The notes beneath the pieces were generated by a model. That model was given only the letters and a program-made list of their open reading frames with translations. It searched no databases and was not told the origin of the DNA. From NCBI GenBank assembly GCA_024398965.1, contig JAKSIF010000001.1:124001-188000 (forward strand): 64,000 bases of DNA, read 5' to 3'. How positions within the stretch are numbered: position 1 is the stretch's first letter; each line of letters begins with the position of its first letter. This DNA comes from Fibrobacter sp. GTDB taxonomy: Bacteria; Fibrobacterota; Fibrobacteria; Fibrobacterales; Fibrobacteraceae. Position numbers and translations under genes: made by a program. Positions 1-64,000 of this stretch are shown here, one piece after another.

Positions 1-1
1 T

Positions 2-487
2 TCAAAAACAGTCCATTATGTATATAAAGGATATCTATTTGATAAAGCCATAAACCTTCAAGGCACCGTTAATAATGTTGTTGAGTCAGAGGCCTTTGTT
101 CTTGATAGTTTTTCTATTGAACCAAAAAGCAAAATAATTCAATTAAAAAACGTCACTATAGAAACTAGACACGATTACGATTCATCAATGGTTTCTGCAT
201 TTGACTCAAATTTTGTCTACGTTCCATACGATTCGTCAATACAAGTCGGAGATGGCATTTTCATAAAAAATTACTCCTCAATCTTTTTCGGTTACTGCAA
301 TGAAGCCGGAGATTTCATAAATTCTCCCAAAGGGTACGTTTCTGGAGAAATTGAAATAACACGCCCAAGTTCAACCCATATTATTAGATTACGAAAACCG
401 AATCAAGAAAAAAATAAAGAACCTCGCAATAGAGACGCTTCAGGAAAATTTCTAAACAGAAAGCCTTCCAAAATAATTCGATACTAA
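2..487 (+). CDS. Hypothetical exported-type protein, 5' end cut by window edge
   Basis: The reading frame is open from base 2 without a start, so the first ATG inside it (188) is probably internal and the gene begins left of the window. At least 161 residues are visible. I recognise no domain. It aligns by eye with the next gene downstream: both have a DSNFVY-hydrophobic-P stretch and end in NRDASGK followed by a basic tail closing in K/R-Y. The two are tandem paralogues. The region is AT-rich compared with the rest of the window. The paralogue has a signal peptide and Ser-rich linker, so this one is probably exported as well. Function unknown. Confidence 0.75.
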   Translation, partial: SKTVHYVYKGYLFDKAINLQGTVNNVVESEAFVLDSFSIEPKSKIIQLKNVTIETRHDYDSSMVSAFDSNFVYVPYDSSIQVGDGIFIKNYSSIFFGYCNEAGDFINSPKGYVSGEIEITRPSSTHIIRLRKPNQEKNKEPRNRDASGKFLNRKPSKIIRY

Positions 488-490
488 GCA

Positions 491-525
491 GACAAGTAGC
501 AGCACTCCCCTACTTGTCACTTTTT
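491..525 (+). terminator. Rho-independent terminator after first gene
   Basis: A perfect 9-bp inverted repeat (GACAAGTAG at 491-499 and CTACTTGTC at 510-518) with a 10-base loop is followed by a T-rich run to about 525. It lies directly behind the stop codon at 487 and separates the two tandem paralogues into independent transcripts. Confidence 0.7.
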
Positions 526-586
526 CTTCTGTTGCAATCCCTACACAGCATCTGACAGTTCGTGTCGATTTACTAACTTTTTCTTC

Positions 587-1225
587 ATGAAAGTTCTCAT
601 ATGTGTACTGTTTGCATTCGTGTTGATTTGCTCCGCTCAAGAAACATCAAGTTCTAGTTCCAGTTATCCCCGTTCTTCATCCGCAGCAGATTCGCAAATT
701 CGCTGCCCCGAAATCGAATACCACGGAATGCAAACAACCAAGTACATTCCCACCAGGCCTTACATCATAAATTGGGATCAAAACACCATAGATTTAAACG
801 GAATTGTAGATTCTGTTGGCTTAGATACTTTTTTTGTTGATCAAAGTTACAAGCTTCACCTTATAGATTCATCTAGAGTCGCTGCAAAAATTCTAAAAAT
901 CAAACAAGTGGAGCTAGGTTCTGCCGAGAACACCATGAGGGAAGTCTTTGATTCCAACTTTGTCTATGCTCCCTTGAATCTAAACGTAATGAAGGACGAC
1001 ACAATTTCCATACAAGGTTATTCTGCAAGCGTTTTTCTTGATTGTTCATCCCGATACACAGTTCCTTACGGATTTTTTATGGGAACGTATTCTGTCGGCT
1101 CAACCTCGGACATCACTGGATTTAGAAGCGCAATTCACAAGCTACGCAAAACGGCTGAACCCAAGCACAATAGAGACGCCTCGGGTAAATACTTGACTAA
1201 AAAAAGTAGAATCGTCAAATACTAG
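587..1225 (+). CDS. Hypothetical exported protein with Ser-rich linker, paralogue of the preceding gene
   Basis: 212 residues. The N-terminus (about residues 1-18) is a hydrophobic signal peptide; a cysteine in it (VLIC) is a poor lipobox, so signal peptidase I cleavage is more likely. Residues about 20-35 are a Ser-rich linker as seen in Fibrobacter surface proteins. The rest is a probable beta-rich domain without a recognised family. The C-terminus carries NRDASGKYL then KK-SRIVKY, matching the upstream gene (NRDASGKFL then KIIRY). No Shine-Dalgarno is visible before the ATG. The conserved basic tail suggests a shared sorting or attachment function, but that is inference. Confidence 0.7.
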   Translation: MKVLICVLFAFVLICSAQETSSSSSSYPRSSSAADSQIRCPEIEYHGMQTTKYIPTRPYIINWDQNTIDLNGIVDSVGLDTFFVDQSYKLHLIDSSRVAAKILKIKQVELGSAENTMREVFDSNFVYAPLNLNVMKDDTISIQGYSASVFLDCSSRYTVPYGFFMGTYSVGSTSDITGFRSAIHKLRKTAEPKHNRDASGKYLTKKSRIVKY

Positions 1226-1249
1226 GAATTTTTGAACAGAACGCGTCTC

Positions 1250-2674
1250 TTAAGGTTCGAACAAATCTTTTGCGGTCACTTCGGAATGCAACAAAGAACT
1301 ATGGTTGTTTTTTAGGATTCCATCGACCGTCACGAAAGTATGCACTAGGCTTTTACGAGTTTTTGACGTCACCTTAAAAACAGATGCGCGTGCTTTCAGT
1401 TTTTCTGCATAATCCTTGCTGATCGCATATTGACCGTTAGTGAATTTGATTTCGCAAAGGTGTATCATCTTGTCTACTCTATCAATGAGTAGGTCGATTT
1501 GGGTTCCACTCTCGCCATCGTTCTCCGGCACGTAACGCCACGTACTCACCGCCGTTGCCATCCCTGAAATTCCAAGGGCCTTCTTTATTTGCCTAAGGTG
1601 AAGCAGACAAACCTGTTCAAACGAAAATCCTCGCCAAGAGACAACAGACGCATCGTTAAAATGATGCAGCCAAAAATTTTCGTCCTTTGAGTTGTTGTTT
1701 TTTACAAACTTATAGTAGAACAACGTATAGAAATCGATCAGCTTGTAGGCCGTATTCTTGACATTTTTTCCGAATTGTGTCATGGACATTATAAAATCGG
1801 AGCGTTCAAGGTTTGCAAGAATGTGAGTTAAACGTCCCCCAGAGACACCTGTAATTTCTGCGATCTCTTTTTTTTGTAAACCCTTCCTTTTTTGTGCAAG
1901 AGCTTCTACTACCGCAACATACTTATCAGCACAATTAAAAAGGGCTGTATAAAGTTCGTCAAATTCCCGCTGCAAGCTAGAACCATTTTTAAACATCAAT
2001 TGATTGATATTCTGCTCTAGACTAAGCACCGGGTCCAACAGGCTTAAATAAAAAGGAACCCCGCCGAACGTCATGTAGCATTGGATGATTTGGTAATCGT
2101 CCCAGTCAAAACCCCGACTCTGCAAATACAGTTTGCATTCGTACAAAGTAAAAGGACTCAAATGAATTTGCCTCGTAATTCGGTTATGGAGTCCGCCTTG
2201 ATTTTCAACAAGGTTGTTCACCATCCATGAAGACGACGAACCACATGCAATAAAAACAATGTCGTCACGAAATGCGACCCAAGAATTCCAGAAATATTCT
2301 AGAGCCTGCACGAAACCTGACTGCTTGTTGTCGATCCAAGGCATTTCATCGATGAAGACAACCTTCTTTCTAGAAACGCATTTTTCAAGGTATCCTTCCA
2401 ACAAGCGAAAAGCCTCCATCCATGTGGATGGAACTGTGCAAGCCTCCTTTGAAAATCTGGACAGTTCTTCGCTGAAGTTCTTCAGCTGTATAGCCGTGGA
2501 ACAATTTCTTGCACCCACAAAGCGAAAATCGTATGAGTCATTAAAGTAATTGCGAATTAATGCGGTCTTACCAACCCGACGACGACCATAAACCACAACG
2601 AATTCGGAACGGTCCGACTCCATGCATTTGGTAATTTCAAGTTTTTCTTCAATGCGACCAATGAAATCCGCCAT
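1250..2674 (-). CDS. AAA ATPase of the archaeal-type/DUF234 family with winged-helix segment
   Basis: 474 residues from the ATG at 2674, chosen over an upstream TTG (2701) because GGAGG stands just before it. Walker A is GRRRVGKT (about residues 30-37), Walker B is VVFIDEMPW (about 105-113). A winged-helix-like stretch (about 260-310, containing KKEIAEITGVSGGRLTHIL) and the C-terminal DUF234-type nuclease-like region (ending near HLCEIKFTNGQYAISKDY) follow in the family's usual order. Members of this family are common in Bacteroidota and archaea in many copies; their cellular role is unsettled. The gene is single, with an inverted/direct repeat cluster immediately upstream that fits autoregulation by the winged helix. 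Confidence 0.85.
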   Translation of the reverse strand: MADFIGRIEEKLEITKCMESDRSEFVVVYGRRRVGKTALIRNYFNDSYDFRFVGARNCSTAIQLKNFSEELSRFSKEACTVPSTWMEAFRLLEGYLEKCVSRKKVVFIDEMPWIDNKQSGFVQALEYFWNSWVAFRDDIVFIACGSSSSWMVNNLVENQGGLHNRITRQIHLSPFTLYECKLYLQSRGFDWDDYQIIQCYMTFGGVPFYLSLLDPVLSLEQNINQLMFKNGSSLQREFDELYTALFNCADKYVAVVEALAQKRKGLQKKEIAEITGVSGGRLTHILANLERSDFIMSMTQFGKNVKNTAYKLIDFYTLFYYKFVKNNNSKDENFWLHHFNDASVVSWRGFSFEQVCLLHLRQIKKALGISGMATAVSTWRYVPENDGESGTQIDLLIDRVDKMIHLCEIKFTNGQYAISKDYAEKLKARASVFKVTSKTRKSLVHTFVTVDGILKNNHSSLLHSEVTAKDLFEP

Positions 2675-2688
2675 ACGACCTCCAAAGA

Positions 2689-2789
2689 GAATTATTTCCA
2701 AATCTATATAATTTTAGGCAGTTTTGGCAACAATTCTTAAAAATAATTTCCAAAACTATGTATTTTAACCCACATTTGGAAATTATTTT
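2689..2789 (-). promoter_or_regulatory. Promoter/operator repeat cluster upstream of the AAA ATPase
   Basis: The motif TTTGGAAATWATT occurs three times: on the minus strand at about 2690-2703 and 2741-2754, and on the plus strand at 2775-2787. The last two form a perfect 15-bp inverted repeat (2740-2754 against 2775-2789) around a 20-base spacer. On the minus strand two copies overlap TAGATTTG (2699-2706) and TAGTTTTG, both matching the TAnnTTTG promoter element. The arrangement fits an operator overlapping a promoter; a binding protein is not proven, but the adjacent ATPase has a winged helix. Confidence 0.55.
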
Positions 2790-2798
2790 CATCGTTTC

Positions 2799-3683
2799 CT
2801 ATTCAACAAATTCCAGAATTTCTTTTTTGTGCTTATAGAAATACTGGGTCCAGATTTTTTCCAGTTTATCGAGGGTGGCATCCGAAACGTCGTCCATAGA
2901 AATTCGTTCCCCATGGGCAGAGGGCGAAAGGACCTTCACGTTGTCGCTTCCAATATCGGCCATTACTTCAAAGTCGCTGCTCTTGCCGGAGCGGGCCACC
3001 CATTCGTTAAGCACGTAGCTTCCCCAGCCAAGCAATGTCTTGTTGCCCTTGGTCTTTACCATCATGTCCATGTCCGTATCAAAAGTCAAAATACGGTAGG
3101 TCCCGCGGTCCTTCGTCTTGTTCAGGCCCGCATTCAAGACAGCGATGGGTGAATTCGCCCACATGCCTCCGTCACAATAACAGTACTTGCCGTTAGCATC
3201 AAACTCCACATCAAAATAGGTTGGAGCCGATGTAGAAGAGAGTACCGCAAACCACTTCTCCGTCATGGAGTCACCGCGGTCCCAGACCTTTTCCACAGAC
3301 TTGCCGTTCATGCGAGTCGTCGGAATGAAAATAGGCTTTCCCCACTTATCGCAGGTTCCTTTTAATTTGTCCTGAAGAAGCGTTTTCAAATGGGAATGAT
3401 CGTAGGTTGGGCATTTCCAATCCAGCAGTCGTTTGTACCAAGGATATCTCTTGAAAATCAACTTCAGATTTTCACGGTATAGCTTATGAATTTCTGCGGC
3501 GGAAAATCCCTCGTTCAAAAGGGCGGCCACAATGGCACCTGTAGAGGTGCCGCCAAAGGCAAACGACATGTCCGCCAGCTTCTTTCCACCAAGAGCCTTT
3601 TCAAGTTCAACCATTAGCGCCACAGGGCCCATGCCCAATGCGCCGCCACCATTAATCGATATAGCAAGTTTTTCTCTTCTCAT
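2799..3683 (-). CDS. Patatin-like phospholipase/acyl hydrolase
   Basis: 294 residues without a signal peptide, so cytoplasmic or peripheral to the membrane. The oxyanion-hole loop is GGGALG (12-17), the nucleophile elbow is GTSTG (Ser47), and the dyad aspartate is in DGG (171-173). These are the full Ser-Asp catalytic set of patatins, which hydrolyse acyl esters of membrane lipids. The usual Arg/Lys of GGGxRG is Leu here. It is a single gene: the deacetylase behind it runs the other way and the ATPase in front of its 3' end has its own promoter. No cyclic-nucleotide synthase lies nearby, so there is no support for a CBASS effector role. Confidence 0.88.
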   Translation of the reverse strand: MRREKLAISINGGGALGMGPVALMVELEKALGGKKLADMSFAFGGTSTGAIVAALLNEGFSAAEIHKLYRENLKLIFKRYPWYKRLLDWKCPTYDHSHLKTLLQDKLKGTCDKWGKPIFIPTTRMNGKSVEKVWDRGDSMTEKWFAVLSSTSAPTYFDVEFDANGKYCYCDGGMWANSPIAVLNAGLNKTKDRGTYRILTFDTDMDMMVKTKGNKTLLGWGSYVLNEWVARSGKSSDFEVMADIGSDNVKVLSPSAHGERISMDDVSDATLDKLEKIWTQYFYKHKKEILEFVE

Positions 3684-3759
3684 AGTCGTGTAATATTAAT
3701 TTTTTACGAGGCACTTTATTATTATTCCTTGTTGAATTTTTAAGTGTACTAGGAATTTT

Positions 3760-4713
3760 ATGAGCTTCATTTCCGTAGTTCCATGGAACGGCCACAAGGC
3801 CGCCGCCAGTTTTACCTTTGACGATGCTTCCGAAAGCCACATTACCAATCTCGCTCCGCTTGCAGAAAAATTGGGCATCAAGGTCACCTGCTTTTTGACA
3901 GGCGACAGCTGGTATTTCCGCCACAACTATGACAAGTTTTTGCAGATGGCGCAAGCCGGCCACGAAATGGGCAACCACACCGAAACCCACCCCAAACTGA
4001 CCCAGCTCAGCGACGCCGAACGCCGCCACGAAATTCTGGACTACAAGAAATTCCTCCAAGATAAATTACCGGGACTCCCCTTCAATGTCTTTGGAACACC
4101 CTACTGCGACAACAACGAAGAAGTCCAGACCATCATCGGTCAGGAACATTACATCAGCCGCGACTGCCGCGGCTACGGTCGCATCACCTGGGACAAGGAA
4201 CCCAACTGGCTATCCATGGATTCCAAGGCCTGGCAGCGTTCCCTGAACACAGTAGAAGAATTCCAGCAAATCGCCCGTGACACCGACGCCGCAGGGGAAT
4301 GGATTATCTACATGAATCACGGTGTCGACGAAGACCAGAATAACGACTATTCCATCGACCCCAACGACCTGGTCGCCATCATGCAGCAAGCCAAGGATCT
4401 GGACATGTGGATCGCTCCCTTCGGCACAGTAGGCGCCTACCATCGTGCAAAGTTTGCATTAGAAAATGCAGAAGTCCGCTGTGAAAATGTGAGCTGCGCA
4501 GACCCGTCACAAGGCCGCTGCTACCAAGTTCGTTGGAATCGCCCCCACGCAAAAATGCCTGCTAATGTTCCCGTAAAAATCCGCGTGAATTTCGGCACTG
4601 AACTTGCAGGTGGAAACTATAAGGTCATTCAATGCGGCAAGGAGCTGGCGCCCAACAACGGCGGAAGCTACACCATAGAATTCATGGAACAGGCGTTGAG
4701 CATCATCTCTTAA
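3760..4713 (+). CDS. Polysaccharide deacetylase (CE4/NodB fold), cytoplasmic
   Basis: 317 residues. The NodB domain occupies about 10-220: TFDDA (19-23) supplies the catalytic base and metal aspartates and NHTETH (72-77) the two metal-binding histidines of the H-x3-H motif. The C-terminal ~80 residues look like a small beta domain. There is no signal peptide, which is unusual for enzymes acting on polymeric glycans and points to a soluble substrate or unrecognised export. The family removes N- or O-acetyl groups from sugars. It is divergent from the patatin gene and convergent with the GH8 cellulase, with a shared terminator. Confidence 0.85.
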   Translation: MSFISVVPWNGHKAAASFTFDDASESHITNLAPLAEKLGIKVTCFLTGDSWYFRHNYDKFLQMAQAGHEMGNHTETHPKLTQLSDAERRHEILDYKKFLQDKLPGLPFNVFGTPYCDNNEEVQTIIGQEHYISRDCRGYGRITWDKEPNWLSMDSKAWQRSLNTVEEFQQIARDTDAAGEWIIYMNHGVDEDQNNDYSIDPNDLVAIMQQAKDLDMWIAPFGTVGAYHRAKFALENAEVRCENVSCADPSQGRCYQVRWNRPHAKMPANVPVKIRVNFGTELAGGNYKVIQCGKELAPNNGGSYTIEFMEQALSIIS

Positions 4714-4745
4714 AGGGAAATCCCTTTTTAAGAAGTTGACAATGC

Positions 4746-4780
4746 AAAAAAATCCCCCGGCCTTAAGCCGAGGGATTTTC
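4746..4780. terminator. Bidirectional terminator between deacetylase and GH8 genes
   Basis: AAAATCCC-C-CGGC (4749-4761) pairs with GCCG-A-GGGATTTT (4767-4779) around a 5-base loop, with A-tract on the left and T-tract on the right. It can stop transcription from both convergent genes. Confidence 0.85.
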
Positions 4781-4816
4781 AGTTATAAGGTCCGACCGAG
4801 CCGCGACCCTATAAAA

Positions 4817-7105
4817 CTACTTTACAGCAACCTTGCTCATCTTGTTGCCAACACGGACCATGTAAACGCCCTTGTTGGGAACAGTGATGGTCTGGGCGCC
4901 GGCGAATGCCTTGCTGGAAGCAACCAGCTTACCCTGCATGCTGAACACTGCGATTTCTGCACCGGCCTTAGCACCGCTAACGGTGATGTTCATGCCAGCA
5001 ACAGAGATCTTTGCCACGCCAAGCTTTGCAGCAGCTGCAATTGCAAACGGATTGTTGGGATCGATGACACCCGGATTGGTCGGGTCGGTAACGCCCGGAT
5101 TAGTCGGGTCTGTTACAGACGGGTCGGTATCGCCCGGATTAGACGGGTCAGTAGTGGTACCCGGGTTAGTCGGAACATCGCCAGAAATCTTAATGCCGGT
5201 GATCTTGGCCGGATCAATCACGTTCTTGGAGCCATCGAGGAATTCAATGGACTTCACAGAAACGGCACCGTAGCCACCCTTTGCATCCTTCACTTCGAAC
5301 TTGAGGCCCTTAACAGAGGCAAGGATTTCATCTCCACCAGGAGCCTTGTTCTTGTCAACCCAGCTAAGGATAGTGATAGCGTCGTCTTCGCTATAGGAAC
5401 TGCAGCTCTTAGCAAAGCCAAGGAAGCCATAGTCGCAAGGAGTCATGTCATAAGTGATTTCGGTATACTTGGCGCTAGCATTCTTGATGAAGATACCCGG
5501 TTCTGCACCAGCTTCAGCAGTCTTACCATTGAGAATTGCCATGCGGATGGGGCCTTCGGCCTTAACACTGATACGCAGGTACTTAACACCGAGAGCCTTC
5601 AGGTCTACACCGGTTTCAGCCTTGTTGAAAGACATTGCAATACCTGCAGAAGGATACTTCAGGAGGCCAGCATCTGCAGCAGCCTGAGTCCATTCCGGTT
5701 CCGGGCCGATTTCCATGATAGCATCAGCATAGATGCCACCATCACGAACGAACAGCGGAGAAGAACCAGAGTCCGGAGACATCTTGGTGCCGGTTTCCTT
5801 ATACTTGTCGTGGTATGCACCCCAGTTCCAGAAGCCGGAAATACCGACAGTGGTATCGCCCTTAGCCATCTGAGTACCATCAACACCGGAATCAGAAGAG
5901 CGCATCAGGCTAGGATCCGGAGTAAACTTGGTAAAGCCGTTAATCTCATAGAGGTTAGGCATGTTACCAGTCATGAGCAAGAGGTAAAGAAGGTTCAAGG
6001 TAGAAGGATAGTACTTTTCACCCTTCACGGAACCTTCGCCACAGCCCTGAGCAGTTTCACAGCTCTTGAGGGCGCTCAAAGTCTTGTAAACAGTTTCCAT
6101 GTAGTTCTTGGCATCATCGGTACTCAAAGAAGAAGTTGCCAAGCCAAGACCGCCAGAGAAGGTGGAAGAAACAAAGTTACGCTTAACGCTGGTTTCTGCT
6201 TCACCGTTTACATAGTAACCGGAGTTAACACCACTTGCTGTGAGGGTTGTGGGGATAAGCCAGTTTGCAACCTTCTTATTGAAAGTCAATGCATCGGAGT
6301 CGCCGTACCAGTAGTAGGCCCAAGCAGTACGCCAGGGAGTACGGGCAGCATCATCAAAGAAGCCTGCTGCTTCGGACTGAGCTACAGAAGCATTGGTCTT
6401 GGTAGGCTGATGAGAACCCCAAGAGCACCAGTCAGAAACAAGGCCGGTAGAGGAATTCTGGCAAGCCAGCAAGTCCTTGGCTACATCAGAACGATGGGTT
6501 GCCCAGGAGGACTTTCCAGTTACCTTTTCGAAGAGCTTGAAGTTGGCAAGGCCAGCATAGCTGGGGTTGAATGCATCATTCCAGTTGCTACCGGGCTTCA
6601 GCTGGCTGCCATTAAAGTCGTTGGTTTCAATCCAGCTGATAAGCTTCTTTGCATCATCGAGATACTGGGTGTTGCTCCACTGGACAGAAGCCTGGACAAG
6701 AGCAAGAGCAGCGTCAATATCGGAGTCCGTTGCAGAACCGGTACCACCATCGCAACCAATACGCCAGTGCATGCCGCCGTTGGTGGGAGCATTGCCTGTC
6801 CAAGTGCTATACAGCTTCTTGAACATGGTTTCGTCGTCCATGTACACGGTAATCAACATGCCGTAGGCGATTGCTTCGGAAACGGTAGAGCAGGTGCCTT
6901 CCGGAGAAAGAATCCAGCCCTTGGAAGCATCGTACCAAGCGCCCTTCCAGATATTGTAATGAGCCTTGATCATGTCGGTGTCGGCAAAGGGAACAGTATA
7001 GCCGTTGGGGCTCTTCATGTTCTGCGGGAACGGGTACTTACCAGCAGTTGCTGCAACAGAGGTCAGCAAGGTGGCACCCACCATTATCTTAAAAATATTA
7101 TTCAT
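4817..7105 (-). CDS. Secreted glycoside hydrolase family 8 cellulase with C-terminal sorting domain
   Basis: 762 residues from the ATG at 7105, preceded by AAGGAAG six bases upstream; an in-frame extension to 7255 lacks a signal peptide. Order: signal peptide (1-21), GH8 (alpha/alpha)6 domain (about 23-400) with SEAIAYGM (76-83, Glu77 as likely proton donor) and ATDSDID (125-131), a family-typical aspartate region; a beta-sandwich, carbohydrate-binding-like region (about 400-640); a Pro/Thr/Asp linker of imperfect repeats (about 644-686); and a C-terminal ~75-residue beta domain ending GVYMVRVG then a basic tail, like T9SS sorting domains. GH8 enzymes are endo-beta-1,4-glucanases/xylanases acting by inversion. 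Monocistronic. Confidence 0.92.
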   Translation of the reverse strand: MNNIFKIMVGATLLTSVAATAGKYPFPQNMKSPNGYTVPFADTDMIKAHYNIWKGAWYDASKGWILSPEGTCSTVSEAIAYGMLITVYMDDETMFKKLYSTWTGNAPTNGGMHWRIGCDGGTGSATDSDIDAALALVQASVQWSNTQYLDDAKKLISWIETNDFNGSQLKPGSNWNDAFNPSYAGLANFKLFEKVTGKSSWATHRSDVAKDLLACQNSSTGLVSDWCSWGSHQPTKTNASVAQSEAAGFFDDAARTPWRTAWAYYWYGDSDALTFNKKVANWLIPTTLTASGVNSGYYVNGEAETSVKRNFVSSTFSGGLGLATSSLSTDDAKNYMETVYKTLSALKSCETAQGCGEGSVKGEKYYPSTLNLLYLLLMTGNMPNLYEINGFTKFTPDPSLMRSSDSGVDGTQMAKGDTTVGISGFWNWGAYHDKYKETGTKMSPDSGSSPLFVRDGGIYADAIMEIGPEPEWTQAAADAGLLKYPSAGIAMSFNKAETGVDLKALGVKYLRISVKAEGPIRMAILNGKTAEAGAEPGIFIKNASAKYTEITYDMTPCDYGFLGFAKSCSSYSEDDAITILSWVDKNKAPGGDEILASVKGLKFEVKDAKGGYGAVSVKSIEFLDGSKNVIDPAKITGIKISGDVPTNPGTTTDPSNPGDTDPSVTDPTNPGVTDPTNPGVIDPNNPFAIAAAAKLGVAKISVAGMNITVSGAKAGAEIAVFSMQGKLVASSKAFAGAQTITVPNKGVYMVRVGNKMSKVAVK
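5047..5175 (-). repeat. Imperfect tandem repeat encoding the DPTNPGV linker of the GH8 enzyme
   Basis: Repeated CCCGGATTAGTCGGGT-like units on the plus strand encode D-P-T-N-P-G-V/T-type repeats of the linker between the binding-like region and the sorting domain. Such linkers vary in length by slippage. Confidence 0.75.
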
Positions 7106-7235
7106 AGGACTTCCTTTTAAATCCAACCCAGTTTGCCCTAAATATAAATTGAAAAGGAAAAAATCCGCACCCCAGCCATTGTAATAAATCCGTTGCATTT
7201 CCGGGGCATTTTTACTGAAAACCGTCATAAAACGC

Positions 7236-7263
7236 AAAAAAACGCCTATTTCCAAGGCGTTTT
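7236..7263 (-). terminator. Terminator of the SppA/CNNM/acyltransferase operon
   Basis: AAAACGCCT (7239-7247) and AGGCGTTTT (7255-7263) form a hairpin with a 7-base loop. Read on the minus strand it ends in a run of T, correctly placed behind the acyltransferase stop at 7305. Confidence 0.75.
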
Positions 7264-7304
7264 CCCGTATTGTATTCTATTGTTTACAGCCTATTTTTCG
7301 TTCT

Positions 7305-8504
7305 CTATTTGTTCGCAGCAGTCCCTTGCTTAGCAAGCTTCGCCTTCTTGCGCTTAGTCTTAAAATGAAGGTAAATCGGACTTGCCGTATAAAGAACCGC
7401 TATCAAGCCCAAAGTGGCCTGGGGAGTATTCATATTCGTAATTCCCCAACCAATGGTAATCAAGGGCAAATGAAGCAAGTACGGATAGAAGGACGCTCTT
7501 CCCACAGTTCTCACAATGGGAACGCAAAAAAGCCTTGCCAAAAATCCCTTGGCGGGAATCAAGCTCATAATAAAAAGTCCACTAATCAGGATTGGAGCGG
7601 AATGACGTACGATAAAGTATGCAGCCGGATGATGCACCCAATTTTGCCCAGCAAAACAAGCAACGTATAGAATCACCAGTAAAAGAGCCTGGCAAATTCC
7701 AGCCACAAAGTTCTTTTCCAAGAATGCGAATTGACGTTCTTGGTAAAGACGGAAAATGATCATGCCAAAGAAATACTCACAGACATGCATAACCGGGAAC
7801 ATATGGAAATATCGAAAGCGGACACCATAGTCACCGGAGTAAACGTCTGTAAGCCCAAAGACAAGTCCCTGGATAATTCCCGGTATAAAGGAAACGAAAA
7901 ATAGCGCCCAAAGCCACTTGACGTTTTTTACCTTAAAGAAAAACTTGGCAGCAGCAGGAGTAAACGCATAGCAAATAAAGAAACCGGTCAGTGCCCAGGA
8001 GGGCTCATTCAGTTTCATTCCCTGTTCTGGAACCAAGGACCAAAGCAAACTCAAGTGAAGCAAGAGGCTTCTAACCGGATGGGACAGGTTTTCGAATCCC
8101 TGCATAAAGCCGGAGCCAAGTTCGCCAAAACTATGAGGCATTCCGTGCATTCCAGAGAACTTGAAGACCAGGGCAAGGAACATCAATACAGTACAGATGA
8201 AATGCAACCGATAGAGTTTGGCTATTCGGCTGAACATGAAGGGAATCACTGGAATTCGACGATCCGGGTCGCTGAACTTACTAGCAAAGAGAAAGCCTGC
8301 CAACACAAAGAACAAGCCTGCAGAAAAGGCGGGACCGCTGACTATGGGCTTTAGCCAGGTATACTTTGCGGCATAATCAAAAGCACTGGATGAAGCCAAA
8401 TGCAGAAACACAATGTTCAAGGAAGCTAACAGCCGAAGACCATCGATAGCAGGGAAATATCCTTTGGCGCTCTTGTATGAAAATTCTTGCTTTAATTCAG
8501 ACAT
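7305..8504 (-). CDS. Membrane acyltransferase family 3 (OafA/YrhL type)
   Basis: 399 residues with about ten hydrophobic segments. The N-terminus carries FPAIDGLRLLASLNIVFLHL (17-36), the family signature with the conserved Arg and His. These integral inner-membrane proteins move O-acyl groups, usually acetyl, onto surface glycans or lipids. The tail is short and basic (KTKRKKAKLAKQ); no SGNH hydrolase domain is attached. Its ATG lies two bases behind the stop of the CNNM gene, so the two are co-transcribed and probably coupled. The target is not deducible from the window. Confidence 0.88.
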   Translation of the reverse strand: MSELKQEFSYKSAKGYFPAIDGLRLLASLNIVFLHLASSSAFDYAAKYTWLKPIVSGPAFSAGLFFVLAGFLFASKFSDPDRRIPVIPFMFSRIAKLYRLHFICTVLMFLALVFKFSGMHGMPHSFGELGSGFMQGFENLSHPVRSLLLHLSLLWSLVPEQGMKLNEPSWALTGFFICYAFTPAAAKFFFKVKNVKWLWALFFVSFIPGIIQGLVFGLTDVYSGDYGVRFRYFHMFPVMHVCEYFFGMIIFRLYQERQFAFLEKNFVAGICQALLLVILYVACFAGQNWVHHPAAYFIVRHSAPILISGLFIMSLIPAKGFLARLFCVPIVRTVGRASFYPYLLHLPLITIGWGITNMNTPQATLGLIAVLYTASPIYLHFKTKRKKAKLAKQGTAANK

Positions 8505-8506
8505 AA

Positions 8507-9634
8507 TTATTTTTCTTTATCGCGGGAGACAGAGGGCATTATGGATGTCTTGCTCAGGAGGGCGCTTTCCTTGGAATTCACAAGACGTTTCTGTTCGCGC
8601 ATGGATGCAAGCGCCTTGGAACGACGGCGAGCGGATTCCTGAAGGTTCACGGATTCGTCGTATTCGTCAACGATTTCTCGACCGAGAATTTCTTCCAGAA
8701 CGTCTTCCAGACTGACAACACCTGCAATGGCACCCCACTCGTCCACAAGCCCCACGATATGACAACGCTGCTTCAAGAAGCGAAGAAGAAGCTTGTCCAG
8801 AGTAAGACTGTCGGGAATCAACTGCAGAGGACGCATCAGCTGGCGGAGCTTGATATCGCGGTGACCTTCGGCCAGCTTGTTGTAGGCATCGCGGCGGAGG
8901 ATGATACCCACCCAATTATCCTTGTTCTTGTCGTACAGCGGGATGCGGGAGAACGGCCAGTTCCCGCGTTCATCAAGAGACTCTCCCAGAGTTTTATCTG
9001 CTGCAAGAGTGAAAACAACCTGACGTGGCGTCATCACCTTTCGCACTGGAATGGACTTCAATGCAAGAATGTTCTTGATAACAACAGACTGCTGACGGTC
9101 AATTACATCCTCACGAAGGCCAAGGCTTACAAGGCTGTTGATGTCATCGATACTCACATCTTTCTTTTCCTCAGATTCGTGAGTCCAATGTTTTGTAAGG
9201 GTCAGGCAAAGCCAAATCAATCCGGTACAGGAAAGCACCTTTGTAATGTAGTAGAAGGCCACCGCCACAATCGGGGCCACAATCTTCGCCTGCTTCACAC
9301 CAAGAGTCTTGGGGGTAATTTCACCGAAAAGCAGGATGAGAATCGTCAGCACAATGGGTAAGGCCACCTGCCCTGCCGGAGGCAAGTTCTTTACCGCCAG
9401 AGCCGTAGCCAGGGATGCGCCCACCGTATTGGCAATAGTATTCACAACAAGAACAGACGCAATGTAACGGTCAATATTGTCCTTGACGTGAGTCATGTAG
9501 CGGGCTGTAAACTTTTTCTGTTTCTCAAGCAACTCTATAGATGCAGGCGGAATGCTATAAAAGGACGCCTCCGTCACAGAGCAAAAGGCCGACGTCAAAA
9601 GACATCCCAAAACAGTAAGTACAATGTAAAGCAT
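8507..9634 (-). CDS. CNNM/HlyC-CorC family membrane protein (DUF21 plus CBS pair), lacking the C-terminal CorC domain
   Basis: 375 residues. DUF21-type transmembrane domain (about 1-170) with a small-residue-rich first helix; a CBS pair (about 185-320) with VRKVMTPRQVVF and VVSLEDVLEEILGREIVDEYDE. After the CBS pair only ~55 polar residues remain, so the CorC/HlyC C-terminal domain found in most relatives is absent. The family is linked to Mg2+/Co2+ transport and membrane repair. Its ATG overlaps the upstream protease stop (TAATG at 9634), indicating translational coupling. Confidence 0.87.
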   Translation of the reverse strand: MLYIVLTVLGCLLTSAFCSVTEASFYSIPPASIELLEKQKKFTARYMTHVKDNIDRYIASVLVVNTIANTVGASLATALAVKNLPPAGQVALPIVLTILILLFGEITPKTLGVKQAKIVAPIVAVAFYYITKVLSCTGLIWLCLTLTKHWTHESEEKKDVSIDDINSLVSLGLREDVIDRQQSVVIKNILALKSIPVRKVMTPRQVVFTLAADKTLGESLDERGNWPFSRIPLYDKNKDNWVGIILRRDAYNKLAEGHRDIKLRQLMRPLQLIPDSLTLDKLLLRFLKQRCHIVGLVDEWGAIAGVVSLEDVLEEILGREIVDEYDESVNLQESARRRSKALASMREQKRLVNSKESALLSKTSIMPSVSRDKEK

Positions 9635-11961
9635 TAACGATCACCCCACATTTCTGTTCCCCAAAGAATCGGATCTACTGCCCACAATTTGATAGACTCC
9701 ATTTCTGATACGAAATCCATGAAGGCCCTTGAACTGGGCATGGGAACCATATAGTCCGTGTCTGTATTCAACATCATCAAGTCGACATCCGTGGAGGGGC
9801 TAATGTCGGCCAGCTTCTTTGCGGCAGCAATAGCATGGTCTATGCCTCCAACGTCATGGATAAGCCCGGCATTCTTCGCTTCCAGGCCAATCATAACACG
9901 GCCGCCACCATAGACGCTGTCTACAACAGCCTGGGGCACTCCCGTGGCGTTAGACACAACCCCTGTGAATCGGTTATAGAAGTCATCCATGTATTCCTGG
10001 AGTGCGGCCTTTTCTTCGTCCGTCCAGGGACGGGTAAATGAGGTTGCATCAGAGTAATCGTGGGTCTTTACCGATTCGCTACGGATGCCGACCTTGGAAA
10101 GTAGACCGGAAACATCGATCTTGCCGCCATAGATACCAATGCTACCCACAATAGCCATCGGCTCTGCAATGATGTAGTCCGCACCGCAGGCGATATAGAA
10201 ACCGCCCGATGCTCCCATATGGCCAATGCTTGCCACCACAGGAATTCCCAATTCGCTGACATGACGCAACGCTGCCCAGATCTTGTCTGAGGCAAGGGCA
10301 CTTCCACCCGGAGAGGAAATACGGACAATCAAGGCCTCTGCACCGGACTGAGGCAGTTTTCTTAGCGATTCCAAAACAGAACGTTCCATTCGCGTATCTA
10401 TGGAACCGTCAATATTCAACACAGCCAACTGCGTGCGATGAGTCCAACTTTCATTGAACAGCTTACGATCAGTCGGTCTCCACGTACGGAAACTGGCGTA
10501 AGGGGCATCCAAGTCAAAGAAGGTCTTCAGGGCATACGCCGGCACCTGATCTATATAAAGAAGCGTATCCACCAATCCAAACTGCTGAGCAGACTTGGCC
10601 GTTACCATAGGCTTCGAGGCCAATGTATCCAGATAATTTGCGGCAGCCTCCAAAGGCATCTTCTTAGCCAACTTTCGATTGGCGATATAGGCCTCGATAA
10701 CAGTCCACATGCTATGGTATAGGGAGTCCCGATTTGAGCGAGCCTCCACAGACATGGAGTCGGCGATGTAAGGTTCTACAGCAGCCTTGAACTGACCATG
10801 GCGAAGGAACTCCACCTTTACACCCAGCTTGTCAAACAAACCCTTGTAGTATAAGGAGTTGCCACCAAGACCTCGCCAGTTAAGATGAGCAGAAGGCTCC
10901 ACAACAATACGATCAACACTTGACGCCGCCAAAAGAACCGACGGGCGAACATCATCCATATAGGCAATCACCTTGCTGCCCCGCATCTTCAATTTCATGA
11001 CAGAGCGGTTAATTTCATTGGACACCGCAAGGCTTCCCTTATATCCGGAAAAATCAAGAACCACAAGGCCACAGGCCGGATCGCGAAGAAGATGTTCAAA
11101 AAGATTTCGAACCTTCCAGATGCTAACAGAATTCTTTCTGAAGAAGGCGAATTCCTCATCTCGCTCAGAAACCTCCATATCCAGCGGAACACGGATTATC
11201 TGGGCGCTCATGGAGGCTCTCGGATTGCGGGCAGCATGATACCCCCAGGCGCCGCCCTTAGGCAGCAGGTCGTCATACACATGGATAGCCGCATTGTTGT
11301 AACCGCCAAAGGTCGTAGAGAACGTCAGACGGAAATCTCCATCGCCATACAAAGGTATTCTAAAGCCCCACCTGAAGCCGTAGGATTCTAGTTCTAGCAA
11401 AAGCCTGTGGTCCTCGAAATTTTCCACATCATAGCTGACGCTAAAACTATTCCCCAGACGCAAAGTTGCCCCGAGATTTTGAACCCTTTCCTGTGCCTGC
11501 GGGCCCACATAAAGCAAGTTATCGCAGGAATATCCCAAGGAAAGAAAGCGGAAAGGACGGATCAAGACGCCAGGCGCATAGCTCCATTCCGTGCCGTTGA
11601 AATCAGAGCTTCGGAACGCAGTTACGCGATGGCCAAAAAAAAGTGCCCTGTCAAACAAATCAAAGGAATGGGTCAGCCCCCATCGAGATTCGTCAAAGCC
11701 ATGAGGCCCCTGGAGATAGTCGAATCCTGCAGCCCAGTTATCCAGGTTGCCGCCAATCCGGAAATTGGAAACCTCATTGTCGTAATCGTAGGAGACTAAG
11801 GCGCCCTTGGAATCAAAAGCCGACACACTCGCCGGGTTACCCCAGATGCCATGTTCGTTTTCCAAGGATACAAATCCTGATTCGCCAGGAATATAGGCCA
11901 AGGCGGCACTCGCCAAGGCTAGTGCCATAAAACCAAGTAGTCTACCATTCTTAAAAGTCAT
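9634..11961 (-). CDS. SppA-type S49 protease with N-terminal outer-membrane-barrel-like domain
   Basis: 775 residues. Signal peptide 1-22. Residues about 25-250 read as alternating beta strands starting with GNPAS (41-45), as in PorV-like/UPF0164 barrels. Two tandem S49 domains follow (about 255-480 and 510-740). The catalytic Lys is in [10 protein letters not shown] (Lys392) and the nucleophile in GASGG (Ser585), the SppA Lys-Ser dyad split between the two halves. Classical SppA is an inner-membrane signal-peptide peptidase of ~600 residues; this form would sit at or face the outer membrane. GGAG precedes the ATG. It is 12 bases behind a barrel-like protein and coupled to the CNNM gene. Confidence 0.85.
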
Positions 11962-11973
11962 AGAAACTCCAAG

Positions 11974-12804
11974 CTAGCGAAACATAAACTTCGTGTAAAA
12001 GCCTATGGTGTGGCCCGTTTCAAAGCCAAACAAGTCACCACGATTCATCTCATAAAACATGGCAACACCAAGAGAATTCTTCGCCACAGCCCAATAACGT
12101 CCCGCATCTAAACGCAACCTAAAGCCCCGATACAAATCATCCATCTTGCGGTAGGGCTTATCCATATTCATGTTTTCGGATTCCTGGATACGCCAGCGAT
12201 ACAGAAAGACATAATCAACAAGCCAACCGGAAGGGTCGTCATAATCCCAGGCCAATTTCCAGGAGATTGAAGCCTTTACGCCAAGTTCGTCCCCAGGCTG
12301 GAAATTCCGTTTGTCTAGAAACGTAAAGTACTCCATGGACGCCCCCAAATTCATCCCCTTGGAAAAGGGATACACAACAAAGGGACTTACGCCAAGACGA
12401 TGAAACCGATTCACCTGAGAACCTTCACCGGGAGGAAGCCGCCAGTTGATATCCACTCCAAGGAAGGAATTGGGCATCATTTTCATGCCTAGGTAAGACT
12501 CATTAAAGCCATTCACATCTAGATTCAGGGCTTCGTGACGCTGATCATGAAGCATCGTATCAAATTCATAACTCACAAATCGGTAGGCAAAATCCGCATA
12601 GACGCTAAAGCAGTTGCAAGGAGCATACTCCCCCGCCAATTCCGCGTCTGCACTATAGACATCATCCAAAAGTTCCACATTTCCGCCAAAAATCGCATAA
12701 CTTGACGGAATACGAATAGGCAAAACCGATTCGCGGGCATGGCAAAAAACGCCCAAGACAAGGACGAAAAAGGGGATAAACCTCAATAAAAAACATCTAT
12801 CCAT
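11974..12804 (-). CDS. Hypothetical outer-membrane beta-barrel-like protein
   Basis: 276 residues from the ATG at 12804; a TTG at 12840 would add 12 residues in front of an already complete signal peptide. After the signal sequence (about 1-23, ending CHA) the protein alternates polar and aromatic residues in a strand pattern (for example YADFAYRFVSYEF, LGASMEYFTFL) and ends in FYTKFMFR, similar to the aromatic end of barrel proteins. No family recognised. First gene of the operon that continues with the SppA fusion protein, so an outer-membrane partnership is plausible. Confidence 0.7.
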   Translation of the reverse strand: MDRCFLLRFIPFFVLVLGVFCHARESVLPIRIPSSYAIFGGNVELLDDVYSADAELAGEYAPCNCFSVYADFAYRFVSYEFDTMLHDQRHEALNLDVNGFNESYLGMKMMPNSFLGVDINWRLPPGEGSQVNRFHRLGVSPFVVYPFSKGMNLGASMEYFTFLDKRNFQPGDELGVKASISWKLAWDYDDPSGWLVDYVFLYRWRIQESENMNMDKPYRKMDDLYRGFRLRLDAGRYWAVAKNSLGVAMFYEMNRGDLFGFETGHTIGFYTKFMFR

Positions 12805-12893
12805 AGTAAGACTGCTATAACTTAAAAAAATGACAAACAAGTATGCTAAGATGATTTGGAAATCTGCGATATTTATCTATATTTTGACCTACC

Positions 12894-13292
12894 ATGAAAA
12901 AGATTATTACATACGGAACCTTTGATTTGTTGCATTATGGACACATTAACCTGCTAAAGCGAGCCAAAGCTTTAGGAGACTACCTTATTGTGGCCCTTTC
13001 TACCGACGAATTCAATTGGAACCAAAAGCAGAAAAAGTGCTACTTCAGCTACGAAAAGCGCAAGCAGCTCCTTGAAGCAGTCCGCTATGTGGATCTTGTC
13101 ATTCCCGAAGAAACCTGGGACCAGAAGAAGACCGACGTCAAGGAATATCATGTAGACACCTTTGTTATGGGCGACGACTGGAAAGGCAAATTCGATTTCC
13201 TCAAGGAAGACTGCGAAGTGGTATACCTAGAACGCACTCCGGAAATCAGTACCACCCAAATCAAGAAAGATTTGGAAACATTAAAGAAATAA
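12894..13292 (+). CDS. tagD: Glycerol-3-phosphate cytidylyltransferase
   Basis: 132 residues, the full family length. HYGH (14-17) is the HxGH nucleotidyl-transfer motif and RTPEISTT (114-121) the second CTP-binding signature typical of TagD/TarD. It makes CDP-glycerol from CTP and sn-glycerol-3-phosphate in the cytoplasm. In Gram-positives this feeds teichoic acid; here it begins a surface-glycan locus that also has two licD genes, so CDP-glycerol is probably used to decorate a glycan. A TATATTTTG promoter element ends seven bases before the ATG, with no Shine-Dalgarno. Confidence 0.92.
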
Positions 13293-13302
13293 CGGTTCTC
13301 CA

Positions 13303-14580
13303 ATGAAGCGCCTGCCTCGGAAGCTTTCATTGGCATTTCCCGTTCTTTTTTTCCTGGCCATTTCGTTTATTCTTTGCTCCTGTGGTACATGGAGCGAAAG
13401 TACATCCACCGATTCAGACTCAGCCTATTTACCGCTAGACGATTCGGAGTATCCCTACGCAGAATTGCCCCGTCTAGTGATAGAAACAGACGACTTTAAA
13501 CAAATTAACAACCGCGAAACAAAGGTTCCCGCCCACCTTCAGTTCTATGGGGAAAAAGGGCCTTCCAGCCAGATACAGGACCTCACCATCAAGGGGCGGG
13601 GCAACTCCAGTTTCGTCATGACCAAGTTCGGCTACAAGATTAAACTTGCCGAAAAGACATCCATCCTGGACATGTCCAAAGACAAGGAATGGGACCTGAT
13701 TTCCAACTTTCGCGACAAGTCCATGTTGCGAAACTACATCACCTATCAGCTAGCGGGAATTCTAGGCGACGAATATTATCCCAAATGCAAGTTCATAGAG
13801 CTGTATCTCAATCGGGAATACCGGGGAATATACCTCCTTGTCGAGCATGTCAAGGTGTCCGAGAATCGAGTCAACATTGCCAAAAGTGATTCCAGTTTTC
13901 TCTTTGAGAAAACATCCGCCACCTCTACCGATGGCATCATGTTTACATCTAGCCTAGACTATATTTTCAAGTTCTGCCAACCAAAGGATCCCGACGAAAA
14001 ATCTCAGGAACTCCTAAAGAATCACATCAACGACTTTGAACGCTTTTTACGATCAAAAAGCATTTATAACCTGGATAGCATCCGTAAATGGATAGACGTC
14101 GAAGATTTCGTGAGATATTACTGGGTTCAGGAATTTACGAAGAACATGGATGGGCATCGGCGCAGCATATTCATAACCTGGGAAAAAGACGGCGAAAATC
14201 AGAATCCCATAAAGATGGGGCCCGTTTGGGATTTTGATCTTGGTTACGGAAACTCAAGGGACGAAAAAAGTATTCCCGAACAATGGCTCATACGCAAATA
14301 TGGATGGGATCGATTCCTGTTCAAGAACCCAAAGTACGAAGATCTGGTAAAGACTTACTGGAAAAACAACCGTTCTACATTTATTACACTGCTAGATTCG
14401 ATAGACACCATGTCCCAGAGGTTAGAAAAAGCCTCCGCCAACGAATTCAAGAAATGGCCCGTACTGAACAACGATACAGACTGGCCCTTCATGGAGAAAT
14501 TCGACAGCTACCAGGATGCCGTAAACTCCCTAAAATACTGGATAGAAAAACGAATCCAATGGATCGACAAGAACATATAA
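13303..14580 (+). CDS. CotH-family kinase-like lipoprotein
   Basis: 425 residues. N-terminal lipobox ending LCSC (Cys27), so anchored in a membrane on the periplasmic or outer side. The CotH domain covers about 90-420: IKGRGNSS (N-terminal substrate/ATP loop), WDLISNFRDKSMLRNY, and the metal-binding VWDFDLGYGN (about 305-315). CotH of Bacillus is an atypical protein kinase that phosphorylates spore-coat proteins; related proteins in Fibrobacter are exported with unknown targets. It sits 10 bases after tagD and 18 before the flippase, so it belongs to the glycan locus. Confidence 0.88.
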   Translation: MKRLPRKLSLAFPVLFFLAISFILCSCGTWSESTSTDSDSAYLPLDDSEYPYAELPRLVIETDDFKQINNRETKVPAHLQFYGEKGPSSQIQDLTIKGRGNSSFVMTKFGYKIKLAEKTSILDMSKDKEWDLISNFRDKSMLRNYITYQLAGILGDEYYPKCKFIELYLNREYRGIYLLVEHVKVSENRVNIAKSDSSFLFEKTSATSTDGIMFTSSLDYIFKFCQPKDPDEKSQELLKNHINDFERFLRSKSIYNLDSIRKWIDVEDFVRYYWVQEFTKNMDGHRRSIFITWEKDGENQNPIKMGPVWDFDLGYGNSRDEKSIPEQWLIRKYGWDRFLFKNPKYEDLVKTYWKNNRSTFITLLDSIDTMSQRLEKASANEFKKWPVLNNDTDWPFMEKFDSYQDAVNSLKYWIEKRIQWIDKNI

Positions 14581-14583
14581 TTC

Positions 14584-14591
14584 TACATTTG
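14584..14591 (+). promoter_or_regulatory. TAnnTTTG promoter element before the flippase gene
   Basis: TACATTTG ends seven bases before the ATG at 14599. No Shine-Dalgarno is present. Spacing suggests a transcript starting at or just before the start codon. Confidence 0.4.
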
Positions 14592-14598
14592 TAGAGTA

Positions 14599-16038
14599 AT
14601 GTCTCTAAAGCAAAAAACATTCAAAGGTGTTATCTGGAGCGCCGTAGAACGATTTTCTACGCAGGGCGTCCAGTTCCTGTTCGGCATCCTTCTCGCAAGG
14701 CTCTTAACCCCGAATGATTATGGCATGATTGCCATGCTCACCATCTTTATGGCGGTGAGCCAAACGTTCATCGACAGCGGCTTCGGCAACGCCCTTATCC
14801 GCAAGCCGGATCGTAACGAAAGCGACAAGGCCACGGTATTCTTTTTCAACATATTTATGTCCGTAGCATGCTACGGCATTATATTCCTAGCGGCACCTTT
14901 TGTAGCCAAGTTCTACAATATGGAAGATCTTTCGGACATTCTCCGAGTTCTTGCCATTAATCTTATCATTATAGCAGTAGGTTCCATCCAACGCCTAAAC
15001 CTGACCATCGATTTGAATTTCAAGACTCTTGCAAAGGTTTCTCTTTCAGGAGCCCTCGTTGGTGGAACGGCAGGTCTAATTTGCGCATATAACGGATTCG
15101 GCGTATGGTCCCTGGTTGTGCAGCAGATGACCACCACCTCCTTCAGGGCAATTCTCTTTTGGACATTAGTTCGCTGGCGGCCCAAGACATTCTTCAGCAA
15201 GAAATCCTTCAAGGACATGTTCGGCTTTGGATCAAAGCTATTGGCATCGGGATTGCTGAACACCGTCTACGACAATGTTTACGACTTGATTATCGGTAAG
15301 GTCTTTGCTGCAGCCACTCTTGGTAACTACACCCGAGCCTCTCACTTTGCACAGTTCCCGTCATCCAATATCACAGGAATTTTCCAGAGAGTTACATTCC
15401 CTGTTCTAAGCAAGATTCAGGATGACCACGAGAAATTGCGCAAAGGTTACCTGAAGTTTCTGAACATGGCAACCCTAGTCGTATTCCCCTTAATGATTGG
15501 ACTCGCCGCCTTGGCAAAGCCGTTCATACTCCTAGTGCTGACCGACAAATGGGCTAATGCAATACTCATTTTGCAAATCATCTGTTTCCCTATGATGTGG
15601 TACCCCGTACATTCCATCAACCTAAATATGCTACAGGTGATGGGCCGTTCTGATTTATTTCTGAAACTTGAAATCATAAAAAAGATTGTAGGAATCGCAA
15701 TACTTTGCATTACAGTTCCCCATGGTATCATCGCCATGTGCTTCGGCCAATGGGCAAGTGCAGCCATTAGCCTTGTAATAAACACCTACTATTCCGGAAA
15801 GTTGTTAGATGCAGGACTCAGTAAGCAAATGAAATTCTACATTCCCACACTTCTGAATTCACTTGTGATGGGCACAATTTGCATGGGTGTCACAAAACTT
15901 TTACCGGAACAGCAATACGGCGTACAACTAGTTCTAGGCATCACAGCAGGTACAGCCTACTACACCATCAGCAACTGGATTTTTAACAGGGAAACTGTCC
16001 GGGAACTATTAAGCCTTTTGAACAGAAAGAAAAACTAA
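14599..16038 (+). CDS. wzx: Oligosaccharide flippase, Wzx/MOP family
   Basis: 479 residues with 12-14 hydrophobic segments. The N-terminus (KGVIWSAVERFSTQGVQFLF and LLARLLTPNDYGMIAM) is characteristic of the lipopolysaccharide-biosynthesis branch of the MOP superfamily. It would move undecaprenyl-linked repeat units across the inner membrane. With the wzy-like gene at 24572 it defines a Wzx/Wzy-dependent pathway. It does not encode substrate specificity that can be read from sequence. Confidence 0.9.
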   Translation: MSLKQKTFKGVIWSAVERFSTQGVQFLFGILLARLLTPNDYGMIAMLTIFMAVSQTFIDSGFGNALIRKPDRNESDKATVFFFNIFMSVACYGIIFLAAPFVAKFYNMEDLSDILRVLAINLIIIAVGSIQRLNLTIDLNFKTLAKVSLSGALVGGTAGLICAYNGFGVWSLVVQQMTTTSFRAILFWTLVRWRPKTFFSKKSFKDMFGFGSKLLASGLLNTVYDNVYDLIIGKVFAAATLGNYTRASHFAQFPSSNITGIFQRVTFPVLSKIQDDHEKLRKGYLKFLNMATLVVFPLMIGLAALAKPFILLVLTDKWANAILILQIICFPMMWYPVHSINLNMLQVMGRSDLFLKLEIIKKIVGIAILCITVPHGIIAMCFGQWASAAISLVINTYYSGKLLDAGLSKQMKFYIPTLLNSLVMGTICMGVTKLLPEQQYGVQLVLGITAGTAYYTISNWIFNRETVRELLSLLNRKKN

Positions 16039-16054
16039 TTGTAAATTATCCACT

Positions 16055-17170
16055 ATGAGCGAAAATAAAACTATTACAGTGACGTCCCCCCTTCTTCCGA
16101 AACTGGAAGATTTCATACCCATGCTTCAGGACATCTGGGACAGAAAATGGCTAACCAACAACGGCCATTATCACAAAGAACTGGAAAAGGCTCTAGCAGA
16201 CTATCTCGGGGTCAAATACATCAGCTTGTTTACCAACGGAACTCTTCCCCTTATCACCGCCTTACAGGCAATGAAAATCACCGGAGAAGTGATTACCACT
16301 CCGTATAGTTTTGTAGCCACCACCCATTCCATTTGGTGGAACGGTCTAAAGCCAGTCTTTGTTGACGTTGACGAAAAAACCGGCAACATTGACCCCGAAA
16401 AAATCGAAGCCGCAATCACGCCGCACACTACAGCGATCATGCCGGTTCATGTCTACGGTACGCCCTGCAACATGAAACGCATTCAGGAAATCGCAGACAT
16501 TTACGGTCTGAAGATTATTTACGACGCGGCCCACGCCTTCGGGGTAAAGAAGGATGGAGAATCCGTTTTGAAGGCCGGCGATATGAGCACCCTTAGCTTC
16601 CACGCAACAAAAGTCTATAACACTATCGAAGGTGGAGCCCTTGTTTGTCATGACGAAGCTACCAAGAAGCGTATTGACTTCCTAAAAAACTTCGGCTTTA
16701 ACGGAGAGACCACAGTAGTTGCACCCGGCATCAACAGCAAGATGGATGAAATCCGATCTGCCTATGGTCTTTTGAATCTAAAGCAGGTAGACGACGCAAT
16801 CGCCAAACGCAAGGCTGTCGCGGAAAAATATCGCGAAGCATTGAAGGACGTTGCAGGCATCCGCTGTCTCCAGGATATAGAAGGAGTACACCATAACTAC
16901 GCCTACTTCCCCATTTTCATCAATGAGGAATACGGCGTAAGCCGCGACAATCTTTACGCCAAATTGCAGGAACACAACATCTTTGGCCGTCGCTACTTCT
17001 ATCCTCTAATCAGCACATTCTCCGCATACAAGGGTCTTGAATCAGCTAATCCTAAAAATCTTCCTGTTGCACACAAGCTGGCAGACCAGGTGCTATGCCT
17101 CCCCATGTTTGCAGGGCTTGACGATGAAGGCGTAAACCGCGTTATCGACGTTGTTGTCAACAAGAAATAA
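16055..17170 (+). CDS. DegT/DnrJ/EryC1/StrS-family PLP aminotransferase
   Basis: 371 residues. Substrate and PLP motifs are in family order: FTNGTLPLITALQA (about 56-69), IYDAAHAFGV (about 156-165), and SFHATKVYNTIEGG with the Schiff-base Lys186. The family transaminates nucleotide-linked keto-sugars or related keto compounds. It is followed nine bases later by an ATP-grasp gene; the same aminotransferase plus ATP-grasp order occurs again at 18402-20653. Whether the substrate is a sugar or a carboxylic keto acid cannot be decided from the sequence. Confidence 0.9.
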   Translation: MSENKTITVTSPLLPKLEDFIPMLQDIWDRKWLTNNGHYHKELEKALADYLGVKYISLFTNGTLPLITALQAMKITGEVITTPYSFVATTHSIWWNGLKPVFVDVDEKTGNIDPEKIEAAITPHTTAIMPVHVYGTPCNMKRIQEIADIYGLKIIYDAAHAFGVKKDGESVLKAGDMSTLSFHATKVYNTIEGGALVCHDEATKKRIDFLKNFGFNGETTVVAPGINSKMDEIRSAYGLLNLKQVDDAIAKRKAVAEKYREALKDVAGIRCLQDIEGVHHNYAYFPIFINEEYGVSRDNLYAKLQEHNIFGRRYFYPLISTFSAYKGLESANPKNLPVAHKLADQVLCLPMFAGLDDEGVNRVIDVVVNKK

Positions 17171-17179
17171 GGTATCGGA

Positions 17180-18388
17180 ATGCCCTCCAAAAAGCTGATG
17201 TTACTTGGCGGTCTCCGCTACCTCATTCCCGTCATCGAGGAAGCCCACAAACTGGGTATTTATGTCATTACAGCAGACTACCTGCCAAACAACATTGCGC
17301 ATAAATACTCCGACGAGTATTGCAACGTCAGTATCATCGACAAGGATGCTGTTCTCGCAAAGGCTAGGGAACTAAAAATTGATGGAATTCTATCTCACGC
17401 GGTAGACCCTGGAGTCACCACGGCGGCGTATGTGGCAGAACAGATGGGATTACCCTTCCAATGCTCCTACGAAGCAGCCTGCATTTTCCAGGACAAGTCT
17501 AAGTTCCGAGCATTCCTTGCGGCCAATGGATTCAACTGCCCCAAGGCCAAAGGTTACGACAACACAGAAGACGCCCTTAAGGACATTGATTATTTCAACT
17601 GGCCTGTCATCGTAAAACCGGTTGACTCCGCCGGCAGTAAAGGCGTTACCAAGGTCGAAAGCAGGGCCGATTTGCCTGCAGCAATTTCTACAGCACTTTC
17701 TGCATCCATTAGCAAGAATTTCGTTATCGAAGACTTTCTCGATAAGGTGGGAGCGCAATCTAGCGCAGACATCTTTACCGTAAACGGCCAATTGGTCTAT
17801 CCGGCATATTCCGATCAACTGTTTGACAAGAATGCAGCCAACCCATACACGCCTGCTATTGAAATCTGGCCCGCCTCCATGGAACAAAAATTCCAGGATG
17901 ACCTAACACAGCAGCTTCAACGCCTTTTCACCTTACTAAAGGTCAAGTCCGGCATCTACAATGTGGAAAGCCGAGTTTGTTCCAACGGCAAGGCTTACAT
18001 CATGGAAGTAAGCCCAAGAGGTGGCGGCAACCGCATCGCAGAACTTCAAGACATGGCTACAGGCCAAAACCTAATCCAGAACGAAGTCAAGAAAGCCTTA
18101 GGCATGCAAATGGACAACATTACGCCCCCCGTTTACGATGGGGTCTGGTGCAATTATATCCTGCATTCTTCCCAAGAGGGAACTCTGGTTTCAATAAACA
18201 TCGATCCCAAATTCCAGCAGAAGTTTGTCCGCAACATCGGACTGATCGTGAAGCCAGGCGACCACATTGTGCCCTTTTCAGGAGCAAATACTTCGCTGGG
18301 AACACTATTCATCCGTTGCCAAAGCCACGAAGAATTAAACTCTGTGCTAAGCAACATCAGCCAGTACGTGAATATCGTTCTGAACTAA
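17180..18388 (+). CDS. ATP-grasp ligase (first copy)
   Basis: 402 residues with pre-ATP-grasp Rossmann part (about 1-100, KLMLLGGLRYLIPVIEEAHK), ATP-grasp core (about 110-310) with VIVKPVDSAGSKGVTKV (nucleotide-binding loop) and YIMEVSPRGGGNRI (metal-binding E and basic residues), and a C-terminal domain. The fold joins a carboxylate to an amine or other nucleophile through an acyl phosphate. The family is shared with PurK/carbamoyl-phosphate-synthase-like ligases, but the location in a glycan locus suggests amide formation on a sugar acid or amino acid. Confidence 0.88.
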   Translation: MPSKKLMLLGGLRYLIPVIEEAHKLGIYVITADYLPNNIAHKYSDEYCNVSIIDKDAVLAKARELKIDGILSHAVDPGVTTAAYVAEQMGLPFQCSYEAACIFQDKSKFRAFLAANGFNCPKAKGYDNTEDALKDIDYFNWPVIVKPVDSAGSKGVTKVESRADLPAAISTALSASISKNFVIEDFLDKVGAQSSADIFTVNGQLVYPAYSDQLFDKNAANPYTPAIEIWPASMEQKFQDDLTQQLQRLFTLLKVKSGIYNVESRVCSNGKAYIMEVSPRGGGNRIAELQDMATGQNLIQNEVKKALGMQMDNITPPVYDGVWCNYILHSSQEGTLVSINIDPKFQQKFVRNIGLIVKPGDHIVPFSGANTSLGTLFIRCQSHEELNSVLSNISQYVNIVLN

Positions 18389-18401
18389 AGGGAATTCAAT
18401 A

Positions 18402-19376
18402 ATGAAACCCATCGGAGGCTATTTTGAATGGGAGTTCCCATCCGCAGAGAAATACACCCTGCATGAAAATGCTGTTTTTTTGAATAGCGGACGTCACTCC
18501 TTTGAATATATCTTACGAGGTTTACCCAACGTAAGAACAGTCTGGATTCCATATTTCACATGTGATGTTGTGTTACAGCCTCTTCAAAAGATGGGGCTAT
18601 CCTGGAAATTTTATCACATCAATGAAAAATTTGAAATAGCTGATAAAATCAAATTAAGCCAGGACGAAATTCTTGTTTACACAAACTACTACGGGATCAT
18701 GGATAGTTATTGCAAACATATCGTAGAAGTTTTTAAAGATCGAGTGGTCCTAGACAATGCACAAGCTCTTTTTTGCAAAGCAATCCCCAACGGAAATCAA
18801 TTTTACAGCCCCCGCAAATTCATGGGATTGCCTGACGGAGGCATCGTCGTAGCAACAATTCCTGACACGTCTACGGATTTGCCCATAGACTATTCATTCG
18901 ACCGATGTTCCCACCTTTTAAAGCGATTAGAGCTTGTCCCCTCAGATGGATACGGCGATTTCAAAGCGAATAGCAGGAAAATTGCGGAATCTGCTCTTTG
19001 CAGAATGAGTAACATTTCTAAATCTATTCTTTTTTCGGCCAACCTCGATAGAATCAAACAAAGACGACGTGAAAATTTTTCTACACTTCACAAAGTATTG
19101 GCTAAAACAAACAGGTTGGTTATTCCGTCAATAGATTCTTTTGAATGTCCTTTGATCTATCCTTATTGGTCAAGCAATGGAAACGTTCTCAAGAAAAAAT
19201 TGATTGAGCAGGACATCTTTGTTGCAACGTACTGGCCCAATGTATTTGACTGGGCTGCAGAAAAAGATTTAGAATACTGCATTGCAAACAATGTAGTATG
19301 CCTACCAATCGACCAAAGATACGACAGTGCAGACATGGAAAGAATTACAAAGGTAATCCAAGAGGAAATGAAATGA
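18402..19376 (+). CDS. Divergent DegT-like PLP-dependent aminotransferase (second copy)
   Basis: 324 residues, shorter than the usual ~370. Fold-type-I features: NSGRHSFEYIL near the N-terminus, VVLDNAQALF (about 117-126, the PLP-stacking Asp) and FYSPRKFMGLPDGG with the likely Schiff-base Lys139. Overall divergent from the DegT gene at 16055. AAGGGA precedes the ATG. The sequence is visibly AT-richer than its neighbours (many AAA, TTT, ATT codons), suggesting a different history. Its TGA overlaps the next start (ATGA at 19373), coupling it to the second ATP-grasp gene. Confidence 0.75.
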   Translation: MKPIGGYFEWEFPSAEKYTLHENAVFLNSGRHSFEYILRGLPNVRTVWIPYFTCDVVLQPLQKMGLSWKFYHINEKFEIADKIKLSQDEILVYTNYYGIMDSYCKHIVEVFKDRVVLDNAQALFCKAIPNGNQFYSPRKFMGLPDGGIVVATIPDTSTDLPIDYSFDRCSHLLKRLELVPSDGYGDFKANSRKIAESALCRMSNISKSILFSANLDRIKQRRRENFSTLHKVLAKTNRLVIPSIDSFECPLIYPYWSSNGNVLKKKLIEQDIFVATYWPNVFDWAAEKDLEYCIANNVVCLPIDQRYDSADMERITKVIQEEMK

Positions 19377-20653
19377 GCGATCTAAAGGGAAAAAAACTTC
19401 TCATTATCGGCGCCACAAAAACCGAGAGTGATATTGTACGTTACGCAAAGGCTGCAGGTATATACACAATCGTCGCTGATTACCACCCAGATTCTCCGGC
19501 AAAAAAAGACGCTGACAAAGCCGTTTTAGTAGATGCACTGAATGTTGATGATCTTGTTGAGCTCTGCAAAAAAGAAAAAGTTGACGGCGTAATCACAGGC
19601 TTTGTTGACATTTTGCTTAGGCCCTACATGGAAGTTTGCAAACGACTTGGCTTGCCTTGCTATATCACTGAAAAAATGCTAAGCATGTCCACCAACAAGG
19701 TTGATTTCAAGGAAACATGTGATAAATATGGCGTTCCTGTTCCACAGACTTACCTCATGGGTAATAAAATTGACAGGAAAATTCTCGATTGCATTTCCTA
19801 CCCCGTATTTGTAAAGCCTCTTGATGGCAGCGGATCTCGCGGCGCAGGAGTTTGTCATAACGAGAAAGAACTCAAGGAACGATTCGAAGAAGCTGTAAGT
19901 TATTCTGCTAGTGGAAACGCAATCATTGAAGATTATATCAGTGGACGAGAATTCCTTTTAGACTATATTGCTGTCAACGGAGAATTTAGACTTCTATCAA
20001 TCTTTGATCGCTTTATGGCATCAGACCGTGGTAGTGCAATCAATTACTCCACCATCAGCATGTCGCCCTCTAAAGCCGTTGATTTCTACCTTGACAACAT
20101 AAACCAGACCGTCATCAACATGTTCAAAAGCGAAGGTTTCACGGATGGAGTATTGTTCATGCAAGGATACTTCGACGGAACTAGAATTAAATTCTTTGAA
20201 ATGGGTTGTCGTCTCGGAGGCTCCTATTTCAACCATGAGCAAGCTTGTCTTGGCTACAACGCCATGGACATGATTATTCAATTCGCTTTGACAGGAAAAA
20301 TGGTCGAGGACATTAATACCATTAGTGAAGAATCTGCAAGGTACAAAAAATACGCATTGGACTGCAACTATCTTCTAAAGGGATTCGACGAAACCGTAAC
20401 AACCATCAAGGGAATGGAAAAAATAGAATCTCTTCCTGAATGTATTGAAATCCAAAAGTATCATGATGTCGGATACCACTACAGCAAAGACCGAACTGTT
20501 GATAGACCAATGATGGTTGCTGAAATCGTCGCCGAAAGCAAGGACGACGTATTCAGACTGGTAAACTTTATCAACAAGGAATATGACGTTCTTAATGAAC
20601 ACGGAGACTCTTTGCTGATGGAAAAACTTGATCCAGACGCTCTATTTCAGTAA
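19373..20653 (+). CDS. ATP-grasp ligase (second copy)
   Basis: 426 residues from the ATG at 19373; an upstream in-frame ATG at 19298 lies inside the previous gene and is rejected because GAGG precedes 19373 and the ATGA overlap is typical. N-terminal Rossmann part (GKKLLIIGATKTESDIVRYA), ATP-grasp core with FVKPLDGSGSRGAGV (about 145-160) and KFFEMGCRLGG (metal and phosphate binding). Clearly related to the 17180 protein in order and motifs but divergent, so the two probably use different amine or acid partners. AT-rich like the gene before it. Confidence 0.87.
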   Translation: MSDLKGKKLLIIGATKTESDIVRYAKAAGIYTIVADYHPDSPAKKDADKAVLVDALNVDDLVELCKKEKVDGVITGFVDILLRPYMEVCKRLGLPCYITEKMLSMSTNKVDFKETCDKYGVPVPQTYLMGNKIDRKILDCISYPVFVKPLDGSGSRGAGVCHNEKELKERFEEAVSYSASGNAIIEDYISGREFLLDYIAVNGEFRLLSIFDRFMASDRGSAINYSTISMSPSKAVDFYLDNINQTVINMFKSEGFTDGVLFMQGYFDGTRIKFFEMGCRLGGSYFNHEQACLGYNAMDMIIQFALTGKMVEDINTISEESARYKKYALDCNYLLKGFDETVTTIKGMEKIESLPECIEIQKYHDVGYHYSKDRTVDRPMMVAEIVAESKDDVFRLVNFINKEYDVLNEHGDSLLMEKLDPDALFQ

Positions 20654-20703
20654 GATTCAATTTCTATCAACCTATATACCTTTAGAACAAAGGAGACCAT
20701 TCC

Positions 20704-21756
20704 ATGAAGATTGCAATTATTGGCGCAGGTAATTCCGGTTGCGCACAATCGATAAAATTAATGCAAAATGGCCATCAGGTAAATTTGATCAAGACGTCTC
20801 ACAGTCTGCACGACGATAATTTCGATTACCTTGTAAAAACAGGAAAAATCAGTTGTCTCGATACAACCGACAACAATAGGGAATTCTCCCTTGAGCCAAG
20901 CCTAATCACAAGAGATTTAGAAAAAGGTCTTGAAGGCACCGAAGTCGTCATGATTTTAACACAGAGTCTGCAACATCGTGATTTGGCTTCCAAGATCGGG
21001 CCCTTACTTAAGGACGGTCAGATAGTATTCCTTATTCCCGGCAACATGGGGTCAACCCAATTCGCCAAATACACCAAAGGCAAGCACATCATTTACGTAG
21101 AAGGCGAATCAACGCCCTACGACGCCCGAATCATAGCCCCCGGCAAGGTCGAAATCCTTTTCAAGAACGTCCGAAACGCAGTTTCTTTCCTCCACAAGGA
21201 AGACGAGAAATATTTGCCCGTCGTGACATCCCTGTTCGGTACACACAAGTTCCTGAGAACAAACATCATCGAATCCACTCTGCACAACCCCAACATGGTA
21301 GTCCATACTATTGGCGCAATCATGTCTGCAAGCCGTATTGAGTACGCCAAGGGTGAATTCTGGATGTACCGTGAATCATTTTCACCTTCCATCTGGAACA
21401 TGATTGAAAAGCTGGATGAAGAAAAGAAGCAAGTTATTCGAGCCTATGGCGGTGAAAACGCAATCAACTATCTTGACGCATGCAAATGGAGAAACGAAGA
21501 AGACCTTTCCATAGACAGCCTTCAGGTATTTAGGAACTATGCGGCAACAGGAGGTCCCAAGGGCCCGGACAGTCTGAACACACGCTACATCTACGAAGAT
21601 GTTCCAATGGAATTGTGCATGTTGGAAAAACTTGCAGCCTACAAGGGTATCGCCACACCAATTGCGTCAGCATTAATCACCATAGCCTCCGCCTTGAAAT
21701 CCACCGACTACAGGAAGACCAGCTACGACATTTCCGACATAAAGGATTACATTTAG
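20704..21756 (+). CDS. NAD(P)-dependent octopine/nopaline dehydrogenase family protein
   Basis: 350 residues. GxGxxG dinucleotide loop IGAGNSG (6-12), then the octopine dehydrogenase C-terminal domain (about 180-320) with the catalytic-type histidine in NMVVHTIGAIMSASR (His201). The family reductively condenses an alpha-keto acid with the amino group of an amino acid to give an opine. A strong AAAGGAG lies ten bases before the ATG. Placed behind two aminotransferase/ATP-grasp pairs inside a glycan locus, it suggests an opine-type substituent; this is inference. Confidence 0.85.
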   Translation: MKIAIIGAGNSGCAQSIKLMQNGHQVNLIKTSHSLHDDNFDYLVKTGKISCLDTTDNNREFSLEPSLITRDLEKGLEGTEVVMILTQSLQHRDLASKIGPLLKDGQIVFLIPGNMGSTQFAKYTKGKHIIYVEGESTPYDARIIAPGKVEILFKNVRNAVSFLHKEDEKYLPVVTSLFGTHKFLRTNIIESTLHNPNMVVHTIGAIMSASRIEYAKGEFWMYRESFSPSIWNMIEKLDEEKKQVIRAYGGENAINYLDACKWRNEEDLSIDSLQVFRNYAATGGPKGPDSLNTRYIYEDVPMELCMLEKLAAYKGIATPIASALITIASALKSTDYRKTSYDISDIKDYI

Positions 21757-21769
21757 GTTTTTTAGCACC

Positions 21770-22726
21770 ATGAATGATCAACCACTCGTTAGCATTCTTT
21801 GCGCGGCATTTAATCAAGAAAAATACATAGCTCAAACGATTGAAGGCTTTCTCATGCAGAAGGTCGATTTTCCCGTTGAAATCATCATACACGATGATGC
21901 GTCAACAGACAGGACAGCCGACATCATCCGCAAGTACGAGAAAGAATACCCGAACAAGATAAAAGGCATTTACCAAACAGAAAACCAATATTCAAAAAAG
22001 GTTCCAATTTGGGATACGTTCATCTACCCTAAGGCAACGGGAAAATACTTCGCCGAGTGCGAAGGCGACGATTACTGGACAGACCCCAACAAGCTGAAAA
22101 TGCAAGTTGACTTTCTAGAAAGTCACGAAGACTATGTCGCAATTGGCCACAACGTACGCATCGTTGACGACAGCGGTGCTCCCATGACCCAGGACAATCC
22201 CATCTGGAGAAAGTGGTTCACCACCTATACCTGCATGGAAGACAGGGACTACACCCTTCAGGATTTTGAAAAAGGAATCATGTTCGGTCATAGCTGCACT
22301 CGCATATTCAGAAGTTCCATCCAAAAACGGCAAGCGGATCCGAATCGAAAGGAAATCAAAATGAGCCACACAAATGGTGACGTGGCCTTATCACTCCGCT
22401 GCTTTTGCACTGGAAAAGTTCGCTGTTGTTCATTAGTAGCTGCAGACCACAGAAAGTCCATATCCAATGACAGCTGGACATCCAAGACCTACAAAAAGAA
22501 CATGACCCGTCGCGACATTCTCTCCCTTTTTGAACAGGAGGAATTCGCCAACAGCTATGGAATTTTTCCGGACTTTACAGACCAGCAATATCGTCATGTT
22601 CGTGCATCCTTCAAACTTTTCCTTCATACCAAGAGTTGGAAGGATTTTTCCATATTCATAGGCAATTTACGGATTATAAAGCACAAGTTTAAATTCCTTA
22701 AGAGACTTTTAAAGCTCGGTACGTAA
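21770..22726 (+). CDS. Glycosyltransferase family 2
   Basis: 318 residues. GT-A fold: VSILCAAFNQEKYIAQTI (7-24), IIHDDASTDRT (UDP-binding, about 38-48) and ECEGDDYWTDP (about 93-103) as the DxD-like and acceptor region. No membrane anchor, so peripheral on the cytoplasmic face. The C-terminal part is basic. Probably adds one residue of the repeat unit; sugar and linkage unknown. Confidence 0.88.
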   Translation: MNDQPLVSILCAAFNQEKYIAQTIEGFLMQKVDFPVEIIIHDDASTDRTADIIRKYEKEYPNKIKGIYQTENQYSKKVPIWDTFIYPKATGKYFAECEGDDYWTDPNKLKMQVDFLESHEDYVAIGHNVRIVDDSGAPMTQDNPIWRKWFTTYTCMEDRDYTLQDFEKGIMFGHSCTRIFRSSIQKRQADPNRKEIKMSHTNGDVALSLRCFCTGKVRCCSLVAADHRKSISNDSWTSKTYKKNMTRRDILSLFEQEEFANSYGIFPDFTDQQYRHVRASFKLFLHTKSWKDFSIFIGNLRIIKHKFKFLKRLLKLGT

Positions 22727-22745
22727 TCCGCAAAATGAGGTTCTC

Positions 22746-23720
22746 ATGACATTCGTCTACGTTCTCGTCAGCAACGAAAAAGACACTTATTATGAACAAA
22801 CCATGATAAGCGCCCAAAGTCTTTTGCAACACAACCAAGATGCCAATGTCGTCATCCTTGTCGATCAAGGAACCGCAGAAACATTTACAGGCAAGAGAAC
22901 CTATCACGAAAATCTTGGTGTAAACATCCGCGAAATCCAGGTTCCTGAGCAATACAATAACCGCGACCGTTCCCGTTTTCTAAAGACAACCATGTACAAC
23001 TACATCGACGAAGATTTCCTCTTTATCGATGGAGACACCCTGATTTGCGACAAGCTGGATTGCAAAGAAATCACAAAGGCCGCCGACTCGCAGGAAATCA
23101 ACATCGGCATGGTGCTGGACCGTCACCAGAAAATTTCCGGTAGCAGCTACGAGAATTTTTACGACTTGCGCTCAAAGCCCCTGCACTGGCGTTCCGGATA
23201 CCAGGACAAGCATTTCAACAGTGGCGTCATTTGGGTTAAAAAATCCCCCGAGGCAAAGCAGTTCTTTGACGAATGGCACAAACTGTGGAAAGAAACTTTG
23301 GAAAAGTATTCCGTGGTTTACGACCAGACTGCACTAAACGAAGTGAACGCGCGCCTTGAAGGTATTGTCAAGGAAATTGACGGAACATGGAACTGCCAGG
23401 CAACCCGCAGGTCTTCCTTCTTGAAATTCTTGAACAACGCCAAGATCATGCATTACTACGCAAGTTTTGGACTCAACTGCTTCGACCTGGCAGACAAGAA
23501 CTTGCAAAGAACCATACTTGATGATTCCCACAAGGAACTGGACTCCATCATGGCAAATCCCAAAGTCGCATTCAGCTCTGTACAAGACGTAAATGCCGAC
23601 TTGACTTCCGTGAAAATCCAGAGAACAGCTTTTTACAGGGCCATCGTCTTTATTTACAAGCACCTGCGATTTGCGTACAGCATCGTTGATAAAGTTTGCA
23701 GTCTGTTTATTCGCAAATGA
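22746..23720 (+). CDS. GT-A glycosyltransferase (GT8-like)
   Basis: 324 residues. FVYVLVSNEKDTYYEQTMIS opens the Rossmann-like half and FLFIDGDTLIC (about 93-103) supplies the DxD metal motif; HFNSGVIWVKKS (about 157-168) resembles the conserved acceptor-side NSG region of GT8 proteins. Retaining GT8 enzymes use UDP-sugars. Its TGA overlaps the next start (ATGA at 23717). Confidence 0.78.
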   Translation: MTFVYVLVSNEKDTYYEQTMISAQSLLQHNQDANVVILVDQGTAETFTGKRTYHENLGVNIREIQVPEQYNNRDRSRFLKTTMYNYIDEDFLFIDGDTLICDKLDCKEITKAADSQEINIGMVLDRHQKISGSSYENFYDLRSKPLHWRSGYQDKHFNSGVIWVKKSPEAKQFFDEWHKLWKETLEKYSVVYDQTALNEVNARLEGIVKEIDGTWNCQATRRSSFLKFLNNAKIMHYYASFGLNCFDLADKNLQRTILDDSHKELDSIMANPKVAFSSVQDVNADLTSVKIQRTAFYRAIVFIYKHLRFAYSIVDKVCSLFIRK

Positions 23721-24559
23721 TTCGAATTATCGTCATTCTTTTCGCCTTGTATCCCTTCATGAATTCCTTTTCCTACGGAAAGGAACTGAAGTACGCCACA
23801 TGGAACATACGTTGGGAAGATCCCAAGGATGTTGAAAAAGGCGATGGCTGGGAAAAGCGGAAAGAGCCTATCGCCAACGTCATCAAGCATCATGACTTCG
23901 ACATCATCGGCCTCCAGGAAGGAAGTCCCTACCGCCTAAAACAGCTGATGGAACTTTTGCCCGACTACGAAATCATCCTGTCCGACACAATGGAATACAA
24001 CCCCATCGTTGTTCGCAAGGGAATGTTTGACGTCGTTGACTTCGGACGATTCTATCTTTCGAAGACTCCCGAAAAGAAAAGCAAAAGTTGGGATTCCAAG
24101 CATGCCCGATACTGCACCTGGGCAAAACTGAGACTTGACCAGGATTCACTCTACGTATTTAACGTCCATTTCGACTATCACGGCAAAGAAGCGCAGGCAG
24201 AAAGCGCCCTGCTGATGAACAAGAAGATTCTCGCCATGGCAGGAAGCGCTCCGTTCATTTTTGCCGGCGACCTAAACTTTACCGCGGATTCCAAGTCATA
24301 CCAAAATTTGGGAACTTGCATCAGGATGAACGACGCCAGGAAAATTGCAGATTCCACAAAGGCTCCGAACGGCAGCTACAACTACTTTAATCCGAATCGT
24401 CACAGCGAATGGACCTTTGATCATATTTTAGTATCTCCGTTAATCAAGGTATTCCGTCATGAGATCCTCAACGAAACCTACAGCGACGGAGACAAACTTC
24501 GTTACCCGTCAGACCATTCACCCGTAACAGTTCGGTTCGAATTACTCCGCGATAATTAG
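23717..24559 (+). CDS. Secreted endonuclease/exonuclease/phosphatase-fold (EEP) protein
   Basis: 280 residues from the ATG at 23717 that overlaps the previous stop; a TTG at 23696 is less likely. Signal peptide about 1-20. All EEP motifs are present: ATWNIRWED, IIGLQEGS (Glu metal ligand), FAGDLNF (Asp/Asn), WTFDHILVS and PSDHSPVTVRF (Asp-His). The fold hydrolyses phosphoesters: nucleic acids, phosphoinositides or sphingomyelin. Inside a glycan locus that makes CDP-glycerol, a periplasmic phosphodiesterase acting on a phosphate-containing polymer or its lipid carrier is conceivable but unproven. Confidence 0.87.
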   Translation: MIRIIVILFALYPFMNSFSYGKELKYATWNIRWEDPKDVEKGDGWEKRKEPIANVIKHHDFDIIGLQEGSPYRLKQLMELLPDYEIILSDTMEYNPIVVRKGMFDVVDFGRFYLSKTPEKKSKSWDSKHARYCTWAKLRLDQDSLYVFNVHFDYHGKEAQAESALLMNKKILAMAGSAPFIFAGDLNFTADSKSYQNLGTCIRMNDARKIADSTKAPNGSYNYFNPNRHSEWTFDHILVSPLIKVFRHEILNETYSDGDKLRYPSDHSPVTVRFELLRDN

Positions 24560-24567
24560 TATATTTG
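24560..24567 (+). promoter_or_regulatory. TAnnTTTG promoter element before the polymerase gene
   Basis: TATATTTG is separated from the ATG at 24572 by only four bases (ACAA). No Shine-Dalgarno. A transcript from this element would start at or very near the A of the start codon. Confidence 0.5.
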
Positions 24568-24571
24568 ACAA

Positions 24572-25963
24572 ATGAGCTTTGTTGTTCTGCTACTCTTCTT
24601 CGGGCTTATAGCCTACATGTTCCTAACCGACACCCAAGGCAGATTTTTGGTGCTGGTTATTGGTACAGTACTTTTCCCGACAACAGCTCTTTTCATCAAG
24701 AATCCATCAGTTTCCCCCCAACATATTTTTCTATACGCTTTTTTCTTTATTGAATTTTTTAAAGATCGGCAAAATTTCAATAAAAGTATATCTACAAATC
24801 TGCTCCTTGTTCCGATGGGGATCAGCATTCTCAGTTACATATTCACGGCAATCTACAACTCCGGAATAGCCTCCAAGGATATGTACTACGGCATACGAGA
24901 CGTCATCGATGGATTCGGCTATATTTATGCGGCTTTCATATGCGGTAGAAAAACGAATGTGTACGATTTCGCAAAGAAGCTGATTCCTTTTGCCTTGATC
25001 ATTTGTTTTTTCGGCATTGCAGAAATTCTTCTGGGAGACAACATTCCCTATAGATTGGTCAACAGCGCATTCCCCTACTACGAAGGAAGCCAGGATTTAA
25101 ATTCTTCCCTAAACTTTAGAGACAGTTGGAGACTCAGATCCTGCTTTACAACAAAGCATCCCACAGCCTTCGGAACACTGCTAATGAGCATGTTCCTGTT
25201 CTATGTGCCCTACTTTAAAAAAGTTGATCCTGAGCAAAAAAAGATCATCATCGTCTTGGCCCTACTCGCATTGAACATGGTCCTCTGTGGCTCGAGAACG
25301 GCTATGATTTGCGCGGTCATTGGCGTTGGTCTATACATATTTGTCAAGCTCGGCCCATTCCTAAAAATTCTAATCGCAGGAATTGCCATTTTTTCTTCGT
25401 CCGTAGTATTCGCTATCATGCTGGAGAATTTTCAGACAAATACAGAGCACGGCGGATCATCCCTAGACTTCAGAACCTCCCAGCTGATTTTCTCTGTAGC
25501 AGCAATTTACAACTCTCCAATTCTTGGAAACGGCAACAAGTATACATCCCATGTCATCTTCGGCGAAGAAACAAGAGCATCCGACAGCAGCGGCAACGAC
25601 CTTGGCGGCTTGGAATCCGTGGTATTCTCGCTGCTTATAGATAGAGGATTCCTAGGATTATTTTCCTACTACCTTTTCCTGATATGGATGTTCGTTCTAC
25701 TGTTCCGGTACAGGGAAAAACTGCATCAAATCAGCGGAGGGTTTGCCCTAATCGCAAGCGGAACGCTGTTCTTAACACTTTCAGGAACTATCGGAAACAG
25801 CTCCTCGTTCCTCTTCCTGTTTACGGGAATCCAGCTGGGGTACATTTCCCAGCACAAACAAATCGCCTACGAAAACAATACTGAAGTCAGCGACACAGAA
25901 GACGACTCCGGCAAAATCAAAAATGGAGCCGACGAATCAAGCAACAAAGCTAGTGTCGTTTGA
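24572..25963 (+). CDS. wzy: O-antigen polymerase/ligase-like membrane protein
   Basis: 463 residues with about ten to twelve hydrophobic segments and a larger polar loop near 290-350 (NTEHGGSSLDFRTSQL and GNGNKYTSH), the usual topology of the Wzy/WaaL superfamily. The C-terminal ~40 residues are acidic and soluble. It would polymerise or ligate lipid-linked repeat units at the periplasmic side of the inner membrane. Family assignment rests on topology and position, so ligase versus polymerase is open. Its 3' end overlaps the convergent glycosyltransferase by 14 bases. Confidence 0.75.
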   Translation: MSFVVLLLFFGLIAYMFLTDTQGRFLVLVIGTVLFPTTALFIKNPSVSPQHIFLYAFFFIEFFKDRQNFNKSISTNLLLVPMGISILSYIFTAIYNSGIASKDMYYGIRDVIDGFGYIYAAFICGRKTNVYDFAKKLIPFALIICFFGIAEILLGDNIPYRLVNSAFPYYEGSQDLNSSLNFRDSWRLRSCFTTKHPTAFGTLLMSMFLFYVPYFKKVDPEQKKIIIVLALLALNMVLCGSRTAMICAVIGVGLYIFVKLGPFLKILIAGIAIFSSSVVFAIMLENFQTNTEHGGSSLDFRTSQLIFSVAAIYNSPILGNGNKYTSHVIFGEETRASDSSGNDLGGLESVVFSLLIDRGFLGLFSYYLFLIWMFVLLFRYREKLHQISGGFALIASGTLFLTLSGTIGNSSSFLFLFTGIQLGYISQHKQIAYENNTEVSDTEDDSGKIKNGADESSNKASVV

Positions 25964-27020
25964 TTTTAGAACGCAGTTCGTACATGAGAGCTACGGCAAA
26001 GTATAGTCCTCGACCGACAAGCTTCCCGTAGCTCCTTTCATTTCCACAAAGCTTTAATTTGCCGGCACTTGCTACTGCGGCACAATACGGTTCTGCAGCA
26101 AGTACATCCTTAAAGGCCTTATAGCGGCTTAGAAAAGATCCTTTTGATCCTCTGCAGAAAAAGCTGCGCAAGGCCATCTTTTTCGTCAAGAACAGAGCCC
26201 GAGCAAGATAAGCATCTTGTAAGTGAGCGGCGCCAGAAACATCAATAAAGTTCTTCACTTCCGCAAGAATATTGGCACTATCGCTTACCAGCCTGTCTTC
26301 GTTAATATGGCAAAGGGAGTTATTCAAAATGCGATAATGATATGTAGGTACCGGCCTGTAGGCAACAACCTTTGCCTGTTGGAAAACCTGAAGGGCAACA
26401 AGGCCGTCTTCATACAGTTTCAATAATCCATTGAACCTAATTTCATGATCCGTCAAGATCGAACGACGAATCAGCTTAGTCCACAAAGCAGAAAACATGT
26501 AGCCGCATGTCGCGGAAGGGTATGGCGAATAACCGCGATACAGAACTGTAGACTGAATACGGCCAATTACGTCGCGGGAATCCGTTAGGAATCCTTGAGC
26601 AAAGAAATTGCACACAGGCTCAACCACATCAGTCTTGCCCGCAAAGGATTCCTTCCATACAAAGTGATCTGTTATAACCACATCGGCTTTGCCGCTTTCA
26701 GAGGCCTCAAACATATTGCGTAAAGCATCTGCTTCAAGCCAGTCATCCGAATCCACAAACAGCACATATTCGCCGATCGCCGCAGCCAGTCCATCATTAC
26801 GGGCAGCAGAAACACCACCGTTGGGCTTGTGGATCACCCGAATTCGGCTATCTCTGGCAGCATACTCATCCAGAATTGCCGGAGACTCATCGGGACTGCC
26901 ATCGTCGACAGCAACAATTTCCCAATCCTTAAAGGACTGGTTGCAAATGCTATCCAAACATTCACGCAAGTACTTTGCTGAATTATATACAGGGATAACA
27001 ATACTGACTCTAGGAGCCAT
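25950..27020 (-). CDS. Glycosyltransferase family 2
   Basis: 356 residues. RVSIVIPVYNSAKYLRECLD (4-23), VAVDDGSPDES (35-45), GGVSAARNDGL (about 68-78) and VDSDDWLE (about 91-98, DxD) are the standard GT2 set. TAGGAG lies nine bases before the ATG. Last gene of the minus-strand arm (ugd, licD, licD, GT2). Soluble, likely peripheral at the inner membrane. Confidence 0.9.
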   Translation of the reverse strand: MAPRVSIVIPVYNSAKYLRECLDSICNQSFKDWEIVAVDDGSPDESPAILDEYAARDSRIRVIHKPNGGVSAARNDGLAAAIGEYVLFVDSDDWLEADALRNMFEASESGKADVVITDHFVWKESFAGKTDVVEPVCNFFAQGFLTDSRDVIGRIQSTVLYRGYSPYPSATCGYMFSALWTKLIRRSILTDHEIRFNGLLKLYEDGLVALQVFQQAKVVAYRPVPTYHYRILNNSLCHINEDRLVSDSANILAEVKNFIDVSGAAHLQDAYLARALFLTKKMALRSFFCRGSKGSFLSRYKAFKDVLAAEPYCAAVASAGKLKLCGNERSYGKLVGRGLYFAVALMYELRSKIKRH

Positions 27021-27031
27021 GAAACAGACTC

Positions 27032-27865
27032 CTACTTTTCAGATTCACCCACGGTCTGCAGGTTGTGATGGTTTCGATCATCCTTCTTAGGCGGAGTCAT
27101 ATAATCACCATACAACTGGGTACAGACAAAGTCATAATCTATGGGGCCGCGAATCTCCGTATCTTCAAAGGGATACATCTTGCCGACCCCATAGTACTTC
27201 TTATGGAACATTTCGCGGAACTTGTATGCGCCCATGGCATTGACCAGGTAATTGGACTTTTCATAGTCCGTACTAGTCAAGACACGTTCCATTCGTGCAA
27301 GGCATTTCTTTGTGTCAAACACCTTCTGAATCGGCGTGTGGAGGCCTATCCACACAAGGATACGTTCATGCAGAGGGCGGCCCTTCTTGTTCACGTCCAC
27401 AAGGCGGTCAAAGCAGGAGAAACGGAACATGGCCCTAAGTACCAAAACCTGGTAAACCTTCAGCTTACGCAACAGTCCGTTATTCGGCATTGCATCCAGG
27501 GGGAACAAGTCAATCCAGGCAAAGGTTTCCTCAGCCTTGATCTTGTCATGGCGCACAATCTTGAAGCTGGTATCTTCAATGTGTCCAAAATAGCGGATAT
27601 AATCTTCAGAATTCTTATAGGTATGAAAACGAAGTCCTTCAGGCAAATCCTTTTCTTCAAGGACCTTGCAAAGTCTTTCGTAATCCGGGCGAGGAATGCC
27701 AACATCAATGTCGTCATCCCAAGGAATGAAGCCCTTGTGGCGAATCGCACCCAGCAGGGTGCCGCCCAAGGCAAAGTAAGAGATGTTATTGTCAGCACAA
27801 ATTTTCTGGAAAAACTTGAGAAGTTCCAGTTCTTTCAATTGCAGCTGACGGAGGGAATCATCCAT
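27032..27865 (-). CDS. LicD-family phosphotransferase (second of pair)
   Basis: 277 residues. FALGGTLLGAIRHKGFIPWD then DDIDVGIPR (about 31-60) is the LicD nucleotidyltransferase-fold signature with its metal aspartates. LicD enzymes transfer phosphocholine from CDP-choline; the related vertebrate fukutin/FKRP enzymes transfer ribitol-phosphate from CDP-ribitol. No choline uptake or activation genes are in the window, while tagD is, so glycerol-phosphate transfer is a reasonable inference. Its start overlaps the upstream licD stop (TAATG at 27865). Confidence 0.9.
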   Translation of the reverse strand: MDDSLRQLQLKELELLKFFQKICADNNISYFALGGTLLGAIRHKGFIPWDDDIDVGIPRPDYERLCKVLEEKDLPEGLRFHTYKNSEDYIRYFGHIEDTSFKIVRHDKIKAEETFAWIDLFPLDAMPNNGLLRKLKVYQVLVLRAMFRFSCFDRLVDVNKKGRPLHERILVWIGLHTPIQKVFDTKKCLARMERVLTSTDYEKSNYLVNAMGAYKFREMFHKKYYGVGKMYPFEDTEIRGPIDYDFVCTQLYGDYMTPPKKDDRNHHNLQTVGESEK

Positions 27866-28713
27866 TACTTTTCGTCCTTGATCAGGCGGGCGTCATGGAC
27901 GTTCTTGTCGGCGTCGGCGGGTTCCTTCATGTAGTCGCCATACATCTGCTTCAGAACCTTGTCTGCGTGTTCAGGGCCAGGAAGCTGTTCACCTTCGAAC
28001 TCATACATCTTGCCTTCGCCATAGTACGACTTAGGGAACATTTCCTTGAACTTGTACTGACCCATGAAGTTCACAACCCAATTGCTGTCTTCAATGGAAT
28101 ACTTCTTAAGAAGTACATCCAGCTTTTCAAGCCAGTACTTAAAGGGTTTGCAACCCTTGAAACCTGTGAGCTGGATAAACTTGATGACAACCCGTTCAGA
28201 AAGAGGGCGATGAGGACGCTTCAGATTCACCTTTTCGAAGCAAGCGATATGGTACATGGCACGAACCCACAGCAATCGCATCATGTGAATCTTGCGAGCA
28301 AAGTAATTGTTGGGCATGCCATCCAGCGGGAAAATATCCACCCAGACATTTTCCTTACGGGTCACCAGACTGCCACTTCGTTCCATGAAGAAACGAGTGT
28401 CCACAATGCGGGAGAAGTAGTAATGGTGGTCCGTATTGTCACCATAGTGGCGCAACTGCAGATGACTGGGAAGGTTTTCTGCAATGTCCTTCAAAAGCTT
28501 TTCGTATTCGCTACGTTCAATACCAATATCAATATCATCGTCCCACGGAATGAAACCGCGATGACGAACTGCACCCAATAGAGAGCCACCCAACAAATAG
28601 AACTTCACGGAACGCTTGTCCAAATAGTCCTTAAGGACCTTGAACACATTCCAAATCTGGACCTGTGCTTCGGACAATGGAACCGGAGTTCCTGTTTTAG
28701 TAGCAAAACCCAT
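27865..28713 (-). CDS. LicD-family phosphotransferase (first of pair)
   Basis: 282 residues. GGSLLGAVRHRGFIPWDDDI (about 42-61) is the LicD core. It is paralogous with the following gene over nearly the whole length, including FPLDGMPNNYFARK against FPLDAMPNNGLLRK and the C-terminal YGDYM then proline/lysine. The two copies probably modify different residues or act sequentially. Two bases separate it from ugd. Confidence 0.9.
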   Translation of the reverse strand: MGFATKTGTPVPLSEAQVQIWNVFKVLKDYLDKRSVKFYLLGGSLLGAVRHRGFIPWDDDIDIGIERSEYEKLLKDIAENLPSHLQLRHYGDNTDHHYYFSRIVDTRFFMERSGSLVTRKENVWVDIFPLDGMPNNYFARKIHMMRLLWVRAMYHIACFEKVNLKRPHRPLSERVVIKFIQLTGFKGCKPFKYWLEKLDVLLKKYSIEDSNWVVNFMGQYKFKEMFPKSYYGEGKMYEFEGEQLPGPEHADKVLKQMYGDYMKEPADADKNVHDARLIKDEK

Positions 28714-28715
28714 TT

Positions 28716-30086
28716 TTACTCCGCCTTACCCTTACCGATGCTAGTCACTTCAAAGCCAATCTTACGAAGGGCATCGGCATCCAAAATGTTACGGCCATCG
28801 AATACGAAAGCCGGCTTGGTCATACCGTTATAGATACGCTTCCAGTCAAGTTCTGCAAAGCATTTCCATTCGGTGCAGACAACCACAGCATGGGCTCCTT
28901 CTGCAGCCTTGTACACGTCTTCCTCGAACTGGACCTGGTCAATGACATCCTTGAGGTCACGCTTGGCATCAGGAATTGCCTTCGGGTCCGTTACGACCGG
29001 CAGTGCATGTTCGGCCAGCAAATCACGGACAACCAGGTTGGCAGGGCTTTCACGAGTATCACCGGTATTAGCCTTAAAGGCAAAACCAAATACAGCAATC
29101 TTCTTGCCTGCGATGGTATTGAACATGGTTTCCAGCATACGGTCTACAACGCGATGGGTCTGCCATTCGTTAATCTTCACCACGCTTTCCCAGTATGCAG
29201 CCACTTCGGGAAGACCATAATAGCCACACAGGTACACAAGATTCAGAATATCCTTCTTGAAGCAGGAACCGCCAAAGCCGATGGATGCCTTCAGGAACTT
29301 GGGGCCAATACGGCGGTCCTTGCCCATCACATAGGCAACTTCATCCACATCAGCACCAGTACGTTCGCAGAGGGCGCTGATGGAGTTGATGGAACTGATT
29401 CGCTGGGCCAGGAAAGCATTGGCAGTCAGCTTGGTCAATTCAGAGCTCCAGAGGTTGGTAGTCAAGATGCGGTCACGGGGAACCCAGTGGGCATAGACAT
29501 CGACCAGCTTCTGGCAGGCAGCAAGACCGGATTCGGTCTGGTGGCTACCGATAAGAACACGATCCGGTTCGAACAAGTCCTGGATTGCTGTACCTTCGGC
29601 AAGGAATTCCGGATTGGAAAGGACTTCGAAATGCAGGCCCTTATCGTTACTGTTCAAGATACGTTCCATGGCAGCAGCGGTGCGGACAGGCAGGGTGGAC
29701 TTTTCCACAATGATCTTGCCTTCGTCTGCAATATCCAAAATATTACGAGCAGTCTTTTCCCAGTACTGAAGGTCGGAAGCCTTACCGGCGCCATGACCAA
29801 AAGTCTTTGTGGGAGTATTCACAGAAACGAAAATAATGTCTGCTTCCTTGATTGCAGACGGAATGTCTGTGCTAAAGAACAGATTGCGACCACGAGCGCG
29901 CTTAACAACATCATCAAGGCCCGGTTCAAAAATCGGAAGGTTGTCGCTGTTCCAGGCATCAATACGAGACTGATTGATATCCACCACGGTAACCTTGACA
30001 TCGGGGCACTTGTCGGCAATAACGGTCATGGTGGGGCCACCGACGTAGCCAGCACCAATGCACAAAATCTTTACTGAGTAACTCAT
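28716..30086 (-). CDS. ugd: UDP-glucose 6-dehydrogenase, eukaryote-like
   Basis: 456 residues. NAD loop [11 protein letters not shown] (10-20), [14 protein letters not shown] (158-171), and the catalytic cysteine in [10 protein letters not shown] (Cys275). It oxidises UDP-glucose to UDP-glucuronate with two NAD+. The insert pattern, [30 protein letters not shown], and length match animal/plant UGDH (catalytic Cys276 in human) much better than E. coli-type Ugd (~390 residues). UDP-glucuronate would provide the uronic acid for the surface glycan. First gene of the minus-strand arm. Confidence 0.93.
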
Positions 30087-30093
30087 AATGCAC

Positions 30094-30101
30094 CAAATCT
30101 A
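30094..30101 (-). promoter_or_regulatory. TAnnTTTG promoter element before ugd
   Basis: On the minus strand TAGATTTG ends seven bases before the ATG at 30086. No Shine-Dalgarno is present. It would drive the ugd-licD-licD-GT2 unit. Confidence 0.45.
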
Positions 30102-30243
30102 GATAATTTGAGCGTTACAAGCACTTAAATAGTGTAAAGAATCACTTATAATGAACACTTGTAAGATTGTCGTAACCTTATTTCGTTCCCTACGTGTTCT
30201 CTTCGATTAAGCAAAGAAAAAATAAGGAAACACAAGCCTTTTG

Positions 30244-33036
30244 TTATTTAAAATTCGCTTGCAAAACAGGCTGATTTTCAGGTAGAACGATTCGCGGATT
30301 TTCCATGATACCGTCACCCCACCCAGCCCACACAGCGCCCGCTTCCGGAACCGCTTCCACAAGCAACGGCAAACCTTTATACAGATGCAATTGCTCCACC
30401 TGCCTATCCAAGGGCAAGCCATGAACATAGATTTTACCAAGTCCTGTTACAGACAAGTTAACATCCGTCATTTCACCCAGGCCATAGAACTCTCCCATTT
30501 CCTGGAAAATCACTGCCGGACGATTCATGGCAAACTCCTTGATTTTTGCAAGATGGCTTCTCATGTGGCTTGCACTGTGCTTCCAGCGTTTCTGATCCTT
30601 CGGGATTTCCGATTCGATGGCAGACATCAAAACATCGATTCGCGCAAGAACTCTGGAAGGTTCAAAGTTCATCGACAGCAAGGCGCAGAAACGATTTATA
30701 AAGGCTGTGCGGAATCCAGAATTTTCCATTAGACGGCGAAGCAGCAAGGAATATTCCGCACCATTGGGCCAGCCTTTCGCCTCTTCGTCCATGGAGAACT
30801 TGAATATGTTTTCCTGATTATCTCCCATTCCCGAACCAAAGCCAAAATCCGTGTCGTACAGGAACCACTTCCAAGGAGTTTTCGCACTAGCAACACGCCA
30901 TTTTTTCAGGTTATTGCCAGGCCAGTCTCGATTATTGATGAACATCTCCGTCTGCATGTAATTCATGAAGTTGTCCACATCTATCTGGGACGCGATGTAA
31001 CCATAGTTGTTTTCATCATCCAAATGATTATCCGCAAGCCAATTCATCATTTTCAGGTAATCCACCGATGAACCCGCAGACGCTTCATTTCCCGCCTTCA
31101 GCAAGTCAATATCATCAGGATCGACGCCATAATGAGTCTCAAAGTAGTATTCCGTGCTACGCTCACGAATATTATGGATTCCGAAGTATTCTCCATTGTA
31201 ATACACGACAGACGCACGGCCTCGCTGATAGTCAACACCGAGGCCTTCAGTAATGGAAGTTCCCAACATGTCGCGGATATAGTCGTTCCAGAAATTTCCG
31301 CCATTGTTTCTCAAGATAAATGACTTGAACTTTGTAAGTTCCGGATGTTCCGGGAACAAGGGATATTCCAGACGTTTGTCTCCATACTTCTCACGGAAAG
31401 TAACCGACACAGATTTTTTGAAATTCTGCCTGCTGTAATTGCCGAATATCTTGAGTCCAGCATCCTTTGCAAAAGCAGGCTGATTTACGCCCGGTTCAAG
31501 AAAATCAACATGGATCGGGATTTCCTTGTCTTCCCAGTAATTAGCGCCAAGGTGCGGCTCCTTGCTCTGGGCGTTCGGTCCTTCCATATAGATGCCGGTA
31601 TCCGGATCGAAGAAGGAGCCTGGATCACCGCTAATGAAAACCGTAGGCAAGGAAGGCGCCACGTCAAAGATGTACGTCCTTTCAAGAACCTGTCCCGGCA
31701 TAGTTCCGGGAATAAAGCTGGCACACCTCAAAGTCATATTTTCTGCAATCACAAGAGCCGTTTCAAGAGGACTGTTGGCATCTGGAGCCTTACCTCCTAT
31801 CTCGCATCGGACAAAAGCATCTTCTGGAAGTGCCACCATGAAAGGTTCCACATAATATCCAGAGGGCGGCAGTTCCGTCAAGGTATCAAGTGCGGGAGAA
31901 CGCCAAGCAACAACGCTTCCTTCGGTAAATCCATAGGGAGATGGCTCCGCAAAGCCAAATCCCGACTGAGCTTCGTAAGACCAACTCTTTCCAACAGGAA
32001 CCTCGGGATATCGCACGGAGTCAACAATTCCCTCGGCATTGAGCAGGTAGAGGCTTCCCGCACGGTTCTTTATCTTGAAGGACGCGTGGGGCTCGTGACC
32101 GCGATTTCTTGCCACATAGGAAAATGCCTTGAATACAACCTCGAGGGATTCGCCATCTGCAGGGCTTAAGCGGGTACCGTAAATGTTCTTTAGATCCGGA
32201 GTAGTCTTTCCCTGAGGCAGCCTAGCCCTGTAAACCGTATTGGAATCGCCTGTTCCGGTAAAGACCATCTCAAAGCCCCTCCAGTCGTCAACATCCGGCT
32301 GGGCCAAGCGCAAGGACACATTTCGATCCTTGGTAATAAAAGCCTTAAGCAGGATTTCGTTGGTCAAGGACATATCCACAACGTCATCAGAGCTGGAATT
32401 TCCGGTTCCCACAAAAACCGAAATGGAAGCCCATCCCAGTTCCTCATTTTCACCAAGTTTCATCGTGGCGCCAACAAAGCGGCCATCGGCTTCGTTAAAG
32501 CAATTCTTCTTCTGCCCTTCTAGAGGATTGGCATAGCTGTAGCCCGGAGTAGGTTCCGCCTGTGCGTCGGTCCATGTCCAGCATCCAGGGCCAATCAAGT
32601 TTATAGAATCCGACGGTGACGTATAATCCTTAAGATCCTTCCCAGACAGATACACCAGCATAAATCCCTGGGGAGGAACAACAGCCTCTCCAAATTGCCA
32701 TTTAGTAGGTTCATTCAAATTATCCGTAAGGGAAAAACCAGACAAGTTTACTGGTTCACTGGACGTATTAAAGAATTCAATCCACCCTGCGTCGCCGCCC
32801 TCATGATCCTCGTAACCGATATTAGCGGGATCCACCTCGGTAATCATTATGGGGCCACCGACAAAGGGAACCTTTGGCAAGGAATCCTCTACAGAAACCA
32901 CGCCTTCTTCAGAAGGTTGCACCAAAACCGTTGTAGAATTTTCAGAAGAACAACCGCTGAAAAAAGCCACCGCCAAAACACAGCAGACCAGCAGGGAAAA
33001 AGCACGCATCCTAATAATCCAAACGAATCCAAACAT
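30244..33036 (-). CDS. Large lipoprotein with lamin-tail and CotH domains
   Basis: 930 residues from the ATG at 33036; an ATG at 33009 would give a shorter, more classic signal peptide. The lipobox is FSGC (Cys29 or Cys20). Lamin-tail domain about 50-150 (IMITEVDPANIG, DAGWIEFFNTSSEPVNLSGF), a middle beta region, a chitobiase/Fn3-like segment near 390-450, a CotH domain about 520-830 (FILRNNGGNFWNDYIRDM, YFGIHNIRERS, WFLYDTDFGFGSG as metal site), and a C-terminal beta repeat (VEAVPEAGAVWAGWGDG). LTD-CotH proteins are common in Fibrobacter and Bacteroidota; substrate unknown. TATATTCT stands five bases before 33036. Confidence 0.87.
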   Translation of the reverse strand: MFGFVWIIRMRAFSLLVCCVLAVAFFSGCSSENSTTVLVQPSEEGVVSVEDSLPKVPFVGGPIMITEVDPANIGYEDHEGGDAGWIEFFNTSSEPVNLSGFSLTDNLNEPTKWQFGEAVVPPQGFMLVYLSGKDLKDYTSPSDSINLIGPGCWTWTDAQAEPTPGYSYANPLEGQKKNCFNEADGRFVGATMKLGENEELGWASISVFVGTGNSSSDDVVDMSLTNEILLKAFITKDRNVSLRLAQPDVDDWRGFEMVFTGTGDSNTVYRARLPQGKTTPDLKNIYGTRLSPADGESLEVVFKAFSYVARNRGHEPHASFKIKNRAGSLYLLNAEGIVDSVRYPEVPVGKSWSYEAQSGFGFAEPSPYGFTEGSVVAWRSPALDTLTELPPSGYYVEPFMVALPEDAFVRCEIGGKAPDANSPLETALVIAENMTLRCASFIPGTMPGQVLERTYIFDVAPSLPTVFISGDPGSFFDPDTGIYMEGPNAQSKEPHLGANYWEDKEIPIHVDFLEPGVNQPAFAKDAGLKIFGNYSRQNFKKSVSVTFREKYGDKRLEYPLFPEHPELTKFKSFILRNNGGNFWNDYIRDMLGTSITEGLGVDYQRGRASVVYYNGEYFGIHNIRERSTEYYFETHYGVDPDDIDLLKAGNEASAGSSVDYLKMMNWLADNHLDDENNYGYIASQIDVDNFMNYMQTEMFINNRDWPGNNLKKWRVASAKTPWKWFLYDTDFGFGSGMGDNQENIFKFSMDEEAKGWPNGAEYSLLLRRLMENSGFRTAFINRFCALLSMNFEPSRVLARIDVLMSAIESEIPKDQKRWKHSASHMRSHLAKIKEFAMNRPAVIFQEMGEFYGLGEMTDVNLSVTGLGKIYVHGLPLDRQVEQLHLYKGLPLLVEAVPEAGAVWAGWGDGIMENPRIVLPENQPVLQANFK

Positions 33037-33074
33037 CGTCTAGAATATACACAAATCAATAAGAATTGGAAACC

Positions 33075-33908
33075 TTACTTGGCACGACGAGGGCGACGAA
33101 CCACGAATAATCCGGCACCAATCAGCACAAGTGTAACAGAAATCACCTTTCCAATCGGGAATGACTCAGAAAAAACCACCGCCCCGGCAATAGTTGGAAC
33201 AGCTGCACCCACTGCGGCGCTGAAGGGGATGATAAACAAGGCTCGTCCGCGGGAAAAGGAAATCTGGGAATACAAGAAGGCTATACCGTAAGTGGCTACA
33301 TAGCCCAAGGTTCTCAAATCAAGCAAAAGCCCCGCAATAGAAGACGCGCTAATATTGTCCAGGTCAAAATCCATAGCAAGACTCTTGTAAAACGCCGCTG
33401 AGATTCCAAAGCCAACACCCATAATCAGGGAATCCACCATCTCGCGGTCCTTGCAGAAAAGATGAGCCAACAAGGTTGCGCCACAGACAACTCCGGCATA
33501 GATCCAGAGCATTCCAACGTCTTGCAAGCTCGTGGTCTCCCCGAGGGATTCCACAGAGTAAAGAAGGCCAACAACCACAAAGCAGATGGCCACCACAATT
33601 CGACGAGTCAGAACTTCCTTCAGGATTACAAAACCCATCAAGGCCGTAAGCACAGGATTCAACACCATCATGGGCTGCACCTGGCTTAAGTCATAACGAG
33701 CCATGGCAATGTAGTACCCAATGGTGGCAAGGCCGGAACACATGATCCCAAGCCACCAGAAACCATTGCTAAGAACACCTTTCAGAAACTGCCAGGGTTT
33801 GGATACACCACCGGTACGTTTGCCCACTGTGGAAACCCCGGACTTTTCCAGGATGTTTCCGCAAGCAAAGAGAAACGCAGGACCGATGGTAAGCAACAAA
33901 AACAGCAC
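33075..33908 (-). CDS. EamA/DMT-family transporter
   Basis: 277 residues, about ten hydrophobic helices in two five-helix halves; the EamA signature is seen as MMVLNPVLTALMGFVILKEV in the first half and VVFSESFPIGKVISVTLVLI in the second. A GTG start is used. DMT-type permeases export small metabolites or move lipid-linked sugars; substrate not predictable. It stands alone between the CotH lipoprotein and a repeat-bearing spacer. Confidence 0.85.
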   Translation of the reverse strand: MLFLLLTIGPAFLFACGNILEKSGVSTVGKRTGGVSKPWQFLKGVLSNGFWWLGIMCSGLATIGYYIAMARYDLSQVQPMMVLNPVLTALMGFVILKEVLTRRIVVAICFVVVGLLYSVESLGETTSLQDVGMLWIYAGVVCGATLLAHLFCKDREMVDSLIMGVGFGISAAFYKSLAMDFDLDNISASSIAGLLLDLRTLGYVATYGIAFLYSQISFSRGRALFIIPFSAAVGAAVPTIAGAVVFSESFPIGKVISVTLVLIGAGLFVVRRPRRAK

Positions 33909-33914
33909 GATATA

Positions 33915-33982
33915 GTTATGGGTTATGGGTTATAGGTTATGAGTTTTAAATGAAGAATGAAGAGTGAAGGATGAAGAGTGAA
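33915..33982. repeat. Short tandem repeats in the spacer before the EamA gene
   Basis: Two simple repeat tracts: GTTATGG/GTTATAG units (33915-33942) and TGAAGAATGAAGAGTGAAGGATGAAGAGTGAA-type units of about 7 bases (33950-33982; imperfect). They have no coding role and fill most of the 108-base spacer between the EamA start and the transglycosylase stop. Confidence 0.7.
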
Positions 33983-34016
33983 TCATTTTTCATATTTCAT
34001 CTTTAATTGTTCATTG

Positions 34017-36398
34017 CTACAGTTCGTCGTAAATCTCCTGGTAAATCCAGTAGTTACCCATGACACGTTTTACGTAATCACGGGTTTCCCAATAGCTGAC
34101 TTCCTCGGCGCGAATATCCCAGGGAAGGCCCTGGCCTGCGGCCTGCCAACGCTTGGTAGGCTTGGGACCTGCATTGTAATTGCCAAGGACGTACATATAG
34201 TCATTGTTGTATTCAGCCTTCAGGTCCACCAAGTAGCGGATGCCAAGACGAATGTTCATGTAGGCATTATACAACTGCTTGGGATCGAAGTTTTCCAGGT
34301 TTTCCAGCTTGGCAAGCATCTTGCCCGTAGCAGGCATAATCTGCAGCAAGCCACAGGCGCCAACCGGAGATGCAATTTCAAAGTTGAAGATGGATTCCTG
34401 ACGCATGACACTATACACAAAGAAGGGGTCAATACGGTCGCCGGAATGGAACTTCACCTGGTCCTTATAGGGAACCGGATACAGGTAGTGAAGAACATCG
34501 ATAGGCGGCGTCATCAGGCGACGACGATCAATGTTGTTCTGGAACTGGCGGGCAAGACGGTAGCCGGCAGCGGTTTCGCCCACTTCATAGAACAGCTTGC
34601 CGTATTCGTAAAGGAAATCAAGACGCTTGGCGTTCTTCTTACGGGCTTCGTCATACAGGGCGAAAGCCTGATCTGTAAAGCCATACAGGAACAAAGTCTT
34701 GATACGGTTATAGCGTTCCGGACTGTAGGTAGCATCCGGCTTACCCAGCTTCTGGGATTCGCGAATCCAGGCCAGCGTCTGTTCGGGAGACATGGAGACA
34801 CCATGTGCGTAAGGAACGTCCTTTTCCTCCATAAGCTTGTATTCCACAAGTTTCAGTCGGCTGCGGTGGGCGTAATAGGCCAACGGGAAATCCTGAATGC
34901 AGTCAAGATAAGCGGCGCGAGCCAAGGAATCCTTGCCTAGTTTCATATAGGCGTCACCCAGGAACATGCGAGCGCCGCTGGCACTCCAAGTAAAAGGTTC
35001 CTTAGACGCATCTATAAAGGCATCCACAGCCTTCTCCCACTTTTCCTGCTTGAAGTAGACGAAACCAATGCGGAACTTTGCCCACTGACGCTTGACGTTA
35101 TTCTTGAAACGTTTGCTGGCCAGCTGGGAGTAACAAACAACCGCGCTGTCATACTTCTGGTTCTGTTCATATTCAAAACCGCGAACCCAGAGGTTGTTTG
35201 CATTTTCCTTGCTGTACTTGCTGACGTCGGTCAGCAAGGAATCAAACATCTTTATTTCCTTGGCATACTTGCTGGAGTTGTTACGGAGCAAGCGCAAGGT
35301 AGACTGGATCCACAGCGGGCGCATCTCGACGGAATCCAGAAGGAAACGGAACTGCTTGATGGATTCCTCTTCACGCTTCAAACCGCGAAGGGCAACAGCA
35401 CGCTTTTCCCACAGGTTAATGCGGGTGTCCATATCCAGGGTGCTTACAGGAAGCTTGCTCTGGATGGAATCTTCCGGCAAGGCCACCGCGCTTTCCGGAG
35501 ACTTCTTCAGCTGCAGGGCGTCAAGAATCTGGATGGAGTCCAGCAAGGTGAGGCAGCTTGCTGCCTCGTCCTTGGCGCAAGCCATCTTGGCGTAGGCAAC
35601 CTTCTCCGCCAAGGACTCAGGGGCTCCCTGAACCTTGCGCAGACGACGAATGGCTGCAAATGCGGAATCCTTATAGCTGGTAGAACTGGTCAACAACTGC
35701 ATGTAGATGCGCTTGGCGTTCTTCAGTTGCTTGAACTGTTCCAGATACTGAGCGTAACGATACTTCAAGGCAGAAGCGTCATCGGACTTCGGATACTTAT
35801 CTATAAAGGCCTTCAAGGAGTCCGCATGCGCACGGTCACTCAAAGTAGAGTCAGCCATGGCCGCTTCGATTCTCAAGCGACTTGCCTGGCGATCCCAGGA
35901 GGCGTCCTTTTCAAGTTTCTTGTTCAGGCGCAGAGCTTCACGCATCTTGGCATAGTCACCCACTTGGAACTTAGCCTTTGCCATACGCAAAATGACAGCC
36001 CCATCCAGGGCAGAATCCTTCCCCTGTAAAGTACTATAGGCAGAATAAGCGCTATCCCATTCTTCCCTATAGAAGAACTGGGCGGCCCTTGCAAAGTCGC
36101 GAACAACCTGAGACTGATTCGGATCTTCTGCGGCAGCCTTTACCCGTTCATAACGTACAACCATATCCTGGAATCGACTGGGAGCAATCTGTTCCAAATC
36201 CGCATACGGATTAGCAGGTTCCATCGGCATGGCAGCAATAATGCTATCGGTGGATTGAACCGGAGCTGCAACAGCCGGGACTGAATCCACAACAGGTGCA
36301 GAGCCCGCAACAGGAGCCAACTTGCTTGAATCAACAGGACCTTGAGCAAATGCACCAACAGCGCAAATGCTAATTAGAACCACGAGAGAACGAATCAT
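34017..36398 (-). CDS. Soluble lytic murein transglycosylase with TPR-like solenoid
   Basis: 793 residues. Signal peptide about 1-18 (ending GAFA). Residues 60-620 form a helical TPR/superhelical region as in Slt70. The SLT catalytic domain is about 640-785: MRQESIFNFEIAS (catalytic Glu near 667), GLLQIMPATGKML and YVLGNYNAGP. It cleaves the MurNAc-GlcNAc bond with 1,6-anhydro formation in the periplasm. Last gene of the minus-strand envelope operon; ten bases separate it from ptsI. Confidence 0.92.
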   Translation of the reverse strand: MIRSLVVLISICAVGAFAQGPVDSSKLAPVAGSAPVVDSVPAVAAPVQSTDSIIAAMPMEPANPYADLEQIAPSRFQDMVVRYERVKAAAEDPNQSQVVRDFARAAQFFYREEWDSAYSAYSTLQGKDSALDGAVILRMAKAKFQVGDYAKMREALRLNKKLEKDASWDRQASRLRIEAAMADSTLSDRAHADSLKAFIDKYPKSDDASALKYRYAQYLEQFKQLKNAKRIYMQLLTSSTSYKDSAFAAIRRLRKVQGAPESLAEKVAYAKMACAKDEAASCLTLLDSIQILDALQLKKSPESAVALPEDSIQSKLPVSTLDMDTRINLWEKRAVALRGLKREEESIKQFRFLLDSVEMRPLWIQSTLRLLRNNSSKYAKEIKMFDSLLTDVSKYSKENANNLWVRGFEYEQNQKYDSAVVCYSQLASKRFKNNVKRQWAKFRIGFVYFKQEKWEKAVDAFIDASKEPFTWSASGARMFLGDAYMKLGKDSLARAAYLDCIQDFPLAYYAHRSRLKLVEYKLMEEKDVPYAHGVSMSPEQTLAWIRESQKLGKPDATYSPERYNRIKTLFLYGFTDQAFALYDEARKKNAKRLDFLYEYGKLFYEVGETAAGYRLARQFQNNIDRRRLMTPPIDVLHYLYPVPYKDQVKFHSGDRIDPFFVYSVMRQESIFNFEIASPVGACGLLQIMPATGKMLAKLENLENFDPKQLYNAYMNIRLGIRYLVDLKAEYNNDYMYVLGNYNAGPKPTKRWQAAGQGLPWDIRAEEVSYWETRDYVKRVMGNYWIYQEIYDEL

Positions 36399-36408
36399 TA
36401 CTTACGAA

Positions 36409-38232
36409 CTACTTCTTACTGTTTTCAACTTGGCCCACCACACTGGAAATACCCAAGTCAGCAATAGGCTGTGCGTACTTCTTGTGCAAGAAGGCGTTAA
36501 CACTTTCGGCATCGTCCATCTGCAAAACAGTCAATGCGGTTTCGCGAACATCTTCAAAGTTGATGGATCGAATAATCTTCTTTGTGGACATGACACTCCA
36601 CGGTGTCATAGAAAGTTCATCCACGCCAAGACCAACCAGGAGCAAGACACTCATGGGGTCCGAACTCATTTCACCGCAAACCGCAACAGGAATACCTTCG
36701 CGATGCGCCGCCTGGACCGTCTGGTAAATCATGCTAAGCACAGACGGGTGATGCGGTTGGAACATTTCCGTGATCAATTCGTTGGTACGGTCCACAGCCA
36801 AGGTAAACTGGATCAAGTCGTTGGTACCAATGCTAAAGAAGTCCGCTTCCTTGGCAAGCTTGTCCACAATCATCACGGCAGCGGGAACTTCGATCATGAC
36901 ACCAACCTTCACGTCGGCCACAGTCTTCCCTTCTGCCAAAAGTTCGTTACGACATTTCCTAATGCAAGCCTTTGCACGGCGCAGTTCCGTCATGCCAGAA
37001 ATCATTGGCAACAGAATGCGAAGGTTTCCCTTGGTATTGGCCAGGAGCAAGGCCTTAAGCTGCGTACAGAACAAATCTTCCTTATCAAGGCAAACGCGAA
37101 TAGAACGCCATCCCATAAAGGGGTTGGATTCGTTTACAGCGTTGATTCCGCTGACCAGTTTGTCACCACCAGCATCCAAGGTACGGATAGTCACAGGGCA
37201 GGGAGACATGGTCTCAAGGATATACCTGTAGGCATCTCGCTGCTCATCCTGGGTGGGAGCGTCCTTTCGCAGGAACAAGAACTCGGAACGGTACAGGCCG
37301 ATACCTGTAGCACCAAAGTCTGTCACCTTAGCCGACTCCGCGGGAAGTTCAATGTTGGCGTGCAGCGTAATGTACTTGCCATCGCGGGTCATAGGCTCCA
37401 GCTGTCGCATGGTAAACAGCTCGCGACGCTGGCTTTCAAAAACTTCTTGACGCTTATGGAAATCCTGGATGTCTTCTTCGGAAGGATTGATAATCACCTT
37501 ACCGCTGGTACCATCCAAAAGCACCATATCGCCGGACTTCACCATGGCGGCGAAGTTTCTCAGGCCAGACACCAAGGGAATCTGCAACGAGCGGGCAAGA
37601 ATAGCCACATGGCTCGTACGACCACCGGTATCCATAGCCAAGCCGCTAACCTGGCCAGGCTTGATCGCCATAAGCAAGCTGGGCAAGAGCTCATGCCCAG
37701 CAAGAACCACACCGTCCTCTGCAGCCACGTCCTCCAGCACAGGTCCGGAGTCTTCCATGGCGGCCATAAGGCGGTTGTACAAGTCCCTGAGGTCTGCAGC
37801 CTTGTCTCGCATGGCAGCAGAATCAATGGACTCAAATCGGTCGATGTAGGCTCCAAGAACAACATGCACCGCCCAGCGGGCATTCTTGTGGCCGACACGA
37901 ATCTTTTCCACCACGCCATTCAACAAGCCCGGGTCCTGCAAGATCATCAAGTGAGTTGCAAAGATCAGGCTGTCCTTCATGCCGGCGCGGCTTTCAGAAA
38001 TTTCCTTAATCTGAGCGATTTCCTTAGCGGTCTTGTTCACCGCCTTCAGGAAAAGCTGTTCTTCGTCGGGAATGCGACTTTCTGGTAAAGTCTCTTCTAC
38101 TACGGATATTTCGCGGTCAATAACCGGAAAAACCCGGCCCATTGCATAGCCGGGAGAAGCGGGAACGCCGGTCAGTTCTATTCGGGCCGGCAGTACGCTT
38201 TCGTTAGCAGGGTTCTTCGTTGAAGTGGTCAT
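36409..38232 (-). CDS. ptsI: Phosphoenolpyruvate-protein phosphotransferase (PTS enzyme I)
   Basis: 607 residues from the ATG at 38232, which lies inside the end of the HPr gene (29-base overlap); an upstream in-frame start at 38283 is less likely. N-terminal HPr-binding region, phospho-His in GGRTSHVAILARS (about 205-217), and the PEP-binding TIM barrel with GIGLYRSEFLF and, near the C-terminus, GLGVDELSMTPWSV. It moves phosphate from PEP to HPr. No EII component lies in the window, so a regulatory role is as likely as sugar uptake. Confidence 0.93.
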   Translation of the reverse strand: MTTSTKNPANESVLPARIELTGVPASPGYAMGRVFPVIDREISVVEETLPESRIPDEEQLFLKAVNKTAKEIAQIKEISESRAGMKDSLIFATHLMILQDPGLLNGVVEKIRVGHKNARWAVHVVLGAYIDRFESIDSAAMRDKAADLRDLYNRLMAAMEDSGPVLEDVAAEDGVVLAGHELLPSLLMAIKPGQVSGLAMDTGGRTSHVAILARSLQIPLVSGLRNFAAMVKSGDMVLLDGTSGKVIINPSEEDIQDFHKRQEVFESQRRELFTMRQLEPMTRDGKYITLHANIELPAESAKVTDFGATGIGLYRSEFLFLRKDAPTQDEQRDAYRYILETMSPCPVTIRTLDAGGDKLVSGINAVNESNPFMGWRSIRVCLDKEDLFCTQLKALLLANTKGNLRILLPMISGMTELRRAKACIRKCRNELLAEGKTVADVKVGVMIEVPAAVMIVDKLAKEADFFSIGTNDLIQFTLAVDRTNELITEMFQPHHPSVLSMIYQTVQAAHREGIPVAVCGEMSSDPMSVLLLVGLGVDELSMTPWSVMSTKKIIRSINFEDVRETALTVLQMDDAESVNAFLHKKYAQPIADLGISSVVGQVENSKK

Positions 38233-38476
38233 TGAACAGGGCTTCCAGCTGGGATGCAACCGTTTCCTCGTCCTCGCCATCAATTTCGAACTTCACTTCG
38301 GAACCGGCAGGAATAGCAAGCATCATCACGTTCAAGATGCTCTTGGCGTTAGCCCTTGCACCTTCGAAAACAATCGTGATATCGCTCTTGGACTGGCCGG
38401 TAACGTCTACGATCATACCGGCAGGTCGAGCGTGTATTCCCAATTTATTAGAGACCACCAATGTCTTGACTATCAT
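38204..38476 (-). CDS. ptsH: Phosphocarrier protein HPr
   Basis: 90 residues. Phospho-acceptor His15 in GIHARPAG and regulatory Ser46 in ANAKSILNVM are both in canonical position, so it could also be a substrate of an HPr kinase. It sits seven bases after the mlaD-like gene and overlaps ptsI by 29 bases, which suggests translational coupling. Confidence 0.93.
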   Translation of the reverse strand: MIVKTLVVSNKLGIHARPAGMIVDVTGQSKSDITIVFEGARANAKSILNVMMLAIPAGSEVKFEIDGEDEETVASQLEALFNDHFNEEPC

Positions 38477-38483
38477 TTTTTCC

Positions 38484-39404
38484 TCAGAAAATATCCACGT
38501 TGATGTCCAGGCCGTCTTGGAGAATTACACGGAACAGGCTGTCGGCCGTGTGAACCGTCTTAACCAAGTCATCATGCAGGGCTCTGTCGTTCAACAAAAT
38601 ACCAACGGTGTTGTCCTTGGACTGGATCTTAGATTCCACCTTGGAAATCAGTTCGTCCATATGCTTGGTAACACCTTCAAGCTCACTAACCAGATTGTTA
38701 GCGTTGCCCATGACCTTATCGGTATTGGCAAACATATTGTCAATGGGAGACTTAACACCATCGATCAACTCGTTGACCTTCACGGTAACCTGGTTCAAAC
38801 CTTCCAAGCTCTTCTTGATCTGGGGGTCCGTAGTATTCAGCATCACCATCAAGCGGTCTTCAAGCTTTTCTGCCTTGACCAGGAGAGTCTTGAATCGTTC
38901 CTGGAATTCAGGATTAACGATGGTCTGGTTCAGAGCCTGCTTCACAGATTCCAGCAAAACCTTGGTGCTATCGCAAACTTCACCAGCAAGGCCCAGGGCT
39001 TCTGCAATACCTGCGTCAAACTGACCGTTGATGGTGTCACCCGGGGTAAAGTAATCCGTAGCGTCACCAAGGATCATACCGATCTGGCGTTCGCCCATGA
39101 TACCGATGTTCTGCACTCGAATTTCGGAATCCTTGGGGATCTTCACATCGGAACGGAGACGAATGGTCACAACCACACGATGGCCGGACAGTTCGATGGT
39201 TTCAACCTTACCAAGCTTTACACCGTTAACCTTGACAGGGTCATCCAAAACCAGAGTACTGACCTGAGTAAAGCGCAAGTGGTAAGTGTTAAACGTTTCA
39301 CGCGGGTCCTTTTCGTTCAAAAAGAAGACACCGAATACGAGAATGATGAGAGCAAGTATTACAACAAGCCCAACAGAAAAATAAAGTGCAGAATTCTTTT
39401 TCAT
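38484..39404 (-). CDS. MlaD/MCE-domain lipid-transport protein
   Basis: 306 residues. One N-terminal transmembrane helix (about 6-29), then an MCE domain (about 40-115: TYHLRFTQVSTLVLDDPVKVNGVKLGKVETIEL region) and a helical C-terminal part (about 140-300) with heptad-like hydrophobics. MCE proteins form periplasmic hexamers handling phospholipids between membranes with an ABC transporter. No mlaE/mlaF partner is in the window; in this operon the next gene is HPr. Confidence 0.88.
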   Translation of the reverse strand: MKKNSALYFSVGLVVILALIILVFGVFFLNEKDPRETFNTYHLRFTQVSTLVLDDPVKVNGVKLGKVETIELSGHRVVVTIRLRSDVKIPKDSEIRVQNIGIMGERQIGMILGDATDYFTPGDTINGQFDAGIAEALGLAGEVCDSTKVLLESVKQALNQTIVNPEFQERFKTLLVKAEKLEDRLMVMLNTTDPQIKKSLEGLNQVTVKVNELIDGVKSPIDNMFANTDKVMGNANNLVSELEGVTKHMDELISKVESKIQSKDNTVGILLNDRALHDDLVKTVHTADSLFRVILQDGLDINVDIF

Positions 39405-39424
39405 TTCGTTCTCAATCTAGCATT

Positions 39425-40090
39425 TTACTCTTCGATACGTTTGATCGGGCTGTTGTTTTCGATGCCATTTACGTGGCGATCCAGCCAATCATACAGAAGA
39501 GCGTCCCTTTCAGCCTTGGGAAGCAGGAACTTTTCGCGGCCTTCCTTCTGCATAAACACATCCAGATAAGTCATAAGAACGCCGCCGGCAACGGAAACGT
39601 TCATGGATTCGGTAATGCCATACTGGGGCAGCTTAAACTCATAATCAGCGTGAGCAAGGGTGTCCGGGTGGTTTCCGTGGAATTCGCTACCCAGGTAGAA
39701 AGCGGTAGGCTGGCTCAAATCCAGGTCCAGAACGGAATTAGTGGTATTGGTGCTAGCCACGGCAATCTTGTATCCCTTGGCGCGAAGCTTTTCCATGCAA
39801 AGCATGCGCTTCTTGTAAAGGTAAAGGCTCATCCACTTGTAGGAACCCTTCAAGATGGACTTGTTCACACTATAGGCATTGTCTTCTTCAATGATGTGCA
39901 CATCTTGCAAGCCAAAAACTTCAGCGGTACGAATGACTGCGGAAATGTTATGGGGATCGAACAGATCTTCCAACACCATGCAGAAATGTCTTGTACGACG
40001 ATCAACCACAGAGGTCAACAGTTCCTGACGGCGGTCCGTGACTCGAGCCAGGAGAGATTCCAGAGATTCCTTTTCGTTTACTTCACTCAT
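39425..40090 (-). CDS. trmH: TrmH-type SpoU rRNA/tRNA 2'-O-ribose methyltransferase
   Basis: 221 residues. SPOUT motifs: LEDLFDPHNISAVIRTAEVF (about 36-55, catalytic Arg), FYLGSEFHGN (about 130-139) and GITESMNVSVAGGVLMTY (about 157-174). The N-terminal ~30 residues and this pattern match TrmH, which methylates G18 of tRNAs. Its ATG overlaps the upstream stop (ATGA). Confidence 0.88.
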   Translation of the reverse strand: MSEVNEKESLESLLARVTDRRQELLTSVVDRRTRHFCMVLEDLFDPHNISAVIRTAEVFGLQDVHIIEEDNAYSVNKSILKGSYKWMSLYLYKKRMLCMEKLRAKGYKIAVASTNTTNSVLDLDLSQPTAFYLGSEFHGNHPDTLAHADYEFKLPQYGITESMNVSVAGGVLMTYLDVFMQKEGREKFLLPKAERDALLYDWLDRHVNGIENNSPIKRIEE

Positions 40091-41112
40091 TTCGTTACCT
40101 TGATATTTTGAAATTCTTCAACCTTGATAGGTGTGGCGTTCACATCCTTCAGACGATTTTCCTCACGAAGTTTCTGAAGACGGACAAAGTCACCCAGCTT
40201 CCAGGGAGCGCCATTTACAACAGCTTCAAAATCCAGGATATACTGGATGTTGTCGGAAGACTTCAAGCCAGCGCTTTTCAGCATAGGTTCCTTATCGCCG
40301 CCAAAATACCGCCCTGAAGCCTTCTTGATATCACTTACGATATCATCAATTTTTTCATTGACAACCTTCTTGAAGACTCCCATCTGCATAATGGAATTCA
40401 GCACAGAGTTTCCCGGAAAGACGATTGCTGTTAATTTATACTTAATCTTGTTTCCCGGAATGGGGTCCATGTCCAGATATGCAATCGCAGTTCCTGTCAA
40501 AGACCATTTAAGGACCTTTGCATGACCATAGCCAAAGAACAAGTCGCGAAGTCCCAGTTTTTGTCCAGCACTATCCTGCAGAGCCCAATAGAATTCACCC
40601 GACAGGCTGCGGCCATTGCTTCCGTTAAAATAGCGACGATTGGGATGAGTGTACTCCAACTCATAGTTGGATTCCAGATAGGCATTGATCAGCTGCGCAG
40701 TAAAGGGCATGTTATCGAACAAGTAGCTAATCACATGCTCATTCAACGGGAGTGTTCCCTCGTTGATATAGATTGCCCTGTACTGTCGTCCAAGACGGGC
40801 GAAAATCTCAGGAACATAGGGCGTCGTCATTTCCGTACTAAGCCCACGGGCAACAACCTCGTGGTAAGGAGCGCAAAATTCCTCGGTATATTTTACCTTC
40901 GCCAAGGGCTTCTTATCCAGTTCATCACAACCAGGCACGTCCACATCCAGGCACTTCTTCATGCCTGAGCACAAGGCCCTCATGTCATCCTCGCCCAACT
41001 TATGGAGCAAGGCATGCCTTTGGACAGTCTTGTCAGTTACAATTTCTGGTCCGGCAGCAACAGCCCAAACACAGCATAGCAGAACCATGCCCATCAGCTT
41101 AAAGCCTTTCAT
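40087..41112 (-). CDS. Hypothetical exported protein
   Basis: 341 residues from the ATG at 41112; a GTG at 41139 is also possible. Signal peptide about 1-19 (MKGFKLMGMVLLCCVWAVAAG region). Six cysteines lie in the N-terminal part of the mature protein (about 45-75), perhaps disulphide-bonded. C-terminal half is mixed alpha/beta. I recognise no family; it is co-transcribed with an M16-like lipoprotein and TrmH. Confidence 0.72.
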   Translation of the reverse strand: MKGFKLMGMVLLCCVWAVAAGPEIVTDKTVQRHALLHKLGEDDMRALCSGMKKCLDVDVPGCDELDKKPLAKVKYTEEFCAPYHEVVARGLSTEMTTPYVPEIFARLGRQYRAIYINEGTLPLNEHVISYLFDNMPFTAQLINAYLESNYELEYTHPNRRYFNGSNGRSLSGEFYWALQDSAGQKLGLRDLFFGYGHAKVLKWSLTGTAIAYLDMDPIPGNKIKYKLTAIVFPGNSVLNSIMQMGVFKKVVNEKIDDIVSDIKKASGRYFGGDKEPMLKSAGLKSSDNIQYILDFEAVVNGAPWKLGDFVRLQKLREENRLKDVNATPIKVEEFQNIKVTK

Positions 41113-41151
41113 CAGTGCTTGTTCCAGATTTACACTCACAAGTAAAATTCC

Positions 41152-42711
41152 TTAGTTCCTGAATTCCAGACTATCCAGCGGAACAACTGTAAAGGGTTTC
41201 AAGGATTCCAGCTTAGATACCGGGGCCACAATAGAAATGGTCATCTGGTCCTTGCCAAAATACTTAGCCACCATGGCCTTCACCTGATCCGCCGTGACAG
41301 CGTTGATTTCCTTCACATAGTCAAGATAATGGTCAAAGGTCTTGCCCACAAGTTCTCCCTTGGCAAAGAGAATCGCTGTAGAGGACGGGCTGTCAAAAAG
41401 GCTGGGCAGACTTTCGATCAAGGCCTTCTTAGCCTGTGCCAGTTCCTCTTCGGACGGGCCTTCCTTAGCCAGTTTTTCCACTTCCTCGAAAATAAGCTTT
41501 ATGGCAAAGTCCACCGATTCCACCTTGGTCTGCAAGGCAATGGTTGCCATGGCTGTATCTCGATAGTCATTACCTACGGTACTGTAGACGCTGTAGGCCA
41601 GGCCTTCGTCACTGCGGACACGATTCATCAGGCGGCTGGTAAAGCTGCCTCCACCCAAGATGAAGCTGGCCACAGCCGCAGGATAGTAATCTACGTGGGG
41701 CCGTTTCACGAAGGGCTGGTTCATGGAAATGTTTGCCTGGGTGATATCCTTGTCCACCACGTAGATGCCCGGCTTACGCAGGAAGTTCAGTGTCACTGGA
41801 GCAGGCTTTGCCGTTTTCGGTTCCTGAACCTTCCAGCCAGCAAAGAAATCCTTCATCATGACCAGGGCAGAATCCTTATCCACGTCACCGGACAGTGCAA
41901 AGATGATCTTCTTGGAAGAATACACGCCTTCGGCAAGACGTTTCACATCGGCAGCGGTTACTCCCTTGTATTCCTCAGCGTTGGAATCCCAAAGCCTGGG
42001 ATTTGCCCCATAGTTTACCTTGGATTTCAGAGCTGAAAGGACCTTGGCAGGCGTTTCATAACGTCGGTCATAGGCGGTTACATAATTGGCCTTGATAATT
42101 TCCAACTGTTCTGCATCAAAGGCCGGAGCGGTAAGGACCTGCTTCGCCATGGAAAGCATGCCCGGGAAATCCTTTGACATACAGTCTATGTCAAACATGG
42201 AACTGAAGGTTCCCGCAGAAGTGCTAAGACCTGCACTGATGAATTCCAGGGAGTCGTCCAGAGCGTGGGCAGACAACCCGCCGCCACCGCCACGACGAAT
42301 CATGGAACCAACCATGGCGCTGGCCGCATTATCCTTGAGGGAGGCAGGAACGTTAGATTCCTCGAAATACACCGTAAAGTTCACCAAGGGAAGACTACGG
42401 TCGCTGACGATATATCCAGTAATACCTGGGGCAACCTCAACTCGATAATCCTTCGGATAGGGAGCCACGTAATTGAACTCTGGAAATTGGACATCCTTAT
42501 AGCTGGCAGGCAAATCCGTTTGATCGACTTTTTGATTTTCAGTTGTCGCTACAGATTCTACAGAAACCGGAGCAGATTCCGGCGCCTTGGATTCGGACTC
42601 TGTTTGAGGAGCCGGATTGGACGCACAGGAGGTCAATACCGCAAATATGGAACCCAAGGCCAAAGCCGGTCCCATCAAAAACTTGACAGCTTTAGAATGT
42701 TCACTACGCAT
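41152..42711 (-). CDS. M16-family peptidase-like lipoprotein lacking the zinc motif
   Basis: 519 residues from the ATG at 42711. Lipobox LTSC (about Cys29). Two M16 halves: N-terminal YIVSDRSLPLVNFTVYFEES then, where active enzymes have HxxEH, the sequence SLKDNAASAMVGSM with no histidine pair; a C-terminal half with GGGSFTSRLMNRVRSDEGLAYSVYS, the R/Y pair typical of the second M16 domain. It therefore resembles the non-catalytic subunit of two-chain M16 peptidases. First gene of the envelope operon, divergent from gluQ. Confidence 0.88.
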   Translation of the reverse strand: MRSEHSKAVKFLMGPALALGSIFAVLTSCASNPAPQTESESKAPESAPVSVESVATTENQKVDQTDLPASYKDVQFPEFNYVAPYPKDYRVEVAPGITGYIVSDRSLPLVNFTVYFEESNVPASLKDNAASAMVGSMIRRGGGGGLSAHALDDSLEFISAGLSTSAGTFSSMFDIDCMSKDFPGMLSMAKQVLTAPAFDAEQLEIIKANYVTAYDRRYETPAKVLSALKSKVNYGANPRLWDSNAEEYKGVTAADVKRLAEGVYSSKKIIFALSGDVDKDSALVMMKDFFAGWKVQEPKTAKPAPVTLNFLRKPGIYVVDKDITQANISMNQPFVKRPHVDYYPAAVASFILGGGSFTSRLMNRVRSDEGLAYSVYSTVGNDYRDTAMATIALQTKVESVDFAIKLIFEEVEKLAKEGPSEEELAQAKKALIESLPSLFDSPSSTAILFAKGELVGKTFDHYLDYVKEINAVTADQVKAMVAKYFGKDQMTISIVAPVSKLESLKPFTVVPLDSLEFRN

Positions 42712-42772
42712 TTCACTTTCAAAATAGCAATTATCCGCATATTCCATTTTTCCAAAATGTATTTTTGGAGCC

Positions 42773-43702
42773 ATGAACGGCAAAATTCGATTCGCCCCCA
42801 GCCCTACAGGCTATCTTCACGAAGGCCATCTGCTTTCGGCGCTTTACGTGTGGGCTGCTGCTAAAAAATGGAATCTACACATCCATTTGAGAATCGAAGA
42901 TCACGACCGGGGCCGAACTCGCCAAGCCTATATTGACGGCATCCGCGAAGACCTGGAATGGCTCGGTTTCCAATATCATAGTCAAAGCATTCAAAGCGAG
43001 CGCCAGGAAATCTACAGGGAAGTCCTTCAAAAGCTAACGGATCACAACCTGGTCTACCCCTGCACCTGCAGCAGAAAACAGCTGGAATCAGAGAATCCAC
43101 GAAGCAATACGGGAGAAATCATCTACCAGGGGAAATGCCGCAATTTAGCGGAGAATTTAAAGGCTAAAGGAGAAAGCTACTCAAGTTGCATTCTGCCGCC
43201 TCACAACCTCCGATTCAGAATTACAGATAAAATAATCAACTGGCAAGACCTTCGTCTTGGTTCATTCAGCGAAAATCCCGCCGAGCAATGCGGAGACTTC
43301 CCCATTGTAGACCGAGACGGTTTCTTTACCTACCAATTCTGCGTCTGCGTAGATGACCTTGATCAGGGAATAACCCACATCGTCCGTGGCGAAGACATCG
43401 TCAATTCTACTGCCAGGCAAATTGAATTGAGCCAAGCGATCTGTCAAACCACCGGCGGCACCATCGGAAGCATCCCCCTGGAATACCCTCATCCCACGTA
43501 CCTTCACCACGGGCTAATCACGGACCCCTCCGGCAAGAAACTGTCCAAGCGAGAACTGGCCCACAGCATCCGCCAAGACAAGGAAGCAGGTGTAACCCCA
43601 GAGCAGCTCCTTGGCAGGGTCCTTTTCAAGGCCGGATTCCAGCAGACCGATACTCCGGTAACTCTGCCCCAGGCCATAGATTTCTTAAGCAGTACCCTTT
43701 AG
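42773..43702 (+). CDS. gluQ: Glutamyl-Q tRNA(Asp) synthetase
   Basis: 309 residues, the truncated glutamyl-tRNA synthetase length without anticodon domain. RFAPSPTGYLHEGHLLSAL (5-23) contains the HIGH-type motif and GKKLSKRE (about 253-260) the KMSKS equivalent; a zinc-type Cys pair is in YPCTCSRKQL. It attaches glutamate to queuosine in tRNA(Asp). Divergent from the M16-like lipoprotein. TATTTTTG is six bases upstream of the ATG. Confidence 0.92.
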   Translation: MNGKIRFAPSPTGYLHEGHLLSALYVWAAAKKWNLHIHLRIEDHDRGRTRQAYIDGIREDLEWLGFQYHSQSIQSERQEIYREVLQKLTDHNLVYPCTCSRKQLESENPRSNTGEIIYQGKCRNLAENLKAKGESYSSCILPPHNLRFRITDKIINWQDLRLGSFSENPAEQCGDFPIVDRDGFFTYQFCVCVDDLDQGITHIVRGEDIVNSTARQIELSQAICQTTGGTIGSIPLEYPHPTYLHHGLITDPSGKKLSKRELAHSIRQDKEAGVTPEQLLGRVLFKAGFQQTDTPVTLPQAIDFLSSTL

Positions 43703-43760
43703 ACCGCTTATTGCCAAGAACGCCCCACTACACCGTTCCAAAAAAACGTATATTCAGGGC

Positions 43761-46700
43761 ATGTCAGTGTCACCATCGGCCATCGTATCAAAGATTCGTC
43801 AAGAAGCAACCCTTTTTGACTCTCGAGATCGCCTTCTCAACTATTCCGCCAAGGGAGACTTTCAGTCGCCCCTTATCATGGATGCAGGCGACCTTTTTTA
43901 CGACAAGTGGCTGAAATCCAAGGAACCCCTGACACTGGATACCTTTTTCCCAGTCTCCACAAACTTTTCCGTTCAGCAGAAGATCGCCATTTCCGACGCC
44001 ATGACGTCCGTTCTTCGTGAAAAGGACGAGGACTTCGGCGAATCCGACCTGTACATGGTCATTGGATTCCTAAAGTGGGACGGAAACGCTCTTGCCCCAA
44101 GTCTGCTCATTCCCCTGAATGCAGACCTGCAAAAGAAGACGCTCAGCCTGTCAGACAGGCTCCCTGTAGAAAACGTCATACTGAGAGAACGGCTCCAAGA
44201 CAAGATTTCACTTCCCAAGGCAGAAGACGCCGTAGTAGACGGCAATTTCAACATCGATCGTTACTTCAGCCTGTTCGAAAAGGCTGTCAGCCAGGAACGA
44301 AGCTGGAAATTCACTCGCCACGGCATTTGCCTCGGTTTCTTCAATACAAGTCGTCTACTTCTCAAAAAACAGATGGAACAGGGATGGAACGATAAGGAAA
44401 TCGACACCAACCCCATTCTGTCATCCCTTCTTATCGAAGACGGCTTTGAGATCCACGAGTCCCTATTCGAGGACTCCACATTCGACCAGATATTCTCTCC
44501 GGCCGACCACAACTTTTTATACCAGACCGACTCTCACTCCACTAGGGTCACCATTGACGCCCTTTGCGACAAGAATTGTGCCTACACCATACAGGCCCTG
44601 CCGGGAACAGCCAAGATAAAGGTCGCGGCCAACATCGTCGCCGAATCTGTGGCAAAGGCCCAGAAGGTTCTGGTCGTCAGCCGCAGAGCGGTTACTACAA
44701 ATAATTTCCAGATTGCATGGAAGCCTCCCTATAGAATATTCCCCGACGTGGACCGCCCCGCCTTGGAGCAGCAGCTCCGCAAGGCCCGCAAGGATTTTTC
44801 CGACTACTACGCCATAGTCAATAATCCGGTTCAACCATCCGGGGTCATGCTGTCCGACCTACTTTCCGAGTTCATCGGAGCCAAGGCTCCCAAGCAAAAG
44901 ATTCCGGAAAAAGTATTCAAGGGCGTTTCCGAGTTAAGCTACGGAAAGTATCTTACACTCAAGGAAGACCTGGACAAGCTGATAGACCTGTACTTCGAGA
45001 AAAACGGATACGAAGTTCGCAAGGCCTTCCAGGGAGTAAACGTTCCTACGCTTTCTCCAGAGCAGCAAGATGAACTTTCCCAGGAACTGAACAAAGCCGC
45101 AGACAGTGTCCAAAAACTGGACAAGATGATTCACATGCTGGAAGTCTCTGGACTGTGTCCAACAGGAATCTTCCTCACCAGCCTTCTTGACCTATTCGAG
45201 CTGATTCAAGAAAACTTTAACGAAGCAACCCCCACCTACGAGGATTGGCAGCTTCGCTCCAACAGCTGGACTGCCTACAAGGACACTTTACAGGAACTTC
45301 CGAAGGCTGGCGCAACCTGGGTAGACTACCGCAGGCAGAATTCCGAAATCTACACAGACAATGCAGAAGACGAAAACATTCTCTCTGCCCGTGAAGATTT
45401 TGCAGAAAGTCAGAAAATCGCACTCAAGGGTTTATCTGATCGTTACCGTTCCTCTCGTAGGCGCCTGCTCCAGGTATTCAAGAACCCTCGCTCCATTTCC
45501 AGCGACGCACAGCTTCTGGAATACATCGACGCCCTGCTGGATTTGCAAGAGAACAAGAGAGCCTACAAGGAAAGCGCCGTCCTCGGCAACCACCTGCTGG
45601 GAAAAGACTGGCTCTACGAGAAATCCGACTGGAACATCCTGCAAGAAAAAATCGACTTTATCTACGACTTCAGGGAAAAGAACAAGAAGAATCCCAAGCT
45701 AGATCTGCTACTCCATGTTCTTGAGCAGTGGCACCTGTTCAAGGATTCCCTGCCAGAACTTGCCGACCTGCTGGAAACCACCAAGAATCTTCAGCAGTCT
45801 GTCCGTCAAATTTCCAAGGACATGGAACTGGAAACGTCCCTAGAAAGCCTGGACATGACCAAGTGGCTGGACACAATCAAGTCCTGGAGCGAAAACTGGA
45901 ACAACCTGGACATTCAGCTTCAGCTCACGACATTGTTCAAAAAGTTCGAAGCATACAACTGTCCAGAATTATTGGAATTCGTTCAGGACGTCAACAACGT
46001 AAGCCGTGATATCAAGCAGGCAGTCGTTTACCATTGGACTGGTTCCCAGATCCAGGCCACCACAAAGAACTATCCCGACCTGTTTGCCGTCAATCCCAAG
46101 GCAAGGAATCAGAAGTGCAAAGCCTACCAGGAATTACTGGACAAGTTCAGCAACGCAAACTTCAAGCAGTTCCACGACACACTGGCCCAAAACGAAAACC
46201 AGCTGACAACATGTACGTTAAACCAGTTCCTCTCCAAAACGGAACGGGACTCCTACGACATAGCCGTTGTCCTTGATGCAGACTGCATCAGCATCGCCGA
46301 ATCCTTACCCATCATTCTTTGCTCCAACCGCGTCATCTTTATTGGCGACGCCCATAGTCCGAGCATTGAACAACTGCCTTTTGACGCCTACCAGGAAAAT
46401 CCGGTTTCTCACACACAGTTCTTCCAGGAAAGCATCCTGGCATCAACGTTACGTCAGGGAATCCCCACCAGAGAACTCTGGCTGTCTACCGTATTCTCAG
46501 ACATGGCACTGGTCGGATTTGCCAACAGTCATTTCTATAACCAGGGAATCAAGCAGCTACCGCCCCCTCGTAAAGACGAATTCAAGGGAATCAAGTTCAA
46601 GGTTGTCCGCGACAAGGTATCGGCCATCGCGGAAGCGGCCATTCAACATGCCGAAAAGCACCCGGGTCAGACCCTAGGCATCATCGCCTTCCACCAGTCT

Positions 46701-47879
46701 ACCTGCCATGAAATTGAAGCAGAAATTCAAGCCATGGTTCACATCGATACCCCGGCAGCAAGGTTCTTTGGACAGACCAACAACAACATCCGTTACTTTG
46801 TCAAGACTCCGGAGCGTGCTGTTGACCGTTACCGCGATGTCATGCTTATTTGCGCAGAAGCCGAAGGCGCCACTGGCCTAGCCGGCGATAAGAAGATTTC
46901 CGTCTGTTCTACTCTGGCAAAAGCCGAAACCCAGGTGTTCATCTCCGAAGCGGATCTGTCAAAGCAGACCGCCGCCAAGACCAAGCAGTCCCTTTTCTGG
47001 GAGTGGATATCCTACCTGCAGTCAAAGAATTTTACCTGCAATAGCGACGCTCGCTCCGTCGGCTCCGTTATTCAGCCCATGGTTCTGGAGGCTCTTTCTC
47101 AAGAAAATCTGAACGTGGAAAGCAACTTTGCCACAGGAGGAATTTCAGTAGGTCCCGTGGTCGTAGATGCCAACAACTCCAACAGGTTCCTGACTTTGAT
47201 CGAGGACGACTGCACAACGGAACGTTTCCGCGATTCTGTCGAAGATCGAATCTACATTCGTCCCACCATACTCAAGCAACTGGGCTGGAAGGTCATCAAC
47301 CTTTGGCTTCCCTTCTGGTACATGTCCAACAGCGACGAAGTTGGACACCTTGTAACAACCATCGCCATTGAACAAAGCGTGGCACCGCCGCCAGTAGAAA
47401 AGGATTCCTCGGAAGAAGAAGAAAATATCGAAGAAGTTGCAATAAGCGCAGGTCCGGCTGTAGAACCTTACCTGGTGCAACACCCCAAGATTGAAGGCAC
47501 TCCTCACGACAAGCCTATTGCAGAACTTCCTGCAGCAGCCATCGTCACCCAGCTCAAGTTCTACGTCGATCACGAGGCTCCGATCCACGAGGAGATCCTG
47601 ATGCAGCGTGTGCTGGAGCTGCACCATGTAGACCGAGCAGGGCCAGTACTTAAACAGGTTTTGACCGAAGCCATCAACCAGGGGCTCCAGAAGAAACGCT
47701 TTGTTAAAACAGGCCCGTTCTTCTACTCTCTGAACCCCATCAAGATAGGCCCCAGAGACCGATCACAGCGCCCCGCCAGCGAACGCAAGCTTGTTTACGT
47801 TGGGCCAGAGGAACGATCCATGATGCCAGCATCCATGGATGAGCACGCAATCAAGCTTGCATTAGGCCTGTTGGAATAG
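43761..47879 (+). CDS. DUF4011/DUF3320-type superfamily-1 helicase homologue with degenerate ATPase motifs
   Basis: 1372 residues. DUF4011-like N-terminus with DSRDRLLNYS (20-29), an ATPase core interrupted by a long helical insertion (about 340-790), then a nuclease-like segment near 1130-1190 (LTLIEDDCTTERFRD, ILKQLGWKVINLWL) and a DUF3320-type C-terminus (about 1235-1320, EAPIHEEILMQRVLELHHV). Walker A reads ALPGTAKI (279-286) instead of GPPGTGKS: only Lys285 and PGT remain. Walker B is VVLDA (836-840) instead of DE, and GDAHSPS (862-868) replaces GDPKQLP. The frame is intact, so it is not a pseudogene in the usual sense. TATATTCA precedes the ATG by four bases. Confidence 0.8.
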   Translation: MSVSPSAIVSKIRQEATLFDSRDRLLNYSAKGDFQSPLIMDAGDLFYDKWLKSKEPLTLDTFFPVSTNFSVQQKIAISDAMTSVLREKDEDFGESDLYMVIGFLKWDGNALAPSLLIPLNADLQKKTLSLSDRLPVENVILRERLQDKISLPKAEDAVVDGNFNIDRYFSLFEKAVSQERSWKFTRHGICLGFFNTSRLLLKKQMEQGWNDKEIDTNPILSSLLIEDGFEIHESLFEDSTFDQIFSPADHNFLYQTDSHSTRVTIDALCDKNCAYTIQALPGTAKIKVAANIVAESVAKAQKVLVVSRRAVTTNNFQIAWKPPYRIFPDVDRPALEQQLRKARKDFSDYYAIVNNPVQPSGVMLSDLLSEFIGAKAPKQKIPEKVFKGVSELSYGKYLTLKEDLDKLIDLYFEKNGYEVRKAFQGVNVPTLSPEQQDELSQELNKAADSVQKLDKMIHMLEVSGLCPTGIFLTSLLDLFELIQENFNEATPTYEDWQLRSNSWTAYKDTLQELPKAGATWVDYRRQNSEIYTDNAEDENILSAREDFAESQKIALKGLSDRYRSSRRRLLQVFKNPRSISSDAQLLEYIDALLDLQENKRAYKESAVLGNHLLGKDWLYEKSDWNILQEKIDFIYDFREKNKKNPKLDLLLHVLEQWHLFKDSLPELADLLETTKNLQQSVRQISKDMELETSLESLDMTKWLDTIKSWSENWNNLDIQLQLTTLFKKFEAYNCPELLEFVQDVNNVSRDIKQAVVYHWTGSQIQATTKNYPDLFAVNPKARNQKCKAYQELLDKFSNANFKQFHDTLAQNENQLTTCTLNQFLSKTERDSYDIAVVLDADCISIAESLPIILCSNRVIFIGDAHSPSIEQLPFDAYQENPVSHTQFFQESILASTLRQGIPTRELWLSTVFSDMALVGFANSHFYNQGIKQLPPPRKDEFKGIKFKVVRDKVSAIAEAAIQHAEKHPGQTLGIIAFHQSTCHEIEAEIQAMVHIDTPAARFFGQTNNNIRYFVKTPERAVDRYRDVMLICAEAEGATGLAGDKKISVCSTLAKAETQVFISEADLSKQTAAKTKQSLFWEWISYLQSKNFTCNSDARSVGSVIQPMVLEALSQENLNVESNFATGGISVGPVVVDANNSNRFLTLIEDDCTTERFRDSVEDRIYIRPTILKQLGWKVINLWLPFWYMSNSDEVGHLVTTIAIEQSVAPPPVEKDSSEEEENIEEVAISAGPAVEPYLVQHPKIEGTPHDKPIAELPAAAIVTQLKFYVDHEAPIHEEILMQRVLELHHVDRAGPVLKQVLTEAINQGLQKKRFVKTGPFFYSLNPIKIGPRDRSQRPASERKLVYVGPEERSMMPASMDEHAIKLALGLLE

Positions 47880-47898
47880 CACAAGCAACCATTAACAC

Positions 47899-47926
47899 AA
47901 AGCCCCGGTTATAAACCGGGGCTTTT
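47899..47926. terminator. Bidirectional terminator between helicase-like and SPOR genes
   Basis: AAAGCCCCGGTT and AACCGGGGCTTT form a GC-rich hairpin with short loop between convergent genes, with A and T tracts on either side. Confidence 0.88.
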
Positions 47927-47964
47927 GCGTTTAAGTCAACTCAATAGTTGCCAGCTGGCAGAAA

Positions 47965-48375
47965 CTACTTGACCTTGATGACAAAGGCTGTAATGTTGTA
48001 AGCAGAAAGTTCACGAGCCTTGTCTTCGGCGGCCTTCTTGGAAGTCCATCCACCACCGCGGAGCTTATAGAAGGGAGCATCAAAGACAACCTGGATTGCG
48101 TAACCCGTACTGGCGGAAATCTGTGCTCGACGACGCTGGGCTGCATCGAAATCAGCAACGGATTCAAACTGCAGCACGTAGTAGCCCTCGGACTTGCTGG
48201 ACTTGGCTGCAGCCTTACCAGGAACGGAAGACTGGCTGTCCGCATTTTCTCGGAGGGAGGAACTCAGCTGGGGCTTGTACTCCTTACCGCGGAACAGGGA
48301 ATCCAGATCGGTAGGCTTATCTGCCGCAAAGGCAAATGCAGACAAAACAGATGCAATAGCAATAATCTTACGCAT
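47965..48375 (-). CDS. SPOR-domain exported protein
   Basis: 136 residues. Signal peptide 1-17, low-complexity Ser/Lys linker, and a C-terminal SPOR domain (about 62-136: YYVLQFESVADFDAAQRRRA, VFDAPFYKLRGGGWTSKKAA). SPOR domains bind denuded glycan strands of septal peptidoglycan, so a periplasmic cell-wall or division role is likely. Confidence 0.85.
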   Translation of the reverse strand: MRKIIAIASVLSAFAFAADKPTDLDSLFRGKEYKPQLSSSLRENADSQSSVPGKAAAKSSKSEGYYVLQFESVADFDAAQRRRAQISASTGYAIQVVFDAPFYKLRGGGWTSKKAAEDKARELSAYNITAFVIKVK

Positions 48376-48379
48376 GGTC

Positions 48380-48387
48380 CAAATATA
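48380..48387 (-). promoter_or_regulatory. TAnnTTTG promoter element before the SPOR gene
   Basis: TATATTTG on the minus strand lies four bases (GACC) before the ATG at 48375. No Shine-Dalgarno. Same spacing as before the genes at 24572 and 59277. Confidence 0.5.
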
Positions 48388-48389
48388 AC

Positions 48390-48422
48390 AAAAAGGGAAC
48401 GGACTTAGTCCGCTCCCTTTTT
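48390..48422 (-). terminator. Terminator after the fibro-slime gene
   Basis: AAAAAGGGA-A-CGGAC and GTCCG-C-TCCCTTTTT form a hairpin with a 3-base loop and one internal mismatch, ending in T on the minus strand behind the stop at 48442. Confidence 0.85.
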
Positions 48423-48441
48423 CAAGTTCACCTAAAGGCTA

Positions 48442-51400
48442 CTACTTGGCCAAGTTCAGGTAGTCGGTGTTGGGAGTAGCAGACTTACGCACACCCCAGA
48501 CAGAGGTTTCGTTCTGCTTAGCTTCCTTACCGTGCTTGCCGAGCTTGACGTAAGAGTCAATCTTTGCGATGTAAGCACCGGTACCGACCTGACGACCGTT
48601 ATCGGAACGCATGTTCCAACCGATGTAGAAGTTACGACCGTTACCAGCGTCGGTGCACTTGCCACCATTGAAGTACGGAACCTTGTTCTTAGCGTCGTCG
48701 CAGTAAATCTTACCGCTCTGGCCAGCAACATAGGCACCCAGGTTGGTGTAGTATTCAACCTTGTAGTAGAAGTAGACTTCGCTAGGATCGATTGCAGACT
48801 GTTCTGCACCGCTCAAGCCGTTGTACAGGGAGAACATGTCAGCCTTTACAAAGTGGCCCGGAATACCGCCGATGTTTTCATCAGCAAGGATTTCTGCATA
48901 GCCCTTGATGGTGGGGAAGCCATATACGACAACCGGAGGATCCTTGTCGGTGGCCTTGGAGTTACCGGTATTAGCAAACTTGTTTTCCTTAACAGTGATT
49001 TCGGCGTCACCAATGACTTCGATCCACGGAGAAGGCAGACGATCCTTTTCGTCGTAACCAGTGGGAGAATTCCAGTGGTAGTTCACGTCGAAGCTGCCGC
49101 GGAGGCTATCCTGGCTAGGATCGGTGAATTCAGTAGCATCAGACCAGAGAATCGTTGCGAGGTTACCACCCAAGCGAACATAGTCACCCACGTGAGGAGA
49201 CTGGCCACCACGGAGGAACAACAGCTTGACACGGCCATTGCCGTTCTTGTCGGTGCTGGTCACCGGAGCAGCGTTTGCTTCGATAATGGTAGAAGAACCA
49301 CCGATTGCAGAGGCAAAACGATCCGTTTCAGCAAGTTCAATAGCGGAGTTCAGGTAGAAGTCCATCACGTTCTTGGTGTTGGCAACGCCTTCCAGGAGCT
49401 TGACAGGTTCAGACATGGTAATCACAAGGCTATCGAAGTCAGCCAAGGTACCATCCTTGTTCTTAAGAGAACGAACTTCGGCAGACAGAGGAATCGGGGC
49501 GATACGGTCAACAAGAGCGCCCTTGAAGCCCTGCTTAACTTCCTTGTTCTTGTCCTTGAACACGGCGTAGGAGTGAACGAAGCCGCTACCATAGGTCTTG
49601 GGAGAAACAGAGAGCTTTACATCGCTTACGGTAACAACCTGAGAGCAATAGCCATCGGCATCAGCTTCGCCAGCGGAGAACTTGGTGGTATAGGCGTTGC
49701 AGAGCAGTTCGGTATCCTTTTCCTGGTTAGAGAAGCCGAGCTCAACCGGGTTGATCTTTTCTGCAGAAGTGGAATCCCACAAGAAGCAGATCATGGTGGG
49801 CAGGGAGTCCTTATGGATGGGACGGTCGTAGTAGATTGCTACGGAGTCTGCAATACCATCCAGGTATTCCTGGCTCATGCTAAAGTAGGGAGACGGAATA
49901 TTGAATTCGTATGCCGGAGTGGAGCCCTTGGTATCGAAGATATCAGCAAACTGCGGGAACGGTACAGGCGGCTTACGGAAGTAGACCGGGCTGAACACAG
50001 CCTTCATCAAGGGGTTTTCACCGACGATGACGATGCTTGCCGGATTGTGGATGGCAGGATCGGTATCCCAACGGAATTCCTTCTTGGAAGAACGGATGGA
50101 AATCTGAGCCTTACCGTCTACAAAGACCAGTTCTGTACCGGTCTGGGCTTCAAGACCTTCAGAGGTTTCAGAACCCAGAGAGAAGGTGAAGTTACAGCTA
50201 GAACCGCAGCTAGAGTAGGTACCATCAGCATTGGGCTTCAAAGCTTCCAAGTAGAAGTTGTAGTAGGTACCAAGCCAAAGTTCTGCATCGCCAAGGTAGG
50301 ATTCCTTGAAGGTGCCATCACCGTTCGGTTCCATACCGCCAAAGGAATTGCCTTCTTCATCGACAAAGCTCAAGGTCGGCAAGAAGATGTTGATGTTTGC
50401 AATCTGGGCACCGCCGGTAACCTTCACAGGGAAAGTCTGGATCGGAGTGCTAAGAACCATGAGAGACACGTAGGCAAATACGGTATCAACACCGGTCTGT
50501 GCGCTAATGGAAAGCTTTTCGCCCGGAGTAACCATGACCAGGTTACCAGCATCATCCTTCTGGTAGATTGTCATGCCTTCGGGGATATCCAAGGTATAAG
50601 TCATGCCAGTAGCATCATCGGGCTGCATAACCCAGTTGCCGTTCTTATCCTTGTCGCCAGTAATTGCAGAAACATAGATAGGTACCATGTCATCGATAGT
50701 GGGGCTACCCGGCATACCCATGGCAGTACCCACAAAGGTGTAGGCGCCACCCGGAAGTGCAACACCAGCGGTATCGTATGCTACAGCATCACCCGGGACA
50801 ACGTCAACCTTACCCTTGGTACGGAAGGTCTGAATCTTCTTATGCTTGCCATCGATAACAACGTACAGAGTATAGGTACCCTGACCAAGAACCAGCTTTT
50901 CTGCATAAATCTTGGGAGAGGTGGGGTCGGTCAAGTCAATGCCACCGAGGTTCATCTGGCCCGGAGTCAATTTACGACCGGCTTCAGCATCAAAGGCAGT
51001 TCCCTGGATAAGGAGATACTGGGTCTTTACACCGCATTTGGTTTCAATTTCAGAGCCACAGCAAGTGACGGCTTCGTCTGTGCCAGTCATTGCAGAAGCG
51101 CAGGAGCCATCGCCAGACTTGGTGTAGCACATTTCATAAATCTTGCCACCCTTAGGATCGTTGGGATCCGGCTTAGCCTTGGCCGTAATGTCCACCTTCT
51201 GCATGATGTACATGTTTGTCTTGATACGGACGTTAGACATGGTAGTACGACGGTCGCAGAAGAAAATGTCGAGGTCGTATTGATTACCCGTTTCCAGCTT
51301 ACCGCTAAGGCCTTCAAAGTTATCCAGGTCAACATAGCCAGGAGCAGCAAGATGGGTACCACCCAGGTCCACAGCCAGCTTGTTATCAATAAACACCCAA

Positions 51401-53091
51401 ATGTCATCGTCACCGCGGAAGTTGAACTTCAGGCCCGGCTTCTGGGTGAACTTAGCATGGGATTCAAAGCAGTAGTGCTGGTTACGCATACCGGACCAAC
51501 GAGGAGAACCGGAAGCCATCTTGATCTGAGTGCTAGCCTTATAGAACTGCCAACCCTTGGGGGCTTTATCCGGGCAAGACCAACCAATAACGCATTCTGC
51601 AGCAGGATATGCCGTCTTAATGAAGGCATCAGTAGCATCACCATCAGCAAAGATACCAGAGCAGTCATAACCGCCCTTCCAGCCGGGGCCATTGCAAAGA
51701 AGGTCGATTACAGGAATGCCTTCCTTGGGATCATTTTCACGAAGTACCGGACCATAGAAGATTGCGCCTTCTGCAGCACGCTTAGTACGAGCGGCAGCAA
51801 CCGGAGTCTGCGTGGGGTCAGCAGCCAAGATAGATTCGTCGGTGCTGTTTTCTACCGGGTAGAAACCACCAGCAAGAGAATCCGTAGCTGTTGCAGAAAT
51901 CTGAATCAAGGTCTTGTTGAAGTCGGAGTCAAATTCCCACTTGCCGTCGGAAGAACGACTGAAAGGCATGTCATAGCAGCTCTTTTCGTTCACACCCTTG
52001 GTGTAATTGAACAAGGAGTTGAACAAATCATCGTTAATGAAGCACTGCTTACCGAAAGTACTCAGCTTAGGCTTACGCAGCTGCTGGGGAGTAGCAGGAT
52101 CCAAAGTCGGTTCCACAATACCCGGAGTAACACCGATACAACGGTTAACCGCAGCCACAGCAGTAGCCTGATCAACACCAAGGGCACCAGTCTGGCAGCC
52201 TTCGTCACCCTGAGAGTAGCAGGAGAATGCCGGATGAAGCTTGGCATCGGTATCGTAAATAATAGCAGCCATGGTGTAAGAGCAGGTACCTTCTACACCT
52301 TCGGGGTATTCCATATACCAGCCTTCGTCGGCAGGGTCAAGCCACTGATCCACGTCAGGCACGAAGTACAGGGTGTTTACGCCATAGGTTTCAAAGAAGG
52401 TATTCAGAGGAATGGGGGTAGCCTCATCTTCAGAATTACCATAAAGACCAATCATATCGAGACGATCCGGGTCGTCGTCACGGAAAAGAACCACGTTATC
52501 AGAAATTTCTTCGTTGAACCATACGTAGGTATACCACCCACACTTGTCCGCATCTGCAGCTAAAGGCTTGCCAGTAACACCGCCATCCATACTAATCATG
52601 GGAACAGAAGACATCCAGTCTTCCTTATCGGGTGGAACCATTACGTACAGGTACTTGGCGTTAGGAGGATTGTTGCCATAAGCGGTCTTACCCGGAGTGG
52701 TGGGATCTTCGTAGATGTAAAGATCACCCTTTTCGAGGTCTTCACAGGTGAATGCATCGGTATTCAAACTTTCGTTATTGGCAATATCGTAACCACGACG
52801 GTCAATCCACTGAGCGGGGTAATGGGTACCCGCACTATTTACGCGGAAAGAAGTACCTTGACCAACAGAGGCTGCCTTAGCCTCGTACCAACCAGAGGTA
52901 CCAACCTTAAGTTCCGGGAACATACCACCGGCTTCCAAAGTCACCATAGTCCAGGTCTTAGGAACCTTAATAAAAATGGTACCTTCGCACTGTAATGCGA
53001 ACGCACTCTGCACTCCTGCAACCAACATGCAGGCACCCAAAATCCACTTTAACAAGGTGTTTTTTGTGTTTTTCATAATCTTAATATCCAT
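48442..53091 (-). CDS. Fibro-slime domain surface protein
   Basis: 1549 residues from the ATG at 53091 (AAGGA nine bases upstream); another ATG at 53076 is possible. Signal peptide about 5-35 ending SAFA. N-terminal beta modules (about 40-460), the fibro-slime/PA14-like domain (about 465-625) with FRGDDDIWVFIDNKLAVDLG and a following YDLDIFFCDRRTT, then several Ig-like or beta modules and a C-terminal region with WNMRSDNGRQVGTGAYIAKI typical of FlgD-like Ig folds. Fibro-slime proteins are cell-surface or secreted proteins of Fibrobacter, several of them bind cellulose. Monocistronic. Confidence 0.92.
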   Translation of the reverse strand: MDIKIMKNTKNTLLKWILGACMLVAGVQSAFALQCEGTIFIKVPKTWTMVTLEAGGMFPELKVGTSGWYEAKAASVGQGTSFRVNSAGTHYPAQWIDRRGYDIANNESLNTDAFTCEDLEKGDLYIYEDPTTPGKTAYGNNPPNAKYLYVMVPPDKEDWMSSVPMISMDGGVTGKPLAADADKCGWYTYVWFNEEISDNVVLFRDDDPDRLDMIGLYGNSEDEATPIPLNTFFETYGVNTLYFVPDVDQWLDPADEGWYMEYPEGVEGTCSYTMAAIIYDTDAKLHPAFSCYSQGDEGCQTGALGVDQATAVAAVNRCIGVTPGIVEPTLDPATPQQLRKPKLSTFGKQCFINDDLFNSLFNYTKGVNEKSCYDMPFSRSSDGKWEFDSDFNKTLIQISATATDSLAGGFYPVENSTDESILAADPTQTPVAAARTKRAAEGAIFYGPVLRENDPKEGIPVIDLLCNGPGWKGGYDCSGIFADGDATDAFIKTAYPAAECVIGWSCPDKAPKGWQFYKASTQIKMASGSPRWSGMRNQHYCFESHAKFTQKPGLKFNFRGDDDIWVFIDNKLAVDLGGTHLAAPGYVDLDNFEGLSGKLETGNQYDLDIFFCDRRTTMSNVRIKTNMYIMQKVDITAKAKPDPNDPKGGKIYEMCYTKSGDGSCASAMTGTDEAVTCCGSEIETKCGVKTQYLLIQGTAFDAEAGRKLTPGQMNLGGIDLTDPTSPKIYAEKLVLGQGTYTLYVVIDGKHKKIQTFRTKGKVDVVPGDAVAYDTAGVALPGGAYTFVGTAMGMPGSPTIDDMVPIYVSAITGDKDKNGNWVMQPDDATGMTYTLDIPEGMTIYQKDDAGNLVMVTPGEKLSISAQTGVDTVFAYVSLMVLSTPIQTFPVKVTGGAQIANINIFLPTLSFVDEEGNSFGGMEPNGDGTFKESYLGDAELWLGTYYNFYLEALKPNADGTYSSCGSSCNFTFSLGSETSEGLEAQTGTELVFVDGKAQISIRSSKKEFRWDTDPAIHNPASIVIVGENPLMKAVFSPVYFRKPPVPFPQFADIFDTKGSTPAYEFNIPSPYFSMSQEYLDGIADSVAIYYDRPIHKDSLPTMICFLWDSTSAEKINPVELGFSNQEKDTELLCNAYTTKFSAGEADADGYCSQVVTVSDVKLSVSPKTYGSGFVHSYAVFKDKNKEVKQGFKGALVDRIAPIPLSAEVRSLKNKDGTLADFDSLVITMSEPVKLLEGVANTKNVMDFYLNSAIELAETDRFASAIGGSSTIIEANAAPVTSTDKNGNGRVKLLFLRGGQSPHVGDYVRLGGNLATILWSDATEFTDPSQDSLRGSFDVNYHWNSPTGYDEKDRLPSPWIEVIGDAEITVKENKFANTGNSKATDKDPPVVVYGFPTIKGYAEILADENIGGIPGHFVKADMFSLYNGLSGAEQSAIDPSEVYFYYKVEYYTNLGAYVAGQSGKIYCDDAKNKVPYFNGGKCTDAGNGRNFYIGWNMRSDNGRQVGTGAYIAKIDSYVKLGKHGKEAKQNETSVWGVRKSATPNTDYLNLAK

Positions 53092-53421
53092 CGATGGTTT
53101 TCCTTCCAACAAGGGCATAACAAAAAGACCGGCCTTTCTGAAACGCCACACCGCGCTAAAATTTATTCTTTTATTTTAGAAAATGCCAAACAATTTTGCG
53201 TGAATAAGTAAAAAAAATGGTTCCTGATGTATACAATTTGTGAATAAAACGGCAATTTGGTCATATATCACACGAATTTGCGTGCACCAATGTAAATTTT
53301 CGTTAAACATTTTGTTTTTCAAAGCAGTTTGCAATCATTTTCCCCGTTTTTTACGTGTAAATAATATGTAGGGCGAATCCGCCTTGCGCTATTGCGGGGG
53401 CGTTCCCGTTTTGGAATTATA
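53092..53421. other. Intergenic region between the divergent fibro-slime and Rpn genes
   Basis: 330 bases, AT-rich and without a gene. The fibro-slime promoter must lie here (TTTTATTTTAG-type sequence near 53170-53180 on the plus strand). The part next to the Rpn gene (53365-53410) is GC-rich (GGGCGAATCCGCC, TTGCGGGGGCG). I see no clear terminator or RNA gene. Confidence 0.5.
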
Positions 53422-54354
53422 ATGGCAACTTTTGAAGAAAAAGTCGAAAGACAAGTCGAGATCATTAAACAGCATGCGTTCCTGGACCCGACCCGGGACA
53501 AGGTCTTCAAGGAAATCTTTTCGAAGGACGTTACGCTGATTCACTTTCTGAATGCGATTCTGCACCTGCCCGAAGAGCGCAAGATCGTCAGCATCGAACG
53601 CAAGAAGCCTGCATCGACGCTGACTTCTGCAATCGATTCGGAGGAGGTCCGTTTCGATGTACACGCCAAGCTCAACAACGATGAGTTCGTGGACCTGGAG
53701 ATGCAGCGGGCGTCTCACGAGGATTTTACGGACCGTGTGGAACTTTATGCGGACCAGCTTTCCATCGAGTCGAAGATTCACTTTGACAGCCAGCGCACCG
53801 AGGCCGAGAAGGAAGACCATCCCTATCTGATGCCTACAACCTACAGCGTGTGGATTTGCAACTTCCCGGTTAGCTTTTGCAAAAGCTACCGCGAGGAACT
53901 GGGCCTCTTCCGCTTTTCTAGCATCGGTGATCCCGGCGCCTTGCCTGTATATGATAAAAAAAGGTATATTGTAATCGACTTGAGTAAGGTGGATGCGAAG
54001 GTCTTGAACCTGAACACTGCCGAGACGGAATGGCTGGAGCTTTTCACCAAGATGGCCTCTGCGAAGGATGCCCCCAAAACGAAGGATCCCGTCATAGCGG
54101 ATGTTTACAGCCGTCTGGCGGTGAACGCCCTCGAGAAGAACTTTATCACGGAGATTGCAACAGGTATGGTCACAGAAGCTGAAATCAGCACACGCATCGG
54201 AACTGCCCGCCGCGAGGGCCGTGAAGAAGCCAAGCTTAGTGCTGCAGAAGCGCTTCTTCGGGATAATGATCCTGTGGAACGCGTTGCACGAGTTCTCAAG
54301 TTGCCTCTTGAAAAAGTGCAGGAGCTAGCGGACAAAATCGCAGCTAAAAAGTAA
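53422..54354 (+). CDS. Rpn/PD-(D/E)XK nuclease-family protein
   Basis: 310 residues from the ATG at 53422; a TTG at 53392 is less likely. The family core RFDVHAKLNNDEFVDLEMQRA region supplies Asp79, Glu93 and Gln95 of a PD-(D/E)XK site, preceded by DKVFKEIF (about 26-33). The C-terminal part is helical with a charged repeat (ARREGREEAKLSAAEALL). Relatives (RpnA-E, 'transposase_31') promote recombination or act in nucleic-acid cleavage; some are phage-defence related. It is GC-richer than the flanking intergenic DNA and stands alone. Confidence 0.85.
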   Translation: MATFEEKVERQVEIIKQHAFLDPTRDKVFKEIFSKDVTLIHFLNAILHLPEERKIVSIERKKPASTLTSAIDSEEVRFDVHAKLNNDEFVDLEMQRASHEDFTDRVELYADQLSIESKIHFDSQRTEAEKEDHPYLMPTTYSVWICNFPVSFCKSYREELGLFRFSSIGDPGALPVYDKKRYIVIDLSKVDAKVLNLNTAETEWLELFTKMASAKDAPKTKDPVIADVYSRLAVNALEKNFITEIATGMVTEAEISTRIGTARREGREEAKLSAAEALLRDNDPVERVARVLKLPLEKVQELADKIAAKK

Positions 54355-54377
54355 GAAAGCTATCTCGGTCATTGAGC

Positions 54378-54409
54378 AAAAAACGCCCAGATTTCCCCGA
54401 GCGTTTTTT
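54378..54409. terminator. Terminator after the Rpn gene
   Basis: AAAAAACGC (54378-54386) and GCGTTTTTT (54401-54409) flank a 14-base loop, followed by further T. Confidence 0.6.
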
Positions 54410-54487
54410 TACTGTTTTTTCTAGGGTCTGGAGCCTCGTGCCTGGAGCCTTTTTTGTTAGATTTTCTGCTGCAATTTGGAGTCTATT

Positions 54488-55372
54488 ATGCAGGATATGG
54501 ATCAGACTATCGCAACAGGTAGCAATACCATCAAGTTTCCCGCCGTGGAGATGCGTCCCCATCTGATCGTCCTATACCCCCAGAACCTGTTCAAGCAGAT
54601 TCCCCTGGAAAAAGGAACAGTCATTCTTGGCCGCGGAACCGACGCCAACATCAAGCTGGACGACGAACTGGTGAGCCGCAAGCACTGTTCCTTGACCTTC
54701 GACGGAACCAAGGTCATTGTCAAGGACCTTGGCAGCACCAACGGGACCTTCGTTGATGGCTCTCCCGTAGACTCCATGGAGCTAGATTCCGACAACCGCC
54801 TGCAAATCGGCAAGATGGTTCTGAAAGTGGATTTCAAGGACCCTAGCGAAGAGGCCTTTGACCGCGAACTTTACGAAGCCGCCACCATGGACCCGCTGAC
54901 AAAGATCAGCAACCGCCGCACCTTTATGGACAGAAGCCTTGGAGAACTTGCCCTGGCACGCCGCAACGATTACTTCGTCCACACCATCATGGTGGATGCA
55001 GACCACTTCAAGCGAGTCAACGACACTTGGGGTCATCAATGCGGAGACATGGTCCTCAAGGAAATCGCCCGCCTCCTCAAGGAAGAAAAACGAGAATCCG
55101 ACCTGCTGGCCCGTTACGGCGGAGAAGAATTCGTGTTGCTTTTAGCAGGCATTAGCCCCGAAGACGCAAAGAAGAGCGCCGAGCGCCTGCGCGCCGCCGT
55201 AGAAAAACATCGTTTCTGCTGGAACGACATTGTTATTCCGGTTACCATATCCCTGGGCCTTTGCAGCAGGCAAGGCGCCAATATTGGTAAAATCGAAGAC
55301 ATGATCGCCCAATGCGACAAGATGCTCTATGTTGCCAAGGAAGGCGGCCGTAACCAGGTGGCTACTGCGTAA
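54488..55372 (+). CDS. FHA-GGDEF diguanylate cyclase
   Basis: 294 residues from the ATG at 54488 (GGAG eight bases upstream; a TTG at 54476 overlaps that motif). FHA domain about 42-115 with GRGTDANI, SRKH (63-66) and GSTNGTF for phospho-Thr binding; GGDEF domain about 130-294 with GGEEF (211-215) and an RxxD inhibitory site (RESD, 202-205) exactly five residues before it. It should make c-di-GMP from two GTP under product inhibition and be recruited by a Thr-phosphorylated partner. Cytoplasmic, monocistronic with its own terminator. Confidence 0.93.
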   Translation: MQDMDQTIATGSNTIKFPAVEMRPHLIVLYPQNLFKQIPLEKGTVILGRGTDANIKLDDELVSRKHCSLTFDGTKVIVKDLGSTNGTFVDGSPVDSMELDSDNRLQIGKMVLKVDFKDPSEEAFDRELYEAATMDPLTKISNRRTFMDRSLGELALARRNDYFVHTIMVDADHFKRVNDTWGHQCGDMVLKEIARLLKEEKRESDLLARYGGEEFVLLLAGISPEDAKKSAERLRAAVEKHRFCWNDIVIPVTISLGLCSRQGANIGKIEDMIAQCDKMLYVAKEGGRNQVATA

Positions 55373-55403
55373 ACCTCAACAGAATCGTTACAGACAAGAT
55401 TTC

Positions 55404-55430
55404 AATGGCATTGCCGGTGGCAGTGCCATT
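55404..55430 (+). terminator. Terminator after the diguanylate cyclase
   Basis: AATGGCA-T-TGCC and GGCA-G-TGCCATT form a 12-bp stem with one mismatch and a 3-base loop; a short T-rich stretch follows. Confidence 0.65.
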
Positions 55431-55450
55431 TTCTAAATTTGGGCGCCGAA

Positions 55451-56836
55451 ATGACTCAGTTACATTCAGAACGTCTTAATTCATTCGGAACTGCAAGCAT
55501 TCCAAAGCTGGTGCTGCAATTTTCCGTTCCCGCCATCATCAGCATGGTGGTCAACGCCCTTTATAATATCGTAGACCGTTTCTTTATCGGTCAGGGTGTA
55601 GGCAGCGTCGGTATTGCTGGCATTACACTCTGCTTCCCCATCGCCCTGTTCATTATGGCTATGTCCATGATTGTGGGCGTTGGTTCAAACACCCTGTTTT
55701 CCATCCGTCTTGGGGAAAAGAAATACCAGCAGGCAGCCATTATCCTGAACAACGCCTTCTTGCTGCTCATTATCATGGCCGTTGGCGCATTCGCCTTCGG
55801 TGAAATCTTCATGGAGCCGTTGCTTCGACTCTTTGGCGCCAGCGACCAGACCCTGCCTGTGGCCAGCAGCTACATGCGTATTATCCTGCTTGGAGCCATT
55901 TTCCAGACGGTAGCCCCGGGCATGAACCACTTTATACGTTCCATGGGGCATCCCAAGACCGCCATGTTCCGAGAAATCATCGGTGCCGTGACCAACGTGA
56001 TCTTGGACTACATCTTTATCATGAAACTCAACTGGGGTATCGAAGGAGCGGCCTGGGCAACCATCTGCTCTCAGCTTGTAAGCAGCATTCTAATCACCCA
56101 CTTCTTCTTGAAGAAGACCACCCCCATCAAGATTAACCGCCGCTACATGAAGTTGCGCTGGCCCTACGTTCGTAAGATCTACATTTTGGGTTTGCCTCCT
56201 TCCGTAATGCAGATTTGCAATAGCCTGATGAATGCAATTCTTGCATGGAGCCTTACAACTTACGGAAACCAGAATCTGGAATCCACGGAAACCCTGTCTG
56301 GCGGCGATATGGCAATTTCTGCCTTCGGCATTTTGAACAGCATTGTCTCTATTGTCGTACTCCCCCTTCTTGGATTCGTCAACGGAACCCAGCCCATTAC
56401 CGGCTATAACTACGGCGCAAAGCTTTATTCCCGCGTAAAGGGAGTTGTCAAGTTCGCCTTTATCTACGCCATGGGATTCATGATTCTGGCATGGGCCTTG
56501 GTGCAATGGCAGGCAGAAGCCTTCGTGGCTCCTTTTGCTCCCGGGGACGCCAAGATGCAGGAGGTGGCCGCCTGGGCGCTTCGCAGCTTTACCTGCTTTA
56601 TCTTTATGGTACCCTGCGGCATGATTCCTGGAAGTTTCTTCCAAGGTACAGGAAAGGCAGGTCGCTCCATGTTCTTGAACGCCTGCCGTCAATTAATCCT
56701 GTTTATTCCCTTCTTGCTGATTCTTCCCCTTTTCCTCGGCCTTGCCGGCGTATTTTACGCACAGCCCGTAGCCGATGTAGGAACTGCATTCATCGGCTTA
56801 TTTATGCTAAGCCGTGAATGGAAAAAGATGAAATAA
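55451..56836 (+). CDS. MATE-family cation-coupled efflux transporter
   Basis: 461 residues from the ATG at 55451, with twelve hydrophobic segments in two six-helix halves (VPAIISMVVNALYNIVDRFF, then GFVNGTQPITGYNYGA in the second half). The NALYNIVDRFFIG start and the second-half P-x-x-G-YNYGA motif match the MepA/DinF-like branch. It would exchange Na+ or H+ for cationic drugs or metabolites. TAAATTTG lies nine bases before the ATG. Confidence 0.9.
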   Translation: MTQLHSERLNSFGTASIPKLVLQFSVPAIISMVVNALYNIVDRFFIGQGVGSVGIAGITLCFPIALFIMAMSMIVGVGSNTLFSIRLGEKKYQQAAIILNNAFLLLIIMAVGAFAFGEIFMEPLLRLFGASDQTLPVASSYMRIILLGAIFQTVAPGMNHFIRSMGHPKTAMFREIIGAVTNVILDYIFIMKLNWGIEGAAWATICSQLVSSILITHFFLKKTTPIKINRRYMKLRWPYVRKIYILGLPPSVMQICNSLMNAILAWSLTTYGNQNLESTETLSGGDMAISAFGILNSIVSIVVLPLLGFVNGTQPITGYNYGAKLYSRVKGVVKFAFIYAMGFMILAWALVQWQAEAFVAPFAPGDAKMQEVAAWALRSFTCFIFMVPCGMIPGSFFQGTGKAGRSMFLNACRQLILFIPFLLILPLFLGLAGVFYAQPVADVGTAFIGLFMLSREWKKMK

Positions 56837-56894
56837 GATTGAAGAAAAAATACCTACGAAAAAAGCCACCTTAAAAATACAATCAACGTCTATA

Positions 56895-57380
56895 TTAGTA
56901 CAGTTTCTTTGCGTCGGTCAGTTCGCCACTCTTTTCGTGGAACAGAACCATGGTGCCACCGCCCATTTTCTTGAAGATTGCAGTCATCTTGGAAACGGTT
57001 TCCGGTTCCTCGAAGCCGATTTCGTTAGCAGCGGTTTCACCAATCACCAAACCAATCTGAACCATCTGAGGAGAAACTCGACGCAGGTAATTCAACAATT
57101 CCTCGTCACTATTGATGATATCCGTTGCAGTGGGCTTTTCGAGTTCAGCCGGATCACGGGTGCTAACCAGCAAAGGATAGAGGTCATCTGCCACAACCTG
57201 TTTTGCATTCAGGTACAAAGTGTTACCCACGAACAAGCTAATAGAATCGTTCAATACCTGGCGAACCTCAACCACGACATCGCACTGGGAAGACATTTCC
57301 TGAATTTCAAGCTTGGAAGGACCACAGGCAACAAGAGCCATGGTAATAATAGCAGCGCATGCAGCAAGAATCTTTTTCAT
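56895..57380 (-). CDS. Small hypothetical lipoprotein
   Basis: 161 residues from the ATG at 57380, with AGGAG six bases upstream; an in-frame extension to 57512 lies inside the neighbouring gene. Lipobox LVAC (Cys19). Mature part is mostly helical, no recognised family. TATATTC-type promoter sequence near 57410 on the minus strand. Confidence 0.75.
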   Translation of the reverse strand: MKKILAACAAIITMALVACGPSKLEIQEMSSQCDVVVEVRQVLNDSISLFVGNTLYLNAKQVVADDLYPLLVSTRDPAELEKPTATDIINSDEELLNYLRRVSPQMVQIGLVIGETAANEIGFEEPETVSKMTAIFKKMGGGTMVLFHEKSGELTDAKKLY

Positions 57381-57459
57381 AACTACTCCTAAATTGATTT
57401 CTATTGGGAATATAACTATTAAAAACAAAATATCAAAACAAAATCTTGATTTTGCCCAT

Positions 57460-58239
57460 TTATCTACTAAGAATACCAAGAGCCTTTTCCACGATTTCCG
57501 GGGAAATGTCAAAAATACGACTCAAGGTCTCCACCTGGGCAACGGATTCAATCTTTTCCATGTGAGAGCCATTTGCATCTCGAGTAACCAGATTGCCCTT
57601 TTGATAGTAATACTGTATACCCTTTTCGCGATCCAGGCGGTTCAATACCGGATAGTTCATCATTTCGCGGTAGAAGCTTTCATTCCAGTGTTGCTTGAAC
57701 TCCTCCACAGACACTCCCTCCACAGGATAGTCAAAGCGGAGCTTCATGGGTGCGCCAGCACCACCCGTCCACAGAGACATGGATTCCATATTAGGGCGAT
57801 CCAGGCGGACGCAGTTGGGAACCAACGGGAAGAACGCTGTTCCTGTTCCAAAAGGCGGAGGCAGGGGAATCGGCAAAGGTTCAAAAATCAAGTAACCCGG
57901 ATCAAAAAGGTATTCTTGAGACAGCGGCATAACGTCCGAGGAATCGTCCGGGAGAATCAATGCGCAATGGATATTTCGTTCTTTACGCTTATGGCCCATA
58001 ACCAAGCGAGGCTTCATACCCATATCGCGCAATGCCTGGTACAAATGCCAAGTCATGCTGAAGCAGGTGCCACCGCCCATCCAGGCGTCCACATCGTTCT
58101 GGAAACTGTCGTCAAGTTTCTGTGCTGCAGAGGAACTTCCCGTCTGGTCTAGACGGATAATTTTCGTCAGGTTCTCGTAAGTGACCTTAGAAAGCCTATC
58201 GCAAAGTTCATTTATTTTTTTCCACTGTTCCGGCAACAT
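57460..58239 (-). CDS. Arylamine N-acetyltransferase/transglutaminase-like protein
   Basis: 259 residues. A Cys-His-Asp triad is visible: GGGTCFSMTWHL (Cys59), ERNIHCALIL (His91) and LFDPGYLIF (Asp113), the order and spacing of arylamine N-acetyltransferases, although the usual RGGYCFE motif is GGGTCFS here. NATs acetylate arylamines with acetyl-CoA. It lies seven bases after azlD, so it may be co-expressed with amino-acid export genes. Cytoplasmic. Confidence 0.78.
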   Translation of the reverse strand: MLPEQWKKINELCDRLSKVTYENLTKIIRLDQTGSSSAAQKLDDSFQNDVDAWMGGGTCFSMTWHLYQALRDMGMKPRLVMGHKRKERNIHCALILPDDSSDVMPLSQEYLFDPGYLIFEPLPIPLPPPFGTGTAFFPLVPNCVRLDRPNMESMSLWTGGAGAPMKLRFDYPVEGVSVEEFKQHWNESFYREMMNYPVLNRLDREKGIQYYYQKGNLVTRDANGSHMEKIESVAQVETLSRIFDISPEIVEKALGILSR

Positions 58240-58246
58240 ATTGAAC

Positions 58247-58567
58247 CTACAGCAAAGTGCCCAGACTATCTACGCCAAGAACCGTCACACAGGCCACAAT
58301 GGCTACCACAACAAGTCCTCGGCCAAGTAAAGATGCAATCACTGCCGTAACCAAGGCCAGGGCTCCAGAAAGTCTGCTGTTTGTGGCGTAGAATATGGCA
58401 GGTACCGTCATGGCACTCAATACCGTGTAGGGAATATAAGCCAGGAAGGATTTCCAGAAGGGGCTCTTGAGGTCCTTCTTCAAAAGCACAAAGGGGACCG
58501 CCCTCAACAGGTAGGTTACAACCGTCATCACCGCAAGAAACTGGAAATAGGTTTTGAGATCGATCAC
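58247..58567 (-). CDS. azlD: Branched-chain amino acid exporter small subunit AzlD
   Basis: 106 residues, four hydrophobic helices, with TYLLRAVPFVLL and VLSAMTVPAIFY, the AzlD/YgaH pattern. It begins with GTG and overlaps the azlC stop (GTGA at 58564-58567). With AzlC it exports branched-chain amino acids or analogues. Confidence 0.9.
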   Translation of the reverse strand: MIDLKTYFQFLAVMTVVTYLLRAVPFVLLKKDLKSPFWKSFLAYIPYTVLSAMTVPAIFYATNSRLSGALALVTAVIASLLGRGLVVVAIVACVTVLGVDSLGTLL

Positions 58568-59277
58568 TTTTCACCTCCGGCAGTTTCGGCATCCTTCACG
58601 GGGAAAAGAGCTGCGCAAAGCAACGATGCAACAACCGCACAAGTGATGATGGCAAAACCGCTACTTACAGAATTCAATACGGGCAAGTAGAAAAATCCAA
58701 GACTCATGACAATGGCGATCAGCACTGCAATCAGTACAGGCCGGCTAGACTTCATGGGAGGAACAACAATGGCGATAAACATGCCATAGAGAGCAACGCC
58801 CAGGGCATTCACAACGATGTCCGGAAGAATTTGGCCACAGACCGCGCCAGTCAAGGTACCGCCGCTCCAGCCCAAGTACGGCAACGTCATCAAGCCAAGG
58901 AAATAAAGCGGGTTCACTCGTTCTGACTGACTCATGGCCACAGCGTAAATTTCGTCTGTAATGCCGGTGGCCAAAAGCAGGCGCTTGGCAGTACCAAAGC
59001 TTGGAGAAACCTTCTGGGACAAGGATATCGCCATAAGTGAGTAACGCAGATTGATGAAAAGGCTTGCCACAGCCATTTCTACCAGGGTACCCGTTGCAGA
59101 AGCCATAATTTTGAGCCCTGCAAACTGGCCTGCAGACGTCACGTTCGTCATAGAGATAAAAGTTGCCAGGAACCAGGACTGAAGTGCAGCGCCGGCATTG
59201 ATTCCAAAGGCAAAGGATACTGCAAAGTACCCAACGCCAATGGGAAGGCCATCTTTTACACCTTTTGAAAAAGTCAT
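58564..59277 (-). CDS. azlC: Branched-chain amino acid exporter large subunit AzlC
   Basis: 237 residues. DGLPIGVGYFAVSFAFGINA (9-28) and TSAGQFAGLKIM (about 46-57) are AzlC/YgaZ signatures; about seven hydrophobic segments. It is the first gene of azlC-azlD-NAT-like. A TATATTTG element four bases upstream and no Shine-Dalgarno. Confidence 0.92.
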   Translation of the reverse strand: MTFSKGVKDGLPIGVGYFAVSFAFGINAGAALQSWFLATFISMTNVTSAGQFAGLKIMASATGTLVEMAVASLFINLRYSLMAISLSQKVSPSFGTAKRLLLATGITDEIYAVAMSQSERVNPLYFLGLMTLPYLGWSGGTLTGAVCGQILPDIVVNALGVALYGMFIAIVVPPMKSSRPVLIAVLIAIVMSLGFFYLPVLNSVSSGFAIITCAVVASLLCAALFPVKDAETAGGEK

Positions 59278-59281
59278 GGGC

Positions 59282-59289
59282 CAAATATA
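59282..59289 (-). promoter_or_regulatory. TAnnTTTG promoter element before azlC
   Basis: TATATTTG is followed by GCCC and then the ATG (59277). Four-base spacing and no Shine-Dalgarno: predicted leaderless start. Confidence 0.5.
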
Positions 59290-59303
59290 GGAAAGATATA
59301 TAG

Positions 59304-59330
59304 AAAAAGCCCGCCAGTTTCCTAACGAGC
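59304..59330 (-). terminator. Terminator after the GH5 cellulase gene
   Basis: On the minus strand GCTCGTTAG-GAAA-CTGGCGGGC forms a nine-pair stem (with G-U pairs) and GNRA tetraloop, followed by a T run. It lies 32 bases behind the stop at 59362. Confidence 0.8.
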
Positions 59331-59361
59331 TTCTTGTCTTAGAGGAATTTTAAACGAATGC

Positions 59362-61992
59362 TTATCTGAGTGTTACGCGCCTTACCAAGTTATTGGAACC
59401 AGCTCGAACTCGGACAATATAGCTACCGCTGGAAAGGCTTTCCAGAGAGACGCTATTTTGAACATTGCGGAAGCTTGCCATGGGACGGCCCTGCATGTCA
59501 AATACATCCACATTCACCAGGGTTGCACCAGAGAGATGGAGGTCTCGGCCAGAAACGACCATGGACAACTTCATATCAACATTTTCTTTAGCAACAAGAG
59601 GAATGTCATAATCATCTTCGCTGGAGCTGGAACTATCTTCCGTCATTTCACTGCTGGAAGAGCTTTCTGCCGGCTGCTCGCTGCTGGAAGAACTTTCCTC
59701 CGGCTGTTCACTTGAGCTGGAGACTTCCGGCTGTGAGCTAGACGAGCTGATTCCTGCAGAACTAGAAGAAGATTCTACCTTAGGCGCATCTACAACAGTC
59801 AATTCAACTTTAACAGTTTGGCCATTAACAGAGAACTTTTCTGTAGTCGTGCCACTCTGGAAGTACTGAGGCACTGTTCCGTAAACAGTCAAAGTGCCGT
59901 TGGTAACATTTGCTGTCAAGAAGTATGCGTTGTAGGAATCGCGAGTAAAGGACTTTACTCCGGTAATTGTAATTGTACCAAATTCATCATTCTTGGCAAC
60001 GGTCTGAACCAGGTCTCCCGAGATATTCAAAGCTTCAGCAACACTGGAGCTAGAGCTTACGGGCTTGCTGGAACTGGAAGATGCTACGCTACTGCTAGAC
60101 TTTGCACTACTGGAACTTGCCACAGAGCTGGAAGAAGGTATTGCAGAGCTAGAGGAAGACCAAACAGAAGAACTAGAACTTACAGGCTTGCTGGAACTGG
60201 AGGATGCTACGCTGCTGCTAGACTTCGCACTACTGGAGCTTGCCACAGAACTGGAAGAACGAATTGCAGAACTGGAGGAAGACTTGGCAGAAGAACTGGA
60301 GCTTGCAGGCGTTGCAACAACAGGCTTAATAGCCATACCGTCGCAGCGGACATCATCAATGTCGAGGTAGTTGGGAGAAGGCTGAGTTCCCTTAAGGTCG
60401 CCCTTCACTTCCCATGTGAACTTTGCAATGCGCTTCTGAGAAAGAGTCACTTCATCCTTTGTCCAGGACGGCTGATTCAGCATATCCCAAGGAACATTCA
60501 CCTGAGTCCAGGAAGTGGAAGCAAGCTTGGAAATCTGATGGAATGCGTAATCCTTGACTGCGGTATCTTCAACCTTAAAGTTATGGGCAGCACCCTTATA
60601 CTTGTAGGAAATAGTCTTGCAACTAGACAGGTCGTATGCAGATTCGTCAGCATTGAGCTTCAAACCGAGAGCAACATACGGTTCATACTTATTTTCACCC
60701 TGAACAAGCTTGATACCAGTAATGGCACCCATGCCCTTGGTGTTGTTATCGCCATTGACAACTACATCGTAGCCAGAATTTCCTTTAGCATCCTTATTAG
60801 GAGTATTGGTGATTGTGGAGCCACCAAGATCGTCCTTGTCGGTATAGGCATACCAAATGCCACCGGTAAATGCCAAGGAGTCGCCGTCTTCAAAGTCATC
60901 AATATAATCAGTGTAACCTGCCGGCAGAGAGCTGGAGGAACTTGCCACAGAGCTGCTAGATGCCGGAGTGTTGCCACCAGCAGAACATGCAGAGTAAGAC
61001 TTAGGCAACTTGCTAAAGATGTTGGTATTTACCCACTGGCCACTTTCAGAGTAGTTCCATGCAGAACCACTGAAATAGGAAGCTGATTCATTCTTGTTAG
61101 AAACAGACCAGTTTGCACCGGAAAGTTTGTGCTGGTTCATCCAAGAAAGCCATGTTGCACTATTGCCGCTGTTGTAGCCACCGTTACCGGAAGCGTCAAC
61201 TGTACCCCATTCGGTAACGAACACGGAAAGGCCAGCGTTCATAGCCTGGACAGCATTTGCACCTTCACTGCCGGTGTAATGGGAACCTGCGTAGTAGTGG
61301 AAGGTATAAGCGACGTTCTTATCGTTGATGGGGCTAGAAATAGCGTCGTTAGGATACTGGTCCCAGGAACGGTTACCAACAACAATCAAGTTATCGGAGT
61401 ACTTACGAATTTCAGAAATCACCTGATCTGCGTAAGTCTTGATGGTACCCCAACTTTGGGAAATCGGCTCATTAAAAACTTCGAAAATGACGTTGTCGTA
61501 CTTTCCCCACTTCTGGGCCATGTAGCCAAAGAAATCCTTAGCGTTGTTGACATTGTCGGAAGCCTTGTGGGAGTGGTAGTCGATAATCACATAAATGTCA
61601 TTATCAATTGCAGCCTGAACAACAGTGTTCATGAGGCCCTGGTAGTAACCCTTGTTGGTAAAGTAGTTGCCGGAACCCCAGTCTTCATCAACACCCATGG
61701 GTGCGCGGATAATCTGGATGTTCTGCTTCTGAACAAGACCATTCACATAGTCTGCAGTCCAGAAAGGAGCTCCCACGTCACTGGAAATGCTCCAGAAAAG
61801 GCTCATACCCTGAACCTGCACTTCGTTACCGGAAGTAACGCCCTTACAGGCGCCATAAATTTGACCCTTGCCACTGGAGTTTTTACCAGCCTGCAGCTGG
61901 CCATACTGGCTCACAGGACCTACTCGGCCAAAGGCCATAGAGGCAAGGCTAAGGGACAGGATTCCTAGACCTAATACATTTTTACCAAACAT
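59362..61992 (-). CDS. Secreted GH5 endoglucanase with binding module, Ser-rich linkers and sorting domain
   Basis: 876 residues from the ATG at 61992 with GAGAGGAA upstream. Signal peptide 1-22. GH5 barrel about 25-340: acid/base Glu175 in FNEP and nucleophile Glu261 in VTEWGT. A Ser linker, a CBM11/CIA30-like beta domain (about 365-570, DDFEDGDSLAFTGGIWYAY), a long poly-Ser linker encoded by two 123-bp repeats, a small beta domain, another Ser/Glu linker, and a C-terminal T9SS-like domain ending SGSYIVRVRAG then a basic tail. It would cleave internal beta-1,4-glucan bonds of cellulose outside the cell. Monocistronic. Confidence 0.93.
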   Translation of the reverse strand: MFGKNVLGLGILSLSLASMAFGRVGPVSQYGQLQAGKNSSGKGQIYGACKGVTSGNEVQVQGMSLFWSISSDVGAPFWTADYVNGLVQKQNIQIIRAPMGVDEDWGSGNYFTNKGYYQGLMNTVVQAAIDNDIYVIIDYHSHKASDNVNNAKDFFGYMAQKWGKYDNVIFEVFNEPISQSWGTIKTYADQVISEIRKYSDNLIVVGNRSWDQYPNDAISSPINDKNVAYTFHYYAGSHYTGSEGANAVQAMNAGLSVFVTEWGTVDASGNGGYNSGNSATWLSWMNQHKLSGANWSVSNKNESASYFSGSAWNYSESGQWVNTNIFSKLPKSYSACSAGGNTPASSSSVASSSSSLPAGYTDYIDDFEDGDSLAFTGGIWYAYTDKDDLGGSTITNTPNKDAKGNSGYDVVVNGDNNTKGMGAITGIKLVQGENKYEPYVALGLKLNADESAYDLSSCKTISYKYKGAAHNFKVEDTAVKDYAFHQISKLASTSWTQVNVPWDMLNQPSWTKDEVTLSQKRIAKFTWEVKGDLKGTQPSPNYLDIDDVRCDGMAIKPVVATPASSSSSAKSSSSSAIRSSSSVASSSSAKSSSSVASSSSSKPVSSSSSVWSSSSSAIPSSSSVASSSSAKSSSSVASSSSSKPVSSSSSVAEALNISGDLVQTVAKNDEFGTITITGVKSFTRDSYNAYFLTANVTNGTLTVYGTVPQYFQSGTTTEKFSVNGQTVKVELTVVDAPKVESSSSSAGISSSSSQPEVSSSSEQPEESSSSSEQPAESSSSSEMTEDSSSSSEDDYDIPLVAKENVDMKLSMVVSGRDLHLSGATLVNVDVFDMQGRPMASFRNVQNSVSLESLSSGSYIVRVRAGSNNLVRRVTLR
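60056..60301 (-). repeat. Two 123-bp direct repeats encoding the GH5 poly-Ser linker
   Basis: Copies at 60056-60178 and 60179-60301 are nearly identical (a few differences, for example GAAGGT versus GAACGA) and each encodes about 41 residues of Ser4-5 blocks separated by VA, AK, KPV and AI(R/P). A third partial copy follows at 60302. Confidence 0.85.
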
Positions 61993-62085
61993 TTTTCCTC
62001 TCTTGATGATTCCCAAACCCAATCAATTTTTTTCTCAAAATACATTTACCAAAAGAGGGGTGCATCATATTAAATACTTACCCTA

Positions 62086-62101
62086 GGTTACGGCAGTAAC
62101 C
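62086..62101. promoter_or_regulatory. Palindrome upstream of the GH5 gene
   Basis: GGTTAC-GGCA-GTAACC is a perfect 6-bp inverted repeat with a 4-base centre, about 95 bases upstream of the GH5 start. It could be an operator or an upstream activator site; no binder is identified. Confidence 0.3.
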
Positions 62102-62163
62102 ACACAGGCAGTTCGTGACTTTCATCACAAAAAAGAATCGCAAAAAGACCGCATCCAGAATAC

Positions 62164-62190
62164 AAAAAAGCCCTGCGGTTCTCGCAGAGC
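62164..62190 (-). terminator. Terminator after the SH3-like gene
   Basis: On the minus strand GCTCTGCG-AGAA-CCGCAGGGC pairs over eight positions (one G-U) and is followed by TTTTTT. Located 31 bases behind the stop at 62221. Confidence 0.8.
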
Positions 62191-62220
62191 TCTTGATAGG
62201 GATTTTTCGGATTCCCTTAA

Positions 62221-62658
62221 TTAGTTTTCGTTGTTGTGCATTTCCATCTGTTCACGGTCCATGGTATGCTGGAGGTATTCCTTAAAGTCACGGTCGATGT
62301 TCACACCGTCGAAGTCAAGGTCATCGTTTTCCAACACGAACACTGCAGACGGGTTATCGAGCCAGCCGACCACGTCCACGCCTTCCATCTGCATGGACTT
62401 ATCACCAGCAGCCTGAGCGACGTATTCGATCTTGGACTTGGGTACCCAACCCTGACCGCAAGAACCCTTAACGAGCACTTCGGTATCGCCTTCCTTGACG
62501 ATGGTCAATTCATCATTGAAGCCTGCGGTACAGACAACGGCACCGCCGTCTTTTTCCTTAGTCAGGTCCACATCGCCCAACTTGGACTTCACTTTCTTGC
62601 CAGCTGCGAAAGAAACGCTGACCATCAAAGCGAGAGCAATCACCAATACCTTTTTCAT
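62221..62658 (-). CDS. Small exported SH3-like protein
   Basis: 145 residues. Signal peptide 1-19; a short SH3-like beta segment (about 45-80, LTIVKEGDTEVLVKGSCGQGWVPKSKI) of the type used to bind peptides in periplasmic proteins; C-terminal acidic helix (DFKEYLQHTMDREQ). Two Cys may form a disulphide. AAGGAAG precedes the ATG. Function unknown. Confidence 0.75.
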   Translation of the reverse strand: MKKVLVIALALMVSVSFAAGKKVKSKLGDVDLTKEKDGGAVVCTAGFNDELTIVKEGDTEVLVKGSCGQGWVPKSKIEYVAQAAGDKSMQMEGVDVVGWLDNPSAVFVLENDDLDFDGVNIDRDFKEYLQHTMDREQMEMHNNEN

Positions 62659-62754
62659 ATCTCTTCCTTAGAAACAGGGTAAATTTTCAAAATGCAATAG
62701 GAATATACCTTTTATTTTTGCATTTCGGTATTTTTTCTTTTAAATTTTTGGCCT

Positions 62755-63765
62755 ATGAAGAAGATTTTACTTTGTTTCGTGGTAATTTTGGCCCTTACGG
62801 CGGGTTTTGTATACAAAAATATCCAGTCTAGACTGGGTGAAACAGCCCAAAATAAGGAAACTGTGCTCCTGGAAGTGCCCAAGGGCAGCTCCCCCACCAA
62901 GGTGTTCCAGATCCTGCAGAAGAACGGAATCTGGTCCGACGAACTGGCTTTTAAGCTTGTTGTCCGCAAGACAAACCCGTCCTTGAAGGCCGGTTGGTTT
63001 GAAATTCCGGCCGGCTTGACCCTTCCCCAGGTTCTTTCCATCATCGAAAGCGGCAAGAATGCGGTAAAGCGCGTTACTATTCCCGAGGGTAGAGCCAGCT
63101 GGGAGATTCCCGCCTACTTGAAGAAGGCTTTCCCCGACTTGAACGAGGACCGCTGGAACGCCCTGGTCCAGGACCCCAAGTTCGCCCGCGGTCTTGGCCT
63201 TGAGGCAAACAGCCTGGAAGGATACCTGCTGCCAGACACCTACCCCTTCCCCATTGATGCTAACGAGGAAACCATCCTGAAGCAGATGGTTGCCGCCAAC
63301 CTGAAGGTCCGTGACGAATTCCAGGGCAAGCCCGGCTCCATGTGGCAGACTCTGGGCAACTGGCATCGCGTGCTGACCCTGGCCAGCGTGGTCGAAGAGG
63401 AAACCGGCATCCCCAGCGAACGTCCCCAGATTGCAGGCGTATTCCATAATCGCCTACGTATCGGCATGCCCCTGGGGGCCGACCCCACCGTGAGGTTCAT
63501 CTTCAAGAACCTGACCGGTCCCATCTACAAGAGCCAACTGAACAGCGATAGTCCCTACAACACCCGCAAGTTCAAGGGTCTCATGCCCGGCCCCATCTCC
63601 AACCCCGGTCGCAAGGCCATCGAGGCGGCCCTCTTCCCGGCCAAGACCGAAGCTCTTTACTTCGTGGCCAAGGACGACGGATCCATGACCCACTTCTTCA
63701 GCAGTAACCTGGCAGACCACAACAAGTACAAGGACGTGGCCGCCAAGAACCGCGGCGAAAAGTAA
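62755..63765 (+). CDS. mltG: Endolytic murein transglycosylase MltG
   Basis: 336 residues. One N-terminal helix (about 3-20) anchors it in the inner membrane; LysM-like region (VPKGSSPTKVFQILQKNGIW), then the YceG domain with EGYLLPDTYPF (about 145-155), LASVVEEETGIPSER (catalytic Glu near 214) and YNTRKFKGLMPGPISNPG. It cuts nascent glycan strands and sets their length. TAAATTT stands seven bases before the ATG. GC-rich, as expected for a highly expressed housekeeping gene here. Confidence 0.94.
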   Translation: MKKILLCFVVILALTAGFVYKNIQSRLGETAQNKETVLLEVPKGSSPTKVFQILQKNGIWSDELAFKLVVRKTNPSLKAGWFEIPAGLTLPQVLSIIESGKNAVKRVTIPEGRASWEIPAYLKKAFPDLNEDRWNALVQDPKFARGLGLEANSLEGYLLPDTYPFPIDANEETILKQMVAANLKVRDEFQGKPGSMWQTLGNWHRVLTLASVVEEETGIPSERPQIAGVFHNRLRIGMPLGADPTVRFIFKNLTGPIYKSQLNSDSPYNTRKFKGLMPGPISNPGRKAIEAALFPAKTEALYFVAKDDGSMTHFFSSNLADHNKYKDVAAKNRGEK

Positions 63766-63809
63766 GGCTCAGAGAAAAGCGTCGAACTCCCATTCATGAT
63801 CTTTGATTC

Positions 63810-63839
63810 AAGGACGGCCAGAACAAGCTGTCCTTTTTT
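63810..63839 (+). terminator. Terminator after mltG
   Basis: AAGGAC-G-GC and GC-T-GTCCTT with an 8-base loop and a T6 tract, 45 bases behind the mltG stop. Confidence 0.8.
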
Positions 63840-63958
63840 GTCGAGCGTTGTGCCGATCTATTTTTCTGGATATTCCTGTAACCACTTAATACGTGAAAAC
63901 ATCTAGCAGGACTTCGGACCCATTTCTAAAATTGTCAAAAAATTTAAGTAGGCCCTAT

Positions 63959-64000
63959 ATGCGACCCAAAGTGCAAGTCAAAGATCGCTCCCTCCTGAGT
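63959..64000 (+). CDS. Start of a further gene, cut by window edge
   Basis: An ATG at 63959 opens a frame of 14 codons to the window end (MRPKVQVKDRSLLS). A weak AGG precedes it and an A/T-rich promoter-like stretch lies 15-35 bases upstream, behind the mltG terminator. Too short to assign. Confidence 0.4.
   Translation, partial: MRPKVQVKDRSLLS

What the first reader, a model, noticed from the sequence alone, without database searches (positions are those of the whole stretch)
43761..47879. Full-length DUF4011/DUF3320 helicase homologue with every ATPase motif degenerated
Seen: the 1372-residue frame is intact and keeps the family's order (RDRLLNYS start, PGT loop, GD turn, nuclease-like segment, C-terminal HEEIL domain). 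Walker A is ALPGTAKI, Walker B is VVLDA without the Glu, GDAHSPS replaces GDPKQLP, and the motif that should read TRAR is STLAKAE. Known: these large SF1 proteins are ATP-dependent and often linked to defence or DNA processing. Inference: a pseudoenzyme kept under selection, perhaps a DNA-binding scaffold or an ATP-independent nuclease. It carries a large helical insertion between the two ATPase halves.
Basis: partly seen in the sequence, partly recalled or inferred. Interest (0 to 1): 0.75.

Follow-up and report, generated by a model that had tools for sequence, protein, structure and literature searches.

The report
Dead helicase kept as core gene
Nearly all Fibrobacter species, and most related genera, carry one full-length copy of a protein descended from a phage-defence helicase-nuclease that has lost all its ATP-burning residues and key DNA-cutting residues yet is held under strong selection, so an immune enzyme seems to have been turned into a non-catalytic core protein.

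Summary
Its nearest models are anti-phage families: PADLOC PDC-S37 (388 bits) and NCBIfam ProA (268 bits, far under the 1500-bit cutoff). One orthologue occurs in 78 of 80 genus genomes and in six further Fibrobacteraceae genera (29-65% identity). In all, the Walker A, Walker B, motif III, V and VI catalytic residues are replaced, and the VSR-type nuclease has lost its catalytic Asp and His. Sporadic relatives in three Fibrobacter genomes and on plasmids keep the ATPase motifs. dN/dS is 0.015-0.093 in close pairs. Former ATP-contact sites are now among the fastest-evolving, while structural residues beside them are invariant. AlphaFold gives an SF1 fold, a VSR-type nuclease fold and a winged-helix-like end. 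An rpoB tree indicates one gain in the ancestor of the clade and one later loss. The helical insertion is shared by the intact family. Best reading: a domesticated pseudo-helicase/pseudo-nuclease acting as an ATP-independent nucleic-acid-binding scaffold, by analogy with AddB/RecC. That role is inferred, not shown.

The parts
43761..47879 (+). degenerate DUF4011/DUF3320 (ProA/PDC-S37-like) helicase-nuclease homologue, 1372 aa
43749..43755 (+). TATATTC, -10-like element just before the ATG (leaderless-type start), kept in 59 of the 60 orthologous upstream regions printed
43761..44750 (+). residues 1-330: DUF4011-type N-terminus and first helicase half
44595..44624 (+). degenerate Walker A, ALPGTAKIKV (residues 279-288)
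44667..44696 (+). motif Ia position, VLVVSRRAVT (303-312); E-K of intact relatives is R/K-R/K here in nearly all
44751..46205 (+). helical insertion between the helicase halves (331-815), shared with PDC-S37
46266..46292 (+). degenerate Walker B, VVLDADCIS (836-844): Asp to Leu838, Glu to Asp839
46344..46364 (+). degenerate motif III, GDAHSPS (862-868)
46806..46841 (+). degenerate motif V, TPERAVDRYRDV (1016-1027)
46905..46928 (+). degenerate motif VI, CSTLAKAE (1049-1056), arginine finger to Leu1052
47058..47375 (+). VSR/EDxHD-type nuclease fold (about 1100-1205) without its catalytic Asp and His; E1148, D1150 and R1167 invariant
47466..47876 (+). C-terminal DUF3320 region, winged-helix-like (1236-1372), the most constrained part
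42773..43702 (+). GluQRS-like tRNA glutamyl-Q synthetase, the fixed upstream neighbour

Best explanation
The gene is a catalytically dead descendant of a ProA/PDC-S37-type anti-phage helicase-nuclease. It was acquired once, in the ancestor of a clade of seven Fibrobacteraceae genera, next to gluQRS, and has since been inherited vertically as a core gene. It keeps the SF1 helicase fold, the long helical arm, the nuclease-like fold and the winged-helix-like C-terminus but cannot hydrolyse ATP or cut DNA in the family's usual way. It most likely works as an ATP-independent nucleic-acid-binding scaffold or sensor that acts with another protein, as the inactivated helicase folds of AddB and RecC do. 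Shown by sequence: orthology, loss of residues, purifying selection. Predicted: the fold. Inferred: lack of activity, nucleic-acid binding, a partner.
For: Orthologues in 78/80 genus genomes, in all genomes of g5, g6, g7, g9 and g10 and in two of three of g11. Catalytic residues replaced in all, while intact relatives keep them. dN/dS 0.015-0.093 for pairs with dS under 0.7. Sites of the old P-loop Gly, Mg-Thr and motif III Gln lie at the 81st-89th percentile of variability, whereas G282, D839, G862, R1025, D1026, A1053, E1148, D1150 and R1167 are invariant. AlphaFold pLDDT 86.5; SF1 fold, best match IGHMBP2-RNA Z 19.0, rmsd 3.1, 363 aligned. Nuclease fold I-Bth0305I Z 10.8, rmsd 2.4, 91 aligned. 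Single gain and one later loss on the rpoB tree. Conserved -10-like element. A basic residue is kept at motif Ia. Precedent: inactivated helicase domains of AddB and RecC are proposed to read Chi in ssDNA (PMC4824097).
Against: No binding, partner or phenotype is known. Walker A Lys is kept in 54 of 65, so nucleotide binding is not excluded. The only fixed neighbour, gluQRS, gives no DNA-related clue and is missing in G103, which still keeps the gene. Two Fibrobacter MAGs have broken reading frames (G031 stop, G032 split) and G108 lacks the gene, so it is not strictly essential. The phage-defence origin rests on family labels.
Confidence: 0.6

Rival explanations
1. It is still an anti-phage factor: a non-catalytic sensor, decoy or regulator used in phage defence, perhaps together with an intact ProA/PDC-S37.
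For: All its closest models are anti-phage families, and intact relatives occur in some Fibrobacter genomes.
Against: It is a single-copy core gene in a fixed locus beside gluQRS, unlike the patchy intact copies (full length in G060, G062, G035; a partial model match in G091). Most genomes that have it show no full-length intact family member, so it cannot depend on one.
Confidence: 0.18
2. It is an ATP-independent nuclease with a rebuilt active site: E1148, D1150 and R1167 of the VSR-type fold are invariant, as is N1138.
For: Invariant acidic pair and Asn in the nuclease segment; nuclease fold kept in the model.
Against: The catalytic Asp (column 1131) is Gly/Gln/Ser and others, and the His is lost in all orthologues, while intact relatives have both or at least the Asp. 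The RAP domain of FASTKD4 also appears among the fold matches.
Confidence: 0.12
3. It is a non-canonical NTPase: Lys285 and Asp839 suffice for slow nucleotide hydrolysis or a nucleotide switch.
For: Lys at the Walker A position in 54 of 65, Asp839 invariant.
Against: Several lineages have lost the Lys (TPPGTFAF in g5, PGSSREE in one g6 species, PGTDWDR in part of the genus). The Walker B Asp, motif III Gln and the arginine finger are gone everywhere, and the Mg-binding Ser/Thr position is highly variable.
Confidence: 0.07
4. It is a decaying pseudogene that happens to stay open.
For: One stop in G031 and one split frame in G032.
Against: dN/dS about 0.05, full length at 30% identity, dozens of invariant columns.
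Confidence: 0.02

Closest known systems
ProA anti-phage protein (NCBIfam NF058533) and PADLOC candidate PDC-S37
   Same: Same domain order, helical insertion, VSR-type nuclease and DUF3320 end; best model matches
   Different: Members read here keep the SF1 ATPase motifs and occur patchily, some on plasmids; this one has lost the motifs, scores 268 against a 1500-bit cutoff, and is a vertically inherited core gene
Hhe, DUF4011 anti-phage protein of Klebsiella plasmids (NF042953)
   Same: Same superfamily, aligned over the second helicase half and nuclease
   Different: Hhe has GPPGSGKS, DEASQ, GDPKQLPP, QGDERD and ECDGAAYH motifs and a longer body
AddB / RecC (inactivated SF1 helicase folds of DNA break resection complexes)
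   Same: Works-like precedent: SF1 folds that lost most or all ATPase motifs and are proposed to act as scanners for ssDNA sequences (PMC4824097)
   Different: Different nuclease family (RecB-type, not VSR-type; own knowledge), different SF1 subgroup, and they act beside AddA or RecB; no such partner is known here
UPF1/IGHMBP2/DNA2 (SF1 helicases)
   Same: Among the best fold matches of the helicase part
   Different: Active enzymes; sequence identity only 12-15%
I-Bth0305I / VSR-type endonuclease fold
   Same: Fold of the nuclease-like segment, Z 10.8
   Different: Catalytic Asp and His absent here

Membership tests
DUF4011/DUF3320 helicase-nuclease superfamily | domain order DUF4011, split SF1 helicase, VSR-type nuclease, DUF3320 | tested here: met
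   DUF3320 over its cut-off, MTES_1575 slightly under (35.2 of 38.2 bits), DUF4011 under (15.2 of 22.2)
ProA anti-phage protein (NF058533) | score at or above the curated 1500-bit cutoff | tested here: not met
   267.7 bits; L072 and L206 reach 2043 and 1570
ProA / PDC-S37 / Hhe | intact SF1 ATPase motifs | tested here: not met
   replaced in all 65 orthologues
ProA / PDC-S37 / Hhe | anti-phage activity | not testable with these tools
   needs a deletion or expression assay
SF1 helicase fold | two RecA-like domains in the SF1 arrangement | tested here: met
   predicted model, Z up to 19.0 to SF1 helicases
VSR/MTES_1575 nuclease | catalytic Asp and His of the site | tested here: not met
VSR/MTES_1575 nuclease | nuclease fold | tested here: met
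   Z 10.8 to I-Bth0305I, rmsd 2.4 over 91 residues
AddB/RecC | partner helicase-nuclease AddA/RecB | tested here: inconclusive
   gluQRS is the only fixed neighbour found; no PDDEXK_1 hit in G000, G060, G063, G102 or G110, hits in G062, G015, G103, G105

The most novel reading that the evidence does not exclude
A phage-defence helicase-nuclease was captured by a bacterial lineage, stripped of both catalytic activities, and turned into a core non-catalytic component of chromosome or RNA metabolism: an independent counterpart of AddB/RecC built from a different helicase and nuclease family.
Probability: 0.35. Interest if true: 0.8.

Novelty: new variant of a known kind. Interest (0 to 1): 0.6.

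Why it matters
Named members of this family are treated as immune enzymes. A whole clade that keeps a dead copy as a core gene would be a clear bacterial case of immune-gene domestication through loss of catalysis. It also warns that annotation pipelines may wrongly count this protein as a defence system: PADLOC's PDC-S37 model gives it 388 bits. It is testable in culturable Fibrobacter such as F. intestinalis.

Tried and rejected
Link to queuosine: the downstream gene of the g11 copy L044 is a radical-SAM protein, but it scores as a pyruvate formate-lyase activase, not QueE, and the other g11 copy has a different neighbour. Operon with gluQRS: it is upstream wherever both exist in the loci read, but a conserved TATATT element sits just before the start codon, G103 keeps the gene without gluQRS, and other genera have gluQRS without it, so shared function is not supported. 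Replacement of missing RecBCD/AddAB: PDDEXK_1 presence does not track the gene. GKT in the g11 copies (LPGTDGGKT): out of register with the P-loop, not a true Walker A. PDB sequence search: no hit. A first rpoB tree used wrong frames for some genomes and was discarded, then rebuilt. Papers on PDC-S37: none.

Full report
What is there. The frame window:43761-47879 (+) is open and encodes 1372 aa. Pfam finds REase_MTES_1575 (residues 1107-1201), DUF3320 (1269-1296) and a weak DUF4011. PADLOC gives PDC-S37 at 388 bits and Hhe at 59. NCBIfam gives ProA at 268 bits and Hhe at 97, both far under their cutoffs. No solved structure matches by sequence.

Orthologues. A protein search of 111 Fibrobacteraceae genomes finds the gene in 78 of 80 genomes of the genus. 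The two misses, G023 and G040, are 65% and 71% complete. It is also in every genome of g5, g6, g7, g9 and g10 and in two of three of g11, at 29-65% identity and mostly full length. Exceptions are a stop in G031, a split frame in G032, and fragments in G017, G042 and G095. It is absent from g2, g3, g4 and g8 and from the rest of the phylum, where the profile finds only other family members or fragments. A scan of 84,980 prokaryote genomes returned 66 loci, all with Fibrobacter or Fibrobacter-related titles, among them Fibrobacter intestinalis ATCC 43854. That scan used two conserved C-terminal peptides and would miss distant relatives.

The motifs. In all 65 aligned orthologues the ATPase motifs are broken. 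Intact relatives (L071 and L072 from two Fibrobacter genomes, five plasmid-borne proteins from other taxa, and Klebsiella Hhe) read GPPG[TS]GKSQT, DEASQ, GDx[KR]Q[LM]PP, QGDERD and [TS]R[AS][KR]. Against them the window protein has Gly to Ala279, Gly to Ala284, Ser/Thr to Ile286, Walker B Asp to Leu838, Glu to Asp839, motif III Gln lost, motif V QGDERD replaced, and arginine finger to Leu1052. The nuclease catalytic Asp (FRIDMGI in L071) is Gly1131 and the His of AYH is lost, but E1148, D1150 and R1167 are invariant. Two ProA-type relatives with intact ATPase motifs, L072 and L205, also lack the His and the Glu of ECD, so the nuclease varies even there.

Selection. Pairs with dS under 0.7 give dN/dS of 0.015-0.093, with low values in every domain and the lowest mostly in the C-terminus. 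In 52 non-redundant orthologues the old P-loop Gly (284), Mg-Thr (286) and motif III Gln (866) positions lie at the 83rd, 89th and 81st percentile of variability. G282, D839, G862, R1025, D1026 and A1053, in the same motifs, are invariant. This is what loss of ATP chemistry with retention of the fold predicts.

Fold. AlphaFold2 on residues 173-1372 with 51 sequences gives pLDDT 86.5 and pTM 0.65. VIA-align puts it with SF1 helicases: IGHMBP2 Z 19.0, rmsd 3.1, 363 aligned; UvrD 18.8; UPF1 18.6. Residues 1085-1372 alone give pLDDT 82.3, pTM 0.49. The nuclease-like part matches I-Bth0305I (Z 10.8, rmsd 2.4, 91 aligned), and the tail gives weaker winged-helix matches (Z about 7). The N-terminal 172 residues were not modelled. 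The helical arm 331-815 is matched by PDC-S37 positions 395-880, so it is a family feature.

History. On an rpoB tree the gene-bearing genera sampled form one clade (bootstrap 100); g4 and g8, without the gene, branch outside, and G108 inside the clade lacks it. The gene tree largely agrees, except that g11 sits near an unresolved root on a long branch. Of 62 loci checked, 61 have gluQRS upstream on the same strand, 60 of them within 13-85 nt; G103 has no gluQRS. A TATATT element just before the ATG is kept in 59 of the 60 upstream regions printed. The same arrangement precedes five other window genes, suggesting leaderless transcripts are common here.

How it probably works. Since neither ATP hydrolysis nor canonical cleavage is expected from the sequence, the protein most likely binds nucleic acid or a partner. 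A basic residue at motif Ia is kept (Arg or Lys at 309 in 64 of 65), and the neighbouring Glu of intact relatives has become Arg/Lys in 62 of 65. AddB and RecC are the precedent: inactivated SF1 folds reused to read Chi in ssDNA (PMC4824097). A core DUF4011 gene is known in Pseudomonas aeruginosa, where it flanks a defence hotspot in every isolate (PMC10250203); whether that one is catalytically intact was not tested.

Verdict. Observation confirmed; pseudoenzyme well supported by sequence; scaffold role inferred; new variant of a known kind.

Noticed in passing
window 12878 (+), 24560 (+), 33049 (-), 43749 (+), 48387 (-), 59289 (-): TATATT lies 6-10 nt before the ATG of long open frames; Fibrobacter genes may often be transcribed leaderless from such -10 elements.
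   Followed up: partly
L071, L072, L073 (G060, G062, G035): Intact, full-length PDC-S37/ProA-type copies occur sporadically in Fibrobacter at other loci; the L071 copy lies near a PDC-S01-type AAA/DUF4143 gene.
   Followed up: partly
L072, L205: ProA-type proteins with intact ATPase motifs but a nuclease reading CDGKNYK, without the Glu and His of ECDGAAYH.
   Followed up: no
G000, G060, G063, G102, G110, G108: No PDDEXK_1 (RecB/AddA/AddB-type nuclease) match, although related genomes have one; these species may lack RecBCD/AddAB.
   Followed up: partly
window 48442-53151 (-): 1569-aa fibro-slime/PA14 protein, with a relative downstream on the opposite strand in most loci; a 1343-aa antisense frame (48532-52563 +) overlaps it.
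   Followed up: no
L205 10427-11557 (-): A reverse transcriptase family gene sits beside the Bacteroides finegoldii ProA-type gene, on a record labelled plasmid that also carries rpsA and glutamine synthetase.
   Followed up: no
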